A DNA stretch of 64,000 nt, from assembly GCA_016214145.1 (NCBI GenBank), contig JACRPA010000012.1:62001-126000 (forward strand), written 5' to 3'. Position numbers and translations under genes: made by a program. Position 1 is the first letter of the stretch; every line of letters starts with the position of its first letter. This document shows, one piece after another, positions 1 to 64,000 of the stretch. The notes under the pieces are model-generated. The model ran no database searches, was not told the origin of the DNA, and saw nothing but the letters and a program-made list of their open reading frames with translations. The DNA is from Rhodocyclales bacterium (GTDB taxonomy: Bacteria; Pseudomonadota; Gammaproteobacteria; Burkholderiales; Rhodocyclaceae).

Positions 1-147
1 CCCCGCCTCCGTGCCGCTCATATGCCAGGCCTCGCGCAGTTGCGCCAGCAGCGCCGGATAGGTGGAGAAGCCCGTCATGCCGAGCACTTCCGCTGCGCAG
101 AGCAGGGCGACGATGCGCAGGCCGGAATCATTGGAGAGGGCGCTCAT
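1..147 (-). CDS. MFS transporter, N-terminal fragment cut by window edge
   Basis: Reading leftward from an ATG at 147 gives 49 codons that stay open to the window edge. The peptide starts MSALSNDSGLRIVALLCAAE and continues with a hydrophobic helix followed by a TEAG motif. That is the usual beginning of a major facilitator superfamily permease of the YbfB/CynX-like kind (first membrane helix, then a TxAGW-type turn). The substrate cannot be told from so little sequence. The gene is divergent from the next one, with only 29 bases between the two start codons. Family assignment is by resemblance of the N-terminus only. Confidence 0.55.
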   Translation of the reverse strand, partial: MSALSNDSGLRIVALLCAAEVLGMTGFSTYPALLAQLREAWHMSGTEAG

Positions 148-176
148 TGAAGCCGAAAGTATAATCCCTGGCATCC

Positions 177-1061
177 ATGACGCCTCCTCCCGCCCCGCCC
201 CCCGGACGGCATGACGCCTGGCCGCTCTCGGCCAGCATCATCGCCTCGCTGGCCGTTGCCGCCGTGATCGGCCTGGCCAACGTCGTCCTGGTCCTCGATG
301 TCGCCGGCGGCGAGATCGGCGGGCGGCTGCTTGCCGTGCTGCCGATCTATTTCCTCGCCGCCTTTGCCGCGGCGCAACTGGTGTTCTGGCTGCTGCGCGG
401 GAGTCTGGGACGGCTCATGGGCCTCGGCACGCACGCGCACGCCGTGGTGACGGGGCTGACTTTTCTGGCGGCCGGGCTGATGCATTACGCCGAGAGCAGC
501 GGCGTGCAGCGCGTCCTGCAGGAAAAGGCCGATTCACCTGTCGTGCACGGCGGCAGCTGCCCCCCCGGCGTGGCGTGCACGCCGCTGCGCCCCGCCGACG
601 CATTGAAGGGGGAGGGCGTCGCGGTGCGCCGCGCCGCCGCCGAGCGCGGCCTGCTCAACGCGGAGGGCTTTGCGCTGCTCCTGGGCGATCCGGATCCCGG
701 CGTGCGCGCCGCGCTGGCGCGCCGCGCCGACCTGCCGCAGGAACTGCTGGAAAGAATGGCGGAGGACCGGCACCCGGCCGTGCGCGAGGCTGTCGCCGGC
801 GTGCTGCGGCTCAGCGACGAAGCGCTCAGCCGCCTCGCCTTCGACCGCGAGGAACGCGTGCGCCTGGCCGTGGCGCGCAACCGCAACGCGCCGCCCACCG
901 CGCTGGACGTGCTGGCCTCCAGCGCCTCGACGGAAATCCGCCTGCTGGTAGCCGAACATCCCCGCGCCAGCGAGCCGGTGCTGCTGCGGCTGCTCAACGA
1001 CAGCGCGGATCGCGCGGAACAGGTGGCCCGCGACCGGCTGCATGGCGGAAAGACGCGCTGA
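177..1061 (+). CDS. Membrane protein with C-terminal LRV/HEAT-like repeats
   Basis: A 294-residue protein of unknown role. The first ~105 residues hold three hydrophobic segments (about 20-42, 50-73 and 86-103), so the N-terminus should sit in the inner membrane. After a short cysteine-bearing linker (two Cys-Pro-type positions near residues 122-132), residues ~160-290 form helical repeats of about 24 residues of the pattern [12 protein letters not shown]...LLxRLAxD. These are typical of leucine-rich-variant (LRV) repeats, which in some nitrogen-fixation-linked proteins accompany an Fe-S cluster. The start ATG at 177 has no clear Shine-Dalgarno sequence; a TATAAT at 160-165 leaves almost no leader. 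No partner is evident from the neighbours. One copy of the dispersed two-part motif lies inside the gene at 440-463. Confidence 0.6.
440..463 (-). repeat. Dispersed two-part motif, copy 1
   Basis: Exact match on the minus strand to AAAGTCAGY-N9-ACGGCG, inside the LRV-repeat membrane protein gene. Confidence 0.8.
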
Positions 1062-1293
1062 CAGCAGCCTGAGCGGGGCGCGATCGGCGCCAAGGGCTCG
1101 AAAGTATGATATTTACTTGCTATATCGCGCGATTCAGTGCATAGTGCGCGCCAGCGATCTTCAAGTAGCGCTGTTGTTGTCTGGTTCAGTACCCGCAGTT
1201 CTGCGGTATTCCTCCCTTCACCACCCTGCCGTCTTGACTTTCGCCCTCCCGGGGGCACACCCCTTTTTTTGGTTTATTAAGGAAATTCAAGTT
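1062..1293 (+). promoter_or_regulatory. Intergenic leader region of the cold-shock gene
   Basis: A 232-base non-coding stretch, locally AT-richer than its surroundings, precedes the cold-shock gene. Long structured leaders are usual for cspA-type genes and control their translation. The last 30 bases carry a T-rich run and a Shine-Dalgarno-like AAGGAA at about 1279-1285. I could not assign a specific promoter with confidence. Confidence 0.4.
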
Positions 1294-1500
1294 ATGGCTA
1301 CAGGTACCGTGAAGTGGTTCAACGATTCGAAGGGCTTCGGCTTCATCACCCCGGAAGCGGGCGGCGAGGATCTTTTCGCCCATTTCTCCGCGATTCAGGG
1401 ACAGGGCTTCAAGACCCTGAAAGAAGGCCAGAAGGTCAGCTTCGACATCACCACCGGCCCCAAGGGTCAGCAGGCGTCGAACATCCGCGCGGCTGATTGA
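1294..1500 (+). CDS. Cold-shock protein, CspA family
   Basis: A 68-residue single cold-shock domain protein. It has both nucleic-acid-binding signatures: RNP-1 (KGFGFI, residues ~15-20) and RNP-2 (LFAHF, ~30-34), and the usual start ATGTVKWFN. Such proteins bind single-stranded RNA and DNA in the cytoplasm and melt RNA secondary structure. The start is fixed by the family length and by AAGGAA about nine bases upstream. The gene is monocistronic: a long leader lies ahead of it and two terminator-like hairpins follow. Whether it is cold-induced cannot be seen from sequence. Confidence 0.95.
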
Positions 1501-1512
1501 GCAGGCGATTGA

Positions 1513-1540
1513 GCCGGCATGGCGCATCCGCCATGCCGGC
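1513..1540 (+). terminator. Perfect 12-bp hairpin after the cold-shock gene
   Basis: GCCGGCATGGCG, loop CATC, then its exact reverse complement. The T-tract after it is poor, so it may act as an RNA-stabilising hairpin rather than a full terminator. Confidence 0.6.
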
Positions 1541-1597
1541 AGTTCTGCCAGGGATTGTGGCCCCGGCCTTTGGCCAGGCGCCCCTCCCTACCGGATC

Positions 1598-1621
1598 AGC
1601 CCGGCAGATGCCGGGCTTTTT
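1598..1621 (+). terminator. Intrinsic terminator between csp and infA
   Basis: AGCCCGGCA, loop GA, TGCCGGGCT followed by a run of T. It lies just 31 bases before infA, so it either ends the cold-shock transcript or works as an attenuator ahead of infA. Confidence 0.75.
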
Positions 1622-1652
1622 CCATTCCGACATTTCCCCTGGAGACGCGGCA

Positions 1653-1910
1653 ATGGCCAAGGAAGAACTCATCGAAATGAATGGCGTGGTGATGGAAGTG
1701 CTGCCGGATTCCCGTTTCCGCGTCACGCTCGACAATGGCCACAATCTCGTGGCGTATACGGCGGGCAAGATGCGCAAGCACCATATTCGCATCATCGCCG
1801 GCGACAAGGTTTCCCTGGAAATCTCTCCCTACGATCTGAGCAAGGGGCGCATCTGCTTCCGCCACATCGAGGGTCGCGCCCCAGTCAGCCCGATGCGGCC
1901 CAGGCGCTGA
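1653..1910 (+). CDS. infA: Translation initiation factor IF-1
   Basis: An 85-residue S1/OB-fold protein that occupies the ribosomal A site during initiation. The sequence [11 protein letters not shown]...[10 protein letters not shown]...[10 protein letters not shown]...[18 protein letters not shown] is almost the textbook IF-1. The C-terminus (after residue ~70) carries an extra Arg/Pro-rich tail longer than the 72-residue E. coli protein, as often seen in the second IF-1 copy of betaproteobacteria, which lies outside the ribosomal protein operon. Here too no ribosomal protein operon is nearby. The start is set by GGAGA seven bases upstream. Confidence 0.95.
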
Positions 1911-2022
1911 GCGGATGCCGCCGAAGGCCGCACCCTGCTGTTGATCGAGCTTGCGCCGGAAAGGCTGGCGGCGCAAACTGGACCGGACTTTTCACACTAG
2001 AAGACTGAGTCGGGATACCCAG

Positions 2023-2298
2023 ATGAACGCATTGATCCTGAATTTCCTTAAAACCAACGGCGAAGGGCTGGATGCCGACATCGCCAAGGCGCTGCATCTG
2101 CCGGTGTCGCTCGTGAAGACGCAGGTATCGCAGCTTTCATCCGCGGGCGAGGTGATCTGCTGCAAGGTGACGCGATACGTCGACGGCAAGAAGATCGAGG
2201 GCATCAGCTGTCGATTGTCCGGCAACTTGCCGACACCCGCGCGCGGGCCGAAACCCGGGGCGAAGCGGGAAGCCGGCCCAGGGAAAAAAGTGGCGTGA
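2023..2298 (+). CDS. Small winged-helix-like hypothetical protein
   Basis: A 91-residue protein that I do not recognise as a named family. Residues 1-60 (ILNFLKTNGEGLDADIAKAL...VSLVKTQVSQLSSAGEVICCKVTRY) have the helix-turn-helix plus wing pattern of small MarR/ArsR-like DNA-binding domains: a short N-terminal helix, a two-helix recognition unit and a beta wing. The C-terminal 30 residues are a basic Pro/Gly/Lys-rich tail. A role as a small DNA-binding regulator is an inference. It stands alone between infA and a terminator pair; the Shine-Dalgarno sequence is weak. Confidence 0.6.
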   Translation: MNALILNFLKTNGEGLDADIAKALHLPVSLVKTQVSQLSSAGEVICCKVTRYVDGKKIEGISCRLSGNLPTPARGPKPGAKREAGPGKKVA

Positions 2299-2309
2299 AG
2301 CGGTGAATG

Positions 2310-2331
2310 GCCGAGGTTCGTCCTCGGCTTT
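2310..2331 (+). terminator. Terminator after the small winged-helix gene
   Basis: GCCGAGG, loop TTCGT, CCTCGGC and then TTTCC: a 7-bp GC stem just after the stop codon. Confidence 0.65.
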
Positions 2332-2381
2332 CCGATCGGCCCGGCTCGATCAGGGGCGCGCCTCCATCGGCCTCAAAAAGC

Positions 2382-2407
2382 AAAATCCCGGCACAAGCCG
2401 GGATTTT
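2382..2407. terminator. Bidirectional terminator between convergent genes
   Basis: AAAATCCCGGC, loop ACAA, then GCCGGGATTTT. The stem has A on one side and T on the other, so it can stop transcription from both sides. It lies between the plus-strand small gene and the minus-strand SDR gene. Confidence 0.85.
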
Positions 2408-2424
2408 CGCTGGTGCTGCGCGGA

Positions 2425-3195
2425 TTATCGCGCCGTATAGCCGCCGTCGATCACCAGCTCGCTGCCGGTGACGAACTTCGACTCTTCCGATGCCAGGAAC
2501 AGAATGCCGTAGGCGACGTCGTCCGGCTCGCCCAGCGTGCCGAGCGGATGCATTTTGGCCATGGCGCTGTGCACCGCCTCCGGCTGGACGCCGGGCACCT
2601 GGGCGCCGCTTTCCAGCATGGGCGTCCAGATGAAGCCCGGGTGCACGGAATTGACGCGGATGCGGTCTTCGGCGAAGGCCAGCGCGTCGGTCTTGCTCAT
2701 GATGCGGATGGCGCCCTTCGAGGCGTGGTAGGCGGCGACGTTGTGCGAGCCGACGATGCCATACACGGAGGAGAGGTTGACGATGCTGCCGCCGCCGGCG
2801 TGGCGCAGCAGCGGCACGGCATGCTTGGTGCAGAGGAACACGCTCTTGGCGTTGGTGTTCATCACCTTGTCCCATTCCTCCTCGGTGATTTCCTCCGCGG
2901 TGCCGTTGGCGCCGGAAATGCCGGCGTTGTTCACCAGGATGTCGAGGCGGCCGAATTCCCTGCCGACCTCGGCGATGACGGCGGCGACTTCGGCTTCCTT
3001 CGACACGTCGAGCTGCCAGAAGCGGGCCTTGCCGCCCCCGGCGCGGATCTGTTCGGCCACCGCCTCGCCGCCGCGGGCATTGGTATCCGTCACTGCCACC
3101 GCGGCGCCTTCGCGCGCCAGCAGCAGGGCGGTGGCGCGGCCGATGCCTTGCGCGGCCCCGGTGACGAGGGCCACCTTGTCTTCTACGCGTCCCAT
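2425..3195 (-). CDS. Short-chain dehydrogenase/reductase
   Basis: A 256-residue classical SDR. The Rossmann motif TGAAQGIGRA is at residues ~11-20, NNAG near 90, the catalytic Ser in LSSVYG, the Tyr-Lys pair in YHASKGA (~155-161), and a VTGSELVIDGGY tail near the C-terminus that is common in tetrameric family members. It should oxidise or reduce an alcohol/ketone with NAD(P); the substrate is unknown. The start at 3195 is chosen because AAAGGGGAAT lies just upstream. It is transcribed away from xsc, 90 bases downstream of the IclR gene, so regulator and SDR may form one transcript. Given the xsc context a sulfonate alcohol/aldehyde dehydrogenase is possible but unproven. Confidence 0.85.
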   Translation of the reverse strand: MGRVEDKVALVTGAAQGIGRATALLLAREGAAVAVTDTNARGGEAVAEQIRAGGGKARFWQLDVSKEAEVAAVIAEVGREFGRLDILVNNAGISGANGTAEEITEEEWDKVMNTNAKSVFLCTKHAVPLLRHAGGGSIVNLSSVYGIVGSHNVAAYHASKGAIRIMSKTDALAFAEDRIRVNSVHPGFIWTPMLESGAQVPGVQPEAVHSAMAKMHPLGTLGEPDDVAYGILFLASEESKFVTGSELVIDGGYTAR

Positions 3196-3285
3196 TTCAT
3201 TCCCCTTTGTTGAAATCTTCTTGCGCATTTTATGCCCGGAGAAAAACGGCCGGGCTTGATCGGGCGCAAGGAATGGCGCCGCCGG

Positions 3286-4053
3286 TTATTCCGGAAAGGC
3301 GTCGGCCAGCCTGGCCGCCGCCCGCCGCAGGGCCGGCACGCATTGCAGCGCCTGGGCCAGGGTCATGCGCGTGGTGGGGGCGTGCACGGCCAGTGCCGCC
3401 GGCACGCGGCGCTTGTCGCTCTCCACCGGCACCGCGACGCAGACCGTGCCGTCGAGGTACTCCTCGTTGTCTGTGCTGAGCCGTTCGCGGCGAATGCGCT
3501 TGAGCGCTTCCTCCAGGTCGCGCCGCCTGGTCAGGGTGTTGGCGGTGTGGTATGAAAACGGCAGGGCGTCGAGGATGCGGCGCCGTTCGCGCGCCGGCAG
3601 AAGCGCCAGCAGCAGCTTGCCGCTGGCGCTGCAGTGGACCGGCACGCGCGAACCGGTCTGGAAATGCAGGCGCAGCGGCCAGGCGGCTTCGACGCGGTCA
3701 AGGTAGACCACCTCGGGGCCGTCGAGCAGGGTGAGGTTGCAGGTCTCGCCGATCTCGCCGACCAGCGCCCTGAGGATGGCGTGGCGCGGCGCGCGCCAGG
3801 CGGTGTTGGTCAGCGTGGCGAGTCCCAGGGAGGCCAGGCGCGGACCGGGCGCGTAGCGCTTGCCTTCGGCTTCGCGCACCAGCAGCGCGGCGCCTTCCAG
3901 CAGGGCGACGATGCGGTGGACGGTCGGCTTGGGCAGTTCGGTCGCCGCCATGATCTCCACCAGCCCGAGCGGGCCGTCGGCGCCGGCGATGGCTTCGAGG
4001 ATGGCGATGGCGCGCAGGGAGGCGGAGGATTGCTGGTCGTTATTATCTGGCAT
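3286..4053 (-). CDS. IclR-family transcriptional regulator
   Basis: A 255-residue regulator. The N-terminal winged helix spans residues ~10-70 (LRAIAILEAIAGADGPLGLVEI, then a recognition helix in LPKPTVHRIVALL). The C-terminal effector-binding domain includes the family motif HCSASGKLLLALLP and the later DNEEYLDGTVCVAVPV segment. IclR proteins bind small organic acids and control adjacent catabolic genes. It is divergent from xsc, with 91 bases between start codons that contain an inverted repeat (4065-4085) suited to a dimeric regulator. The natural inference is that it controls the xsc operon and perhaps the SDR gene behind it. Confidence 0.92.
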   Translation of the reverse strand: MPDNNDQQSSASLRAIAILEAIAGADGPLGLVEIMAATELPKPTVHRIVALLEGAALLVREAEGKRYAPGPRLASLGLATLTNTAWRAPRHAILRALVGEIGETCNLTLLDGPEVVYLDRVEAAWPLRLHFQTGSRVPVHCSASGKLLLALLPARERRRILDALPFSYHTANTLTRRRDLEEALKRIRRERLSTDNEEYLDGTVCVAVPVESDKRRVPAALAVHAPTTRMTLAQALQCVPALRRAAARLADAFPE

Positions 4054-4064
4054 ATATTCAAAAA

Positions 4065-4085
4065 AATGAAACGCAAGGTCTCATT
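4065..4085. promoter_or_regulatory. Inverted repeat, candidate IclR-type operator
   Basis: AATGAAAC, five-base spacer, GTCTCATT: 8-bp arms with a single mismatch, midway between the divergent iclR-like and xsc genes. A second small inverted repeat, GCCAT-AAAA-ATGGC, follows at 4089-4102. The position suits binding by the divergent regulator; binding itself is inferred. Confidence 0.45.
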
Positions 4086-4144
4086 ATTGCCATAAAAATG
4101 GCGTTGTGCAATGATTGCCCGACAACAAGTTGGATGGAGGGGGC

Positions 4145-5917
4145 ATGGCAGGCAGCCAGATCGATTCGATGCGCCGGCGCATGACGCCGAGCGAGGCGCT
4201 GGTGGAAACCCTTGCGGCGCAGGGCGTCAGGGATGTGTTCGGCATCGTCGGTTCGGCCTACATGGATGCGCTGGACATCTTCCCGGCAGCCGGCATCCGC
4301 TTCATTCCCACGGTGCACGAGCAGGGCGCGGCGCACATGGCCGACGGCTACGCGCGCGTCTCCGGACGGCACGGCGTGTGCATCGCGCAGAACGGGCCGG
4401 GCGTCACCAACTTCGTCACCGCCGTGGCCGCCGCCTACTGGGCGCACAGCCCGCTGGTCGTCATCACGCCGGAGACCGGCAGCCTCAGCATGGGCCTGGG
4501 CGGTTTCCAGGAGACCGACCAGTTGCCGATCTTTTCGAAGATCACCAAATACCAGGGGCACGTCGGCAGCCCGAAGCGCATGGCGGAGATTGCCGCGCGC
4601 TGCTTCGACCGCGCCCTGCTGGAGATGGGGCCGGCCCAGCTCAACATTCCGCGCGACCATTTCTACGGCGAAGCCGACTACGACATCGCCGCGCCGATCC
4701 GCATCGAGCGCGGCGCGGGCGGCGAGAAGAGTCTCGACGAGGCGGCCGCGCTGCTCGCCGCGGCGAAATTCCCGGTGATCGTCTCCGGCGGCGGCGTGGT
4801 GCTGGCCGAGGGGGTGGACGCCTGCGTACGCCTGGCCGAACTGCTCGACGCACCGGTGGTGACGAGCTACCTGCACAACGACGCCTTCCCGGCGGCGCAT
4901 CCGCTCTGGTGCGGCCCGCTCGGCTACCAGGGCTCGAAAGCCGCCATGAAGCTGATCGCGCAGGCCGACGTGGTGCTGGCGCTGGGCACGCGCCTCGGCC
5001 CCTTCGGCACGCTGCCGCAGCACGGCCTCGACTACTGGCCGAAGGGCGCGAAGATCATCCAGGTCGACGCCGATGCGAAGATGCTCGGCCTGGTGAAGAA
5101 AATCTCCGTCGGCCTGTGCGCCGATGCGAAGGCCGCCGCCGAGGCGCTCTCGCAGCGGCTGATTTCGCGCGAGCTGGCCTGCAGCGCCAACCGCAAGCAG
5201 CGCCGCGCGGACATCGCGCAGGATAAGGCCGCCTGGGAAGCCGAGCTGGATGCCTGGCCGCAGGAGCGCGATCCGTGGAGCATGGAAGTGGCGAAGGACG
5301 GTCAGGCCATGCACCCGCGCCAGATGCTGCGCGAACTCGAAAAGGCCATGCCCGCCGACGCCATGGTGTCCACCGACATCGGCAACATCTGCTCGGTGGC
5401 CAACAGCTACCTGCGATTCGCGCGGCCGCGCAGCTTCTTCGCCGCGATGAGCTTCGGCAACTGCGGCTATGCCTTCCCGGCGATCATCGGCGCCAAGCTG
5501 GCCCAGCCTTCGCGCCCGGCCGTGGCCTACGTCGGCGACGGCGCCTGGGGCATGAGCTTCGGCGAGATCCTCACCTGCGTGCGCGAGAAGATTCCCGTCA
5601 CCGCGGTGGTATTCCACAACCGGCAGTGGGGCGCGGAGAAGAAGAATCAGGTGGACTTCTACGGCAACCGCTTCGTCGGCTCCAACCTGGAGAACCCGAG
5701 CTTCGCTTCAATTGCACGCGCCATGGGGGCGGAGGGCATCGTGGTGGAGAAGCTGTCCGATGTCGGCCCGGCGCTGCGCACCGCCTGCGCGGCGCAGAAG
5801 GAGGGCAGGCCCACCGTGCTGGAGATGATGGTGACGCGCGAGCTGGGCGACCCGTTCCGCCGCGACGCGCTGCAGAGGCCGGTGCGGCTGCTGGACAAGT
5901 ACAGGGGCTGCATGTAG
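4145..5917 (+). CDS. xsc: Sulfoacetaldehyde acetyltransferase
   Basis: A 590-residue thiamine diphosphate enzyme that splits sulfoacetaldehyde with phosphate into acetyl phosphate and sulfite, the common last step for taurine, isethionate and related C2 sulfonates. It matches Xsc over its whole length: MTPSEALVETL, FGIVGSAYMDALDIFPAAGIRFIP (as separate short blocks), the ThDP-activating Glu in HEQGAAHMADGYARVSG, QNGPGVTNF, GGFQETDQ, and the ThDP/Mg site GDGAWG. The start at 4145 follows GGAGGGGG; an in-frame ATG 30 bases upstream has no such site. The stop codon TAG lies inside a dispersed palindromic repeat. No phosphotransacetylase, taurine or sulfite genes are visible nearby, which is unusual for a sulfonate locus, so the physiological substrate is not certain. 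Confidence 0.88.
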   Translation: MAGSQIDSMRRRMTPSEALVETLAAQGVRDVFGIVGSAYMDALDIFPAAGIRFIPTVHEQGAAHMADGYARVSGRHGVCIAQNGPGVTNFVTAVAAAYWAHSPLVVITPETGSLSMGLGGFQETDQLPIFSKITKYQGHVGSPKRMAEIAARCFDRALLEMGPAQLNIPRDHFYGEADYDIAAPIRIERGAGGEKSLDEAAALLAAAKFPVIVSGGGVVLAEGVDACVRLAELLDAPVVTSYLHNDAFPAAHPLWCGPLGYQGSKAAMKLIAQADVVLALGTRLGPFGTLPQHGLDYWPKGAKIIQVDADAKMLGLVKKISVGLCADAKAAAEALSQRLISRELACSANRKQRRADIAQDKAAWEAELDAWPQERDPWSMEVAKDGQAMHPRQMLRELEKAMPADAMVSTDIGNICSVANSYLRFARPRSFFAAMSFGNCGYAFPAIIGAKLAQPSRPAVAYVGDGAWGMSFGEILTCVREKIPVTAVVFHNRQWGAEKKNQVDFYGNRFVGSNLENPSFASIARAMGAEGIVVEKLSDVGPALRTACAAQKEGRPTVLEMMVTRELGDPFRRDALQRPVRLLDKYRGCM

Positions 5918-5993
5918 GTCGGGCTTCAGCCCGATGACCGCAGGAAATCCCTGTGGGACAGCGGCCGTCGTGTCGGGCTGAAGCCCGACCTAC
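5914..5993. repeat. Type A palindromic repeat (GTAGGTCGGGCTTCAGCCCGA)
   Basis: Two inverted copies of GTAGGTCGGGC...GCCCGAC, each itself a small hairpin, head to head around a short unique core. This is the architecture of REP/BIME elements. It overlaps the xsc stop codon, whose TAG comes from the repeat. Confidence 0.85.
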
Positions 5994-6014
5994 GGAAATA
6001 CGGGAGGTATTGAA

Positions 6015-7766
6015 ATGGCGGAAATCAGCGGCGGCGAAGTTATCGCCCGCATGTTGCAGAAGGAAGGCGTCGAGAAGGTCTTCGGCATCATCGACGGCAC
6101 CTATTTCGGCTTCTATTCGGCGCTGCACCGGCTCGGCATCGAGATCGTCACGCCGCGCCACGAGACCTGCGCCGCGCACATGGCGGGCACCTATGCGCGG
6201 CTGACGGGCAGGCTCGGCGTGTGCATGGCCAGCAACGGCCCCGGCGTGGCCAACCTCCTGCCCGGGCTGGTGGTCGAGCAGGCCGACGGCAACCGCGTGC
6301 TGGCGATCACCAGCGCGCGGCGGCCGAGCATCATGTACCCGGACCGCGGCGGCGCCTACCAGTGCTTCGACCAGAGCGGCGTCATCGGCCGGATCGCCAA
6401 GTGGAGTTCGGCCGTGTCGTCGTTCGACCGCGTGCCGGAACTGGTGCGCAAGGCGCTGCGCAAGAGTTGGGAAGGGCGGCCCGGCGTGGTGCACGTCGAT
6501 GTGCCCGAGAACATCATGAACGGCAAGGTGAAGGCCGACGTGGCCTTCTGGGCGCCGCACCAGTACCGCCATATGGACCCCGTGACACCGACGGCGGAGC
6601 AGGTGGCGCGCGCGGCGCAGATGCTCATCGCCGCCGAGGCGCCGATGATCCACGCCGGCAGCGGCATCATCCATGCCGGCGCCTACGACGCGCTGCGCCG
6701 CGTGGCGGAGCTGCTGCACGCGCCGCTGACGACGAGCTGGGCGGCGCGCGGCCTGATGGACGAGACCTCGCCGCTGGCCATCACCATGCCGCACGTCAAG
6801 CTCAACCACACCGTGCGCAACGAGGCCGACGTGGCGCTGATCATCGGCACGCGCGTCGGCGAAACCGACTGGTGGGGCAAGCCGCCCTACTGGCGCAATC
6901 CGTCCGAACAGAAGACCATCCAGGTGGATATCGACGGCGACATGCTGGGCCTCAACAAGCCGGCCGACCTCGCCATCCTCGCCGACGCGAAGCGCTTCCT
7001 CGAACTGCTCGGCGACGAACTGGAGCGGCGCAAGGGCGAGATGCGGCTCGACGGCCACCGCGCCCGCGTCGCCGGCTACGGCAAGACCATGCAGGAGGAG
7101 CGCGCGGGCTGGGACAAGGCGCTTTCCGACATGGCGGTGCCGATGCATCCGGCCCACATCGGCGCGGCCTGCCGCGAGGTGTTCCCCGAGGATTCGGTGC
7201 TGGTGGCCGACGGCGGCAACGCCACCATCTGGGCCATGTTCTACCACCGGGTGACGGTGCCGAACACGGTGATTTCGACCTTCAAGTTCGGCATGCTCGG
7301 CGCCGGCACCTCGCAGGCGGTGGCGGCGGCGCTGGCGCGGCCGGGCAAGCCGGTGTGCTGCATCATCGGCGACGGCGCCATGGGCTTCCATTCGCAGGAA
7401 GTCGAGACGGCCGTGCGCAACAAGGCGCAGGTGATCTACATCGTGCTGGCGGACCGCCAGTGGGGCATGGTCAAGATGAACCAGCAGTTCATGCTGCGGC
7501 CGTTCAAGACCATGCTTTTCAAGCACCTCGATCCGGACGAGACGATCAAGGCCGACCTCGGCGAGATCGAGTTCGACAAGCTGGGCCAGGCGATGGGCGC
7601 CCACGGCGAGCGCGTCTCCGACCCGCGCGAACTGAAGCCGGCGCTGCAGCGGGCGATCCAGTCGGGCAAGTGCGCGGTGATCCACGTCGACGTCGACCCC
7701 GTCAAGCACATGTGGGCGCCGGGGCTGATCCATTTCAAGAAGATGCATGAGGAGCCGAAGGGCTAG
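6015..7766 (+). CDS. Acetolactate-synthase-like ThDP enzyme of unknown substrate
   Basis: A 583-residue protein of the acetolactate synthase/POX superfamily with all three domains: N-terminal pyrimidine-binding domain (catalytic Glu in PRHETCAAHMAGTYARLTG, residues ~50-70), central Rossmann-like domain (~190-330), and C-terminal ThDP/Mg domain with GDGAMGFHSQEVET (~455-470). Where acetolactate synthases have the ThDP-motif Asn-Asn it reads LADRQWG, so it is a divergent member. It follows xsc by 97 bases (filled by a palindromic repeat), with GGGAGG before its ATG, and is probably co-transcribed. A 2-oxoacid decarboxylase or carboligase acting with Xsc is the simplest idea; ilvB itself is unlikely because no small subunit is present. 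Confidence 0.8.
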   Translation: MAEISGGEVIARMLQKEGVEKVFGIIDGTYFGFYSALHRLGIEIVTPRHETCAAHMAGTYARLTGRLGVCMASNGPGVANLLPGLVVEQADGNRVLAITSARRPSIMYPDRGGAYQCFDQSGVIGRIAKWSSAVSSFDRVPELVRKALRKSWEGRPGVVHVDVPENIMNGKVKADVAFWAPHQYRHMDPVTPTAEQVARAAQMLIAAEAPMIHAGSGIIHAGAYDALRRVAELLHAPLTTSWAARGLMDETSPLAITMPHVKLNHTVRNEADVALIIGTRVGETDWWGKPPYWRNPSEQKTIQVDIDGDMLGLNKPADLAILADAKRFLELLGDELERRKGEMRLDGHRARVAGYGKTMQEERAGWDKALSDMAVPMHPAHIGAACREVFPEDSVLVADGGNATIWAMFYHRVTVPNTVISTFKFGMLGAGTSQAVAAALARPGKPVCCIIGDGAMGFHSQEVETAVRNKAQVIYIVLADRQWGMVKMNQQFMLRPFKTMLFKHLDPDETIKADLGEIEFDKLGQAMGAHGERVSDPRELKPALQRAIQSGKCAVIHVDVDPVKHMWAPGLIHFKKMHEEPKG

Positions 7767-7770
7767 AAGT

Positions 7771-7827
7771 GTCGTCATTCCCGCGAAAGCGGGAATCTAC
7801 TGGGTTCCCGCCTTCGCGGGAACGACG
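7771..7827. repeat. Type B palindromic repeat (CGTCATTCCCGCG...)
   Basis: CGTCATTCCCGCGAAAGCGGG, a short core, then CCCGCCTTCGCGGGAACGACG: a nested inverted repeat filling the gap between the ThDP enzyme and the transporter gene. Similar elements occur at 10513 and 53835. Confidence 0.8.
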
Positions 7828-7838
7828 GAGGAGCAACC

Positions 7839-8747
7839 ATGAACGAAATGGACCTGGTCCGGCTGAACTTCAATCCGCAATCGCTGTGGGCGCTCAACTT
7901 CATCATCGGCCTGGTGATGTTCGGCGTGGCGCTCGACCTCAAGGTGGAGGATTTCAAGGCGGTGCTGACTTCGCCGAAACCGGTGCTGATCGGCATGCTC
8001 GGACAGTTCGTCCTGTTGCCGGCCTTCAGCTTTCTGCTGGTGCTGGCGATCCGTCCCACGCCCAGTATCGCCCTGGGCATGATGCTGGTGGCGGCCTGTC
8101 CGGGCGGCAACATCTCCAATTTCCTCACGCACTACGCGAAGGGCAACACGGCCCTGTCGATCACCATGACGGCGCTCTCCACGGCAGTGGCGATCTTCAT
8201 GACGCCGCTCAACCTGTCGCTCTGGGGCGGACTGCACCCGCAGGCGAGCGGAATCCTCAAGGAGGTGGCGCTCGATCCGCTGGAGATGCTGCTGGCGGTG
8301 TTCCTGCTGCTCGGCCTGCCGATGGCGGTGGGCATGTGGACCGGATACCGCTTCCCGAATTTCGTCGCCCGCGCGCATAAGCCGGTGAAGATTTTCTCTC
8401 TCGGCGTGTTCGGCCTGTTCGTCATCGGCGCGCTGGCGGCGAACTGGCGCTATTTCCTCGACTATGTCGGTTTCGTGGTATTTGCGGTGTTTCTGCACAA
8501 TGGCCTGGCCCTGCTCACCGGCTACTTCGCCGCGAAGGCAGCCGGCCTGCCCGAACGCGACCGCCGCGCGGTCTCCATCGAGGTCGGCATCCAGAATTCG
8601 GCGTTGGGCCTCATTCTCATCTTCAACTTCTTCGACGGCCTCGGCGGCATGGCCATCGTCACCGCCTGGTGGGGCATCTGGCACATCATTTCCGGCCTCA
8701 CGGTGGCGACGTTCTGGTCGCGGCGCGACCCTGGCCCGGCTGCATGA
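7839..8747 (+). CDS. Bile acid:sodium symporter (BASS) family transporter
   Basis: A 302-residue inner membrane protein with about nine hydrophobic helices. It carries the SBF/BASS family features ACPGGNISNFLTHYAKGN (residues ~87-104, the Na+-site crossover) and a matching IEVGIQNSALGLIL in the second half (~247-260). Family members couple sodium to uptake of organic anions such as bile acids, 2-oxoacids and pantoate. Lying between the ThDP enzyme and the dehydrogenases in one transcript, it probably imports the anionic substrate of this cluster. The start ATG follows GGAGGAGC. Its stop overlaps the next start in an ATGA arrangement, a sign of translational coupling. Confidence 0.88.
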   Translation: MNEMDLVRLNFNPQSLWALNFIIGLVMFGVALDLKVEDFKAVLTSPKPVLIGMLGQFVLLPAFSFLLVLAIRPTPSIALGMMLVAACPGGNISNFLTHYAKGNTALSITMTALSTAVAIFMTPLNLSLWGGLHPQASGILKEVALDPLEMLLAVFLLLGLPMAVGMWTGYRFPNFVARAHKPVKIFSLGVFGLFVIGALAANWRYFLDYVGFVVFAVFLHNGLALLTGYFAAKAAGLPERDRRAVSIEVGIQNSALGLILIFNFFDGLGGMAIVTAWWGIWHIISGLTVATFWSRRDPGPAA

Positions 8748-9712
8748 GCGGGCCGAGCGTCCTCGTCACCGGCGCCGGCGGCTACCTCGGCTCGCAGCTC
8801 GTCGCCGCCCTGGCGGCGGGCCGGGTCAAAGTCAGCCGCGTCGTGGCGGCGGACGTGCGCGAGGCGCCGCCCGAACGGCGCCTGGCCGGCATCGAGTACG
8901 TGCAGGCCGACGTGCGCTCGCCGGCGCTGATCCAGTTGTTCGACCAGTGGAAGGTGGATGTCGTCGTGCATCTGGCCTCCATCGTCACGCCGGGCAAGGA
9001 CAGCAATCGCCAGTTCGAGTATTCGGTCGACGTGCAGGGCACGGAAAACGTGCTCATCGCCTGCACCACCACCGGCGTGAAGAAGATCATCGTCAGTTCG
9101 AGCGGCGCGGCCTATGGCTACCACGCCGACAACCCGGCCTGGCTCACCGAGGACAGCCCGCTGCGCGGCAACGAGGCCTTTGCCTACGCCCGCCACAAGC
9201 GCCTGGTGGAGGAGATGCTGGCGCGCTGGCGCGTCGAGCATCCGGAACTGAAGCAGGTCGTCTTCCGCATCGGCACCATCCTCGGCGAGACGGTGCGCAA
9301 CCAGATCACGGCGCTCTTCGAGAAGCCGCGCCTGCTTGCGATCCGCGGCTCGGACAGCCCCTTCGTCTTCATCTGGGACCAGGACGTGGTCGGCTGCCTG
9401 CTGCAGGCAATCGTTTCCGACAAGGCGGGCGTATTCAACGTCGCCGGCGACGGCGTGCTGACCCTTCACGAGATCGCCGCGAAGCTGGGCAAGCGCTGCC
9501 TCGTCCTGCCGCCCGGCCTGCTGCGCCTCGCCCTGCGCGTGCTCAAGGCGCTCGGGCTGACGCAGTACGGCCCCGAGCAGGTGGACTTCCTGCGCTATCG
9601 CCCGGTGCTCGACAACACGCGGCTGAAGAGCGAGTTCGGCTATGTGCCGCAGCTCACCTCGGCGCAGGTCTTCGATCTCTACCTCAATGCGCGGCGCAGC
9701 CGTGGCGCGTGA
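8744..9712 (+). CDS. NAD-dependent epimerase/dehydratase-type extended SDR
   Basis: A 322-residue extended short-chain dehydrogenase. The nucleotide-binding motif TGAGGYLG is at residues ~9-16, the acidic VVAADV strand near 35, the catalytic Ser in IIVSSSGAAYG (~110-120) and Tyr-Lys in YARHK (~148-152). The substrate domain follows. It resembles members annotated as NAD-dependent epimerases or 3-beta-hydroxysteroid-type dehydrogenases. The start at 8744 overlaps the transporter stop (ATGA). Its own 3' end overlaps the following SDR gene, so the three genes are translationally linked. Substrate unknown. A copy of the two-part motif lies at 8828-8851. Confidence 0.82.
   Translation: MSGPSVLVTGAGGYLGSQLVAALAAGRVKVSRVVAADVREAPPERRLAGIEYVQADVRSPALIQLFDQWKVDVVVHLASIVTPGKDSNRQFEYSVDVQGTENVLIACTTTGVKKIIVSSSGAAYGYHADNPAWLTEDSPLRGNEAFAYARHKRLVEEMLARWRVEHPELKQVVFRIGTILGETVRNQITALFEKPRLLAIRGSDSPFVFIWDQDVVGCLLQAIVSDKAGVFNVAGDGVLTLHEIAAKLGKRCLVLPPGLLRLALRVLKALGLTQYGPEQVDFLRYRPVLDNTRLKSEFGYVPQLTSAQVFDLYLNARRSRGA
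8828..8851 (+). repeat. Dispersed two-part motif, near copy
   Basis: AAAGTCAGC-N9-GCGGCG, one mismatch in the second half-site, within the epimerase-like gene. Confidence 0.6.
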
Positions 9713-10508
9713 TTTTTCCGGGAAGACGGTGGTCGTCACAGGCGCCGGCGGCGGACTCGGTCGCGCGCTGGCGCTGCGCTTCGCCGCGGCCGGCGCACGC
9801 ATCGTGGCGCTGGACCGCGATGCCGCCGTGCTGCAGGGACTGACTTTTCCGGAAGGCGCTGCCGCGATCCGCCTCGGCTGCGACGTGTCGAACGAGGAGG
9901 ACTGCGTTCGGGCGATGGCCGAGGCGCGGCGCGCCTTCGGCGGCATCGACGTGCTCATCAACAACGCCGGCATCACGCACCGCAGCGCCTTCTCCGCCAC
10001 CCGTCCGGACGTGATCCGCCGCGTCATGGCGGTGAATTTCTTCGGCGCGCTGCACTGCACGCATGCGGCGCTGGAGGACCTGGTGGCCCGGCACGGCATG
10101 GTGATCGCCGTCTCCAGCGTCGCCGGCTTCGCGCCGCTGATCGCGCGCACCGGCTACGCGGCGAGCAAGCATGCGCTGCACGGCTTCTTCGACAGCCTGC
10201 GCACGGAGGTCGAGCCGCTGGGCGTGAGGGTGCTGCTGGTCTGCCCGTCCTTCATCAGCACCGGCATCGAGAGAAACGCGCTGGCCGGCGACGGCGGTCC
10301 GGCGCGGCATCCGCAGTCCATCGTCGGCGGCCGCTCGACGCCCGAGGCGATGGCGGAACGCATCTTTCGCGCGGCGGAAGGGGAGCGGCGCCTGCTGCTG
10401 CCGGACCGCATCTCGCTGATGTCCTGGTGGGTGTCGCGCCTGGCGCCGCGGCTCTACGCGCGGCTGATGGTGAAGAGACTTGGCAAGGAAATGAGGGGCG
10501 GGGAGTAA
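9687..10508 (+). CDS. Classical short-chain dehydrogenase
   Basis: A 273-residue SDR with TGAGGGLGRA at ~17-26, NNAG near 95, catalytic Ser in VSSVAG and Tyr-Lys in YAASKHALHG (~160-169). The C-terminal extension is hydrophobic and basic (LMSWWVSRLAPRLYARLM), as in DHRS7-like members that contact membranes. It overlaps the end of the upstream epimerase gene by 26 bases if the ATG at 9687 is used; a GTG at 9702 is an alternative that leaves an 11-base overlap. It is the last gene of the xsc-led series. An exact copy of the two-part motif is at 9824-9847. Confidence 0.82.
   Translation: MRGAAVARDFSGKTVVVTGAGGGLGRALALRFAAAGARIVALDRDAAVLQGLTFPEGAAAIRLGCDVSNEEDCVRAMAEARRAFGGIDVLINNAGITHRSAFSATRPDVIRRVMAVNFFGALHCTHAALEDLVARHGMVIAVSSVAGFAPLIARTGYAASKHALHGFFDSLRTEVEPLGVRVLLVCPSFISTGIERNALAGDGGPARHPQSIVGGRSTPEAMAERIFRAAEGERRLLLPDRISLMSWWVSRLAPRLYARLMVKRLGKEMRGGE
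9824..9847 (-). repeat. Dispersed two-part motif, copy 2
   Basis: Exact AAAGTCAGT-N9-ACGGCG on the minus strand inside the SDR gene. Confidence 0.8.
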
Positions 10509-10512
10509 TGCA

Positions 10513-10566
10513 CGTCGTCCCCGCGCAAGCGGGGACCCATGGATTCCCGCTTGCGCGGGAATGACG
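10513..10566. repeat. Type B palindromic repeat between convergent genes
   Basis: CGTCGTCCCCGCGCAAGCGGGG, core, CCCGCTTGCGCGGGAATGACG. It separates the SDR from the convergent DUF2863-like gene and could serve both as a transcription-ending hairpin. Confidence 0.8.
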
Positions 10567-10571
10567 AAATT

Positions 10572-11744
10572 TCAGTGCAGGTGCGCCGGCGCCTGGGCGC
10601 TGTCCTCGGGCAGCTCGGCGTGGGAGGTCTCGCCCTCCGGCGTCGGGTACATCGGCATGCCGCAGTCGTCGCAGAACTCCAGCGGGAAGCGCTGCTCCAG
10701 CGAGATCACGCTGCCGATGCCGGCCTCGCTCAGCACCGCCTCGATCTGACCCACGCAGTCCGTCGTTTCGTCCTCGGCCCCGAGCAGGGGCCACACCACG
10801 CCGTGCACCACTTCGCTTGAATCGGCGAGCGTGAAGCCGACGCGGTATTCCTCCAGCCTTTCCTCATGGAAGGGCGCCACCACGGCGCGCAGCTTCTGCG
10901 GATTGACGTTGAGCACCGTTTGCAGAAAGGCCGCTGCAGCGCGCAGCGAATAGAGGCGCAGGCCCTGGTCGGCGTTGCGGCAGGCGGCATGGTAGGCGTC
11001 CGGCAGCAGCGGCTCCAGGGCGCAGCCGGTGAACAGCGGCTGCAGGGCGCTGCCGCCCTGGGCGATCCATTGCGTCGCCGCCTGCTCGCGCGAGCCGTCC
11101 TCCTCCTGCCAGCGGAAGAGGGCATGGCCCCGCGGCGCCACGATGGCCCCGATCAGGTAGCGCGTGTCGGAGATGAAGCGCGTCGTCTCCGGCAACTGGC
11201 GCGGGTCGATATGCGCCTCCTTGCCGTCCGCCGCCGCCTTGGCGAGCTGGTTGGCCAGCCGGTACGTTTCGACGAAGCCGCGCGGCAGCTGGTCCGGGCT
11301 GTAGAGGAAGTCCGCCAGCGCGATCTTCGTGCCGGCCGCCATCACGTGGGCCTGCAGCTGGGTGCGTGCCGCTTCGAGCGCGCCGGCGGCGAGGGTGCCT
11401 GAGGGAATCGTGAAGCGCGACCATGACAGCAGCGGCGCGGCGAACATCACCACGTCGAATTCGCTGTTGCCGGCGCCGAGCACGCCGCCCTCGGCGCGCG
11501 ACTCGATCAGGTCGGCCAGCGCATCGTAGGCGCGGCCGTTGGCGCCGAAGAGGTGGTCGAGGGCCACGTTGATCGTGTCCTCGTTGCCGGTGCGCAGCTG
11601 CCGGTCGACCGCCTCGGCGAGGCGGTCCTCCCAGAAGGCGTCCTCGATGCGGCTGGCGGAGGCGGCGAGGCCGGCGGCCAGGCGGGCCAACTGCTCGGCG
11701 TCGCGGTTGAGGGCGCCCCGGCGGGCGAAGCGGCTTCTTTTCAT
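10572..11744 (-). CDS. DUF2863-like protein of unknown function
   Basis: A 390-residue soluble protein whose beginning (RDAEQLARLAAGLAASASRIED.FWEDRL) and overall length recall the DUF2863 family, found mainly in betaproteobacteria. There are no signal peptide and no membrane helices. A CxxC pair in FCDDCGMPMYPTP near the C-terminus (~355-367) looks like half of a small metal-binding knuckle. It is monocistronic, convergent with the SDR and divergent from the MarR gene. Function unknown. Family assignment is from memory of the N-terminal pattern and is moderately sure. Confidence 0.65.
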   Translation of the reverse strand: MKRSRFARRGALNRDAEQLARLAAGLAASASRIEDAFWEDRLAEAVDRQLRTGNEDTINVALDHLFGANGRAYDALADLIESRAEGGVLGAGNSEFDVVMFAAPLLSWSRFTIPSGTLAAGALEAARTQLQAHVMAAGTKIALADFLYSPDQLPRGFVETYRLANQLAKAAADGKEAHIDPRQLPETTRFISDTRYLIGAIVAPRGHALFRWQEEDGSREQAATQWIAQGGSALQPLFTGCALEPLLPDAYHAACRNADQGLRLYSLRAAAAFLQTVLNVNPQKLRAVVAPFHEERLEEYRVGFTLADSSEVVHGVVWPLLGAEDETTDCVGQIEAVLSEAGIGSVISLEQRFPLEFCDDCGMPMYPTPEGETSHAELPEDSAQAPAHLH

Positions 11745-11832
11745 GGCGATTCCTTGCGTGCGGGAGACGAATTCTACCCCTTGCCTTTCAGGCCAAGCGG
11801 ATTTTCGTGCGGCGGCAGGAGGAGGTTATAAC

Positions 11833-11869
11833 GACAATAGACTTGACAATATGACAATAAGCATGTCAA
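11833..11869. promoter_or_regulatory. Repeats upstream of the MarR gene, candidate operator/promoter
   Basis: GACAATA occurs three times (11833, 11845, 11853). TTGACA at 11843-11848 is mirrored by TGTCAA at 11864-11869. The AT-rich block starts just nine bases before the MarR start codon. Autoregulation by the MarR protein is the likely reading. Confidence 0.45.
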
Positions 11870-11878
11870 ATCGCCGGC

Positions 11879-12361
11879 ATGAGGGAAAGACTCCCGGCGC
11901 CGGAGACCAACGGCCAGCCGCTGCGCCAGGCGATCCTGGCGGTGCGGCGGCTGTTTCACGCCCTCGCCGGGACGGCCGGCCGCGCCCATGCCGACCTCGG
12001 CATCACCGCCAGCATGCGGGCGGTGCTGGAGACCCTGCACGAGCGCGGCCCGCGCACGGTGCCGCAGGTGGCGCGCGGGCTGGACGTCAGCCGCCAGCAC
12101 ATTCAGGTGGTCGTGAATGGCCTGCTCGAGGGCGGGCTGGTCGAGTGCCTCGACAACCCCGATCACCTGCGCTCGCCGATCATGCGTTTGACCATGGCGG
12201 GGACGAAGGCCTGCGAGGCGATCCGCCGGCGCGAGGCACGGCTGCTGGCCGAACTGGCGAAGCGGATTCCCGGGGCCGACCTGAAGGTGACCCTGAAAAC
12301 ACTTGATGCGATGGAGTCTGGGCTGAACCGGCAGGAAACGCGCGCCGGTTCGCGTGTGTGA
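11879..12361 (+). CDS. MarR-family transcriptional regulator
   Basis: A 160-residue winged-helix regulator. The core (residues ~45-110) has MRAVLETLHERGPRTVPQVAR, the recognition helix in DVSRQHIQVVVNGL, and a wing with DNPDHLRSPIMRLT, which matches the DxRxxxxLT wing pattern of MarR proteins in relaxed form. Long helices at either end would form the dimer interface. Such proteins usually repress their own operon and respond to phenolic or oxidant signals. The only downstream partner is a 77-residue membrane protein 27 bases further on. The ligand is unknown. Confidence 0.85.
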   Translation: MRERLPAPETNGQPLRQAILAVRRLFHALAGTAGRAHADLGITASMRAVLETLHERGPRTVPQVARGLDVSRQHIQVVVNGLLEGGLVECLDNPDHLRSPIMRLTMAGTKACEAIRRREARLLAELAKRIPGADLKVTLKTLDAMESGLNRQETRAGSRV

Positions 12362-12388
12362 AGTTGCAACAGCGAAAGGAGGTGGAAG

Positions 12389-12622
12389 ATGCGGCGATAT
12401 GGAAATGTGTTCGGCGTGCTGCTGGTGGGGCTGGCGTCGCTGCTCGGCGTCGCGCTGCTGATCCGAATGGCGTGGAACTGGTCGATCCCCGACGTGTTCG
12501 GCTTCGGGCCGATCGCGTTCAGGCATGCGCTCGGTTTCCTGCTGCTCGGCCTGGTCTCCGTGGGATTGTTGCGCTTCGGCCGTCACCGCGACGGCTGGCG
12601 GCACTTCAGCGGCCGCTGGTAG
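12389..12622 (+). CDS. Small membrane protein, two predicted helices
   Basis: A 77-residue protein not recognised as a named family. Two hydrophobic segments (about 7-27 and 43-60) flank a short loop, and the tail is rich in Arg/His (GRHRDGWRHFSGRW). A very strong ribosome site, AAAGGAGGTGG, precedes the ATG. It sits directly behind the MarR gene and before a terminator, so the two form a two-gene operon. It may be a small efflux-related or stress membrane protein, but nothing in the sequence proves this. Confidence 0.65.
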   Translation: MRRYGNVFGVLLVGLASLLGVALLIRMAWNWSIPDVFGFGPIAFRHALGFLLLGLVSVGLLRFGRHRDGWRHFSGRW

Positions 12623-12632
12623 CGGCGGGCTT

Positions 12633-12660
12633 CACCCCGCCCCCGAGCGGGGGCGGGGTG
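12633..12660. terminator. Strong hairpin between convergent genes
   Basis: CACCCCGCCCCCG, AG, then the exact complementary arm: a 13-bp GC stem between the small membrane protein gene and convergent rhlE. Confidence 0.75.
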
Positions 12661-12665
12661 CCCTT

Positions 12666-14078
<1,413 letters not shown>

Positions 14079-14320
14079 GGCTCTTTCCTTTCGAAGATGG
14101 ATGGGCGTCGCACAAGGGTACGCAGACCCGGCGACGCGGTATCACCGGCAACAACTCAGGCCGTTCGGAAGGGAAGGGCGGGAGAGATCGAGGACGGAGA
14201 CTGTGTGTGGAATACAGTCACGTGAGCCCGATACTGAACTGGCGGGCTGAGGAACTACTGCCTACTGCATTGCACGCCGCGCATTATACAGACCTGCGGC
14301 CATTGCACCAGCGTTTTTTC

Positions 14321-15340
14321 TTATGCCGCGATGCTCACGCCGTGGTCGCTGCGATCGGTGAGTATCTCGAAGGCGGCGCGCGAGCGCGTGACGAAGGTCT
14401 TCGCCGGCCGGCCCGGGCGTTCCAGGGTGAATTCCGCGGCTGCGAGCTTGCTGTTGAGGCAGGTCTTCGCGCCGCCGGGCGGATTCAGGTAGTTCAGCCC
14501 GACGAAGGCCGAGGCGGGCGCCTCGATGCGGCCATGCAGGCGCGCCCGCGGGCTGCGCGAGTCGATCGTCCAGCGGAAGAAATCGTAGTCGCCCTGCGCC
14601 CGCGCCGCCTGCGGCAGGCTGTTGAGGGCGATCTCCTCGTCGCCGTCGCGCAGCACCAGCAGCGTCAGGCGCGGGCTCCACAGCGGGCCGATGCGCACCT
14701 GCGCCGTCGAGCATTCGAGGAAGGCCTCCGGCGCGTTGTCGAAGCCGGCCACCTGGCCCCAGGCGTAGCGGTCGGTGTGGCGGCTGCCCCAGTTGTGGTT
14801 CTGGCTGCCGCGCCAGCCGTCGATGGCGATCTCGCGGCCGTCCACCGTCAGCGTGCCGGAGAATGCCGCATTGGGGCGGGCGACCAGCGCCTTGGCCTTG
14901 GGGAAGCCGCCGGCGTACATCGATTCGGGCAGCAGCAGGAGCGGCGGCGCCTCGCCGGCAAAAGTCAGCTTCCACAGCACGGCGTGGTCGGCGGAAGTGG
15001 CGCGGCCCAGCAGCGCGGTTTCCGTCAGCGTGGCGTCGCCGATGCGCACGTCGAGGCGGTCCTGCGCGAAACGGCAGTCGGCGACGGGGAGCGAGTCCTT
15101 GACGGCGGCGATGCGCTGCGCCTCGCCATCGAAATAAATCGCCCACAGTTCGCCCTGCGCATCCTCCGGCCGGCCCTTCGGGCAGAAGACGGTGTAGCGG
15201 ATCCAGAAAGCCAGGGGACGCTCGGGGTGGTTGGCGCGCAGGAAGTAGCTCTCGTACAGCCCGCCGGCTTCCCCGGGCCGGAAGCGCGACGCGTTCCAGG
15301 CATCGCGGCGCGGCGGCGGGCTGGCTATCGCATCGATCAT
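14321..15340 (-). CDS. AttH/CrtC-like beta-barrel protein, unknown function
   Basis: A 339-residue protein with no signal peptide. The segment GWRGSQNHNWGSRHTDRYAWGQVAGFD (quoted as GWRGSQNHNWG then RYAWGQ, residues ~180-205) resembles the conserved block of the AttH / hydroxyneurosporene-dehydrogenase-like lipocalin superfamily, which includes tocopherol-cyclase-like and carotenoid hydratase proteins. Specific chemistry cannot be called. It is 45 bases downstream of the secreted-protein gene at 15386 on the same strand and may be the last gene of the long gcv-led transcript. An exact copy of the two-part motif lies at 14961. Confidence 0.55.
   Translation of the reverse strand: MIDAIASPPPRRDAWNASRFRPGEAGGLYESYFLRANHPERPLAFWIRYTVFCPKGRPEDAQGELWAIYFDGEAQRIAAVKDSLPVADCRFAQDRLDVRIGDATLTETALLGRATSADHAVLWKLTFAGEAPPLLLLPESMYAGGFPKAKALVARPNAAFSGTLTVDGREIAIDGWRGSQNHNWGSRHTDRYAWGQVAGFDNAPEAFLECSTAQVRIGPLWSPRLTLLVLRDGDEEIALNSLPQAARAQGDYDFFRWTIDSRSPRARLHGRIEAPASAFVGLNYLNPPGGAKTCLNSKLAAAEFTLERPGRPAKTFVTRSRAAFEILTDRSDHGVSIAA
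14961..14984 (+). repeat. Dispersed two-part motif, copy 3
   Basis: Exact AAAGTCAGC-N9-ACGGCG inside the AttH-like gene (antisense to it). Confidence 0.8.
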
Positions 15341-15385
15341 CGGTTCGACCTGCCCTGCGTTTCCTGTCGGCCGGGAGGGGCGCGC

Positions 15386-16078
15386 TCAGTTCGCGCCCTT
15401 GATGGCGTAGTGCGTGCCGCCCTTGCCGTCGGGGGTGAAGGCGATGGGCAGATCGATGTCGTGGCCGCAGCCGCGGAAGGTCCAGGCTTCCTCCCAGTGG
15501 CCGGCCGGCTTGTCGGCGTCCTTCGCATCGCGCGGCGGGTGGGTGAGCCTGGTGTCGATGAGATCGGCTTCCTTGCAATCCTTGGTCCGCTTGGCCAGCC
15601 GGAGCATGGCGGCGGGGTAGGCGCCCTTCAGTGTGTCGGCCAGGAGCAGGGCGGAAGCGTTGGTGTTGCCCGGCACATGGGGGCGGGTTTCGGGCTTGTC
15701 GCCCGGCCGGGCGACGAAGACGGCGTTGTAGGTCATGCGCTTGCCGCAGCGCTCGAAGACATAGCGGTGCTGCCAGACGCCGGCGACGGGGTGCGGCTTG
15801 CCTTCGGGGAAGTCGATGGGCCGGAGCAGGAAGAGGCCGGCCGGCTGGATGTTGTAGGGCCCCTTGCAGTCCTGCTGCAGGGCGAGCTTCTTGTCCCACT
15901 GGCGCCCGACCGCATACAGCTCGCCGATCTGTTCCTTGCCGTAGAGATAGGCCGTGAGGCGGGAGGGTTGCCTGGCTTCGCCGGGGGCGGGGGGGGGCGG
16001 GTTCGGCGCCTGCGCGCCGGCTGGCGCCGCCAGCCATGCAGTCAGGAGCAGATATGCGAAGCGGCTTGCCGGCGTCAT
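15386..16078 (-). CDS. Secreted hypothetical protein
   Basis: A 230-residue protein with a clear Sec signal peptide: MTPASRFAYLLLTAWLAAP then AGAQA as cleavage region (~residue 23), followed by a Pro-rich linker. The mature part has four or more cysteines (DCKGPY, ERCGKR, KDCKEAD, RGCGHD) that could pair as disulfides in the periplasm. I do not recognise the family. The start at 16078 is chosen for the signal peptide and because it lies 14 bases after the upstream gamma-carbonic-anhydrase gene. Reading further upstream would place the start inside that gene and give a low-quality arginine-rich N-terminus. Confidence 0.7.
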   Translation of the reverse strand: MTPASRFAYLLLTAWLAAPAGAQAPNPPPPAPGEARQPSRLTAYLYGKEQIGELYAVGRQWDKKLALQQDCKGPYNIQPAGLFLLRPIDFPEGKPHPVAGVWQHRYVFERCGKRMTYNAVFVARPGDKPETRPHVPGNTNASALLLADTLKGAYPAAMLRLAKRTKDCKEADLIDTRLTHPPRDAKDADKPAGHWEEAWTFRGCGHDIDLPIAFTPDGKGGTHYAIKGAN

Positions 16079-16092
16079 GGCGCGAGTGTGGC

Positions 16093-16620
16093 TTACTCCG
16101 GAATTCGCTGCAACTCCCGCTTGTAGCGGCGGGCGCGCTCGGTGTATTGCGCGCAGCCGAGGCGGATGAAGGCCGCCTCCTGATCGCTGAGTTGGCGCAC
16201 CACCTTGCCGGGCGAGCCCATCACCAGCGAGCGGTCGGGGATGACCTTGCCTTCCGGGATCAGGGCGCCGGCGCCGATGAGGCACTCGCGGCCGATCACG
16301 GCGCCATTGAGGACGATGGCCTGGATGCCGATGAGCGAGCCTTCGCCGACGCTGCAGCCATGCAGCATGGCCTGGTGGCCGACGAGCACGCTGGCGGCCA
16401 GGGTGAGCGGGAAGCCGGGGTCGGTGTGCAGCACCGCGCCGTCCTGCACATTGCTGCCGGGGCCGAGGGTGATGAGTTCGTTGTCGCCGCGGATGACCGT
16501 GTTGAACCAGACGCTGGCGCCGTCCTCGAGCAGGACGTTGCCGATCACCGTGGCGGTCTCGGCCACCCAGGCCTCGCCGCGCAGTTCAGGTTTGATCGTT
16601 CCCAGTGCAAAGATGGCCAT
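16093..16620 (-). CDS. Gamma-carbonic-anhydrase-like hexapeptide-repeat protein
   Basis: A 175-residue left-handed beta-helix protein of the YrdA/CaiE/PaaY type. Hexapeptide repeats run through residues ~15-140 (for example [24 protein letters not shown], read as separate turns). The metal-ligand histidines appear in QDGAVLHTD (~65), VGHQAMLHG (~82 and ~87). The family comprises trimeric zinc enzymes with carbonic anhydrase or thioesterase activity. Its place behind gcvP and the ACT-domain gene may be functional, since glycine cleavage releases CO2, but that link is speculation. Ten bases separate it from the ACT-domain gene upstream. Confidence 0.85.
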
Positions 16621-16630
16621 GCCTGCCTCC

Positions 16631-17144
16631 TCAAATGGTCTCGTCGAGGGTGATGTCGACCATCAGGTCGTCGGAGAGCCGCTCCAGTTCGGCCTTCAGG
16701 GCGCGGGCGTCGAGCCCGGCGCCGGCGAAGAGTTCGGCCTGGGCGTGGAACAGGGTCTCGGCGGACATCGGCGCGCTGGCGGTGTGCGTTTCCAGCTTCT
16801 CGACGTTGACGACATGCTTCGCCAGGACTTGCGAGACTTCCCGCACGATGCCGATGCGGTCGTGGCCGACGAGGGATAGCTTCAGCCGCCGTCCTGCGGG
16901 GGCTGACTTTTGCTCTTGCGAGGTTTCGGCAGTGATCTTGAGGCCGTCGAGCGCTGCGAGTGCGGCCTTGAGCGGCCCGGCCTGGGCGGTGGGAACGGCC
17001 ACGCGGACGATGCCGGCAAACTGGCCGGCGAGGTGGGACATCGACGACTCCAGCCAGTTGCCCTGGTGGCGGCTGATGGTGCTGGAGAGCCGTTCGACCA
17101 GGCCCGGCTTGTCGTCGCCGATGACGGTGAGGACGAGGAAGATT

Positions 17145-17155
<11 letters not shown>
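16631..17155 (-). CDS. GcvR-like double-ACT-domain regulator
   Basis: A 174-residue protein made of two ACT domains. The first is residues ~5-75 ([21 protein letters not shown]), the second ~90-165 ([31 protein letters not shown]). That is the layout of GcvR, which in E. coli binds GcvA and glycine to tune gcv expression. Here it overlaps the end of gcvP by 11 bases, which supports a glycine-linked role. No gcvA-type regulator is in the window and the operon carries a glycine riboswitch, so the protein may sense glycine in another way. An exact two-part motif copy lies at 16887-16910 between the ACT domains. Confidence 0.8.
16887..16910 (-). repeat. Dispersed two-part motif, copy 4
   Basis: Exact AAAGTCAGC-N9-ACGGCG on the minus strand, in the inter-domain linker of the GcvR-like gene (codes for KSAPAGRR). 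Confidence 0.8.
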
Positions 17156-20096
<2,941 letters not shown>

Positions 20097-20102
20097 GGTC
20101 GC

Positions 20103-20170
20103 GTAGGTCGGGCTTCAGCCCGACAAAACCGGTTGGTCATCTCCTGTTGTCGGGCTGAAGCCCGACCTAC
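20103..20170. repeat. Type A palindromic repeat between gcvH and gcvP
   Basis: Two inverted GTAGGTCGGGCTTCAGCCCG arms around a ~24-base core. The right arm supplies the TAG stop codon of gcvH (20167-20169). Confidence 0.85.
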
Positions 20171-20541
20171 AGGGTCGATTGATAGGCGGTCGCATCGAGC
20201 AGCGAGTCGAGTTCCGCGATGTTGTCCGGCTTCAGCTTGAACAGCCAGGCGGCGTAGGCGTCCTGATTGACCGACTCGGGTGCGTCGGCGGCGGCCTGGT
20301 TGACGGCGACGACTTCGCCGGCGATCGGCGCGTAGATGTCGGAGGCGGCCTTCACCGATTCGACCACGGCGCATTCCTCGCCGGCCTTCACCTTGCGGCC
20401 GACCTGCGGCAGTTCGAGGAAGACGATGTCGCCGAGGGCTTCCTGGGCGTGGTCGGTGATGCCGATGGTGACGAGGCCGTCGTCGGCGAGGCGCGCCCAC
20501 TCGTGGGACTTGGCGTATTTCAGGTTGGCGGGTACGTTCAT
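20167..20541 (-). CDS. gcvH: Glycine cleavage system H protein
   Basis: A 124-residue lipoyl carrier protein that shuttles the aminomethyl group between the P, T and L proteins. The lipoylation lysine is in ESVKAASD (~residue 59-66), preceded by GDIVFLELP and GEECAVV, exactly as in the family. The start at 20541 has AGGAGTTGAT directly upstream; a longer reading from 20556 lacks a ribosome site. It lies between gcvT and gcvP, separated from each by a palindromic repeat. The TAG stop comes from the type A repeat. Confidence 0.95.
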
Positions 20542-20573
20542 ATCAACTCCTGACAAAAGACAATAAAACCTTT

Positions 20574-20645
20574 AACCACAGAGTGCACGGAGAGCACAGA
20601 GAAAAACACAAGAAATCTCTGTGCCCTCTGTGTTCTCTGTGGTTC
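20574..20645. repeat. Type D repeat (AACCACAGAG...CTCTGTGGTT)
   Basis: AACCACAGAGTGCACGGAGAG, A-rich core, then CTCTGTGTTCTCTGTGGTT: a long imperfect hairpin between gcvT and gcvH. It ends at the gcvT stop codon. A diverged copy is at 33713. Confidence 0.75.
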
Positions 20646-21717
20646 AAGAAGTTACAAGTATTTTTCCGTTGCGCACGAAGGGCGGCTTGACCACCGTCGC
20701 CTTCAGGCGCTTGTCGCGGATTTCCACTTCGACCGTGTCGCCGACCGCCACGGCGGCGGGCAGGCGCGCCAGGGCGATCGAGCGGTTCATGCTCGGCGAG
20801 AAGGTGCCGCTGGTGATCTCGCCCTCGCCCTGCGCCGTGAACACCTTCTGGTGGGCGCGCAGCACGCCCTTGTCGGTGAGCAGCAGGCCGAGGGTCTGCT
20901 TCTCGATTCGCCGTCCTGCGAGGACTGACTTTCCGATGAAGTCGCGCGGCGCGTCGAGATCGACCGTCCAGGCAAGGCCCGCTACCAGTGGCGAGGTCTG
21001 CTCGTCCATGTCCTGGCCGTAGAGGGGCATGCCGGCTTCGAGGCGCAGGGTGTCGCGCGCGCCGAGGCCGGCGGGTTTCACGCCGGCGGCGAGCAGGGCG
21101 TTCCACGTCGCCTCGGCGCGACCGGCGGGAATCATCAGTTCGAAGCCGTCCTCGCCGGTGTAGCCGGTGCGGGCGATCAGCACGTCGCCGAACCAGGCGG
21201 CGTGGAAGGGCTTCAGCCCGCTGCTGGCGGCTTCCGCGCCGGGCAGGGCAGCCCAGGTTTTCGCACGGGCGTTCGGCCCCTGCACGGCGATCATGGCGAG
21301 GTCGCGGCGCGGTTTCACCTGCACATCGCCGGCGTGCTGCCGGATACAGGCGAGGTCCTTGTCGGCGGTGCCGGCATTGACGACGACGCGATAGAAATCC
21401 GGCCGGAAGAAGTAGACGATGAGGTCGTCGATGACGCCGCCCTGCGGGTTGAGCATGCAGGAGTAGAGCGCGCGGCCGGGCACGGTCAGCTTGTCGACGT
21501 TGTTGGCGATGAGCGTATGCAGCAGGTCGTGGGCGCCGGCGCCCTCCAGGTCGATGTCGAGCATGTGCGAGACGTCGAACATGCCGGCGTCGCGGCGCAC
21601 GAGGTGGTGTTCCTCGACCTGGGAGCCGTAATGCAGCGGCATGTCCCAGCCGGCGAAGTCGACCATCTTGCCGCCGAGGCGGACGTGGGTTGCGTAAAGC
21701 GGAGTTTGTTTGGCCAT
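20644..21717 (-). CDS. gcvT: Aminomethyltransferase, glycine cleavage T protein
   Basis: A 357-residue folate-dependent enzyme that takes the methylene group from GcvH-bound aminomethyl lipoate to tetrahydrofolate, releasing ammonia. Family blocks are [15 protein letters not shown] (~17-31), MFDVSHM, the substrate-site [10 protein letters not shown]-like block here [13 protein letters not shown] (~190-202), and [18 protein letters not shown] (~235-252). It is the first gene of the operon, about 70 bases downstream of the riboswitch. An exact two-part motif copy lies at 20909-20932. Confidence 0.95.
20909..20932 (-). repeat. Dispersed two-part motif, copy 6
   Basis: Exact AAAGTCAGT-N9-ACGGCG on the minus strand within gcvT. 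The central part is a perfect inverted repeat, GTCCT-CGC-AGGAC. Confidence 0.8.
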
Positions 21718-21761
21718 GTCAGGTACTTGGGTCGCGTTATTCGAGTTGATTCGCGAAAAAT

Positions 21762-21792
21762 AAAAAAGGGCTGAAGCGACTAGGCTTCACCC
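21762..21792 (-). terminator. Riboswitch-controlled terminator before gcvT
   Basis: On the minus strand GGG.TGAAGC, loop CTAGTC, GCTTCA.CCC then TTTTTT. It directly follows the second aptamer's closing strand and shares bases with it, so glycine binding can decide whether the terminator forms. Confidence 0.75.
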
Positions 21793-21960
21793 CTCTGTCC
21801 CTTGTACCTGAGAGATTGCTGCCGGGTAGGCAGCGTGCCCCTTCGGTGGATGGCCAGGCCATCGCTCTCCAGAGTGTTCGTGCTCTCGCGCAGCCCTTTT
21901 GCCTGAGCGGTTCCGGGTGTTGCGCCTTCGGCGGTGGCATGGCCACTCTCTCCCGCGCGA
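21788..21960 (-). promoter_or_regulatory. Tandem glycine riboswitch
   Basis: Two glycine aptamers in series on the minus strand, each with the known core: GGGAGAG ... CCGCCGAAGGCGCAA ... CCGCTCAGGCAAAAGGGC (first), and CTGGAGAGC ... CCACCGAAGGGGCA ... CTCTCAGGTACAAGGGACAG (second). The CCGAAGG and CAGG(C/T)AxAAGGG elements are those of the glycine family. It lies upstream of gcvT, as in many bacteria, with an intrinsic terminator right after. Glycine should therefore switch on gcvT-gcvH-gcvP. Confidence 0.95.
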
Positions 21961-21968
21961 GCGGAGCG

Positions 21969-21997
21969 ACTATAGCTTGCGGCCACAGCGGAATCAA
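21969..21997 (-). promoter_or_regulatory. Sigma-70-type promoter of the gcv operon
   Basis: On the minus strand TTGATT (21997-21992), 17-base spacer, TATAGT (21974-21969). Transcription would start near 21962, right at the first aptamer. Confidence 0.7.
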
Positions 21998-22027
21998 GAA
22001 GGATTCATCGGTTATGATTCGCGACTT

Positions 22028-22894
22028 ATGAAATCAAGCACTTCCGAATTCCTGACGATCCGCGGCCTGAAAAGCCATGTGCGGCTGTGGGGGCCGGCGG
22101 ACGCGCCGAAGCTGTTCCTCATGCACGGCTGGATGGACTGCTCGGCTTCGTTCCAGTTTCTCGTCGACGCCTTCGCGCGCGACTGGCGCGTCATCGCGCC
22201 CGACTGGCGCGGCTTCGGCCAGTCGGAATGGCTGGACCGCTCCTACTGGTTTCCCGACTACCTCGCCGACCTCGAGAAGTTTCTCGACCATTACTCGCCG
22301 GACGAAGCGGTGCGCCTGGTCGGCCACAGCATGGGCGGCAACGTCGTCGGCCTCTACGCCGGCGTGCGCCCGGCACGGGTGGCGAAGCTGGTGAACCTGG
22401 AGGGCTTCGGCCTCTACCGCACCGAGCCTTCGCAGGCGCCGGGCCGCTACGCCAGGTGGCTGGACCAGGACAAGGCCGGCGCGACATTGCGCGACTACGC
22501 CGACCTGGCGGAGTTCGCCCGGCGCCTGATGCGCGACAACCCGCGCCTGACGCAGGACAAGGCGGATTTCCTGGCGGCCAACTTCTCGCTGCGGCGGCCG
22601 GACGGCACCTTCGGCTACGCCGCCGACCCCTGGCATCGCGTGGTGAATCCGGTGCTCTATCGCATCGAGGAAGCCATGGCCTGCTGGCAGTCGGTGACGG
22701 CGCCGGTGCTGTGGGTGGTGGCGCGCGACTCCCATCTCTACAAGGAATTCGCCGGCCAGGAAGCGGACTACCGGGCGCGCCTCGCCAGCTTCCGCGACCT
22801 GCGCGAAGTGGTGCTGGAGGACAGCGGCCACATGCTGCACCACGACCAGCCGCAGCGGCTGGCGGCCGTCATCGAGGCCTTCCTGGCCGGGTGA
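22028..22894 (+). CDS. Alpha/beta-fold hydrolase
   Basis: A 288-residue cytoplasmic hydrolase. The oxyanion motif HGWMDCSASFQ is at ~34-44, the nucleophile elbow GHSMGGN at ~99-105 (Ser), the acid probably the Asp in VARDSH (~235) and the His in SGHMLHHDQP (~265-274). The family covers esterases, haloalkane dehalogenases and C-C hydrolases; no substrate can be assigned. It is divergent from the gcv operon. Its stop is 12 bases before the PHP-domain gene, so it likely leads the transcript that includes rnm, yciO and beyond. Confidence 0.88.
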   Translation: MKSSTSEFLTIRGLKSHVRLWGPADAPKLFLMHGWMDCSASFQFLVDAFARDWRVIAPDWRGFGQSEWLDRSYWFPDYLADLEKFLDHYSPDEAVRLVGHSMGGNVVGLYAGVRPARVAKLVNLEGFGLYRTEPSQAPGRYARWLDQDKAGATLRDYADLAEFARRLMRDNPRLTQDKADFLAANFSLRRPDGTFGYAADPWHRVVNPVLYRIEEAMACWQSVTAPVLWVVARDSHLYKEFAGQEADYRARLASFRDLREVVLEDSGHMLHHDQPQRLAAVIEAFLAG

Positions 22895-22906
22895 TAACAT
22901 CGAAGC

Positions 22907-23740
22907 ATGAAAGTCGACCTGCACTGCCATTCCAACGTCTCCGACGGACTGCTGCCGCCGGCCGAGGTGGCGCGCCGCGCCGCCGACCGGGGCGTCGAGC
23001 TGCTGGCGCTGACCGACCACGACGACGTCGCCGGGCTGGCCGAGGCGCGCGCCGCCTTCGAAGCGCGCGGCCTGCGCTTCCTCGACGGCAGCGAGATCTC
23101 GGTGTCCTGGCGCGACGACGCCAGCTTCCATATCGTCGGTCTCGACATCGATCCCGCACAGGCCGAGCTGGTCGGCGGGCTGAAATCGATCCGCGACGGC
23201 CGCGACGGCCGCGCCCATCGCATCGCCGCCGAACTGGAAAAAATCGGCATCCAGGGCGCCTACGAGGGCGCGGCGCGCCATGCCGGGAAGGCCTCGATCA
23301 TCAGCCGCGCCCACTTCGCCCGCTTCCTCGTCGAGCGGAAGTTCTCGCCCGACTTCAAGGGCGTGTTCGACCATTACCTCGCCAAGGGCAAGCCCGGTTA
23401 CGTGCCGCACGAGTGGGCCTCGGTGGAGGACGCGCTGCGCTGGATCGGCAATGCCGGCGGCGTGGCGGTGCTGGCGCATCCGCTGCGCTACCGCGTCAGC
23501 CGAGGCGAGCTGCGCGCCTTCCTCGGCGAGTTCAGGGACTGCGGCGGCCAGGGCATCGAGGTGGCCTGCGGCGCGCATACGGCGGAGGAAGTGCAGGAAT
23601 GCGCCCGCCTGGCGCGGCACTTCGGCCTGAAGGCCTCGGTGGCCTCGGATTTCCACGGCCCCGGCGAGAGCTATGCCGACCTCGGCATGACGCCGCCGCT
23701 GCCCGACGACCTCGTGCCGATCTGGCGCGACCTGATCTGA
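22907..23740 (+). CDS. rnm: PHP-domain 5'-3' exoribonuclease, RNase AM
   Basis: A 277-residue metal-dependent phosphoesterase. PHP motifs are present: DLHCHSNVSDG (~4-14), LTDHDD (~35-40), VLAHPLRY (~190-197) and SDFHGPGES (~247-255), providing the His/Asp ligands. This is the YciV/TrpH family, shown in E. coli to be the 5'-3' exonuclease that finishes 5' ends of rRNA. The neighbour is yciO, the same pair as in E. coli, which supports the call. It starts 12 bases after the hydrolase gene. Confidence 0.88.
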   Translation: MKVDLHCHSNVSDGLLPPAEVARRAADRGVELLALTDHDDVAGLAEARAAFEARGLRFLDGSEISVSWRDDASFHIVGLDIDPAQAELVGGLKSIRDGRDGRAHRIAAELEKIGIQGAYEGAARHAGKASIISRAHFARFLVERKFSPDFKGVFDHYLAKGKPGYVPHEWASVEDALRWIGNAGGVAVLAHPLRYRVSRGELRAFLGEFRDCGGQGIEVACGAHTAEEVQECARLARHFGLKASVASDFHGPGESYADLGMTPPLPDDLVPIWRDLI

Positions 23741-23747
23741 TCCGGCC

Positions 23748-24374
23748 ATGGCGCAATTTTTCACAGTGCATCCCGAGCAACCGCAGCCGCGGCTGATCCA
23801 CCAGGCGGCTGAAATTCTCCGCGCCGGCGGCATCGTGGCCTTTCCGACGGATGCGGCGTATTCGCTCGGCTGCCACGTCGGCGATGCCGATGCCGTGGCG
23901 CGCATCCGCGCCATCCGCGAGGTGGATGAGCGGCACCATTTCACGCTGATGTGCCGCGACCTGTCCGAAATCGCCACCTACGCCCGGGTGGACAATGCGC
24001 AGTTCCGCCTGCTCAAGGCGACGACACCGGGCAGCTACACTTTCATCCTGGAAGGCACCAAGGAATTGCCGCGGCGCATTCTGCATCCGAAACGCAAGAC
24101 CATCGGCCTGCGCGTGCCGGCCCATCCGGTGCCGCTGGCGCTGCTCGCCGAACTCGACGAGCCGATGCTGACCTCGACCCTGATGCTGCCCGGCGACGAC
24201 CGGCCGCTGAACAATCCGGAAGAAATCCGCGACCGCCTGGAGCGGCGCATCGACCTGGTCATCGAAGCGGGTCCCTGCGGCATGGAAATGACGACAATCA
24301 TCGATCTCACCGGGCCGGCGCCGGAACTGGTGCGCGCCGGCCGCGGTCCGCTGGAGCCGCTCGGCCTCGGCTAG
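23748..24374 (+). CDS. yciO: YciO, YrdC/Sua5-type carbamoyl-AMP-related protein
   Basis: A 208-residue protein of the YrdC-like fold. The signature block is VAFPTDAAYSLGC (~30-42), with KRKTIGLRVPAHP (~115-127) and TSTLMLPGDD (~140-149). Members make threonylcarbamoyl-AMP for the tRNA t6A modification (TsaC) or are the less active paralogue YciO. The pairing with rnm and the sequence TLMLPGDDRPLNNPEEI point to the YciO branch. It overlaps nothing and starts 7 bases after rnm. Confidence 0.85.
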   Translation: MAQFFTVHPEQPQPRLIHQAAEILRAGGIVAFPTDAAYSLGCHVGDADAVARIRAIREVDERHHFTLMCRDLSEIATYARVDNAQFRLLKATTPGSYTFILEGTKELPRRILHPKRKTIGLRVPAHPVPLALLAELDEPMLTSTLMLPGDDRPLNNPEEIRDRLERRIDLVIEAGPCGMEMTTIIDLTGPAPELVRAGRGPLEPLGLG

Positions 24375-24424
24375 CGCGGGTGGCCGGTCTGGTAGAATTG
24401 CCGGCTTATCCAAACCGCCCCGAC

Positions 24425-25084
24425 ATGGACGCCCTGATCCAGACTCTGGCGATCTACGCCATTCCGGTCCTCCTCGCCATCACCCTTCACGAAGCCGCCC
24501 ACGGCTACGTGGCGCGGCATTTCGGCGACCCGACCGCCTACCTGGCCGGGCGCATCAGCCTGAACCCGCTGCGCCACGTCGACCCGATCGGCACGATCCT
24601 GGTGCCCGGGGCGATCCTGGTGGCGAGCAAGCTGATCGGCGGCAGCGCCATGCTGTTCGGCTGGGCCAAGCCGGTGCCGGTGGATTTCACGCGGCTGCGC
24701 AACCCGAAGAAGGACATGCTGTGGGTCGCGGCGGCGGGACCGTTCGCCAACCTGTTGATGGCCGTCGGCTGGGCGGTGCTGCTCAAGTTCGCCAGCATGA
24801 CGCCGGAGAACCTGTACACCGTGCCGATGGTCAAGATGTCCCTCGCCGGCATCGAGATCAACGCGGTGCTGATGCTGCTCAACCTGCTGCCCATCCCGCC
24901 GCTCGACGGCGGGCGCATCGCCGTCAGCCTGCTGCCGCACCGCCTGGCCTGGCAGTTCTCCAGGCTGGAGCCCTACGGCCTGGCGATCCTGCTGGTGCTG
25001 CTGTTCACCGATATACTCGGCGTCATTTTGTGGCCGCTGATGGTGGCGTTCCGCCATCTGCTGGCCGTCATTTTCCAGTTCTAG
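24425..25084 (+). CDS. Site-2 protease family (M50) membrane metalloprotease
   Basis: A 219-residue integral membrane protein with about five or six hydrophobic helices. The zinc-binding motif HEAAH (~residue 21-25) lies in the first helix. The third-ligand motif is LLPIPPLDGGRI (~158-169), in the place of the NxxPxxPLDGG of S2P proteases. The compact form without a PDZ domain is common next to trpS and scpA in betaproteobacteria. Its target is unknown. It runs in the same direction as trpS, 15 bases downstream. Confidence 0.9.
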   Translation: MDALIQTLAIYAIPVLLAITLHEAAHGYVARHFGDPTAYLAGRISLNPLRHVDPIGTILVPGAILVASKLIGGSAMLFGWAKPVPVDFTRLRNPKKDMLWVAAAGPFANLLMAVGWAVLLKFASMTPENLYTVPMVKMSLAGIEINAVLMLLNLLPIPPLDGGRIAVSLLPHRLAWQFSRLEPYGLAILLVLLFTDILGVILWPLMVAFRHLLAVIFQF

Positions 25085-25099
25085 AACAAAACGTAAACC

Positions 25100-26302
25100 A
25101 TGTACGCAGAAAGAGTCCTCTCCGGCATGCGCCCCACCGGGCGCCTCCACCTCGGCCACTACCACGGCGTCCTGAAAAACTGGGTCAAGCTGCAGAACGA
25201 GTACCCCTGCCTGTTTTTCGTCGCCGACTGGCACGCCCTGACCACCGCCTACGACGAGCCGGGCACCATCGAGGAGAACACCTGGGAGATGGTGATCGAC
25301 TGGCTGGCCGCCGGCGTCGATCCCTCGCTGGCCACGCTGTTCATCCAGTCGCGCGTGCCGGAGCACGCCGAACTGCACCTGCTGCTGTCGATGATGACGC
25401 CGCTCGGCTGGCTCGAGCGCGTGCCGACCTACAAGGACCAGCAGGAGAAGCTGGAGCACAAGGACCTGTCCACCTACGGCTTCCTCGGCTACCCGCTGCT
25501 GCAGTCGGCCGACATCCTGATCTACCGCGCCAATCGCGTGCCGGTGGGCGAGGATCAGGTGCCGCACATCGAGTTCTCGCGCGAGATCGCGCGCCGCTTC
25601 AACCACCTCTACGGCCGCGAGGCGGACTTCGAGGAGAAGGCGCGCACGGCGGTGAAGAAGCTCGGCGCCAAGCGCGCGAAACTGTACGAGGAACTGCGCA
25701 CCCGCTTCCAGCAGGAAGGCGACCACCAGGCGCTGGAGCGCGCCCACGCCCTGCTCGAAGAGGCGCAGAACCTGTCGATGGGCGACCGCGAGCGGCTGTT
25801 CGGCTTCCTCGAGGGGAGCAGCAAGATGATCCTGGTCGAGCCGGATGCGCTGCTCACCGAGGCGGCGAAGATGCCCGGCCTGGACGGGCAGAAGATGTCG
25901 AAGTCCTACAACAACACCATCTCCCTGCGCGAGGGCGCGGAGTCGGTGACGAAGAAGATCCGCACCATGCAGACCGACCCGGCGCGCGTGCGCCGCACCG
26001 ACGTTGGCGACCCGGAAAAATGCCCGGTGTGGCAGTTCCACCTGGTGTACTCGGACGAGGGCACCAAGCAGTGGGTGCAGCAGGGCTGCCGCAGCGCCGG
26101 CATCGGCTGCATCGAGTGCAAGCACCCGGTGATCGACGCCGTGCTGAAGGAGCAGGAGCCCATGCACGAGCGGGCGCAGGCCTATATCGACGACCCGACC
26201 CTGGTGCGCAACATCATCGCCGACGGCTGCGAGCGGGCGAGGAAACTCGCCGCCGAGACCATGCGCGACGTGCGCGAGGCCATGGGCCTGAACCACACCT
26301 GA
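25100..26302 (+). CDS. trpS: Tryptophanyl-tRNA synthetase
   Basis: A 400-residue class I aminoacyl-tRNA synthetase. The ATP-binding HIGH-type motif is in RPTGRLHLGHYHG (~10-22) and KMSKS appears as GQKMSKSYNNT (~263-273). It is about 60 residues longer than E. coli TrpS; the extra part (about 180-240, charged helical EEKARTAVKKLGAK...) occurs in the long TrpS form of betaproteobacteria. It charges tRNA-Trp in the cytoplasm. No T-box or leader peptide is seen ahead of it. Confidence 0.95.
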   Translation: MYAERVLSGMRPTGRLHLGHYHGVLKNWVKLQNEYPCLFFVADWHALTTAYDEPGTIEENTWEMVIDWLAAGVDPSLATLFIQSRVPEHAELHLLLSMMTPLGWLERVPTYKDQQEKLEHKDLSTYGFLGYPLLQSADILIYRANRVPVGEDQVPHIEFSREIARRFNHLYGREADFEEKARTAVKKLGAKRAKLYEELRTRFQQEGDHQALERAHALLEEAQNLSMGDRERLFGFLEGSSKMILVEPDALLTEAAKMPGLDGQKMSKSYNNTISLREGAESVTKKIRTMQTDPARVRRTDVGDPEKCPVWQFHLVYSDEGTKQWVQQGCRSAGIGCIECKHPVIDAVLKEQEPMHERAQAYIDDPTLVRNIIADGCERARKLAAETMRDVREAMGLNHT

Positions 26303-26310
26303 GGCCGAGC

Positions 26311-26781
26311 ATGCCGCACAGCAAGGACGCAGAGGCAAAGCTGCTCGCCTCGATCCACGAAGTCTTCGCCGAGAAGATCCCCTTCAACAAGGTGCTCGGC
26401 CTGGACGTGGTGTCGCTCGCCGGCGAGAGCCCGGTGCTGCGCTTCGCCATGCGGCCCGAGCTGGTCGGCAACTACATGCGCGGCAACCTGCACGGCGGCG
26501 TCATCTCCTCGGTGATCGATGTCTGCGGCGGCCTGACGGCCTTCCTCGGCCTGCAGAGGAAGCTGCGCGACGAGCCGATCGAGGAGCGCCTGCAGCGCTT
26601 CGCCCGCATCGGCACCATCGACATGCGCGTCGATTACCTGCGCCCCGGCCTCGGCGCGTGGTTCGAGTCGAAGGGCTACCTGCTGCGCACCGGCAACAAG
26701 GTGGCGGTGACGCGCATGGAATTGCACAACGACACCGGCGAGCTGATTGCCATCGGCACCGGGGCCTATACGGTTGCCTGA
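26311..26781 (+). CDS. Hotdog-fold thioesterase, YigI-like
   Basis: A 156-residue PaaI/4-hydroxybenzoyl-CoA-thioesterase-type hotdog protein. The family motif is MRGNLHGGVISSVIDVCGG (quoted as MRGNLHGG and VISSVIDVCGG, residues ~54-72), followed by the VDYLRPG strand (~113-119). Such proteins hydrolyse acyl-CoA or aryl-CoA thioesters. Reads as the YigI-type subgroup by length and the long helix before the motif. It sits between trpS and scpA in a tightly packed series; the substrate is unknown. Confidence 0.8.
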   Translation: MPHSKDAEAKLLASIHEVFAEKIPFNKVLGLDVVSLAGESPVLRFAMRPELVGNYMRGNLHGGVISSVIDVCGGLTAFLGLQRKLRDEPIEERLQRFARIGTIDMRVDYLRPGLGAWFESKGYLLRTGNKVAVTRMELHNDTGELIAIGTGAYTVA

Positions 26782-26788
26782 GAGGGAC

Positions 26789-27649
26789 ATGGAACCGATC
26801 AACGCCGAGACCGCCGCAGCATCCCCGCCGGAGCCTGCCCATGTCGCCAAGCTCTACGGCGAGCCGATGCCGGAGATGCCGAAGGACCTCTACATCCCGC
26901 CCGATGCGCTGGAGGTCTATCTCGAGTCCTTCGAGGGGCCGCTCGACCTGCTGCTCTACCTGATCCGCAAGGCCAACATCAGCATCCTCGACATCCCGAT
27001 GGCGCCGCTGACGGCGCAGTACCTGGTGTACGTCGAGGCGATGCGGGCGCGCAACCTGGAACTGGCGGCCGAGTACCTGCTGATGGCGGCCATGCTGCTG
27101 GAGATCAAGTCGCGCATGCTGCTGCCGCGGCCGAAGAAGATCGAGGAGGAGGAGGCGCTCGATCCGCGCGCCGAGCTGGTGCGGCGCCTGCTCGAATACG
27201 AGCAGATGAAGGCCGCCGCCGCGAAGATCGATGCGCTGCCGCAGGCGATGCGCGACTACCGGTGGGTCTCGATCTGGATCACCGACGAGGCCGGCGAGCG
27301 GCTGCCCGACGTCAACCTGCACGACCTGCAGGTGGCCTGGCTGTCGCTCATGCGGCACGCCAGGGTGATGCAGCACCACAAGGTGCGGCGCGAGGAGCTG
27401 TCCGTGCGCGAGCACATGAGCATCGTCCTGCGCAAGCTGCAGGGCGGCGCCTATCTCGAGTTCGTCGAGCTGTTCGACCTCACGCTCGGCGTGGCCGGCC
27501 TGGTGGTGAACTTCCTCGCCGTGCTGGAGCTGGTGCGCGAGCGCCTGGTCGAGGTCACCCAGCGCGAGGTGTTCGCGCCGATCTATGTAAAATTGGCCCA
27601 ATCCGAAACAGGACCGAACGATGTCGACGTCCCAACCGTACACGCCTGA
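26789..27649 (+). CDS. scpA: Segregation and condensation protein A (kleisin)
   Basis: A 286-residue kleisin that bridges the SMC head domains with ScpB in the condensin-like complex. The typical N-terminal block is [35 protein letters not shown] (seen as [12 protein letters not shown] and ISILDIP, ~49-75), then [21 protein letters not shown]. The C-terminal winged helix ends near [18 protein letters not shown] ~45-residue N-terminal extension is common in betaproteobacteria. The gene overlaps scpB by 29 bases. Confidence 0.93.
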
Positions 27650-28187
27650 AGAATACAAGCGCATCCTGGAGACGGCGCTGCTGGCCGCGTCCGATCCGCT
27701 GCCGCTGTCCGACCTGAAGAAGCTGTTCGACGACGAGTTCGACGACGACACCTGGCGCGTGCTGTTGAACGACCTGCGCAGCGAATGGTCGGGCCGCGGC
27801 ATAGAATTGGTGCAGCTGGCCAGCGGCTGGCGCTTCCAGACGAAACCCGAGTACCAGACCTACCTCGACCGCCTGAAGAACGAGAAGCCGCCGCGCTACT
27901 CGCGCGCCGTGCTGGAGACGCTGGCCATCATCGCTTACCGCCAGCCGGTGACGCGCGGCGACATCGAGGACATCCGCGGCGTCGCCGTCACGCCCAACGT
28001 GCTGAAGACGCTGGAGGGCCGCGGCTGGATCGACACCGTCGGCCATCGCGACACGCCGGGCCGCCCTGCGCTCTACGCCACGACCAAGCGCTTCCTCGAC
28101 GACTTGCGCCTGAGAAGCCTCGCCGAGCTGCCGCCGCTGACCGAAATCGAACGGGTGATGGATCTTGCCGACGCCGCGCAAGCGTAG
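27621..28187 (+). CDS. scpB: Segregation and condensation protein B
   Basis: A 188-residue protein of two winged helices that binds ScpA. The conserved core is [31 protein letters not shown] (seen as [15 protein letters not shown], ~100-114), followed by [20 protein letters not shown]. The start at 27621 lies inside the end of scpA, in the usual overlapping scpA-scpB arrangement. Its 3' end overlaps the proposed start of rluB. Confidence 0.94.
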
Positions 28188-29082
28188 CCCGCTGCGCCGG
28201 CCCGAGCCGGCCCGGGGCGGCAATGCGCCGCCGCCCGGCAAGCGCCCGCATGCCGGGCACAAGGAGGCCGACGGCAACCGCAGCGCGCCCGAGGGCGGGC
28301 CGCGCTCCGGCGGACGCCGCGGCCAGCCCATGCGCCATGTCGTCGAGGCCGAGCCGCAGAAGCTGCACAAGATGCTGGCCCAAGCCGGCCTCGGCTCGCG
28401 CCGCGAACTGGAGGAATGGATCGTCGCCGGGCGGGTGAGCGTCAACGGCAAGCCGGCCCATGTCGGCCAGCGCATCGGCCCCCAGGACCGCGTGCGGGTG
28501 AATGGCAAGCCGGTCAACCTGAAGTTCGCTCCGCGCACCCCGCGCGTCCTCCTCTACCACAAGCAGGAAGGGGAGATCGTCTCCCGCGACGACCCGGAAG
28601 GCCGGCCCAGCGTCTTCGACAAGCTGCCGCGCATCGGCGGCGGCCGCTGGGTGAACGTCGGGCGGCTCGACTTCAACACCGAAGGGCTGCTCATCTTCAC
28701 CAGCAGCGGCGAACTGGCCAACAAGTTGATGCATCCGCGCTACGAGCTGGAGCGCGAGTACGCCGTGCGCGTGATCGGCGAGCTGCAGCCCGAACAGGAG
28801 CAGGCGCTGCTCGACGGCATCGAGCTGGAGGACGGCGAGGCGCACTTCAACACCCTCATGTCGCGCGGCGGCGAGGGCACCAACCGCTGGTACCACGTCA
28901 CCCTCAACGAGGGCCGCAACCGCGAGGTGCGGCGCATGTTCGAGGCCATCGGCGTGCAGGTGAGCCGCCTCATCCGCGTGCGCTTCGGCCCGGTTTCCCT
29001 GTCGCCGCGCCTGAAGCGCGGCATGGCGCACGAGCTGCCCGAAGAAGAAGTCCGCGCCCTGCTCAAGGTCCTTCCGAAATAA
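28165..29082 (+). CDS. rluB: 23S rRNA pseudouridine synthase, RluB type
   Basis: A 305-residue pseudouridine synthase acting on 23S rRNA in helix 93 (U2605 in E. coli). The S4-like RNA-binding domain is at ~65-110 ([25 protein letters not shown]) and the catalytic Asp is in [14 protein letters not shown] (~165-178). [16 protein letters not shown] follows (~250). The first 55 residues are a Pro/Arg/Gly-rich extension. The proposed start is a TTG at 28165 within scpB; an internal ATG near residue 56 would drop the extension and is possible. Confidence 0.9.
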
Positions 29083-29088
29083 GGAATA

Positions 29089-29115
29089 ACCGGCAAGTGT
29101 TTGATTCTTGCCGGT
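29089..29115 (+). terminator. Hairpin after rluB
   Basis: ACCGGCAAG, nine-base loop, CTTGCCGGT. No long T run follows; it overlaps the -35 region of the next promoter. Confidence 0.55.
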
Positions 29116-29130
29116 CTACTCTGCTATAAT
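29101..29130 (+). promoter_or_regulatory. Promoter of the rimP-nusA-infB operon
   Basis: TTGATT at 29101-29106, 18-base spacer, perfect TATAAT at 29125-29130. The predicted transcript would have a leader of about 90 bases before rimP. Confidence 0.7.
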
Positions 29131-29191
29131 CCGCAGGTTTTCTGGTTCCGGGTCATCTCGTTGTTGTCGAGGTGGCTTGGGGACGGCTGGG

Positions 29192-29213
29192 ATGGGCGTT
29201 TCGCCCATTTTTT
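29192..29213 (+). terminator. Leader terminator/attenuator before rimP
   Basis: ATGGGCG, loop TTT, CGCCCAT followed by TTTTTT, only 16 bases before the rimP start codon and inside the transcript leader. It has the form of an attenuator and fits the position of the known rimP leader RNA. Confidence 0.65.
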
Positions 29214-29228
29214 ATTTGTGCGCCGCGC

Positions 29229-29663
29229 ATGGAATTGCAGAAGGTCATCGAGCAGGCGGTTGTCGGCCTGGGTTACGAACTGGTGGATTTCGAGACCAGT
29301 CCGCGCGCCCGGCTGCTGCGCGTCTTCATCGATTCCCCGAAGGGGGTCGCGATCGAGGATTGCACAAAGGTGAGCAACCACCTGACCCGCCTGTTCGCGG
29401 TCGAGAACATCGACTACGACCGGCTGGAGGTGTCCTCGCCCGGCCTCGACCGGCCGCTGAAGAAGGAAGCGGATTTCGTCCGCTTTTCCGGGCAGGAGGC
29501 GCAGATTCGCCTACGCCTGCCGGTAAACGGCCAGCGCAATTTCACCGGCGTGCTGGCAGGCATCGAAGACGGCCGGCTGCGGCTGGAGCGCGACGGCGCG
29601 ATGCAGGTATTCGAGTTGGACCAGGTGGACAAGGCCCGCCTGGTGCCTAAACCAAAGTTCTGA
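29229..29663 (+). CDS. rimP: Ribosome maturation factor RimP
   Basis: A 144-residue protein that assists 30S subunit assembly. Conserved features are [12 protein letters not shown] (~10-21), the [21 protein letters not shown] segment (read as VFIDSPKG and IEDCTKVS), and the [15 protein letters not shown] block (~67-81) that is diagnostic of RimP. It is first in the standard order rimP-nusA-infB-rbfA-truB-rpsO-pnp, 24 bases before nusA. Confidence 0.95.
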
Positions 29664-29687
29664 TTTGAGGATTGGCTGGAGGAAGAA

Positions 29688-31160
29688 ATGAGCAAAGAGA
29701 TGCTGCTGCTGGTGGATGCCCTGGCGCGGGAAAAGAACGTCGCCAAGGATATCGTCTTCGCGGCCCTGGAATCGGCGCTCGCCTCCGCCACGAAGAAAAA
29801 GACCAACGAGGAAGCCGATGTCCGTGTCGCCATCGACCAGGACACTGGCGAGTTCGAATCCTTCCGTCGTTGGCAGGTCGTGCCGGACGAGGCGGTGGAG
29901 AGCCCCGACGCGCAGATCGGCCTTTCCGAGGCGCAACAGGAGATGCCCGACATCCAGCTCGACGAATTCATCGAGGAACAGCTCGAGCCGATCGACTTCG
30001 GCCGCATTGGCGCCCAGGCCGCCAAGCAGGTCATCCTGCAGAAGATCCGCGACGCCGAGCGCGAACAGGTGCTGAACGACTTCCTCGAGCGCAAGGAGCA
30101 TCTGGTCACCGGCACGGTGAAGCGCATCGAGCGCGGCAACGCCATCATCGAGGCCGGCCGCATCGAGGCGGTGCTGCCGCGCGACCAGGTGATCCCGAAG
30201 GAAAACCTGCGCGTAGGCGATCGCGTGCGCGCCTACCTGCTCAAGATCGACCGCGCCGCGCGCGGCCCGCAGCTGATCCTCTCCCGCACCGCGCCGGAAT
30301 TCATCATCAAGCTGTTCGAGCTGGAAGTGCCGGAAATGGAAGACGGCCTGCTCGAGATCAAGTCGGCGGCCCGCGATCCCGGCGTGCGCGCCAAGATCGC
30401 CGTCAAGTCCAATGACCCGCGCGTCGATCCGATCGGCACCTGCGTCGGCATGCGCGGCTCGCGCGTCACCGCAGTGACCAACGAGCTGGCCGGCGAGCGC
30501 GTGGACATCGTCCTCTGGTCGGCCGACCCGGCCCAGTTCGTCATCGGCGCGCTGGCGCCGGCCGACGTCAGCAGCATCGTGGTGGACGAGGAGAAGCACA
30601 GCATGGACGTGGTGGTGGATGAAGACAACCTCGCCATCGCCATCGGCCGTTCCGGCCAGAACGTGCGCCTGGCTTCCGAATTGACCGGCTGGGCCATCAA
30701 CCTGATGACCGTCGAGGAGTCGCAGAAAAAATCCGAGGCGGAGCACGGCTCGATCCGCACCCTCTTCATGGAAAAGCTGGACGTGGACGAGGAGGTGGCC
30801 GACATCCTCATCGAGGAGGGTTTCTCCACCATCGAGGAGATCGCCTACGTTCCGCTCAACGAGATGCTGGAGATCGAGGCTTTCGACGAGGACACGGTGA
30901 ACGAACTGCGCAACCGTGCGCGCAATGTCCTCCTGACGGAAGCGATCGTGGATGAGGAGCAGCTGGAAAATGTCGCCGAGGACATGCTCAACCTGGAAGG
31001 CATGGACAAGCCGCTGGCAGCCAAGCTGGCGCGCGCCAACATCCGCACGCGCGACGATCTGGCCGATCTGGCGGTCGACGAGCTGGTGGAACTGTCCGGC
31101 ATCGACGACGAGCGGGCCAAAAATCTGATCACCACGGCGCGCGCGCACTGGTTCGAGTAA
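29688..31160 (+). CDS. nusA: Transcription termination/antitermination factor NusA
   Basis: A 490-residue RNA polymerase-binding factor. Domains in order: N-terminal polymerase-binding domain (1-~130), S1 domain (~135-200, [19 protein letters not shown]), two KH domains (~200-345, with [15 protein letters not shown]), then two acidic helix-hairpin-helix repeats (AR1/AR2 type, ~365-490). It acts in pausing, termination and antitermination. An AAAGG-like ribosome site precedes the ATG; infB begins 9 bases after its stop. Confidence 0.96.
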
Positions 31161-31169
31161 GGAGCCGAC

Positions 31170-33704
31170 ATGGCACAGACGAGCGTAAGCCAATTCGCCA
31201 GCGAGCTGAAAATGCCCGCTGCCTCGCTGCTTGAGCAACTCGCCAAGGCGGGCGTAGGCAAGAAGGGCGAGACCGACCTGCTCAGCGATGCCGACAAGAC
31301 GCGGCTGCTCGACTACCTGCGCAAGTCGCACGGCGCGACGGAGAGCAAGTCGAAGATCACGCTGACGCGCAAGCAGACCACCGAGATCAAGAAATCCGAC
31401 GCTTCCGGCAAGGCGCGCACCATCCAGGTGGAGGTGCGCAAGAAGCGCGTCTTCGTCAAGCGCGACGAGTCGCAGCCTGTCGAGGCCCCGGCGCCGGCGC
31501 TGCCTCCCGCGTCGCAACCCGTGGTGGATGCCGAACAGGCCAAGCTGCGCGAGATCGAGTCGCAGAAGCAGTCCGAGCTGATGGCGCGCCAGGCGGCGGA
31601 AATCAAGGAGAAGCAGGAACGGGAAGCCAAGGTGCGCCAGGAGGCCGAGGAGCGTCAGGCTGCCCAGCAGACCGCGGCCGCGGCGGAGAAGACCAAGGCG
31701 CAGGAAGCCGCCGCGCCCGGGACCGCAGGCACGCTTCACAAGCCGGCCGGCAAGCCGGACAAGAAGGACGAGAAGCAGAAGAAGGCGACGACGGCCTGGA
31801 AAGAGGAAGCCGCCAAGAAACGCGCCATCAAGACGCGCGGCGACACCGGCGGCGCTTCCGGCTGGCGCGGCGCCAAGGGGGGCGGCCGCCACCGCCACCA
31901 GCACCACGATGAGCACGCCCAGGCGCAAATGCCGGCCGAGCCGATCGTGCGCGAGGTGCTGGTGCCGGAAACCATCACGGTCGCCGACCTCGCCCACAAG
32001 ATGGCGGTCAAGGCCGCCGAGGTCATCAAGACCCTGATGAAGATGGGTTCCATGGTGACCATCAACCAGGTGCTGGACCAGGAAACGGCGATGATCATCG
32101 TCGAGGAGATGGGCCATGTCGCCAAGGCCGCCAAGCTGGACGACCCGGACGCCCTCTTTGCGGAGGCGCAGGAGGAACATGCGGACGTCGTGCCGGAGCC
32201 GCGCGCCCCGGTGGTGACCGTCATGGGCCACGTCGACCACGGCAAGACTTCGCTGCTCGACTATATCCGCAAGACGCGCGTCGCCCACGGCGAGGCGGGC
32301 GGCATCACGCAGCACATCGGCGCCTATCACGTCGAGACGCCGCGCGGCATGGTCACCTTCCTCGACACGCCGGGCCACGAGGCGTTTACCGCCATGCGCG
32401 CCCGCGGCGCCAAGGCCACCGACCTGGTCATCCTGGTGGTGGCGGCCGACGATGGCGTCATGCCGCAGACCAAGGAAGCCATCCATCACGCCAAGGCCGC
32501 CAATGTGCCGCTGGTGGTGGCCGTGAACAAGATAGACAAGCCCGAGGCCAACCCGGATCGCGTCAAGCAGGAACTGGTGGCCGAGAGCGTGCTGCCGGAA
32601 GAGTACGGCGGCGACTCGCCCTTCGTGCAGGTGTCGGCCAAGACCGGCCAGGGCATCGACGACCTGATCGAGCACGTGCTGCTGCAGGCCGAGGTGCTGG
32701 AGCTGAAGGCGCCGAAGGACACCCTCGCCAAGGGCCTCATCATCGAATCCCGCCTCGACAAGGGCAAGGGCCCGGTGGCGACCATGCTGGTGCAGTCGGG
32801 CACGCTCAGGCGCGGCGACATCCTGCTGGCCGGCGCCGTCTATGGCCGCGTGCGCGCCATGCTCGACGAGAACGGCGTTCCGATCGATGCCGCCGGTCCG
32901 TCCATTCCGGTGGAAATCCAGGGATTGTCCGACGTGCCGATGGCCGGCGACGAGGCGATGGCGCTGGCCGACGAGCGCAAGGCGCGCGAGATCGCGCTGT
33001 TCCGCCAGGGCAAGTTCCGGGAGGTCAAACTGGCCAGGCAACAGGCGGCCAAGCTGGAGACCATGTTCGAGCAGATGGGCGAGGGCGAGGTGAAGAGCCT
33101 GCCGCTCATCGTCAAGGCCGACGTGCAGGGTTCGCAGGAAGCGCTGTCGCATGCCTTGCAGAAGCTGTCCACCGACGAGGTCAAGGTCAACATCATCCAT
33201 GCCGCGGTCGGCGGCATCAGCGAATCCGACGTCAACCTCGCCTCGGCGTCGAAGGCCGTCATCATCGGCTTCAACACCCGCGCCGACGCGCAGTCGCGCA
33301 AGCTGGCCGAGAGCCTCGGCGTGGATCTCCGCTACTACAACATCATTTACGACGCCGTGGACGAGGTGAAGGCGGCGATGTCCGGCATGCTCTCGCCCGA
33401 GAAGAAGGAAAGCGCCATCGGCCTGGTGGAGATCCGCCAGGTGTTCCGCATCTCCAAGGTCGGCTCGGTCGCCGGCTGCTACGTGCTGGACGGCCTGGTG
33501 CGCCGCGGATCGCAGGTGCGCCTGCTGCGCGACAACGTGGTGCTGTGGACCGGCGAGCTGGATTCGCTCAAGCGCTTCAAGGATGACGTGCGCGAAGTCA
33601 AGGCCGGCTTCGAGTGCGGCCTCTCGCTGAAGAACTACAACGACATCCAGGAAAAAGACCAGCTCGAGGTCTTCGAGATCCAGGAAGTGGCGAGAACGCT
33701 TTGA
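31170..33704 (+). CDS. infB: Translation initiation factor IF-2
   Basis: An 844-residue GTPase that places initiator tRNA on the 30S subunit. The N-terminal IF2-N module is at 1-50 ([21 protein letters not shown]), followed by a long charged Ala/Glu/Lys-rich linker (~90-250) and a second IF2-N module (~260-310). The G domain has GHVDHGKTS (~352-360), DTPGHEAF (~398) and NKID (~452). Domains II-IV complete the chain. Length and order are normal for a betaproteobacterium. A palindromic repeat separates it from rbfA. Confidence 0.96.
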
Positions 33705-33712
33705 AAAGCCTG

Positions 33713-33782
33713 AACCACGGAGTGCGCGGAGATCACGGAGGGATTCTTGGTTTTTCTCTGAATCCTCCGTGTGCTCCGTGGT
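33713..33782. repeat. Type D repeat between infB and rbfA
   Basis: AACCACGGAGTGCGCGGAGA, core, TCCTCCGTGTGCTCCGTGGT: imperfect inverted repeat of the same kind as 20574-20645. It occupies almost all of the infB-rbfA gap. Confidence 0.75.
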
Positions 33783-33800
33783 CAATGCTTTCCTGTTTTT

Positions 33801-34169
33801 ATGCCTAAGGAGTTTTCCCGCAGCAGCCGCATCGCCGAGCAGGTGCAGCGCGAGCTGGCCGAGCTGATCCGGCTGGAACTGAAGGATCCGCGCGTCGGCC
33901 TGATCACCCTCACGGGCGTCGATCTGACGCCGGATTACGCCCACGCCAAGGTCTTCTACACTACGCTGGCCGCTGGCGCGGCGCGGCAGGAGATCGAGGC
34001 CGGCCTGCGCCGCGCCAGCGGCTTCCTGCGGCGGGAACTCGGCCGCCGCATCCGCATCCATACCCTGCCGGAACTGCATTTCGTCTTCGACGACTCGGTC
34101 GAGCGGGGAGACCGCCTGTCCCGCCTCATCGACGAGGCCGTTGCGTCCGACCGCAAGCACGAGGGCTAG
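33801..34169 (+). CDS. rbfA: Ribosome-binding factor A
   Basis: A 122-residue KH-fold protein that helps mature the 16S rRNA 5' end. It shows [27 protein letters not shown] (seen as [14 protein letters not shown] and [10 protein letters not shown], ~7-35) and the [17 protein letters not shown] block (~85-101). The start at 33801 is the family start [10 protein letters not shown]. The ribosome site is poor and lies in T-rich DNA at the edge of the repeat, which may lower expression relative to infB. Confidence 0.93.
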
Positions 34170-34189
34170 CCCCTCCGCTTCAGCTTGTC

Positions 34190-35110
34190 ATGAATCGTCC
34201 GAGCAAACCGCCGCGCCGCCGGGTCGACGGCGTCCTTCTGCTCGACAAGCCGGCCGGCATGACGTCCAACGCCGCCCTGCAGAAGGTTCGGCGCCTGTTC
34301 AATGCCGCCAAGGCCGGCCATACCGGCACGCTTGACCCGATGGCCACCGGCCTGCTGCCGGTCTGCTTCGGCGAAGCGACCAAGTTCGCCGGGGAACTGC
34401 TGGCTGCCGACAAGCGCTATGCCGCGACCGTCCTGCTCGGCGTGCGCACCGACACGGCGGACGCCGAAGGCCGCGTGCTGGAAACCCGGCCGGTGGCGGC
34501 GACGCGCGAACAGGTGGAGGCGGTTCTTGCCCGCTTCCGCGGTGACATCCAGCAAGTTCCGCCCATGCATTCCGCCCTCAAGCGCGACGGCCGTCCGCTC
34601 TACGAGTACGCCCGGCAGGGGATCGAGCTGGAACGGGCGCCCCGTGCCGTTACCATCCACTCGCTTGATCTTGTCGGTTTCGAAGGAGATCGGATCAAGT
34701 TCGATGTGGATTGCAGCAAAGGCACCTACGTTCGCACCCTCGCCCAGGACATCGGCGAGGCGCTCGGTTGCGGCGGCCACCTGGTTGCCTTGCGGCGCAC
34801 CCGCATCGGCAGCTTGCGCCTTGAGGCGGCCGTCACGATCGAAGCCCTGGAGGCGATGCCGCCGGAGGCCCGCAATGCCTTGTTGCAGCCGGCGGATACC
34901 CTGCTGGCGACGCTGCCGCGGCTCGACCTGGATGTTGACGCGACACAGCGCTTCGTCCGCGGCCAGGCGGTGCGGGCAGGGCAGCAGGGCCTGATTGCAG
35001 GCCAATTGCGGGTGTATGCCGCGGACGGCCGCTTTCTCGGCCTGGGACGTGCCGCAGCGGACGGGCTGGTGGCGCCGGCCCGGCTGGTGGCGATCATCCT
35101 TGAAAAATAG
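34190..35110 (+). CDS. truB: tRNA pseudouridine-55 synthase
   Basis: A 306-residue enzyme that makes pseudouridine 55 in the T loop of all tRNAs. The signature VDGVLLLDKPAGMTSN is at ~11-26 and the catalytic Asp in HTGTLDPMATGLLP (~43-56). KGTYVRTLAQDIG (~178-190) and a C-terminal PUA-like domain follow. It starts 20 bases after rbfA. It is followed by the rpsO promoter rather than direct fusion to rpsO. Confidence 0.95.
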   Translation: MNRPSKPPRRRVDGVLLLDKPAGMTSNAALQKVRRLFNAAKAGHTGTLDPMATGLLPVCFGEATKFAGELLAADKRYAATVLLGVRTDTADAEGRVLETRPVAATREQVEAVLARFRGDIQQVPPMHSALKRDGRPLYEYARQGIELERAPRAVTIHSLDLVGFEGDRIKFDVDCSKGTYVRTLAQDIGEALGCGGHLVALRRTRIGSLRLEAAVTIEALEAMPPEARNALLQPADTLLATLPRLDLDVDATQRFVRGQAVRAGQQGLIAGQLRVYAADGRFLGLGRAAADGLVAPARLVAIILEK

Positions 35111-35120
35111 GGGATTTTCA

Positions 35121-35149
35121 TTGCGGGACGACGGGACGGCGGGTATAAT
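35121..35149 (+). promoter_or_regulatory. Promoter of rpsO-pnp
   Basis: TTGCGG at 35121-35126, 17-base spacer, TATAAT at 35144-35149. It gives a leader of about 95 bases to rpsO. Confidence 0.75.
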
Positions 35150-35249
35150 CCGCCCCTTCATTCGAAACCGGAATGAATCCACATGGGGTGCAGTGCTCTA
35201 TCAAACCGGGGCGGCGCCTGATTTCAACTGCGTTTGAGAGAAAATCCAA

Positions 35250-35519
35250 ATGGCATTTACCACCGCCGACAAGGCCAAAGTCGTGGCCGATTTCCAGCGT
35301 GCGCAAGGCGACACCGGCTCGCCCGAAGTGCAGATCGCGCTGCTGACCAACCGCATCAACGACCTCACCGGTCACTTCAAGGAACACGTCAAGGACCACC
35401 ACTCGCGTCGCGGCCTGCTGCGCATGGTGAGCCAGCGTCGCAAGCTGCTCGATTACCTCAAGCGCACGAATGCCGACAGCTATCGCGCGCTGATCGAGCG
35501 CCTCGGCCTGCGCAAGTAA
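35250..35519 (+). CDS. rpsO: Ribosomal protein S15
   Basis: An 89-residue 30S protein that nucleates assembly of the central domain of 16S rRNA. The family core [24 protein letters not shown] (seen as [13 protein letters not shown] and [11 protein letters not shown]) and [21 protein letters not shown] are intact and the length is exactly as in E. coli. It has its own promoter and precedes pnp; a large hairpin lies between the two. Confidence 0.97.
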
Positions 35520-35557
35520 CGCGGCGAGCTGCACGTGCCCCGCTTCATGGCGGATAT

Positions 35558-35587
35558 GCCGGCGACGCCCAGGACGGGCGCGCCGGC
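35558..35587 (+). promoter_or_regulatory. Hairpin between rpsO and pnp
   Basis: GCCGGCG-A-CGCCC, short loop, GGGCG-CGCCGGC. The position matches the E. coli rpsO-pnp leader hairpin that RNase III cuts for PNPase autocontrol. It could also partly terminate rpsO transcripts. Confidence 0.55.
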
Positions 35588-35642
35588 TTTGTCGTTTCCG
35601 GGGCGGTTGTGTCCGTCCCCTGCTGATTGAAAGGATAGTCCC

Positions 35643-37754
35643 TTGCTTACTGCTACCAAGAAAAGCTTTTCCTACGGTGCGCACACCGTCACGCTGGAAA
35701 CCGGCGAGATCGCCCGCCAGGCGCACGGCGCCGTCATGGTCAACATGGACGAGACCGTGGTGCTCGCCACCGTGGTCGCCGCCAAGGAGCCCAAGCCCGG
35801 CCAGGATTTCTTCCCGCTGACCGTCGATTACATGGAGAAGGTCTATGCCGCCGGCCGCATTCCCGGCGGCTTCTTCAAGCGCGAAGGCCGTCCCTCGGAG
35901 AAGGAGATCCTCACCTGCCGCCTGATCGACCGCCCGATCCGTCCGCTCTTTCCGGATGGCCTCTACAACGACGTGCAGGTGATCGTCACCGTGCTGTCGA
36001 GCAACCCCGAGATCGATCCCGACATCCCGGCCATGATCGGCGTCTCGGCCGCCCTGTCGATTTCCGGCATTCCCTTCAACGGCCCGATCGGCGCCGCCCG
36101 GGTCGGCTACATCAACGGCCAGTACGTGCTGTGCCCGACAATCTCCGAACTCAAGGATAGCCAACTCAACCTGGTCGTTGCCGGCACAGAATCCGCCGTG
36201 CTGATGGTCGAATCCGAGGCGCAGGAACTCCCGGAAGACGTCATGCTCGGCGCCGTGGTCTTCGGCCACGAGCAGATGCGGGCGGCCATCAACGCCATCA
36301 ACGAACTGGTCGAAATCGCCGGCAAGCCCGAGTGGGACTGGCAGCCGCCGGCGAAGGACGAGGCGCTGATCGCCAGGGTCGCCGAGTTGGCCGAAGCCGA
36401 ACTGCGCGACGCCTACAAGCTCACGCAGAAGCAACTGCGCATGCAGAAGGTCGGCGAACTGCGCAAGCGCGTCATCGAAGCCGTCTCCCAGGCTGCGGCG
36501 AGCCCGCTGAGCCCGAACGAGATCAACCACGTCAAGAACATCTTCTTCGACATGGAAGCGAAGATAGTGCGCAACCAGATTCTCGACGGCGAGCCGCGCA
36601 TCGACGGCCGCGACACGCGTACCGTGCGCCCGATCGCGATCCGCCACGGCGTGCTGCCGCGCACCCACGGCTCCTCGCTGTTCACCCGCGGCGAGACGCA
36701 GGCGCTGGTGGTGGCCACGCTGGGCACCGGCCGTGACGAGCAGATCATCGACGCGCTGCAGGGCGAATCGAGGGATCGCTTCATGCTTCACTACAACATG
36801 CCGCCCTTCGCCACCGGCGAGGCGGGACGCGTCGGTACGCCGAAGCGCCGCGAAATCGGCCACGGCCGCCTGGCCAAGCGCGCCCTGCTGGCGGTGCTGC
36901 CTTCGCCCGAAGAGTTCAGCTACTCGATGCGCGTCGTCTCCGAAATCACCGAATCGAACGGCTCCAGTTCCATGGCCTCCGTCTGCGGCGGCTCGTTGGC
37001 GTTGATGGATGCCGGCGTGCCGCTGAAGGCGCACGTCGCCGGCATCGCCATGGGCCTCATCAAGGAAGGCAACCGCTTCGCAGTTCTGACCGACATCCTC
37101 GGCGACGAGGATCACCTCGGCGACATGGACTTCAAGGTGGCCGGCACTGACAACGGCATCACCGCCCTGCAGATGGACATCAAGATCCAGGGCATCACCA
37201 AGGAGATCATGCACGTCGCCCTGAGCCAGGCCAACGAGGCCCGCATGCACATCCTCGGCCTCATGAAGCAGTCGATGAACGCGCCGAGCGAGATATCCAC
37301 CTACGCGCCGCGGCTCATCACCATGAAGATCAATCCGGAGAAGATCCGCGACGTGATCGGCAAGGGCGGCTCGGTGATCCGCGCCCTGACCGAGGAGACC
37401 GGCGCCGTCATCGATATCAACGACGACGGCACCGTGACCATCGCCTCCGTCAGCGCCGAGGCCGGCGCCATGGCGAAGAAGCGCATCGAGGACATCACCG
37501 CCGAGGTCGAAGTGGGCAAGGTTTATGAAGGCACCGTGCTGCGCCTGCTGGATTTCGGCGCCATCGTGCAGATCCTGCCGGGCAAGGACGGCCTCCTGCA
37601 TATCTCGCAGATCGCCAATGAGCGGGTGAACCAGGTCTCCGACTACCTCAAGGAAGGCCAGGCGGTGCGCGTCAAGGTGCTGGAGGCCGACGAGAAGGGC
37701 CGCGTGCGCCTTTCCATGAAGGCGGCCTCGGAAGCGGCGCCGGCGCAGCAGTAA
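35643..37754 (+). CDS. pnp: Polyribonucleotide nucleotidyltransferase (PNPase)
   Basis: A 703-residue phosphorolytic 3'-5' exoribonuclease and degradosome component. The first RNase PH domain is ~5-210, the helical linker ~240-300, and the second RNase PH domain ~310-540 with [17 protein letters not shown]. The KH domain follows (~550-610, [16 protein letters not shown]) and the S1 domain ends the chain (~620-690, [16 protein letters not shown]). The start is a TTG with AAAGGATAG upstream; the next in-frame ATG lies well inside the first domain. A strong terminator follows. Confidence 0.95.
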
Positions 37755-37770
37755 GCGCGTTTCAGGCAAC

Positions 37771-37803
37771 AAAAAAAGGACGCCTAGCAGGCGTCCTTTT
37801 TTT
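37771..37803 (+). terminator. Intrinsic terminator after pnp
   Basis: AAAAAAAGGACGCC, loop TAGCA, GGCGTCC and seven T. The symmetrical A and T tails let it work in both directions, serving dksA as well. Confidence 0.92.
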
Positions 37804-37808
37804 ATCCT

Positions 37809-37864
37809 GTAGGTCGGCCTTCAGGCCGACGCCAGCGCCGCAGTCGGGCTGAAGCCCGACCTAC
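37809..37864. repeat. Type A palindromic repeat at the dksA 3' end
   Basis: GTAGGTCGGCCTTCAGGCC, core, GTCGGGCTGAAGCCCGAC then CTAC. The right arm supplies the TAG stop codon of dksA (37861-37863). Confidence 0.85.
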
Positions 37865-38286
37865 TTGGCCACTTGCTTCTCTCTCAGTTCCTCGAGCGTC
37901 TTGCAGTCGATGCACAGGGTGGCCGTGGGACGGGCCTCCAGGCGCTTCAGGCCGATCTCGACGCCGCAGGAGTCGCAATAGCCATATTCGCCGTTCTCGA
38001 TGCGGCCGAGAGCCTCGTCGATCTTCTTGATCAGCTTGCGTTCGCGGTCGCGGTTGCGCAGTTCCAGGGCGATGTCGGACTCCTGGCTGGCGCGGTCGTT
38101 GGGATCGGCGAAGACGGTCGCCTCGTCCTGCATGGTATGCACCGTGCGCTCGACGTCTTGCAGCAACTCATCTTTCAGCGTCTCTAGAATGACGCGGAAG
38201 TGCTTGAGCTGCTTGTTGTTCATGTACTCCTCGCCCTTTTTTGCAACGTAAGGCGGGAACTGCTTGTGTAGGATGTCTTCAGCCAT
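37861..38286 (-). CDS. dksA: RNA polymerase-binding regulator DksA
   Basis: A 141-residue coiled-coil protein that enters the RNA polymerase secondary channel and works with ppGpp in the stringent response. The coiled coil spans ~30-105 and carries the acidic tip residues in FADPNDRASQE. The zinc finger CDSC...CIDC (~110-134) has all four cysteines. The N-terminus KKGEEYMNNKQLKHFRVILE and the end CIDCKTLEELREKQVAK match classical DksA, so the full-length start at 38286 is favoured. Its stop codon is provided by a type A repeat. Confidence 0.95.
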   Translation of the reverse strand: MAEDILHKQFPPYVAKKGEEYMNNKQLKHFRVILETLKDELLQDVERTVHTMQDEATVFADPNDRASQESDIALELRNRDRERKLIKKIDEALGRIENGEYGYCDSCGVEIGLKRLEARPTATLCIDCKTLEELREKQVAK

Positions 38287-38375
38287 TTTTCCGGACCCGG
38301 ATTTGCGGGAAAAGCCGCTTTAATATCAGAAATGCCGGAGGGTCGCAAGCAGAAATTCGGAGCGCTTTGATTCGA

Positions 38376-38404
38376 TTGACCTATGGGGGGTCCCCGAGTA
38401 GAAT
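38376..38404 (+). promoter_or_regulatory. Promoter of the tRNA cluster
   Basis: TTGACC at 38376-38381, 17-base spacer, TAGAAT at 38399-38404, about 10 bases before the first tRNA. A G/C-rich stretch lies between, as in stable RNA promoters. Confidence 0.75.
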
Positions 38405-38414
38405 GCCGCGTCTT

Positions 38415-38491
38415 CGGGGTGTAGCGCAGACTGGTAGCGCGCCTGGTTTGGGACCAGGATGTCGGAGGTTCAAATCCTCTCACCCCGACCA
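38415..38491 (+). tRNA. tRNA-Pro (anticodon TGG)
   Basis: A 77-nt cloverleaf with acceptor CGGGGTG/CACCCCG, anticodon arm CCTGG-TTTGGGA-CCAGG (anticodon TGG), T arm with GGTTCAAATCC and encoded CCA. Confidence 0.96.
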
Positions 38492-38508
38492 GTGGCGTGA
38501 CACGACGG

Positions 38509-38585
38509 GCGCCCGTAGCTCAACCGGATAGAGCACCGGCCTTCTAAGCCGGGGGTTGTGAGTTCGAGTCTCGCCGGGCGCGCCA
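38509..38585 (+). tRNA. tRNA-Arg (anticodon TCT)
   Basis: A 77-nt cloverleaf with acceptor GCGCCCG/CGGGCGC, anticodon arm CCGGC-CTTCTAA-GCCGG (anticodon TCT), T loop TTCGAGT and encoded CCA. It lies 17 bases after tRNA-Pro. Confidence 0.96.
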
Positions 38586-38618
38586 AAACGGTCAGGGCGC
38601 GCTGGTATTTCTTCAGTG

Positions 38619-38694
38619 GTGGACGTAGCTCAGTTGGTAGAGTCCTGGATTGTGATTCCAGTTGTCGCGGGTTCGAGTCCCGTCGTCCACCCCA
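38619..38694 (+). tRNA. tRNA-His (anticodon GTG)
   Basis: A 76-nt cloverleaf with acceptor GTGGACG/CGTCCAC, anticodon GTG in the loop, T loop TTCGAGT and encoded CCA. The base before it is G and the discriminator is C, the G-1:C73 identity pair of histidine tRNAs. Confidence 0.96.
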
Positions 38695-38804
38695 CCCTCT
38701 CTCCCGATACAATGCACTCCCGTTGCCGAGGCGCCTGGCGCATGCCATGAGCCCGTGCCGGCGGCATGATGCCGCGCTTGTGCAGCCACAACAGAAGCGA
38801 ATCA

Positions 38805-43109
<4,305 letters not shown>

Positions 43110-43120
<11 letters not shown>

Positions 43121-43490
43121 ACAGCAAAGTCAGTCCCCAGACCACGGCGGCATTGAGCAGAGACAGCATCACCGCCGCGCTGCCGAGGTCCTTGGCGCGT
43201 TTGGAGAGGTCGTGGCGTTCGCCGGAGACGCGGTCGACCACCGCCTCGACGGCGGAATTCAGCAGTTCGACGATGAGGATCAGCAGCAGGCTGCCGACCA
43301 GCAGCGCCCGCTCGATGCCGTTGTTGCCGAGATACAGCCCCAGCGGCAGCAGGGGCGCCACCAGCAGCAGTTCCTGGCGGAAGGCCGCCTCGTGGCGCCA
43401 GGCGGCCAGCAGGCCGTCGCGCGAGTAAAGCGTGGCGTTCCAGATGCGCTTGAGGCCGCCGCGGCTCTTGTGCGGCGAGGTGTGCGTCAT
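43110..43490 (-). CDS. dgkA: Diacylglycerol kinase
   Basis: A 126-residue inner membrane enzyme that phosphorylates diacylglycerol to phosphatidic acid. Three hydrophobic helices are visible (~40-56, 60-80, 103-124), with the active-site [15 protein letters not shown] (~75-89) and the E. coli-like [13 protein letters not shown] (~98-110). The size is normal. It is convergent with parC, and the last codons of the two genes overlap. Confidence 0.95.
43126..43149 (+). repeat. Dispersed two-part motif, copy 8
   Basis: Exact AAAGTCAGT-N9-ACGGCG, just downstream of the parC stop and inside the 3' end of dgkA. Confidence 0.8.
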
Positions 43491-43522
43491 GGTCTCCCCC
43501 CGATTGCTTCAGGGGGAGGATT

Positions 43523-45847
43523 CTACCCTCCGGCGATCATCGGGAACACCGTCACGCGGTCGCCGTTCCGCAGCGACACGTTTTTTTCCCCCGACAGCAC
43601 CATTTCGCCGTTGACGGCGACGTTGAGGTTGCGGTCGCCGAGCGCGCCGGCGGCTTCCGGCAGGCGGCGCTGCAGCGTCCGGCGCAGCTCGATGACGTTG
43701 AATACCGGCTCGTCGATGACCATGGCGTGCTCCGGCGCGCCGGGCACGTCGTTGGGCAGTTCGACGCGGACCGCAAAGCCGGTGATGACCTTCGCCAGCT
43801 TCTCGTGCCATTCCACCTGCGGCGCGCCCTCGGCGTTGAGCCCCGTCAGCGCATAGAAGCGCGTCTTCATCTGCTCGAACTGCGCGCGGTCGATCTTCTC
43901 GCCCTTGAACGGGCCGAAAGTGTTCTCCTCCTCGAACCAGCGTTGCGGCAGGGTGTCGTCCTTCCCCCGCAATCCGAGGCGGAAGTTGAGCATGTGCTCG
44001 ATGCCGGTGATGTTGTGGCCGATCTCGTCCATGTCGGCGGCGCTCAGCGCCGTGCCGGTGAGGGTGTTCACCTGCTCGGCGAAATCCGCCGGATCGGGCA
44101 GGGTGGGCGAGTTGAACAGCTTGGTGTCGAAGCGGCACATGCCGACCGAGTCGCCGACGGCGAAGGTGTTTTCGCATTTGCGCACGGCGAACTCCTTGCC
44201 CTCGTAGGAGTTGGGCTTGGCCGACACCGTGCCGCCGTAGAGCGCGGTCTTGAAGGCCGGATCGTCGTTGACGCGGGCGTTGATCTCCAGGGTGACGCGG
44301 TTGCGCAGGTGGTCCATGCCGCGCGTGGCCACCGACAGGCCGAGGGCGAAGGCCTTGAGGATGCGCGCGTCGTGCGGATCGGACTGGAACAGGCCCTTCA
44401 CCGACATGCGGTATTGCGCGGCCTCCGCCGGGTAGTGGCCCTTCTCGATGGCGCGGGACGAATCGGCGATGACATTGCCGAAGCCTTCGCGCTTCGCCGT
44501 CATGAAGAGCAGCTTCTCGATCGCCTCGTAGTTGCCCCAGGCGAGGTCCAGCCCGCCGGTTTCCTTCTGCGTGATGATGCCGCGCTGGTAGAGCTCCATG
44601 GCCCAGGCGAGGGCGCCGCCGGCGCTGGCCGAATCGAGGCCGAGGTCGTTGAGGACGTTGTTCAGGCGCAGCACCTGCTCCGGCTCCTTGATGCCGATGT
44701 TCGGGCCGAATTTGCCGAGGGTGACGTACTCGGGGCCGTCGCCCTTGTCGTAGCGGTCGAACTGTCCGTCGTTGTGGATGCCGTTGTAGGTCTTCTTGCG
44801 CTCGTGTTCGACCTCGGCCTGCGCCTTGTCGTAGCTGGCGTTGCCCTTCAGGCCCTTCAGCGCATGCGCCCCCCAGCCGCCCTTTCCTTCGGGCGTCATG
44901 TCGTTGAGGTTGCGGCAATGCACCGGGCATTTGAAGCAGCCATCCATGCCGGGGCGGTAGACGTCGAAGTTGTCGGCGTCCAGCGATTCGCCCCAGGTGG
45001 TTTCCTGGTTGTTCTTGGTGCCCATTGCGCCGAGTACCCGGCTCGGCTTGTAGAGGAAGGGCGTGCCGACCATCTTCAGGGCGTTCTTGATGACCGAGGT
45101 GCCGGTGATCTTCTTGCCGATGGCCTTGTTCTGCGCCTTGGCGTCGGCCGGCAGGGCGATTTCCGGCGGACGGCCGTGCACCATGATGGCCTTGAGGTTC
45201 AGCGAACCCATCTTGGCGCCGCCGCCGCCGCGCGCCCAGATGGCCTTGATGCCGCCCATGATGCCGGCGCACAGCACGCCGTTCTCGCCGGCGCTGGTGA
45301 TGCGGGCGAGCGCCATGTCCTTGCGCTCCTTGCATTTGAAGTCGTGCTCGACGGCCGCCGCCGTGTCGAGGTTGTTCAGGCCGGCGTAGGGCGTGGCGTC
45401 CTCGAAGCTGACTTCGCCGAGCGCGATGCGCAGCAGGGTCCATTTCGCGGCCTTGCCGTAGAGCACCAGGTGGTCGTAGCCGTGGCGCTTGAGGAAGGAA
45501 GGGAAATAGTCGCCGCCGTTGGCGTCGAGGATGGCGTAGGACTCGGGCGACTTGCTGGTGAAGTTGCCGCGCGTGGCCGAGGGCATCACGCTGGTCAGGA
45601 CGCCGGAACCGAAGATCAGCGGCACCTCCGGGTCGAGCGCGTCCTTTTCCTCCTGCAGCAGGTTGTAGAGCAGCCACATGTTGGCGCCGCGGCCGCCGAG
45701 GAAATGCGTCAGGACGTCGGCCGGCAGGTACTTGCGGCGGGTTTCGCGGCGCGCCAGGTCGACGAACAGCGTGGCGCCCTGCGTCGGGTACTGGGCGGTG
45801 TCGTGCAGCCGGCTGCACAGCCGGTCGACCAGGGTATGAATGCTCAT
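43523..45847 (-). CDS. Tungsten aldehyde:ferredoxin-type oxidoreductase with fused MoaD/ThiS-like tail
   Basis: A 774-residue enzyme of the AOR family. It should oxidise aldehydes to acids using a tungsto-bispterin and one [4Fe-4S] cluster. The cluster cysteines are C-x2-C-x3-C in DGCFKCPVHCRNL (~290-302) plus a distal Cys in DSVGMCRFD. N-terminal GGRGANMWLL is the first cofactor-binding block. Beyond the usual ~690 residues the chain continues with a ubiquitin-like domain (NVIELRRTLQRRLP, LNVAVNGEMV, LRNGDRVTVFPMIAGG), ending in the Gly-Gly typical of MoaD/ThiS sulfur carriers. In Aromatoleum the AorABC enzyme acts on phenylacetaldehyde. The AAGGAGG site fixes the start at 45847. No AorA or AorC gene is adjacent. 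Confidence 0.88.
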   Translation of the reverse strand: MSIHTLVDRLCSRLHDTAQYPTQGATLFVDLARRETRRKYLPADVLTHFLGGRGANMWLLYNLLQEEKDALDPEVPLIFGSGVLTSVMPSATRGNFTSKSPESYAILDANGGDYFPSFLKRHGYDHLVLYGKAAKWTLLRIALGEVSFEDATPYAGLNNLDTAAAVEHDFKCKERKDMALARITSAGENGVLCAGIMGGIKAIWARGGGGAKMGSLNLKAIMVHGRPPEIALPADAKAQNKAIGKKITGTSVIKNALKMVGTPFLYKPSRVLGAMGTKNNQETTWGESLDADNFDVYRPGMDGCFKCPVHCRNLNDMTPEGKGGWGAHALKGLKGNASYDKAQAEVEHERKKTYNGIHNDGQFDRYDKGDGPEYVTLGKFGPNIGIKEPEQVLRLNNVLNDLGLDSASAGGALAWAMELYQRGIITQKETGGLDLAWGNYEAIEKLLFMTAKREGFGNVIADSSRAIEKGHYPAEAAQYRMSVKGLFQSDPHDARILKAFALGLSVATRGMDHLRNRVTLEINARVNDDPAFKTALYGGTVSAKPNSYEGKEFAVRKCENTFAVGDSVGMCRFDTKLFNSPTLPDPADFAEQVNTLTGTALSAADMDEIGHNITGIEHMLNFRLGLRGKDDTLPQRWFEEENTFGPFKGEKIDRAQFEQMKTRFYALTGLNAEGAPQVEWHEKLAKVITGFAVRVELPNDVPGAPEHAMVIDEPVFNVIELRRTLQRRLPEAAGALGDRNLNVAVNGEMVLSGEKNVSLRNGDRVTVFPMIAGG

Positions 45848-45894
45848 GGTTGCCTCCTTGCCGATCAAGCTATCACGCGCTATTTCGCCCGGAC

Positions 45895-45908
45895 TTGATC
45901 CAGGTCAA
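45895..45908. promoter_or_regulatory. FNR-type box between aor and korA
   Basis: TTGATCCAGGTCAA: nine of ten conserved bases of TTGAT-N4-ATCAA. It is centred about 54 bases before the aor start codon and about 113 before korA, so it may serve either divergent gene. Confidence 0.65.
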
Positions 45909-46014
45909 AAAACGGTGGATGACAAATTGTTTATTACCAAATTATAATTCAACCGTGGAGTGGGGTAAAGTCGCATTCGATGGTGGGTCAGTGGCGGGTC
46001 TTGAGGAGGCAGTC

Positions 46015-47898
46015 ATGTCGGTTTCGGCAGGAACAGCAGAAGTCGAGGCGAAAAGGGCCGGGAACGGGCGCGCGCCGCGCCGCCCGGTGGAGGAGCTCGA
46101 CAGCGTCGTCATCCGCTTCGTCGGGGATTCCGGCGACGGCATGCAGCTCACCGGCAACGAGTTTTCCAAGGCCATCGCCAAGGCGGGACACGATTTCGCC
46201 ACCCATCCCGACTATCCCTCGGAAATCCGCGCCCCGACCGGCACGCTGTTCGGCGTCTCCGGCTACCAGATCCAGTTCGCCTCGCGCCAGGTGTTCACCT
46301 CCGGCGACGCGCCGGACGTGCTGGTGGCCATGAACCCGGCGGCGCTGAAGACCAACCTCGCCGACGTCAAGCACGGCGGCATCATCATCGCCAACGGCGG
46401 CGCCTTCACCGACAACAACCTGGCCAAGGCCGGCTACAAGAGCAATCCCCTCGAGGACGGCAGCCTCGGTGGCTATCGCCTCTACCGGATCGACATTTCC
46501 GACCTGACCGCGCATGCCCTGAAGGATGCCGGCCTCTCCAAAAAGGATGTCGGCCGCTGCAAGAACTACTACGCGCTCGGCCTCATGCTCTCCCTCTACA
46601 GCCGTCCCCTCGAACGGGAGGAGGAGGACATCCGCAGGAAGTTCGCCAGGAAGCCGGAGATCGCCGGGGCCAACGTGCTGGCGCTGCGCGCCGGCTATGC
46701 CTACGCCGACGCCACCGAGATGTTCATCACCGCCTACCGCGTGCGCTCGGCCGACATCCGCCCGGGCACCTACCGCAGCCTCACCGGCAACCATGCCGCC
46801 GCGCTCGGTTTCGTCGCCGCTTCCGAGCTCTCCGGCGTGCCGCTCTTCCTCGGCTCCTATCCGATCACGCCGGCCACCGACATCCTGCACGAGCTGTCGG
46901 CGCTGAAGCATTTCAACGTCACCACCTTCCAGGCCGAGGATGAGATTGCCGGCATCTGCTCGGCCATCGGCGCGGCCTACGGCGGCGTCCTCGGCATGAC
47001 CACCACCTCCGGGCCCGGCATGGCGCTGAAGACGGAGGCGCTCGGCCTCGCCGTGATGCTGGAACTGCCGCTGGTGATCGTGAACGTGCAGCGCGGCGGC
47101 CCCTCGACCGGCCTGCCGACCAAGATCGAACAGTCCGACCTGCTGCAGGCCGTCTACGGCCGCAACGGCGAATGCCCGATTCCGGTGATCGCATCGAGTT
47201 CCCCCGCCGACTGCTTCGACTGCGCCATCGAGGCCTTCCGCCTCGCCGTGAAGTACATGACGCCGGTGATCCTGCTGTCCGACGGCGGCATCGGCAATGC
47301 CGCCGAACCGTGGCGCATTCCCGATCCGGCGTCCCTGCCGAAGCTGGAAGTGAAGTTCCGCACCGATGCGGAAGGCTTCCAGGCCTATGCGCGCGACGCC
47401 AACCTGGCGCGCGCCTGGGTGCGCCCCGGCACGCCCGGCATGGAGCACCGCATCGGCGGACTGGAGAAGGATTTCCTCACCGGCAACATCTCGCACGATC
47501 CGGACAACCACCAGCGCATGGTCGAGGTGCGCGCCGCCAAGGTGGCCGGCATTGCCGGGGACATCCCGCCGCTGCGGGTGGAAGGCCCGGAAAAAGGAGA
47601 TCTGCTCATCGTCGGCTGGGGCAGCACCTACGGCTCCATCGTGCAGGCGCGCGAGCAGGCCGCGGCGGAAGGCTACTCCGTCGCCCACGTGCACCTGCGC
47701 CACCTGAATCCCTTCCCGCAGGACCTCGGCGACCTTCTCAAGCGCTACAGGACGGTGCTGGTGCCGGAGATGAACCTCGGCCAGCTCTCCCGCCTGCTGC
47801 GCGAGCGCTACCTGCGCGAGGTGGTGCCGCTCAACAAGGTGCAGGGCAAGCCGTTCAAGGTGTCCGAGATCCACGACCGCATCGTCGAGCTAATGTAG
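46015..47898 (+). CDS. korA: 2-oxoglutarate:ferredoxin oxidoreductase, gamma-alpha fused subunit
   Basis: A 627-residue subunit. The N-terminal gamma domain is ~28-200 (FVGDSGDGMQLTGNEF), followed by the alpha (pyrimidine-binding) domain ~225-600 with GSYPITPATDILHELS and the loop TTTSGPGMALKTEALGLA. In Thauera and Azoarcus the KorAB enzyme regenerates the reduced ferredoxin used by benzoyl-CoA reductase. The order korA-korB-ferredoxin here fits that role, though a TCA-cycle function is also possible. The start at 46015 follows GAGGAGGCA. Its TAG stop belongs to a type A repeat. Confidence 0.88.
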   Translation: MSVSAGTAEVEAKRAGNGRAPRRPVEELDSVVIRFVGDSGDGMQLTGNEFSKAIAKAGHDFATHPDYPSEIRAPTGTLFGVSGYQIQFASRQVFTSGDAPDVLVAMNPAALKTNLADVKHGGIIIANGGAFTDNNLAKAGYKSNPLEDGSLGGYRLYRIDISDLTAHALKDAGLSKKDVGRCKNYYALGLMLSLYSRPLEREEEDIRRKFARKPEIAGANVLALRAGYAYADATEMFITAYRVRSADIRPGTYRSLTGNHAAALGFVAASELSGVPLFLGSYPITPATDILHELSALKHFNVTTFQAEDEIAGICSAIGAAYGGVLGMTTTSGPGMALKTEALGLAVMLELPLVIVNVQRGGPSTGLPTKIEQSDLLQAVYGRNGECPIPVIASSSPADCFDCAIEAFRLAVKYMTPVILLSDGGIGNAAEPWRIPDPASLPKLEVKFRTDAEGFQAYARDANLARAWVRPGTPGMEHRIGGLEKDFLTGNISHDPDNHQRMVEVRAAKVAGIAGDIPPLRVEGPEKGDLLIVGWGSTYGSIVQAREQAAAEGYSVAHVHLRHLNPFPQDLGDLLKRYRTVLVPEMNLGQLSRLLRERYLREVVPLNKVQGKPFKVSEIHDRIVELM

Positions 47899-47962
47899 GT
47901 CGGGCTTCAGCCCGACCACGGCGACCGATCTACCGCAGGCGTCGGGCTGAAGCCCGACCTAC
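47895..47962. repeat. Type A palindromic repeat between korA and korB
   Basis: GTAGGTCGGGCTTCAGCCCG, core, CGGGCTGAAGCCCGACCTAC. It provides the korA stop codon and fills the gap to korB. Confidence 0.85.
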
Positions 47963-47975
47963 GCTGGAGACAAAA

Positions 47976-49275
<1,300 letters not shown>

Positions 49276-49313
49276 TGGGATAATCGCCCGGTTTCCACCG
49301 TGCGAGGTGTTCC

Positions 49314-50459
49314 ATGCTGGTTCCGGCTTCCGTTTCGGATTACCGCCTGCTGGCGCAGCGGCGCCTGCCGCGGCCGTTCTTCGACTACATCGACGGCGGC
49401 GCCTACGGCGAACTGACGCTCAACGCCAACCAGGCCGACCTCGACGCGCTCAAGCTGCACCAGCGCGTCCTGCGCGGCGCCAAGAACATCGACACGTCGA
49501 CGACCGTGCTCGGCCAGAAGCTGGCCCAGCCGGTGATCCTCGCCCCGGTGGGGCTGGCCGGCCTCTATGCCCGCCGCGGCGAGGTGCAGGCGGCGCGCGC
49601 CGCGCGGACCGCCGGCGTGCCGTTCTGCCTCAGCACCGTATCCATCTGCTCCGTCGAGGAAGTCAGCGCCGCCACCACGGCGCCGTTCTGGTTCCAGCTC
49701 TACGTCATCCGCGACCGCGGCTACGCGAAGGAGCTGCTCGCCCGCGCGCAGGCCGCCGGCTGCACCACCCTCGTGTTCACCGTCGACCTGCCGGTGTTCG
49801 CCACGCGCTACCGCGATGTGCGCAACGGCATGACGTCCGCCGTCCCGCTCGCCGGCAGGCTCGCCAAGGCCTGGGACCTCGCGCGCCATGCCGGCTGGCT
49901 GTGGGATGTGCCCCTGCGCGGCAAGCCGCTCACCTTCGGCAACCTCGCCCAGGCGGTGCCCGCGGCGCACAGCCTGGGGGCCATGAAAGGCTGGGTCGAT
50001 GCCCAGTTCGATCCCGGCGTCACCTGGAAGGACCTCGACTGGGTGCGCAGCAACTGGAACGGAGCCATCGTCATCAAGGGCGTGCTGGACGTCGAGGATG
50101 CGCGCTCGGCCGCCGGCGTCGGCGCCAGCGCGGTGGTGGTCTCCAACCACGGCGGCCGCCAGCTCGACGGCGCGCCGTCCTCCATCTCCGTGCTGCCGCG
50201 CATCGCCGAGGCGGTCGGCGGCCGGATGGAAATCCTCATGGACGGCGGCATCCGCAGCGGCCAGGACGTCGCCAAGGCGCTGGCCAGCGGCGCCCGCGCC
50301 GTCATGCTCGGCCGCCCCTGGGCCTACGGCCTGGCGGCGCGCGGCGAGGCGGGCGTGGCCGAGGTGCTGGCCATACTCAGGCGCGAACTGGAAGTGACCA
50401 TGACGCTGCTCGGCGTGGAGCGGGTAAGCGATATCGGCGCCGGCGCCCTGGACCCCTAG
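49314..50459 (+). CDS. lldD: FMN-dependent alpha-hydroxy-acid dehydrogenase, LldD-like
   Basis: A 381-residue flavoprotein of the L-lactate dehydrogenase/mandelate dehydrogenase family. It is close to LldD throughout: SDYRLLAQRRLPRPFFDYIDGGAY, APVGLAGLYARRGEVQAARAA, WFQLYVIRDRGYA, the catalytic His in VSNHGGRQLDGA (~279-290) and the FMN phosphate site near LGRPWAYGLA. Expected reaction: L-lactate to pyruvate at the membrane with quinone as acceptor. Given the phenylglyoxylate genes nearby, (S)-mandelate is an alternative substrate to consider. It lies 38 bases after the ferredoxin gene. Confidence 0.85.
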   Translation: MLVPASVSDYRLLAQRRLPRPFFDYIDGGAYGELTLNANQADLDALKLHQRVLRGAKNIDTSTTVLGQKLAQPVILAPVGLAGLYARRGEVQAARAARTAGVPFCLSTVSICSVEEVSAATTAPFWFQLYVIRDRGYAKELLARAQAAGCTTLVFTVDLPVFATRYRDVRNGMTSAVPLAGRLAKAWDLARHAGWLWDVPLRGKPLTFGNLAQAVPAAHSLGAMKGWVDAQFDPGVTWKDLDWVRSNWNGAIVIKGVLDVEDARSAAGVGASAVVVSNHGGRQLDGAPSSISVLPRIAEAVGGRMEILMDGGIRSGQDVAKALASGARAVMLGRPWAYGLAARGEAGVAEVLAILRRELEVTMTLLGVERVSDIGAGALDP

Positions 50460-50521
50460 GGCAGCATTGCCGGTCTCGTCTATCATTCATCCATCTTGAA
50501 AACCAGTTCGGGGAGTTTTAA

Positions 50522-51097
50522 ATGTATTGCTCCAAGTGCGGCGCAAAAAACAATGACGAAGGGCGGTTCTGCACGGCTTGCGGCGTGCCGCTGGCCGTGG
50601 CGAGCGCCGCCCCCGGGCCGGCGGAGCCGTTTCGCGAGACGCAGCCCATGCCGGCGCCGCATTACGCGGGATTCTGGTACCGGGCCCTTGCGCTGCTGAT
50701 CGATTTCGCCATCAGCACGGTGATGGCCATCGTCATCGCGGTTCCGCTGGGGTTCGCCACCGGCACCTTGCTGTCCGGATCGGCCTCCTACTTCGAAATC
50801 CGCAACCTGGGCGAGGGGATGGGGAACCTGGTCGGCGTCCTCGTCAACTGGCTGTACTTCACCCTGTGCGAGTCGTCCCCCTGGCAGGCGACCCTCGGCA
50901 AGAAGGTGCTCGGCCTCAAGGTGACCGACGTGAACGGCAGCCGGATCGGCTTCGGCCGGGCGAATGCCCGCTATTGGTCGAAGCTGTTTTCGATCTTCAC
51001 GCTGCTCATCGGCTACCTGATGGCGGCCTTCACGCAAAGGAAGCAGGCGCTGCACGACATGATCGCCGGCACGCTGGTGGTCAGGAAAGCCGCCTGA
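50522..51097 (+). CDS. Zinc-ribbon and RDD-domain membrane protein
   Basis: A 191-residue protein. The N-terminal zinc ribbon has C-x2-C...C-x2-C (MYCSKCGAKNNDEGRFCTACG, cysteines at ~3, 6, 18, 21). After a Pro/Ala linker comes an RDD domain (~48-190) with three hydrophobic segments and the family motifs FWYRALALLIDF (RxxAxxxD) and QATLGKKVLGLKV. RDD proteins are small membrane proteins of mostly unknown role, some linked to cation or solute transport. The gene stands alone between lldD and the FNR-box region. Confidence 0.85.
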   Translation: MYCSKCGAKNNDEGRFCTACGVPLAVASAAPGPAEPFRETQPMPAPHYAGFWYRALALLIDFAISTVMAIVIAVPLGFATGTLLSGSASYFEIRNLGEGMGNLVGVLVNWLYFTLCESSPWQATLGKKVLGLKVTDVNGSRIGFGRANARYWSKLFSIFTLLIGYLMAAFTQRKQALHDMIAGTLVVRKAA

Positions 51098-51124
51098 GGT
51101 TTTTCGTCGGGAGGCCGGTCTTTC

Positions 51125-51138
51125 TTGACCAGGATCAA
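51125..51138. promoter_or_regulatory. FNR-type box upstream of the acyl-CoA synthetase-like gene
   Basis: TTGACCAGGATCAA: one mismatch to TTGAT-N4-ATCAA, followed by an AT-rich stretch (51140-51185) with possible -10 sequences and a ~115-base leader to the GTG start. Confidence 0.6.
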
Positions 51139-51287
51139 CCGATACAAAGATATTCAATATTTTATTAAATATGTATCTGATATAGTTGCCCGGTGCCTGG
51201 CGCCCCTGCAGCGCCAGGCAATACGCGGCGGCGAAAACGACGATAACAGCCGCGCCTTTTTCGCGAACCACAAAAGGGGGCGGTACA

Positions 51288-53405
51288 GTGAAGAATCCAC
51301 CAGTTTCCAATCCGGGCATCACGGACGCATCCGTTGAATCCGCCACGGCCGGCTTGTTCCGGCAGGCCGTGTCGTCCGGGCGCGACAAGCTGAACGATGC
51401 CGAACTGCAGGCCCTGCTGGCCGGTCTGGGTATCGCATTCGATGCGAAGTCCGCGTCGGCCGGCGCGGCCGACATCCGCATCAGCCTGAACAGCACGCGC
51501 GAGTTCGGCATGGTCATCAGCGCCGGGCTGGGCGGCCTGGAGGCGGAGCTGGACGAGGGCAACTTCCGCCGTGACCGCGCCTCCGTCTATGCCGCCGCCG
51601 CGCTGACCGACGCGGCGGATTTCCTCGGCCTCTTCAAGCGCACCCTGGCCTGGCAGAAGCTTGCCGCCGTGGCGCGGCGTGCGGGCGCATCCTCGCCCGA
51701 CGCGGCGCTGGAAGCCTGCTTCGCGCGGCTGCTGGCACTGGCGAAAGCCTTCGCGCCGGGCAACTCCGCCGCACCCTTCGTGCTGCAGGCGCTGGAACTG
51801 AATCCTGTTCAGGCGGACGGCGCGCTGACGGTGCGAGGCGCCGAGTGCGCCTTCGGCGCGCCGCTGCCGGGCCGCCTGCCGCGCCCGATCGCCAAGATCG
51901 ACAAGCTGATCCACCCGAAATCCATCGGCATCATCGGCGTTTCGGGCAGCGGCATGAACTTCGGCCGCATCATCCTGCGCAACCTGATGGGCAGCGGCTA
52001 TCCGAAGGAGCAACTGTTCATCCTCAAGCCGGGCGAGGCCGAGATCGACGGCGTCAAATGCGTCGAGGGCCTCAAGTCGCTGCCGGCCAAGCTGGATCTG
52101 CTCATCGTCGCGGTGGCCGCCAGCGCGGTGTACGAGCTGGTCGACGAGATCATCGCGTCCGACGCCGTGGAAGCGGTGATGCTGATCCCGGGCAGCCTGG
52201 GCGAGACGAAGAAGAGCCGCGAGCCGGCCGCCGCGCTGGCGGCGCGCATCAACGCCGCCCACGGCCAGCCGGGCGGCGGGCCGATCTTCCTCGGCGCCAA
52301 CTGCCTCGGCGTGGTGTCGCACCCGGGCGCTTACGATTCCTGGTTCATCCCGCTCGAGCGCCTGCCCAAGCCGAAGAAGAAGCCGCTGCGCAACTCCGTC
52401 ATGCTGAGCCAGAGCGGCGCCTTCATGATCACGCGCCTGTCGCAGAACCCCTGGCTCGACCCGGCCTACATGCTGGCGCTGGGCAACCAGACCGATCTCA
52501 CGCACGGCGACATGCTGAGCTACTTCGCCGCGCTGCCGGGCATCGAGACGCTCGGCATCTACATCGAGGGCTTCAAGGACCTCGACGGCCTGGCGTTCGC
52601 CAAGGCGGTGAGGAAGGCGGTGCTCAACGGCAAGCAGATCGTCGTCTACAAATCCGGCCGCACGGCGCCGGGGCAGGGCGGCGTGATGGGCCACACCGCC
52701 TCCATCGCCGGCGGGCTCACGCTGTTCGAATCGGTGGTGCGCCACGCCGGCGCTATCGTCGCCGAGGACTTCAACGGCTTCGACGACCTGTTCTACATCG
52801 CCGGCGCGCTGCAGGGCAAGAAGGTCGGCGGCCGCCGCATCGGCGCCATCAGCGGCGCCGGCTTCGAGGCCGTCGGCATGGCGGACAACATCGAGTCGGA
52901 CAGCTTCGCCCTGGAGATGGGCGCGCTGGAGGAGGCCACGGTGAAGAAGATCGAGGAGATCCTCGTCGCCAAGAAGCTCGACCAGCTGGTCGAGGTGCGC
53001 AATCCGATCGACATCAATCCCGGCGCCGACGACGAGGCCCACCTGCAGATTTCCGAGGCCTTCCTGCAGGACCCGAACATCGACGCGGTGGTGGTCGGTC
53101 TCGACCCGACCGCGCCCTCGGTGCGCGCGCTGGTGGAGAGCAAGCTGCGCCCCGGCCACGACATCAGCGACCCGAAGAGCACGGTGCACCTGATGCCGCC
53201 CATCGTCGAGCGCAACGACAAGCCGCTCATCGGCATCGTGGACGGCGGCACGCTCTACGACGCCATGGCGGCCGGCCTGATGGACCGCGGCGTATGCGTC
53301 TTCCGCAACTGCGCACGCGGCACGAAGGCGCTGGTGCGCTACGTCGAGGCGCGCCTCAACGCCGATTCACTGCAACGCCGCCGTCCCGGCGGGACTGACT
53401 TTTAA
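51288..53405 (+). CDS. NDP-forming acyl-CoA synthetase-like protein with swapped domain order
   Basis: A 705-residue protein related to ADP-forming acetyl-CoA synthetase. Residues ~60-220 match the second half of the ATP-grasp domain (STREFGMVISAGLGGLEAEL; LELNPVQADGALTV). The CoA-binding Rossmann domain follows (~235-330, HPKSIGIIGVSGSGMNFGRI). Two succinyl-CoA-ligase-like domains complete the chain, with the phospho-His in GGVMGHTASIAGG (~463-475). Usual proteins have CoA-binding first and ATP-grasp last; here the order is reversed, and the N-terminal part of ATP-grasp seems largely missing. Activity is uncertain. The start is a GTG after GGGGGCGG. It precedes a thioesterase and lies behind an FNR-type box. 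Its last codons carry an exact two-part motif. Confidence 0.75.
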   Translation: MKNPPVSNPGITDASVESATAGLFRQAVSSGRDKLNDAELQALLAGLGIAFDAKSASAGAADIRISLNSTREFGMVISAGLGGLEAELDEGNFRRDRASVYAAAALTDAADFLGLFKRTLAWQKLAAVARRAGASSPDAALEACFARLLALAKAFAPGNSAAPFVLQALELNPVQADGALTVRGAECAFGAPLPGRLPRPIAKIDKLIHPKSIGIIGVSGSGMNFGRIILRNLMGSGYPKEQLFILKPGEAEIDGVKCVEGLKSLPAKLDLLIVAVAASAVYELVDEIIASDAVEAVMLIPGSLGETKKSREPAAALAARINAAHGQPGGGPIFLGANCLGVVSHPGAYDSWFIPLERLPKPKKKPLRNSVMLSQSGAFMITRLSQNPWLDPAYMLALGNQTDLTHGDMLSYFAALPGIETLGIYIEGFKDLDGLAFAKAVRKAVLNGKQIVVYKSGRTAPGQGGVMGHTASIAGGLTLFESVVRHAGAIVAEDFNGFDDLFYIAGALQGKKVGGRRIGAISGAGFEAVGMADNIESDSFALEMGALEEATVKKIEEILVAKKLDQLVEVRNPIDINPGADDEAHLQISEAFLQDPNIDAVVVGLDPTAPSVRALVESKLRPGHDISDPKSTVHLMPPIVERNDKPLIGIVDGGTLYDAMAAGLMDRGVCVFRNCARGTKALVRYVEARLNADSLQRRRPGGTDF
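53379..53402 (-). repeat. Dispersed two-part motif, copy 9
   Basis: Exact AAAGTCAGT-N9-ACGGCG on the minus strand. It forms the last codons of the synthetase-like gene; the middle is a perfect inverted repeat GTCCC-GCC-GGGAC. Confidence 0.8.
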
Positions 53406-53413
53406 CCGAGGGA

Positions 53414-53827
53414 ATGAAAATGAGCGACACGCTGAAGCCCGGACTCACCGCCACCTGCCGCATTGACGTCGACCAGGCCCGCACCATCGGCTTCATGGGC
53501 GACGAATGCCGCGTCTATTCGACGCCGAGCCTGCTCTACGACATCGAGGTGGCCTGCCGCAACCTGCTGCTCGCGCACATCGAGCCGGGCAAGGATTCCG
53601 TCGGCACGCGCGTCGAACTCGACCATGTCGGCGCGACGCTGCTGGGCATGTGGGTGGAGATCACGGTGACGCTGAAGGAAGTCAACGGCCCGGCCGTCAC
53701 GTTCGATTTCACGGCCCGCGATGCGCTCGAGGAAGTGGCGCGCGGCAAGCACAGCCGCTTCATCGTCGGCACCGAGAAGACCGCGCAGCGGCTGAAGGCC
53801 AAGCTGGCCAAGGCGACCGGCGGTTAA
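53414..53827 (+). CDS. Hotdog-fold thioesterase, fluoroacetyl-CoA thioesterase-like
   Basis: A 137-residue hotdog protein like FlK-type and related acyl-CoA thioesterases. Key positions: STPSLLYDIEVACRNLL (~33-49), the E...H...T arrangement in GTRVELDHVGATLLGM (~62-77) with catalytic-type His, and ARGKHSRFIV (~107-116). It begins 8 bases after the synthetase-like gene with GAGGG upstream. A housekeeping role, freeing CoA from dead-end aryl- or acyl-CoA during anaerobic aromatic degradation, is plausible but not shown. Confidence 0.8.
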   Translation: MKMSDTLKPGLTATCRIDVDQARTIGFMGDECRVYSTPSLLYDIEVACRNLLLAHIEPGKDSVGTRVELDHVGATLLGMWVEITVTLKEVNGPAVTFDFTARDALEEVARGKHSRFIVGTEKTAQRLKAKLAKATGG

Positions 53828-53834
53828 GAACTTG

Positions 53835-53906
53835 CCGTCATCCCCGCGAAGGCGGGGATCCATGGGCATTGCGCCGTAGTGGATTCCCGCTTGCGCGGGA
53901 ATGACG
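53835..53906. repeat. Type B palindromic repeat between convergent genes
   Basis: CCGTCATCCCCGCGAAGGCG, core, CCCGCTTGCGCGGGAATGACG. It lies between the thioesterase gene and convergent padJ. Confidence 0.8.
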
Positions 53907-53910
53907 AGAG

Positions 53911-55224
53911 TTACCGCGCCCTTCTGTCCACCACCCGCCGCGCCTTGCCGACCGGGCGCTCGATGCTCGCCGTCGGCACCACGCGCACGCGGGCCGAGAT
54001 TCCGATGAACGACTTGATGTGGTGCTGCAGCTCGGCGGCGGCCTGCCGCTGCGCCGCTTCGCCCGAATTTCCCGCCTCCGGGCTCATCTCCACCTGCACC
54101 TCGATCTCGTCCATGTGCCGCGGCCGCGTCACCTCGATGACGTAGTGCGGGGCGAGGGCGGGGCTCTTCAGGATCAGCTCCTCGATCTGGCTGGGAAAGA
54201 CGTTCACGCCGCGGATGATCAGCATGTCGTCCGAGCGGCCGGCGAGTTTGTCCAGGCGGCGCATCGTCCGCGCCGCGCCGGGCAGCAGCCGGGTGAGGTC
54301 GCGCGTGCGGTAGCGGACCACCGGCAGCGCCTCCTTGGTCAGCGAGGTGATGACCAGCTCGCCGAATTCCCCGTCGGGCAGCACCTCGCCGGTCGACGGG
54401 TCGATGATCTCCGGGTAGAAGTGGTCCTCCCAGATCGTCGGGCCGTCCCGGGTCTCCAGGCACTCCATCGCCACGCCCGGGCCGATGATCTCGGAGAGCC
54501 CGTAGCACTCCATGACGTCGAGGGCCATGCGCGACTCGATCACCGCGCGCATCTCCCGCGTGCACGGCTCGCCGCCGGCCAGCGCCAGCTTCAGGCTGGT
54601 CGCCGCCGGGTCGATGCCCTGTTCGGCGAAGCCGTCGGCGAGCGTCAGCAGGTAGGTGGGCGTGCAGCAGATGATCTTCGGGCCGAAGTCGCCGATGAGC
54701 TGCACCTGCTTCTCGGTCTGGCCGCCCGACATCGGGATGACCGTACAGCCGAGGCGCTCGGCGCCGTAGTGGAAGCCCAGCCCGCCGGTGAACAGGCCGT
54801 AGCCGTTGCTGTTGTGCACGAGGTCGCCCGGCCGGCCGCCGGCGGCGAAAATCGAGCGCGCCATGACGTTCGCCCACATGTCGAGGTCGGCCCGCGTGTA
54901 GCCGACGACGGTGGGCTTGCCGGTGGTGCCGCTGGAGGCATGCAGGCGAATGATCTGATTGCGCGGCACGGCGAACAGGCCGAAGGGGTAGGCGTCGCGC
55001 AGGTCGCCCTTCGTGGTGAAGGGGAATTTCGCCAGGTCGCCCAGGGACTTGAGGTCGTCCGGGTGCGCCCCGGCCGCCTCGAACTTGCGGCGGACGGGTT
55101 CGACGTTCCGATACGCGTGGGCCAGCGACCACTGCATGCGTTTAAGCTGCAGGGCGGCGAGCGCGTCGCGGCTGGACGTTTCGACGGGGTCGTAGGCGTC
55201 CCCAAGTGCTTCTTTGCAACCCAT
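53911..55224 (-). CDS. padJ: Phenylacetate-CoA ligase
   Basis: A 437-residue AMP-forming ligase that turns phenylacetate, ATP and CoA into phenylacetyl-CoA. The ATP loop is LHASSGTTGKPTVVGYT (~94-110), with CYGLSEIIGPGV (~246-257), YRTRDLTRLLPG (~322-333) and the C-terminal GRSDDMLIIRGVNVFPSQIE (seen as RSDDMLIIRGVNVFP). It belongs to the PaaK/PadJ family; the anaerobic name is chosen from the padBCD neighbours. The start is uncertain: in-frame ATGs at 55266, 55248 and 55224 exist. 55224 gives the normal family start and leaves the FNR box at 55278 outside the gene. Confidence 0.9.
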   Translation of the reverse strand: MGCKEALGDAYDPVETSSRDALAALQLKRMQWSLAHAYRNVEPVRRKFEAAGAHPDDLKSLGDLAKFPFTTKGDLRDAYPFGLFAVPRNQIIRLHASSGTTGKPTVVGYTRADLDMWANVMARSIFAAGGRPGDLVHNSNGYGLFTGGLGFHYGAERLGCTVIPMSGGQTEKQVQLIGDFGPKIICCTPTYLLTLADGFAEQGIDPAATSLKLALAGGEPCTREMRAVIESRMALDVMECYGLSEIIGPGVAMECLETRDGPTIWEDHFYPEIIDPSTGEVLPDGEFGELVITSLTKEALPVVRYRTRDLTRLLPGAARTMRRLDKLAGRSDDMLIIRGVNVFPSQIEELILKSPALAPHYVIEVTRPRHMDEIEVQVEMSPEAGNSGEAAQRQAAAELQHHIKSFIGISARVRVVPTASIERPVGKARRVVDRRAR

Positions 55225-55277
55225 TTTCAACAGTTTACCCCAGGCCATCCCGGCATCGCCCGGCATTCCCGACGGGT

Positions 55278-55291
55278 TTGATCCACATCAA
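55278..55291. promoter_or_regulatory. Perfect FNR-type box between padJ and padB
   Basis: TTGATCCACATCAA, an exact match to TTGAT-N4-ATCAA, in the divergent region. For padB a class II position would put the start of transcription near 55326, within AT-rich DNA. Confidence 0.8.
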
Positions 55292-55462
55292 TCGCGAGCA
55301 TTGCAATTCTCCCAAAAATGATACAAAATAAACCAACAGTTATTCATAATATGAATCATCAAGCGGATTGCACGGTTGCCCGGCGCGGGTCCGGGCGGGC
55401 GCAATAAGGCCCGTAGCGGCAGGCAATCTTCGCGAATGGGCGGGTGGGCCAAGGAGGAGTCG

Positions 55463-55528
55463 ATGAAGGGCATTGCTGTCGGCATATCTGCCGAAAAACG
55501 TATCACGACGGCCGGGCGGGCCGCCTGA
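55463..55528 (+). CDS. Possible 21-residue leader peptide before padB
   Basis: An ATG with an excellent AAGGAGGAG ribosome site opens a 21-codon frame that ends in TGA at 55526-55528, two bases before the padB ATG. It is out of frame with padB. padB itself has a poor ribosome site, so translational coupling through this short frame is likely. The peptide (MKGIAVGISAEKR and a short Thr/Ala/Arg tail) has no recognisable function. Confidence 0.5.
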   Translation: MKGIAVGISAEKRITTAGRAA

Positions 55529-55530
55529 CC

Positions 55531-58269
55531 ATGGCCGCCGCGAAATCCGTCAAGAAGGTTCCGCAGTACTGCTACCAGTGCGTGGCGGGCCCCGATCTGC
55601 TCACCGTCAAGGTGGAGGACGGCGTCGCCACCGAGGTCGAGCCGAACTTCTCCGCCTGCGACGTGCATCCCGGCGCCGGCAAGTGCTGCGTCAAGGCCTA
55701 CGGCATCATCCAGAAGACCTACAGCCCGAACCGGCTGCTCGCCCCGATGAAGCGCACCAACCCGAAGAAGGGGCGCCACGAGGATCCCGGCTTCGTGCCG
55801 ATTTCCTGGGACGAGGCCTTCGACATCATCGGCGCGAAGATGAAGGAGATCCGCGCCAGGGGGCTCACCAACGAGTACGGCTATCCACGCGCGGCGGCCA
55901 GCTTCGGCGGCGGCGGCATTCCCACCTACTACATGGGCACCTTCCCGGCCTTCCTCGCCGCCTGGGGGCCGGTGGATTTCAGCTACGGCAGCGGCCAGGG
56001 CGTCAGCTGCACGCATTCCGAGCACCTCTACGGCGAGCTGTGGCACCGCGCCTTCACCGTCTGCCCGGACACCCCGAGCTGCAACTACGTGCTCTCCTTC
56101 GGCGCCAACGTCGAGGCCTCGGGCGGCGTGGTCGGCGCCTGGCGCCACGGCGTGGCGCGCGAGCGGGGCATGAAGCGCGTCCAGTTCGAGCCGCACCTGT
56201 CGGTCACCGGCGCCGCCTCGGCCGAATGGGTGCCCATCAAGCCCAAGACCGATGCCGCCTTTCTCTTCGGGCTGGTCCATGTCCTGGTGCGCGAGATGCC
56301 GCGCGAAAAGCTCGACGTGCCCTTCCTCAAGCAGCACACCGGCTCGCCCTACCTGATCGGCCCCAACGGCTTCTACCTGCGCGACCCGGCGACGAGGAAG
56401 CCCCTGCTGTGGGACCTGAAGCGCAATGCCGCCGTGCCCTTCGACACGCCCGACACAGACCCGGCCCTCGACGGCGCGTTCACCCTCGATGCCATCGAAG
56501 TCGGCGCCGACGAAGAGACGTGGACCCACCGCGGCCTCGCGGCCGAGACGGCCTTCGGCAAGCTGGTCGAGCGCATGCGGCCCTACACGCCCGAGTGGGC
56601 GGAGCAGACCTGCGACGTCAGGAGCGGCACGGTGCGCCGCATCGCCGCCGAGTACGTCGAGCAGGCCCGGGTGGGCGCGACGGTCGAGATCGACGGGGAG
56701 ACGCTGCCCTACCGGCCGGTGTCCATCCAGTTCGGCCGGACGGTGAACAACGGCTGGGGCGCCTACGAATGCTGCTGGGCGCGCACTCTGATGGCCTGCC
56801 TGGTCGGCGGCCTGGAGGTGCCGGGCGGCACCCTCGGCACCACGGTGCGGCTGAACCGGCCGGCGACGACGCGGCAGGCGAGCGTCAGGATCAACGAGGA
56901 CGGCTTCATGTTTTACCCCATGAACCCGACCGACAAGGCGAATTGGGCCGCCAAGCCCAAGGTGCGCAATGCCCACGACACCATGGTGCCCCTGTCGGCG
57001 AGCTCGCCCTGGAGCACAGCGCTCGGCCCGACCCACTTCTCGTGGATGTTCCAGAAGGAGTCGCCCGACGAGAACTGGCCCAAGGTCACGCCGCCCGACA
57101 TCTGGTTCTGCTACCGCACCAATCCCTCGATTTCCTTCTGGGACACCAAGGAGCTCTCCAAGCGCATCGCCGAATTCCCCTTCATCGTGGCCTTCGCCTA
57201 CAACCGCGACGAGACCAACCACATGGCGGATGTCCTGCTGCCCGAGTGCACCGACATCGAGAGCACGCAGCTGATCCGCGTCGGCGGCAGCAAGTTCATC
57301 GAGCAGTTCTGGGACCACGAAGGATTCGCCCTGCGCCAGCCCGCCGTGGCGCCGGCGGGGGCGACGCGCGACTTCACCGAGATCGCCACGGAGCTGGCGG
57401 TGCGGGCCGGCCTCCTCGAGCAGTACAACGAAGCCATCAACCGCGGCTCGGCCTGCGTGCGGCTGTCTTCCGACCAATACGACTTTTCGCTCGACCCGAA
57501 ACAGCGGCACGATGCGCAGACGATCTGGGACCGCACCTGCCGCGCCGCCAGCGCCGAACTGACCGAAGGCAGGGAGAGCGACGGGCTGGACTGGTTCAAG
57601 GAGCACGGCCTGCGCACCCGCCCGATCTCGCGCCTGTCCTGGTATCTGTTCCCCGAACTGAGGAAGAAGGGCATCCGCTTCGAGATGCCGTTCCAGGAGC
57701 GCCTCTATCGCGTCGGCGTCGAGCTGGGCCACCGCCTGCACGAGCAGGGCATCAAGTGGTGGGATGTGCAGCTCGAGGAGTACGGCGGGCTGCCGAAGGT
57801 GATGGATTTCCCCGGCATCTGGGAGCAGGAGACCGTCCGGCAGGCCGGCGCCGGCGCGCTGGCCGACTACCCCTTCTGGCTCATCACCTCGCGCAGCATG
57901 CAGTACGCATGGGGCAGCAACGTCGGCGTCCCGCTGATGAACGAGGTTTCCGGCAACGTGCGCGGCAGCAAGGGCGTGCTCATCAACCGCCGCAGGGCGC
58001 AGGAACTGGGCATCGAGGAGGGCGACATCGTCGAGGTGAGCTCCTACGTCGGCGCCACTCGGGGACCGGCGATGCTGGCCGAGGGCATCCGCGCCGACAC
58101 CCTGCTGATGATGGGCCAGTTCGACCATTGGGCCACCCCCTACGCCAAGGACCTGCACAAGCCGAGCATGAACAGCCTGATCCCGATGTCGATGGCGCTC
58201 ACCGACTCCACCGGCTCCTCGGCCGACATCGTGCGCGTCGGCGTGAAGAAGCTGGAGGCGGCGTCATGA
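55531..58269 (+). CDS. padB: Phenylacetyl-CoA:acceptor oxidoreductase, molybdopterin subunit
   Basis: A 912-residue member of the DMSO reductase family. With PadC and PadD it oxidises phenylacetyl-CoA to phenylglyoxylate with release of CoA, passing electrons to quinone. The N-terminus has a Cys cluster for [4Fe-4S] (YCYQC, SACDVH, KCCVKAYG, ~13-58). The catalytic region holds SYGSGQGVSCTHSEHL (~150-165), and the C-terminal cofactor-cap domain has LINRRRAQELGIEEGDIVEV. No Tat signal is seen, which implies a cytoplasmic enzyme as reported for this type. The start follows a short upstream frame (55463-55528). Its stop region carries a near copy of the two-part motif. Confidence 0.9.
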   Translation: MAAAKSVKKVPQYCYQCVAGPDLLTVKVEDGVATEVEPNFSACDVHPGAGKCCVKAYGIIQKTYSPNRLLAPMKRTNPKKGRHEDPGFVPISWDEAFDIIGAKMKEIRARGLTNEYGYPRAAASFGGGGIPTYYMGTFPAFLAAWGPVDFSYGSGQGVSCTHSEHLYGELWHRAFTVCPDTPSCNYVLSFGANVEASGGVVGAWRHGVARERGMKRVQFEPHLSVTGAASAEWVPIKPKTDAAFLFGLVHVLVREMPREKLDVPFLKQHTGSPYLIGPNGFYLRDPATRKPLLWDLKRNAAVPFDTPDTDPALDGAFTLDAIEVGADEETWTHRGLAAETAFGKLVERMRPYTPEWAEQTCDVRSGTVRRIAAEYVEQARVGATVEIDGETLPYRPVSIQFGRTVNNGWGAYECCWARTLMACLVGGLEVPGGTLGTTVRLNRPATTRQASVRINEDGFMFYPMNPTDKANWAAKPKVRNAHDTMVPLSASSPWSTALGPTHFSWMFQKESPDENWPKVTPPDIWFCYRTNPSISFWDTKELSKRIAEFPFIVAFAYNRDETNHMADVLLPECTDIESTQLIRVGGSKFIEQFWDHEGFALRQPAVAPAGATRDFTEIATELAVRAGLLEQYNEAINRGSACVRLSSDQYDFSLDPKQRHDAQTIWDRTCRAASAELTEGRESDGLDWFKEHGLRTRPISRLSWYLFPELRKKGIRFEMPFQERLYRVGVELGHRLHEQGIKWWDVQLEEYGGLPKVMDFPGIWEQETVRQAGAGALADYPFWLITSRSMQYAWGSNVGVPLMNEVSGNVRGSKGVLINRRRAQELGIEEGDIVEVSSYVGATRGPAMLAEGIRADTLLMMGQFDHWATPYAKDLHKPSMNSLIPMSMALTDSTGSSADIVRVGVKKLEAAS

Positions 58270-58282
58270 GGCGACTGACTTT
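58259..58282 (-). repeat. Dispersed two-part motif, near copy
   Basis: AAAGTCAGT-N9-ACGCCG on the minus strand (one mismatch in the second half-site), spanning the padB stop codon. Confidence 0.6.
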
Positions 58283-58291
58283 TTTGGGATA

Positions 58292-58356
58292 TGTGGGAGC
58301 GGCCTACCGGCCGCGATTCGGGCTGTCGGTATCGCGGCCAGTAGGCCGCTCCTACA
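58292..58356. repeat. Type C palindromic repeat between padB and padC
   Basis: TGTGGGAGCGGCCTACCGGC, core, GGCCAGTAGGCCGCTCCTACA: an inverted repeat of the kind common in Pseudomonas and relatives. Its end runs into the padC ribosome site (CTACAGGGAGA). Confidence 0.8.
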
Positions 58357-58369
58357 GGGAGATCGTCTG

Positions 58370-59017
58370 ATGGCAAGGTTCATCATGACTGTCGACCTGC
58401 GCCGCTGCATCGGCTGCCAGACCTGCACGGTCGCCTGCCGCCACGCCAACGCCACGCCGCCGGACGTGCAGTGGCGCAAGGTGCTCGACATCGAGACCGG
58501 CGAATTTCCCGACGTGCGGCGCAGCTTCGTGCCGACCGGCTGCATGCACTGCGGCGATCCGCCCTGCATGCACGTCTGCCCGTCGACCGCCACCTACCAG
58601 CGTGCGGACGGCATCGTCGACATCAATTACGATCTGTGCATCGGCTGCGGCTACTGCGCCGTGGCCTGTCCCTACCAGGCGCGCTACATCTCGCACAAGC
58701 GCGAGTTCGCCTACGGCGACAAGCCGACCGCGCAGGAGGCGGCGCGCTTCGACGCGCGGCGCATGAACGTGGCGACCAAGTGCACCTTCTGCAGCGACCG
58801 CGTCGACGTGGCGAAAGAGAAGGGCCTGACGCCGGGCGTCGATCCCGAGGTGACGCCAGCCTGCGTGAACTCCTGCATCGCCGGCGTGCTGGCCTTCGGC
58901 GATCGCGAGGACGCCAACAGCAACGTCTCGCAGTTGCTGGCCGAGAACCAGTTCTTCCGCATGCACGAGGAGCTGGGCACCGATCCGGGCATGTATTACA
59001 TCTTCGATAAAAAATGA
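58370..59017 (+). CDS. padC: Phenylacetyl-CoA:acceptor oxidoreductase, iron-sulfur subunit
   Basis: A 215-residue DmsB/NrfC-like protein with four [4Fe-4S] motifs: CIGCQTCTVACRHAN (~13-27), CMHCGDPPCMHVCPS (~64-78), CIGCGYCAVACPYQ (~96-109), and CTFCSDRV...CVNSC (~140-165). It passes electrons from PadB to the membrane subunit PadD. The start ATG follows GGGAGA that belongs to the edge of the type C repeat. Length is normal. Confidence 0.93.
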   Translation: MARFIMTVDLRRCIGCQTCTVACRHANATPPDVQWRKVLDIETGEFPDVRRSFVPTGCMHCGDPPCMHVCPSTATYQRADGIVDINYDLCIGCGYCAVACPYQARYISHKREFAYGDKPTAQEAARFDARRMNVATKCTFCSDRVDVAKEKGLTPGVDPEVTPACVNSCIAGVLAFGDREDANSNVSQLLAENQFFRMHEELGTDPGMYYIFDKK

Positions 59018-59030
59018 AAACCGCTTCTGA

Positions 59031-59119
59031 CGCAAAGCGCGCAAAGACGCTAAGGACGCAAAGAGATGCTTTATTGAGTGGTTTCTTTGCGATCTTTGCG
59101 TCTTTGCGTCCTTTGCGTT
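59031..59119. repeat. Type E repeat (CGCAAAG...CTTTGCG) between padC and padD
   Basis: CGCAAAGCGCGCAAAGACGC, AT-rich core, GCGTCTTTGCGTCCTTTGCG: tandem CGCAAAG-like units in inverted arrangement forming a long imperfect hairpin. Confidence 0.75.
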
Positions 59120-59138
59120 GAGAGAGATTGGGTTTCTG

Positions 59139-60032
59139 ATGAAAACGAACATACAACCCGGCCGCATCACCCCCTGGCACCAGACCAACTGGGACTGGCG
59201 CGCCGCCTGCAACTTCATCGGCGGCGGCAGCGGCACCGGGCTGCTGTTCTTCGCCACGCTGGCCGCCGGCTCGGCCGACAGCTACCGGATCATGGCCCTG
59301 ATCGCGCTGGCCCTCGTCGGCGGCGGCCTGACCTGCGTCTGGCTGGAAATCGGCCGGCCGTTGCGCGCCATCAACCTCTTCTTCCATCCGCAGACTTCGT
59401 GGATGACGCGCGAAGGCATCGTCGCGGCGCCGCTGTTCCTCTGCGCGCTGGCCGCCGTCTGGTTCGGCGGCGGGGCGCTCGTCGGCATTGCCGCGCTGCT
59501 TGGCGTCGCCTTCCTCTATTGCCAGGGACGCATCCTTCAGGCTTCCAAGGGCATTCCCGCCTGGCGCGAGCCGAAGATCATCTCCCTCATCCTCGCCGCC
59601 GGCTTTGCCGAGGGCGCAGGGCTGGCCGCGGCCCTGGCGGCCGTCCTGCCCGGCGTCTCGCCGCGCTGGCTGGCCGGCGCGCTGCTCGGCGCGCTGATCC
59701 TGCGCCGCCTCGCCTGGATGCTGTATTTCAAGGCGCTGGAGCAGAATGGCGCGCCAAGGAAAGCGCTCGATGTCCTGCGCTCCTTCGGCGCGAAATTCGA
59801 GATGATCGGCCAGCTGGCGCCGGAGATGCTGGTCGTCGCGGGAATTTTCTACGGCGAGGTAATGCCGTATTTCGTCGTGCTGGCCGGCCTGGCTGCGGCG
59901 GCGAGCGGCTGGTGGCTGAAGTTCACCATCGTCGCGCGCGCGGCCTACAATCAGGGTTATGCGTTGCCGGTCCTGCCCGTGCGCGGTCAGGGCGAGGTCA
60001 AGCCGGGCGTCAAGCCGGGCTGGACGAAGTAG
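59139..60032 (+). CDS. padD: Phenylacetyl-CoA:acceptor oxidoreductase, membrane anchor
   Basis: A 297-residue DmsC/NrfD-type integral membrane protein with about eight hydrophobic helices. The N-terminus TPWHQTNWDWRAACNFIGGG and the SWMTREG motif (~85-91) are as in DmsC-like subunits that oxidise or reduce quinone. It completes the padBCD complex. The start at 59139 follows the repeat; AGAGAGA about 16 bases upstream is a weak ribosome site. The TAG stop comes from a type A repeat. Confidence 0.88.
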   Translation: MKTNIQPGRITPWHQTNWDWRAACNFIGGGSGTGLLFFATLAAGSADSYRIMALIALALVGGGLTCVWLEIGRPLRAINLFFHPQTSWMTREGIVAAPLFLCALAAVWFGGGALVGIAALLGVAFLYCQGRILQASKGIPAWREPKIISLILAAGFAEGAGLAAALAAVLPGVSPRWLAGALLGALILRRLAWMLYFKALEQNGAPRKALDVLRSFGAKFEMIGQLAPEMLVVAGIFYGEVMPYFVVLAGLAAAASGWWLKFTIVARAAYNQGYALPVLPVRGQGEVKPGVKPGWTK

Positions 60033-60109
60033 GTCGGCCAGTAGGTCGGCCTTCAGGCCGACAAGGGCGGCTGACCTGGCGGCCGGCGTCGGGCTGAAGC
60101 CCGACCTAC
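60029..60109. repeat. Type A palindromic repeat between padD and padE
   Basis: A doubled left end (GTAGGTCGGCCA then GTAGGTCGGCCTTCAGGCC), core, CGGGCTGAAGCCCGACCTAC. It provides the padD stop codon. Confidence 0.85.
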
Positions 60110-60123
60110 GGAGGAGAACGGGG

Positions 60124-60696
60124 ATGTACGAGATCAGAATCCATGGCCGCGGCGGCCAGGGCGCCGTGATGGCAGGCGGCATTCTTGCAACTGCCATGGT
60201 CAACGAAGGCAAATACGTCGTCGCCGTGCCGTCCTTCGGCTTCGAGCGGCGCGGCGCGCCGGTGGCGAGCTTCCTGCGCATGGACACGCGCGAGATCCGC
60301 CAGATGACCAACATCTACCGGCCCGACTGTGTGCTGTGCATCGACCCCACGGTCGGCCGCGCGGTGAACGTCTTCGACGGCATCCGCGACAACAGCACCT
60401 GGATCCAGACCACCGCCAAGCCCATCGGTGAACTGGCCGTGCCGGACAAGGTGACCACCGTCGGCCTGTGCGACGCCGTGGCCATCGCGCTGGACATCTT
60501 CAAGCGCCCCATCACCAACACCCTCATGCTCGGCGCCTTCGCCAAAACCACCGGCCTCGTCTCGCTCGATTCCCTGCGCGCCGCGGTGGAGGATTCCGAC
60601 TTCCGCGACGCCGGCCTGCAGCAGAACCTGCTGGCTTTGGAGCGCGGCTACAACGAGACGGTCGTGCATACGTTTGAAAGGCGGGAAGCGGCATGA
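60124..60696 (+). CDS. padE: Phenylglyoxylate dehydrogenase, gamma subunit
   Basis: A 190-residue gamma-type subunit of the 2-oxoacid:acceptor oxidoreductase family. The hallmark is MYEIRIHGRGGQGAVMAGGIL (seen as IRIHGRGGQGAVMAGG, ~4-19) with SFGFERRGAPVASF (~38-51). In the phenylglyoxylate enzyme it works with PadF, PadG, PadH and PadI to convert phenylglyoxylate, CoA and NAD+ to benzoyl-CoA, CO2 and NADH. It overlaps padF by four bases (ATGA). Confidence 0.9.
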   Translation: MYEIRIHGRGGQGAVMAGGILATAMVNEGKYVVAVPSFGFERRGAPVASFLRMDTREIRQMTNIYRPDCVLCIDPTVGRAVNVFDGIRDNSTWIQTTAKPIGELAVPDKVTTVGLCDAVAIALDIFKRPITNTLMLGAFAKTTGLVSLDSLRAAVEDSDFRDAGLQQNLLALERGYNETVVHTFERREAA

Positions 60697-60983
60697 AGCA
60701 GCAGTCCTACCCCATGTTCGATTCGTCGCAGATCCCCGGCGACCTGTGTCCCATCGCCACGAAAATGAACCCCATGCTGCCGGGCGACTGGCGCAGCATG
60801 AAGCCGGTGGTCGACCGCGCCAAGTGCGTCAAGTGCGCCGTCTGCTGGCTCTACTGCCCGGTGCAGTGCGTCGTCGAGAAGGCCGCCTGGTTCGATTTCA
60901 ACCTCGCCACCTGCAAGGGCTGCGGCATCTGCGCCACGGAATGCCCGCAGCGGGCGATTACGATGGTCGGGGAGGGCGCATGA
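60693..60983 (+). CDS. padF: Phenylglyoxylate dehydrogenase, delta ferredoxin subunit
   Basis: A 96-residue subunit with two [4Fe-4S] motifs: CVKCAVCWLYCPVQC (~45-59) and CKGCGICATECPQ (~74-86). This is the PorD-like arrangement of four-subunit oxoacid oxidoreductases. It carries electrons from the thiamine site toward PadH. It overlaps both padE and padG by four bases, a fully coupled gene trio. Confidence 0.93.
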   Translation: MKQQSYPMFDSSQIPGDLCPIATKMNPMLPGDWRSMKPVVDRAKCVKCAVCWLYCPVQCVVEKAAWFDFNLATCKGCGICATECPQRAITMVGEGA

Positions 60984-62203
60984 GTGCCGTGCTCAAACCC
61001 AAATCGAAAGCCATCGTCTGCGACGGCAACGAGGCCGCCGCCTGGGCGGTGACCCTGGCGCGCGTCGACATGGTGGCGGTGTACCCGATCACGCCGCAGT
61101 CCTCGCTGGTCGAGTACCTCGCCAAGTTCGTCGCCGACGGCAAGCTCAACGCCGAGATCGTCGACGTCGAGGGCGAGCACTCGGTGCTCTCCGTGCTGCA
61201 CGGCGGCGTGCTGGCCGGCGCGCGCGCCTACACAGGCACCTGCGGTCCCGGCCTGGCCTTCATGTTCGAGCCGTATCTGCGCACGCCCGGCATGCGCATG
61301 CCGCTGGTGATGTCCATCGTCACGCGCGACACCCTGACGCCGCAGAGCGTCTGGGGCGGCCACCAGGACGCCATGAGCGTGCGCGAGGTCGGCTGGATCC
61401 AGATGTACTGCGAGACCGTGCAGGAGGTGCTCGACACCACCATCATGGCCTACAAGGTCTCCGAGCACCGCGACGTCATGCTGCCGGTGAACGTCTGCCA
61501 CGACGGCAACTACCTCTCCTACGGCGCGACCCGCGTCGAGCTGCCGACGCAGGAGGAGGTCGACGCCTTCCTGCCGCCGCCCTCGGTCAACTGGCACGCC
61601 GCCCTCGATCCCTCGCGGCCGATGGCCGTCGACCCGCTCACCGGCGGCGCCGGCGGGCCGGGCCCGTCGCTGTTCGTGCGCTACCGCAAGGGCCAGTGCT
61701 CGGGCATGCAGCACGCGCTGGCCGCCATCGAGGCCGCCCACGAGGACTGGGCCCGCATCGTCGGCCGCCGCCATGCGCCGCTGGTGGAGTCCTACCGCAT
61801 GGACGACGCCGAGGTGGCGCTCGTCACCCTCGGCTCCATGACCGGCGCCGGCAAGGACGCGGTGGACGAAGCCCGCGACCGCGGCGAACGCGTCGGCCTC
61901 GTCAAGGTGAAAACGTATCGCCCCTTCCCGGTGCAGGCCGTCGCCCGCGCGCTTTCCGGCGTCAAGGCGGTCGGCGTCGTCGACCGCTCGGTGAGCTTCG
62001 GCTGGAACTGCGGCCCGCTCTACCAGGACGTCATCGCTGCGCTGCAGTTCGCCGCGCAGCGTCCCGCCGCCATGAGCTTCATCGGCGGCCTGGCCGGCGC
62101 CGACATCACCACCGACCACTTCGGCCGCGTCATCGAGCGCACGCAGGCGCTGGCCAGGGACGGCCAGGTCGGCGAGACGGTGTGGCTGAACGAAAAGGAT
62201 TGA
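60980..62203 (+). CDS. padG: Phenylglyoxylate dehydrogenase, alpha subunit
   Basis: A 407-residue PorA-like subunit. It has GNEAAAWAVTLARVDMVAVYPITPQSSLVEYLA (seen as VYPITPQSSLVEYLA, ~34-48), EGEHSVLSVLHGGVLAGARAYTGT and the later VGVVDRSVSFGWN (~332-344), as in pyruvate:ferredoxin oxidoreductase alpha chains. The beta (ThDP-binding) partner is not visible before the window ends. The start at 60980 gives the ATGA overlap with padF. Confidence 0.92.
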   Translation: MSAVLKPKSKAIVCDGNEAAAWAVTLARVDMVAVYPITPQSSLVEYLAKFVADGKLNAEIVDVEGEHSVLSVLHGGVLAGARAYTGTCGPGLAFMFEPYLRTPGMRMPLVMSIVTRDTLTPQSVWGGHQDAMSVREVGWIQMYCETVQEVLDTTIMAYKVSEHRDVMLPVNVCHDGNYLSYGATRVELPTQEEVDAFLPPPSVNWHAALDPSRPMAVDPLTGGAGGPGPSLFVRYRKGQCSGMQHALAAIEAAHEDWARIVGRRHAPLVESYRMDDAEVALVTLGSMTGAGKDAVDEARDRGERVGLVKVKTYRPFPVQAVARALSGVKAVGVVDRSVSFGWNCGPLYQDVIAALQFAAQRPAAMSFIGGLAGADITTDHFGRVIERTQALARDGQVGETVWLNEKD

Positions 62204-62212
62204 TGGAACCCT

Positions 62213-62262
62213 GTAGGTCGGGCTTCAGCCCGACGCCTGAGTCGGCCTGAAGGCCGACCTAC
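62213..62262. repeat. Type A palindromic repeat between padG and padH
   Basis: GTAGGTCGGGCTTCAGCCCG, very short core, GTCGGCCTGAAGGCCGACC then TAC. Here it lies ten bases after the stop codon and does not supply it. Confidence 0.85.
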
Positions 62263-62277
62263 ATTACGGAGCACAGG

Positions 62278-63519
62278 ATGCAACAGACTCAATACCTCAT
62301 CATCGGCGCCAGCCACGCCGCGCTGTCCGCCCTCCAGGCCATCCGCATGCAGGACGCAGAGGGCAGCATCACGCTGGTGACGCGCGACGACGCGCTGCCG
62401 TATTCGCCCACCGTGCTGCCCTACGTCGTCTCCGGCCGTTCGGCGCCCGAGCGCGTCGCGCTAAAGGACGGCGTCTGGTTCGAGCAGAACAAGGTCGGCT
62501 TCATCCGCGGCGCCGCGGTGACGGCGGTCGATGCCGCCGCAAAGCGCGCCAAACTCTCCAGCGGCGAGGAGATCGCCTACGCCAAGCTGCTGCTCGCCAC
62601 CGGCGCGGCGCCGATCCTGCCGCCGATCCACGGCCTGAAGGACGTCAGGTTCCATGTCCTGCGCACGCTCGACGATGCCGTCGGGCTGCACCGGGCGCTG
62701 CCGCAGACGAAGCAGGCCGTCGTGCTCGGCGCCGGGCTGGTCGGCATGCACGCCGCCGAGAACCTCGCCAAGGCCGGCGCCCAGGTCACCGTGGTGGAAA
62801 TGCAGCCGCGCGTGCTCGCCGGCTATTTCGATGCCGAAGCCTCCGCCATCATCGAGGCCGCCTTCGCCGCCAAGGGCATCAAGCTCATGCTCGGCGCAAA
62901 AGTCAGTCGCTGCGAGACGGCGGGGAAGGCCGTTCGCGTCACGACGGACAGCGGCGCGACGCTCGACGCCGACCTGCTGCTCGTCGCCGCCGGCGTGGCG
63001 CCGGTGACCGACTACCTTGCCGGTTCGAACGTCGCCATAGACCGCGGCATCCTCGTCGACGACAGCATGCGCAGCAGCGTGGACGGCATCTGGGCCGCCG
63101 GCGACGTCGCCCAGGCCAAGGGTTTCTACAACGGCGAGAAGACGCTCAACGGCATCCTGCCCAGCGCCGTGGAGCAGGGCAGGATCGCCGGCATGGCGAT
63201 GGCCGGCGACCCGGCGCTGAAGCCTTGGCCGGGCGGCGTGCCGCTCAACACCTACACCTTCTTCGGCCAGCAGGCGGTCTCCGTCGGCAGCCAGGATGAA
63301 GGCGAAGTGGTGAGGAAGGAAGCCGACGCGAAGCATTACCTGAAGATCGTCATGCAGGACAACCGCCTCGCCGGCATCTTCGGCATCAACGCGCCCTTCG
63401 ATCCGGGCGTGATGTGGGAGATCATTCTGCGCCGCATCGATCTCTCGTCCGTGCGCGAGGCCTTCATCAAGGATCCGCAGAAGACGGCGCGGACCATCAT
63501 GTCGAAAACCTGGAGATAA
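62278..63519 (+). CDS. padH: FAD-dependent NADH:acceptor oxidoreductase subunit
   Basis: A 413-residue pyridine-nucleotide-disulfide-type flavoprotein. The FAD site is YLIIGASHAALSALQ (~6-20), the NAD site VVLGAGLVGMHAAENLA (~147-163) and the second FAD contact DGIWAAGDVAQ (~271-281). There is no CxxxxC redox pair. It matches the subunit that gives the phenylglyoxylate complex its NAD+ specificity. A closely similar protein is the AorC subunit of aldehyde oxidoreductase, so it might serve both enzymes. An exact two-part motif lies at 62899. Confidence 0.85.
   Translation: MQQTQYLIIGASHAALSALQAIRMQDAEGSITLVTRDDALPYSPTVLPYVVSGRSAPERVALKDGVWFEQNKVGFIRGAAVTAVDAAAKRAKLSSGEEIAYAKLLLATGAAPILPPIHGLKDVRFHVLRTLDDAVGLHRALPQTKQAVVLGAGLVGMHAAENLAKAGAQVTVVEMQPRVLAGYFDAEASAIIEAAFAAKGIKLMLGAKVSRCETAGKAVRVTTDSGATLDADLLLVAAGVAPVTDYLAGSNVAIDRGILVDDSMRSSVDGIWAAGDVAQAKGFYNGEKTLNGILPSAVEQGRIAGMAMAGDPALKPWPGGVPLNTYTFFGQQAVSVGSQDEGEVVRKEADAKHYLKIVMQDNRLAGIFGINAPFDPGVMWEIILRRIDLSSVREAFIKDPQKTARTIMSKTWR
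62899..62922 (+). repeat. Dispersed two-part motif, copy 10
   Basis: Exact AAAGTCAGT-N9-ACGGCG inside padH (codes for KVSRCETAG). Confidence 0.8.
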
Positions 63520-63521
63520 AT

Positions 63522-63581
63522 TGTAGGAGCGGGCTTGCCCGCGATTGCCGCGGCCGATATCGCGGGCAAACCGCTCCTACA
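63522..63581. repeat. Type C palindromic repeat after padH
   Basis: TGTAGGAGCGGGCTTGCCCG, core, CGGGCAAACCGCTCCTACA. Its right end provides the AGGAG ribosome site of the following gene. Confidence 0.85.
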
Positions 63582-63591
63582 GGAGAAACCG

Positions 63592-64000
63592 ATGGGTGCA
63601 TACAACACGATAGCCTTCAAGCCCGAGCATTGCGACGGCTGCAACGCCTGCATGACGGCCTGCGCCACGGCGAAGGCCGGCAGCGCCGACATTCTCAATT
63701 CCCGCATCCAGATCGTCGCCGACGGCGATTCCTTCGAACTGGCGATGTGCCGCCAGTGCGGCGACCCGAAGTGCGTCGCCAACTGCCCGGCGGCGGCGCT
63801 GGCCAAGGACGCCGGCGACGGTGTGATCGCCTGGGACGGCTCGAAGTGCGTGAACTGCCTGCTGTGCACCGTCGGCTGCGCCTTCGGCGGCATCGTCTAC
63901 AACGCTGCCGCCGGCCACGTCGTCAAGTGCGACAGCTGCGGCGGCGATCCGGCCTGCGTCAAGGCTTGCGACCGAGGCGCCCTGAACTACCTCACCACCG
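63592..64000 (+). CDS. Four-cluster iron-sulfur protein, AorA/HycB-like, cut by window edge
   Basis: 136 codons of an open frame running off the right edge. At least four Cys groups are present: CDGCNACMTACATAK (~14-28), CRQCGDPKCVANCPA (~53-67), CVNCLLCTVGCAFG (~86-99) and CDSCGGDPACVKACDRG (~112-128). This is the 16-Cys layout of HycB/CooF-like electron-transfer subunits, including AorA of the tungsten aldehyde oxidoreductase. In the described pad order the beta subunit PadI would come after padH; this is not PadI. The ribosome site AGGAG lies in the preceding repeat. Confidence 0.8.
   Translation, partial: MGAYNTIAFKPEHCDGCNACMTACATAKAGSADILNSRIQIVADGDSFELAMCRQCGDPKCVANCPAAALAKDAGDGVIAWDGSKCVNCLLCTVGCAFGGIVYNAAAGHVVKCDSCGGDPACVKACDRGALNYLTT

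Follow-up and report, generated by a model that had tools for sequence, protein, structure and literature searches.

A fusion between a MoaD domain and an AOR has been noticed before. Iyer, Burroughs and Aravind (2006; PMC1779556) recorded for one genus, Azoarcus, a MoaD joined to the carboxyl terminus of an AOR, worded as 'might be fused' in the text and 'is fused' in the table, and proposed W-cofactor synthesis for the AOR-linked MoaD. The Azoarcus fusion has the same architecture and lineage as the clade described here and likely belongs to it. New here are the conservation of the clade down to its Gly-Gly end, an insertion of ~42 residues, the loss of Glu313 and Tyr427 from the active site and the wider spread, all of them absent from the relevant passages of PMC1779556. 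The fusion is reported in no other open paper searched, as far as the searched passages go (subscription papers and supplements were outside the search), and no experimental work on the fused group was found in this literature.

Other described systems keep the two proteins apart. In Aromatoleum aromaticum EbN1, AorABC has an AOR-family large subunit, and the MoaD-like AorD and AorE of the operon are separate proteins outside the purified three-subunit enzyme (PMC6365974). An earlier note on this DNA had mentioned a separate MoaD-like gene at related Aromatoleum loci, and this operon bears that out. In a 2026 classification of more than 4,000 WORs, Class I enzymes have a single large subunit, some with a nearby ThiS-like gene predicted for pterin synthesis, and WorX is such a separate ThiS-like protein, whereas the tail studied here is fused (PMC13328260). 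The words 'MoaD' and 'fusion' are absent from the main text of that paper, and its single 'fused' refers to ModBC. In T. kodakarensis, the MoaD-family Ubl named UblB is reported to take part in making the W cofactor of GOR, and the Ubls are reported in both cofactor and modifier roles (PMC11323500).

The window analysed here is a 64,000-nucleotide stretch of a Rhodocyclales genome (3.42 Mb in 12 contigs). Its fused gene is laid out as follows.

43523..45847, minus strand: 774-aa fused WOR/AOR-family protein with a C-terminal MoaD-like domain (translation, Pfam, AF2 model)
43796..45847, minus strand: AOR/WOR catalytic part, residues 1-684, with C304, C307, C311, C571, T262 and H513 (Pfam, alignment to 1aor)
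43526..43789, minus strand: MoaD-like beta-grasp domain, residues 687-774, ending Gly773-Gly774 (PF02597, tail-only model)
44735..44914, minus strand: C311-to-GPEY stretch, residues 312-371, holding the clade-specific insertion (alignment of fused and unfused AORs)

Translation gives a single ORF ending in VTVFPMIAGG and a stop, and AAGGAGG stands immediately upstream of its ATG at 45847. Pfam places AFOR_N at residues 26-225 (E 8.8e-48), AFOR_C at 241-684 (E 6.1e-90) and ThiS PF02597 at 717-774 (E 1.1e-7; 32.8 bits, above the 22.5-bit cut-off), and the top match in a PDB sequence search is the P. furiosus AOR. The earlier note had described AOR domains and a ubiquitin-like tail ending exactly in Gly-Gly at 43523-45847. 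Its coordinates are correct, with the minus strand unstated, and its description agrees with the translation, Pfam and the models.

Relatives were collected by one scan of genome contigs with a four-sequence alignment and two peptide patterns, taken from the AOR part and none from the tail. The best 80 of the 199 relative-encoding stretches were kept and gave 77 loci of 66-93% identity, making this a survey of close relatives. Two loci (L094 and L096) are cut by contig ends and stand outside the Gly-Gly count, which covers 75 complete homologues and the window protein. All 76 end in Gly-Gly, so that the idea of the earlier note stands up to one of its two refuting checks, a Gly-Gly unconserved in close homologues with the tail. 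The last four residues are IAGG in 54, VSGG in nine, LGGG in four and one of seven others in the rest, and the two residues before Gly-Gly occur in 10 combinations.

The ThiS domain is matched in 43 of the 44 clade sequences scanned, the window protein included (Pfam, E 0.001). Given this, the MoaD-type modelled fold and the invariant Gly-Gly, the tail domain is beyond chance. A frame error or assembly artefact as the source of the fusion is ruled out by the presence of one ORF in the window protein and in all 75 complete homologues, isolates included. The C-terminal MoaD-like fusion in this AOR-family protein is confirmed as real, and a known architecture now marks a conserved group, with tail, Gly-Gly and insertion common to every complete sequence surveyed.

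The fused loci come from betaproteobacteria (Rhodocyclales, Aromatoleum, Azoarcus, Sulfuritalea and further bins) and also from Motiliproteus, Amphritea, Geothermobacter and further Desulfuromonadales/Geobacteraceae bins. Those of Azoarcus and Aromatoleum are L029, L030, L032, L033, L035, L038-L040 and L048. In whole genomes the fused gene is rare, found in 4 of 399 genomes from the order (the window's own among them), in 1 of 398 drawn from the phylum (own genome only) and in 4 of 297 from the phylum to which genome G774 belongs (G774 included), and these counts partly overlap the locus set (G132 with L034, G010 with L043). The 18 fused genomes scanned all carry the fused frame at 776-852 aa, and eight loci have two fused genes apiece. 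In a 1351-aa open frame of L174, Pfam finds no domains other than AOR and ThiS, which lie at the end of the frame, and the extra length is probably mere open frame.

The tail folds like MoaD in the AlphaFold2 models, and the idea of the earlier note thereby withstands its other refuting check, a tail that does not fold like MoaD/ThiS. The full-length model, built from 44 sequences, has a pTM of 0.84 and a mean pLDDT of 75.1, and the tail-only model a mean pLDDT of 83.4. Against E. coli MoaD (1nvi_D), residues 692-774 of the former give Z 11.4 at an rmsd of 2.1 Å over 78 residues, and the latter Z 11.6 at 2.1 over 80 residues including Gly-Gly; the structural match spans MoaD residues 1-81. ThiS chains score Z 7.0-7.6 over both models, about 4 under MoaD, and at 7.4-7.6 with the tail alone they are level with ubiquitins. 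Hence the modelled fold is MoaD-like rather than ThiS-like, despite a score under the cut-off of the MoaD equivalog TIGR01682 (22.2 vs 66.15 bits). By sequence alone the tail matches MoaD- and ThiS-type chains weakly in the PDB search (best E 0.018), and its first strand is by eye unlike that of the genome's own MoaD. Compared with MoaD, the small subunit of molybdopterin synthase, the tail is alike in fold, size and exact Gly-Gly end, but differs in its equivalog score and in being joined to the enzyme that it would serve.

The fold alone does not single out pterin synthesis, since CysO-type carriers and SAMP1 are tied with MoaD within 1 Z or little more. Both this tie and the TIGR01682 shortfall were counted against a sulfur-carrying tail. 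With SAMP1 structures at Z 9.8-10.7, and T. kodakarensis Ubls reported to perform both jobs, the tail could be a ubiquitin- or SAMP-like modifier that links the enzyme by its C-terminus to other proteins. However, no conjugation or JAB-type protease gene is found among the 26 neighbour clusters profiled, and we give this alternative hardly any credence.

The junction bears on another idea of the earlier note, a cofactor-insertion tag that is cut off after maturation. Nothing beyond the domain order speaks for such a tag. Against it, the AOR part and the tail have no long flexible linker between them; in the model, helix 678-689 runs almost straight into strand 693-696, and the junction residues T689 and G690 are each conserved in 75 of the 76 fused sequences. 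We therefore consider a removable tag very improbable.

An exact C-terminal Gly-Gly is the chemical requirement for activation by E1-like enzymes such as those of the MoeB type. A sulfur carrier in cis is the best supported reading, because such activation needs just what the tail has, a MoaD fold with an exact and invariant Gly-Gly. We put at slightly better than even the chance that this is a WOR-family enzyme with its own fused MoaD-type carrier, charged by MoeB and docked by MoaE, with the pterin dithiolene made at the enzyme. The invariance of Gly-Gly while the residues before it vary supports such a carrier, as does the low confidence of the last four residues (pLDDT 49 in the full model), which is as for a free end.

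Mechanistically, the cell's MoeB would adenylate and thiocarboxylate the free Gly-Gly end of the tail. The charged tail may then dock into MoaE, and the molybdopterin dithiolene sulfurs would be made beside the apo-enzyme, with the pterin channelled to the enzyme's own active site. Two pterins per metal would be needed if the fused enzyme resembles other AORs. By analogy, the fusion would be a covalent form of the pair of an AOR and a separate AorD or WorX. A carrier welded to its client enzyme would make it possible to test, with a single gene, whether W- and Mo-pterin enzymes have sulfur delivered by a dedicated carrier.

Mean conservation in the fused set is 0.68 for the tail and 0.82 for the AOR part, and the median pairwise dN/dS is 0.34 and 0.26, respectively, both well below 1. 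By these sequence comparisons the tail is under purifying selection, which supports a working carrier.

The genome of the window has genes for other putative carriers and for enzymes that could charge and receive them. A moeA-moaD-moaE set (MoaD by PF02597, MoaE by PF02391, MoeA in front by eye) and a thiS-thiG set (ThiS by profile, ThiG by eye) are present. MoaE has one match in the genome (PF02391) and the ThiF/MoeB family two above cut-off, one of them strong; the MoeB/ThiF-type and MoaE genes count for the carrier. Two further AORs are encoded, and contig 1 holds an aorA-aorB-aorC-aorD-like set (locus L013; the AOR by profile, aorA and aorC named by eye) that resembles AorABC-AorD. Its AorD has 84 aa and ends in WPPIAGG. 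In every one of the 18 fused genomes scanned, two or more additional ThiS-family matches lie in short frames. Beside such matches, and beside the MoaD, AorD and ThiS of the window's own genome, the fused tail would be an extra carrier, not the sole one.

Such further carriers were counted against a sulfur-carrying tail. The standalone carriers of the same genomes fit also a docking or quality-control handle, read by a maturation factor such as MoaE or MoeA, that carries no sulfur and has Gly-Gly for binding. The greater divergence of the tail than of the AOR part, its score under the equivalog cut-off and the short conserved junction that fixes it to the enzyme would all suit a handle. An exact Gly-Gly end in 76 of 76 proteins is harder to account for by docking alone, and a handle without sulfur seems to us unlikely, though a reading to be taken seriously.

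Turning to the catalytic half, the AOR part of the full model matches tungsten AORs with Z 41.1 to 9mqx and 38.7 to 1aor. The 4Fe-4S cysteines C304, C307, C311 and C571 are each present in all 76 fused proteins, and the catalytic half probably binds W-bis-pterin. Four second-shell residues are listed for the aldehyde-oxidising AORs, Thr243, Glu313, Tyr427 and His448 (PMC12096430), and the same residues are named in PMC13328260. The corresponding positions were assigned by aligning the fused protein to 1aor. Thr243 and His448 have their equivalents (T262 and H513) in all 76 fused proteins, but Glu313 is absent from all of them (Val in 59, Ile in 12, Thr in two, Ala in two and Ser in one) and Tyr427 is in each replaced by His.

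Of the two changes, that at Glu313 departs further from known AORs, since the AOR of C. formicoaceticum likewise has His for Tyr427 (PMC12096430). The 12 near unfused relatives also have neither Glu nor Tyr at these positions, and the second-shell change therefore extends over more of the tree than the fused branch. Glu313 and Tyr427 are both present in the AorB of L013, in L097 and in the second AOR of L175. As the two residues are missing, the label 'aldehyde oxidoreductase' is unproven for the fused protein. The earlier note had called it a tungsten aldehyde oxidoreductase; the AFOR domains and the AOR fold uphold the family, while the aldehyde function is weakened. The annotation 'aldehyde ferredoxin oxidoreductase' is unsafe for the fused clade, and 'aldehyde' is best held back. 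With two residues missing, the clade offers, once members are purified, a test of the proposed AOR mechanism, and their reaction may turn out to be a different one.

BamB, the class II benzoyl-CoA reductase, is a W enzyme of the AOR/WOR family that lacks the usual second-shell residues and catalyses a different reaction from AOR (PMC12096430). In fold the fused protein is less similar to BamB, at Z 28.5, than to the best AOR, at Z 41.1. The W of BamB has a Cys ligand.

The stretch from C311 to GPEY measures 61 residues in all 76 fused proteins, as opposed to 11-26 in the 15 unfused AORs compared, and is thus ~42 residues longer than in most of these. The insertion that it holds is strongly conserved, for example at G335, N336, A337, Y339 and D340, each found in 76 of 76. 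In the full model the pLDDT is below 50 at residues 249-275, 283-351, 369-380, 504-529, 544-546 and 574-581 of the AOR core, which leaves the greater part of the insertion, and what surrounds it, unreliably modelled.

Next to the fused gene lie redox and ligase genes.

46015..47898, plus strand: 2-oxoacid:acceptor oxidoreductase alpha, KorA-like, divergent neighbour (TIGR03710 above cut-off)
47172..49001, plus strand: frame with 2-oxoacid:acceptor oxidoreductase beta, KorB-like (PRK11866 and TIGR02177, both under curated cut-offs)
49021..49275, plus strand: YfhL-type 2[4Fe-4S] ferredoxin (NF033683 above cut-off)
53911..55266, minus strand: AMP-binding acyl-CoA ligase (PF00501, PF14535)

The start of the KorA-like gene was picked by eye as an in-frame ATG after AGGAGG, and the KorB-like gene should start near 48.0 kb, as its profile match begins at residue 278 of the frame. 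From its position, the YfhL-type ferredoxin is a possible electron partner of the fused enzyme. Acyl-CoA ligase genes stand within ~10 kb of the fused gene in the window, and the ligase at 53911..55266 groups by BLAST (cluster 2) with PaaK-like ligases from other fused loci. Rfam at the gathering threshold finds three tRNAs only in the 36-54 kb region of the window.

Similar neighbours recur across the 76 loci, with counts that are approximate, coming from single-linkage BLAST clusters of simple-script ORFs with 26 of more than 100 clusters profiled by one representative each. They are KorA (29), KorB (17), YfhL ferredoxin (21), ferritin-like (18), PaaK-like ligase (27), benzoate-CoA-ligase-like (20), ADP-forming acyl-CoA synthetase (14), TRAP transport (22) and MarR (25). 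At least one of the three ligase kinds occurs at 53 of the 76 loci, and at 30 of the 36 loci with full 8-kb flanks. These neighbours suggest a ferredoxin-linked metabolism of carboxylic acids or aldehydes, perhaps aromatic ones.

A bolder proposal joins these lines. The tail would be a permanent carrier that works with MoaE in cis dithiolene assembly, the insertion would sit by the cluster and metal-site motifs, and the reaction, with Glu313 and Tyr427 gone, would be other than plain aldehyde oxidation; ferredoxin might, for example, drive the reduction of substrates that are aromatic carboxylic or CoA-activated. We hold this combination as a whole to be improbable.

The flanks of the 76 fused loci, many cut by contig ends, have no match to MoaE, MoaD, MoeB or AorD (phmmer, E 1e-6), so the maturation partners would act in trans; one has a MoeA match. 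The lack of partner genes there was counted against a carrier. In the same flanks, AorA-like matches are found in two loci (L043 and L091) and an AorC-like match in one (L027); by Pfam, the L091 match is a frame with 4Fe-4S domains and that of L027 a pyridine-nucleotide reductase. With so few candidates for a small or FAD subunit nearby, the tail might instead serve the mature enzyme as a purely structural or interaction domain, such as a docking surface for ferredoxin or a subunit, with Gly-Gly held by packing. The conserved insertion that accompanies the tail in every fused protein would agree with this. However, few tail positions never vary: across residues 690-774 of the 76 fused sequences they are P705, D712, A732, E754 and the Gly-Gly itself. 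The final four residues are those modelled at low confidence. Both points make a purely structural tail improbable in our judgement.

The 15 unfused AORs compared are 12 near relatives, the second AOR of L175, L097 and the own genome's AorB, and none of them has a Gly-Gly C-terminus. In the phylum of G774, identity drops after the fused set to 47% or less, mostly with frames of ~613-650 aa. A separate MoaD-like gene follows the unfused AOR directly in L097, and in L171 and L173 it lies downstream at a distance of about 0.5-1 kb; together with the own aor set, these pairs support the carrier. Among the 12 near unfused relatives, 10 showed by eye no MoaD-like ORF with a Gly-Gly end in the fetched stretches, some of them short, and this was counted against it. 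No immediate unfused ancestor turned up among the relatives compared. Judged from the gene arrangements, a fusion of neighbouring AOR and MoaD-like genes is plausible.

A tree built from 51 short ThiS/MoaD domains, in which long branches meet, gives no clear origin for the tail; the fused tails need two changes, and one change in 45% of the bootstrap trees. An apparently independent Firmicutes fusion (Peptoclostridium, 98% query coverage) is actually two adjacent genes. Long ThiS frames of ~550-640 aa were also considered as AOR fusions, and the two that were read (G770 and G132) look by sequence like ThiS-rhodanese-ThiF fusions rather than AORs.

In the genome that the window comes from, there is an apparent aorA-aorB-aorC-aorD set whose AorD is separate and MoaD-like, so the fused and split versions occur there side by side.

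L013 (a contig stretch of this genome), 8289-11995: apparent aorA-aorB-aorC-aorD set

Two genomes with the fused AOR, G770 and G132, also appear to encode a MoaD/ThiS-like domain, a rhodanese and a ThiF/MoeB in one protein, as judged from domains read by eye.

L128, 1446-3062, plus strand: single ORF of these three domains
L129, 546-2105, minus strand: single ORF of these three domains

The fused gene is present in two nearby copies at L036, L046, L050, L052, L058, L060, L068 and L069. Between the paired copies lies a MarR-type gene in all eight of these loci and a PaaK-like ligase gene in seven of the eight. Cluster 6, of ferritin/rubrerythrin-like genes, is found in about 18 of the 76 fused-gene loci compared. 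In L053 and other loci of this cluster, the ferritin/rubrerythrin-like domain is encoded between the fused gene and the Kor genes.

L053, 6358-7662: coding stretch with ferritin/rubrerythrin-like domain, cluster 6

In the window, the fused gene is followed in the same orientation by a diacylglycerol kinase gene, which starts 32 bases past the stop codon; this adjacency is probably incidental. A DMSO-reductase-family molybdopterin enzyme, scoring under every equivalog cut-off, is encoded approximately 10 kb away from the fused gene.

Window, 43110-43490, minus strand: diacylglycerol kinase gene
Window, 55444-58269, plus strand: DMSO-reductase-family molybdopterin enzyme gene
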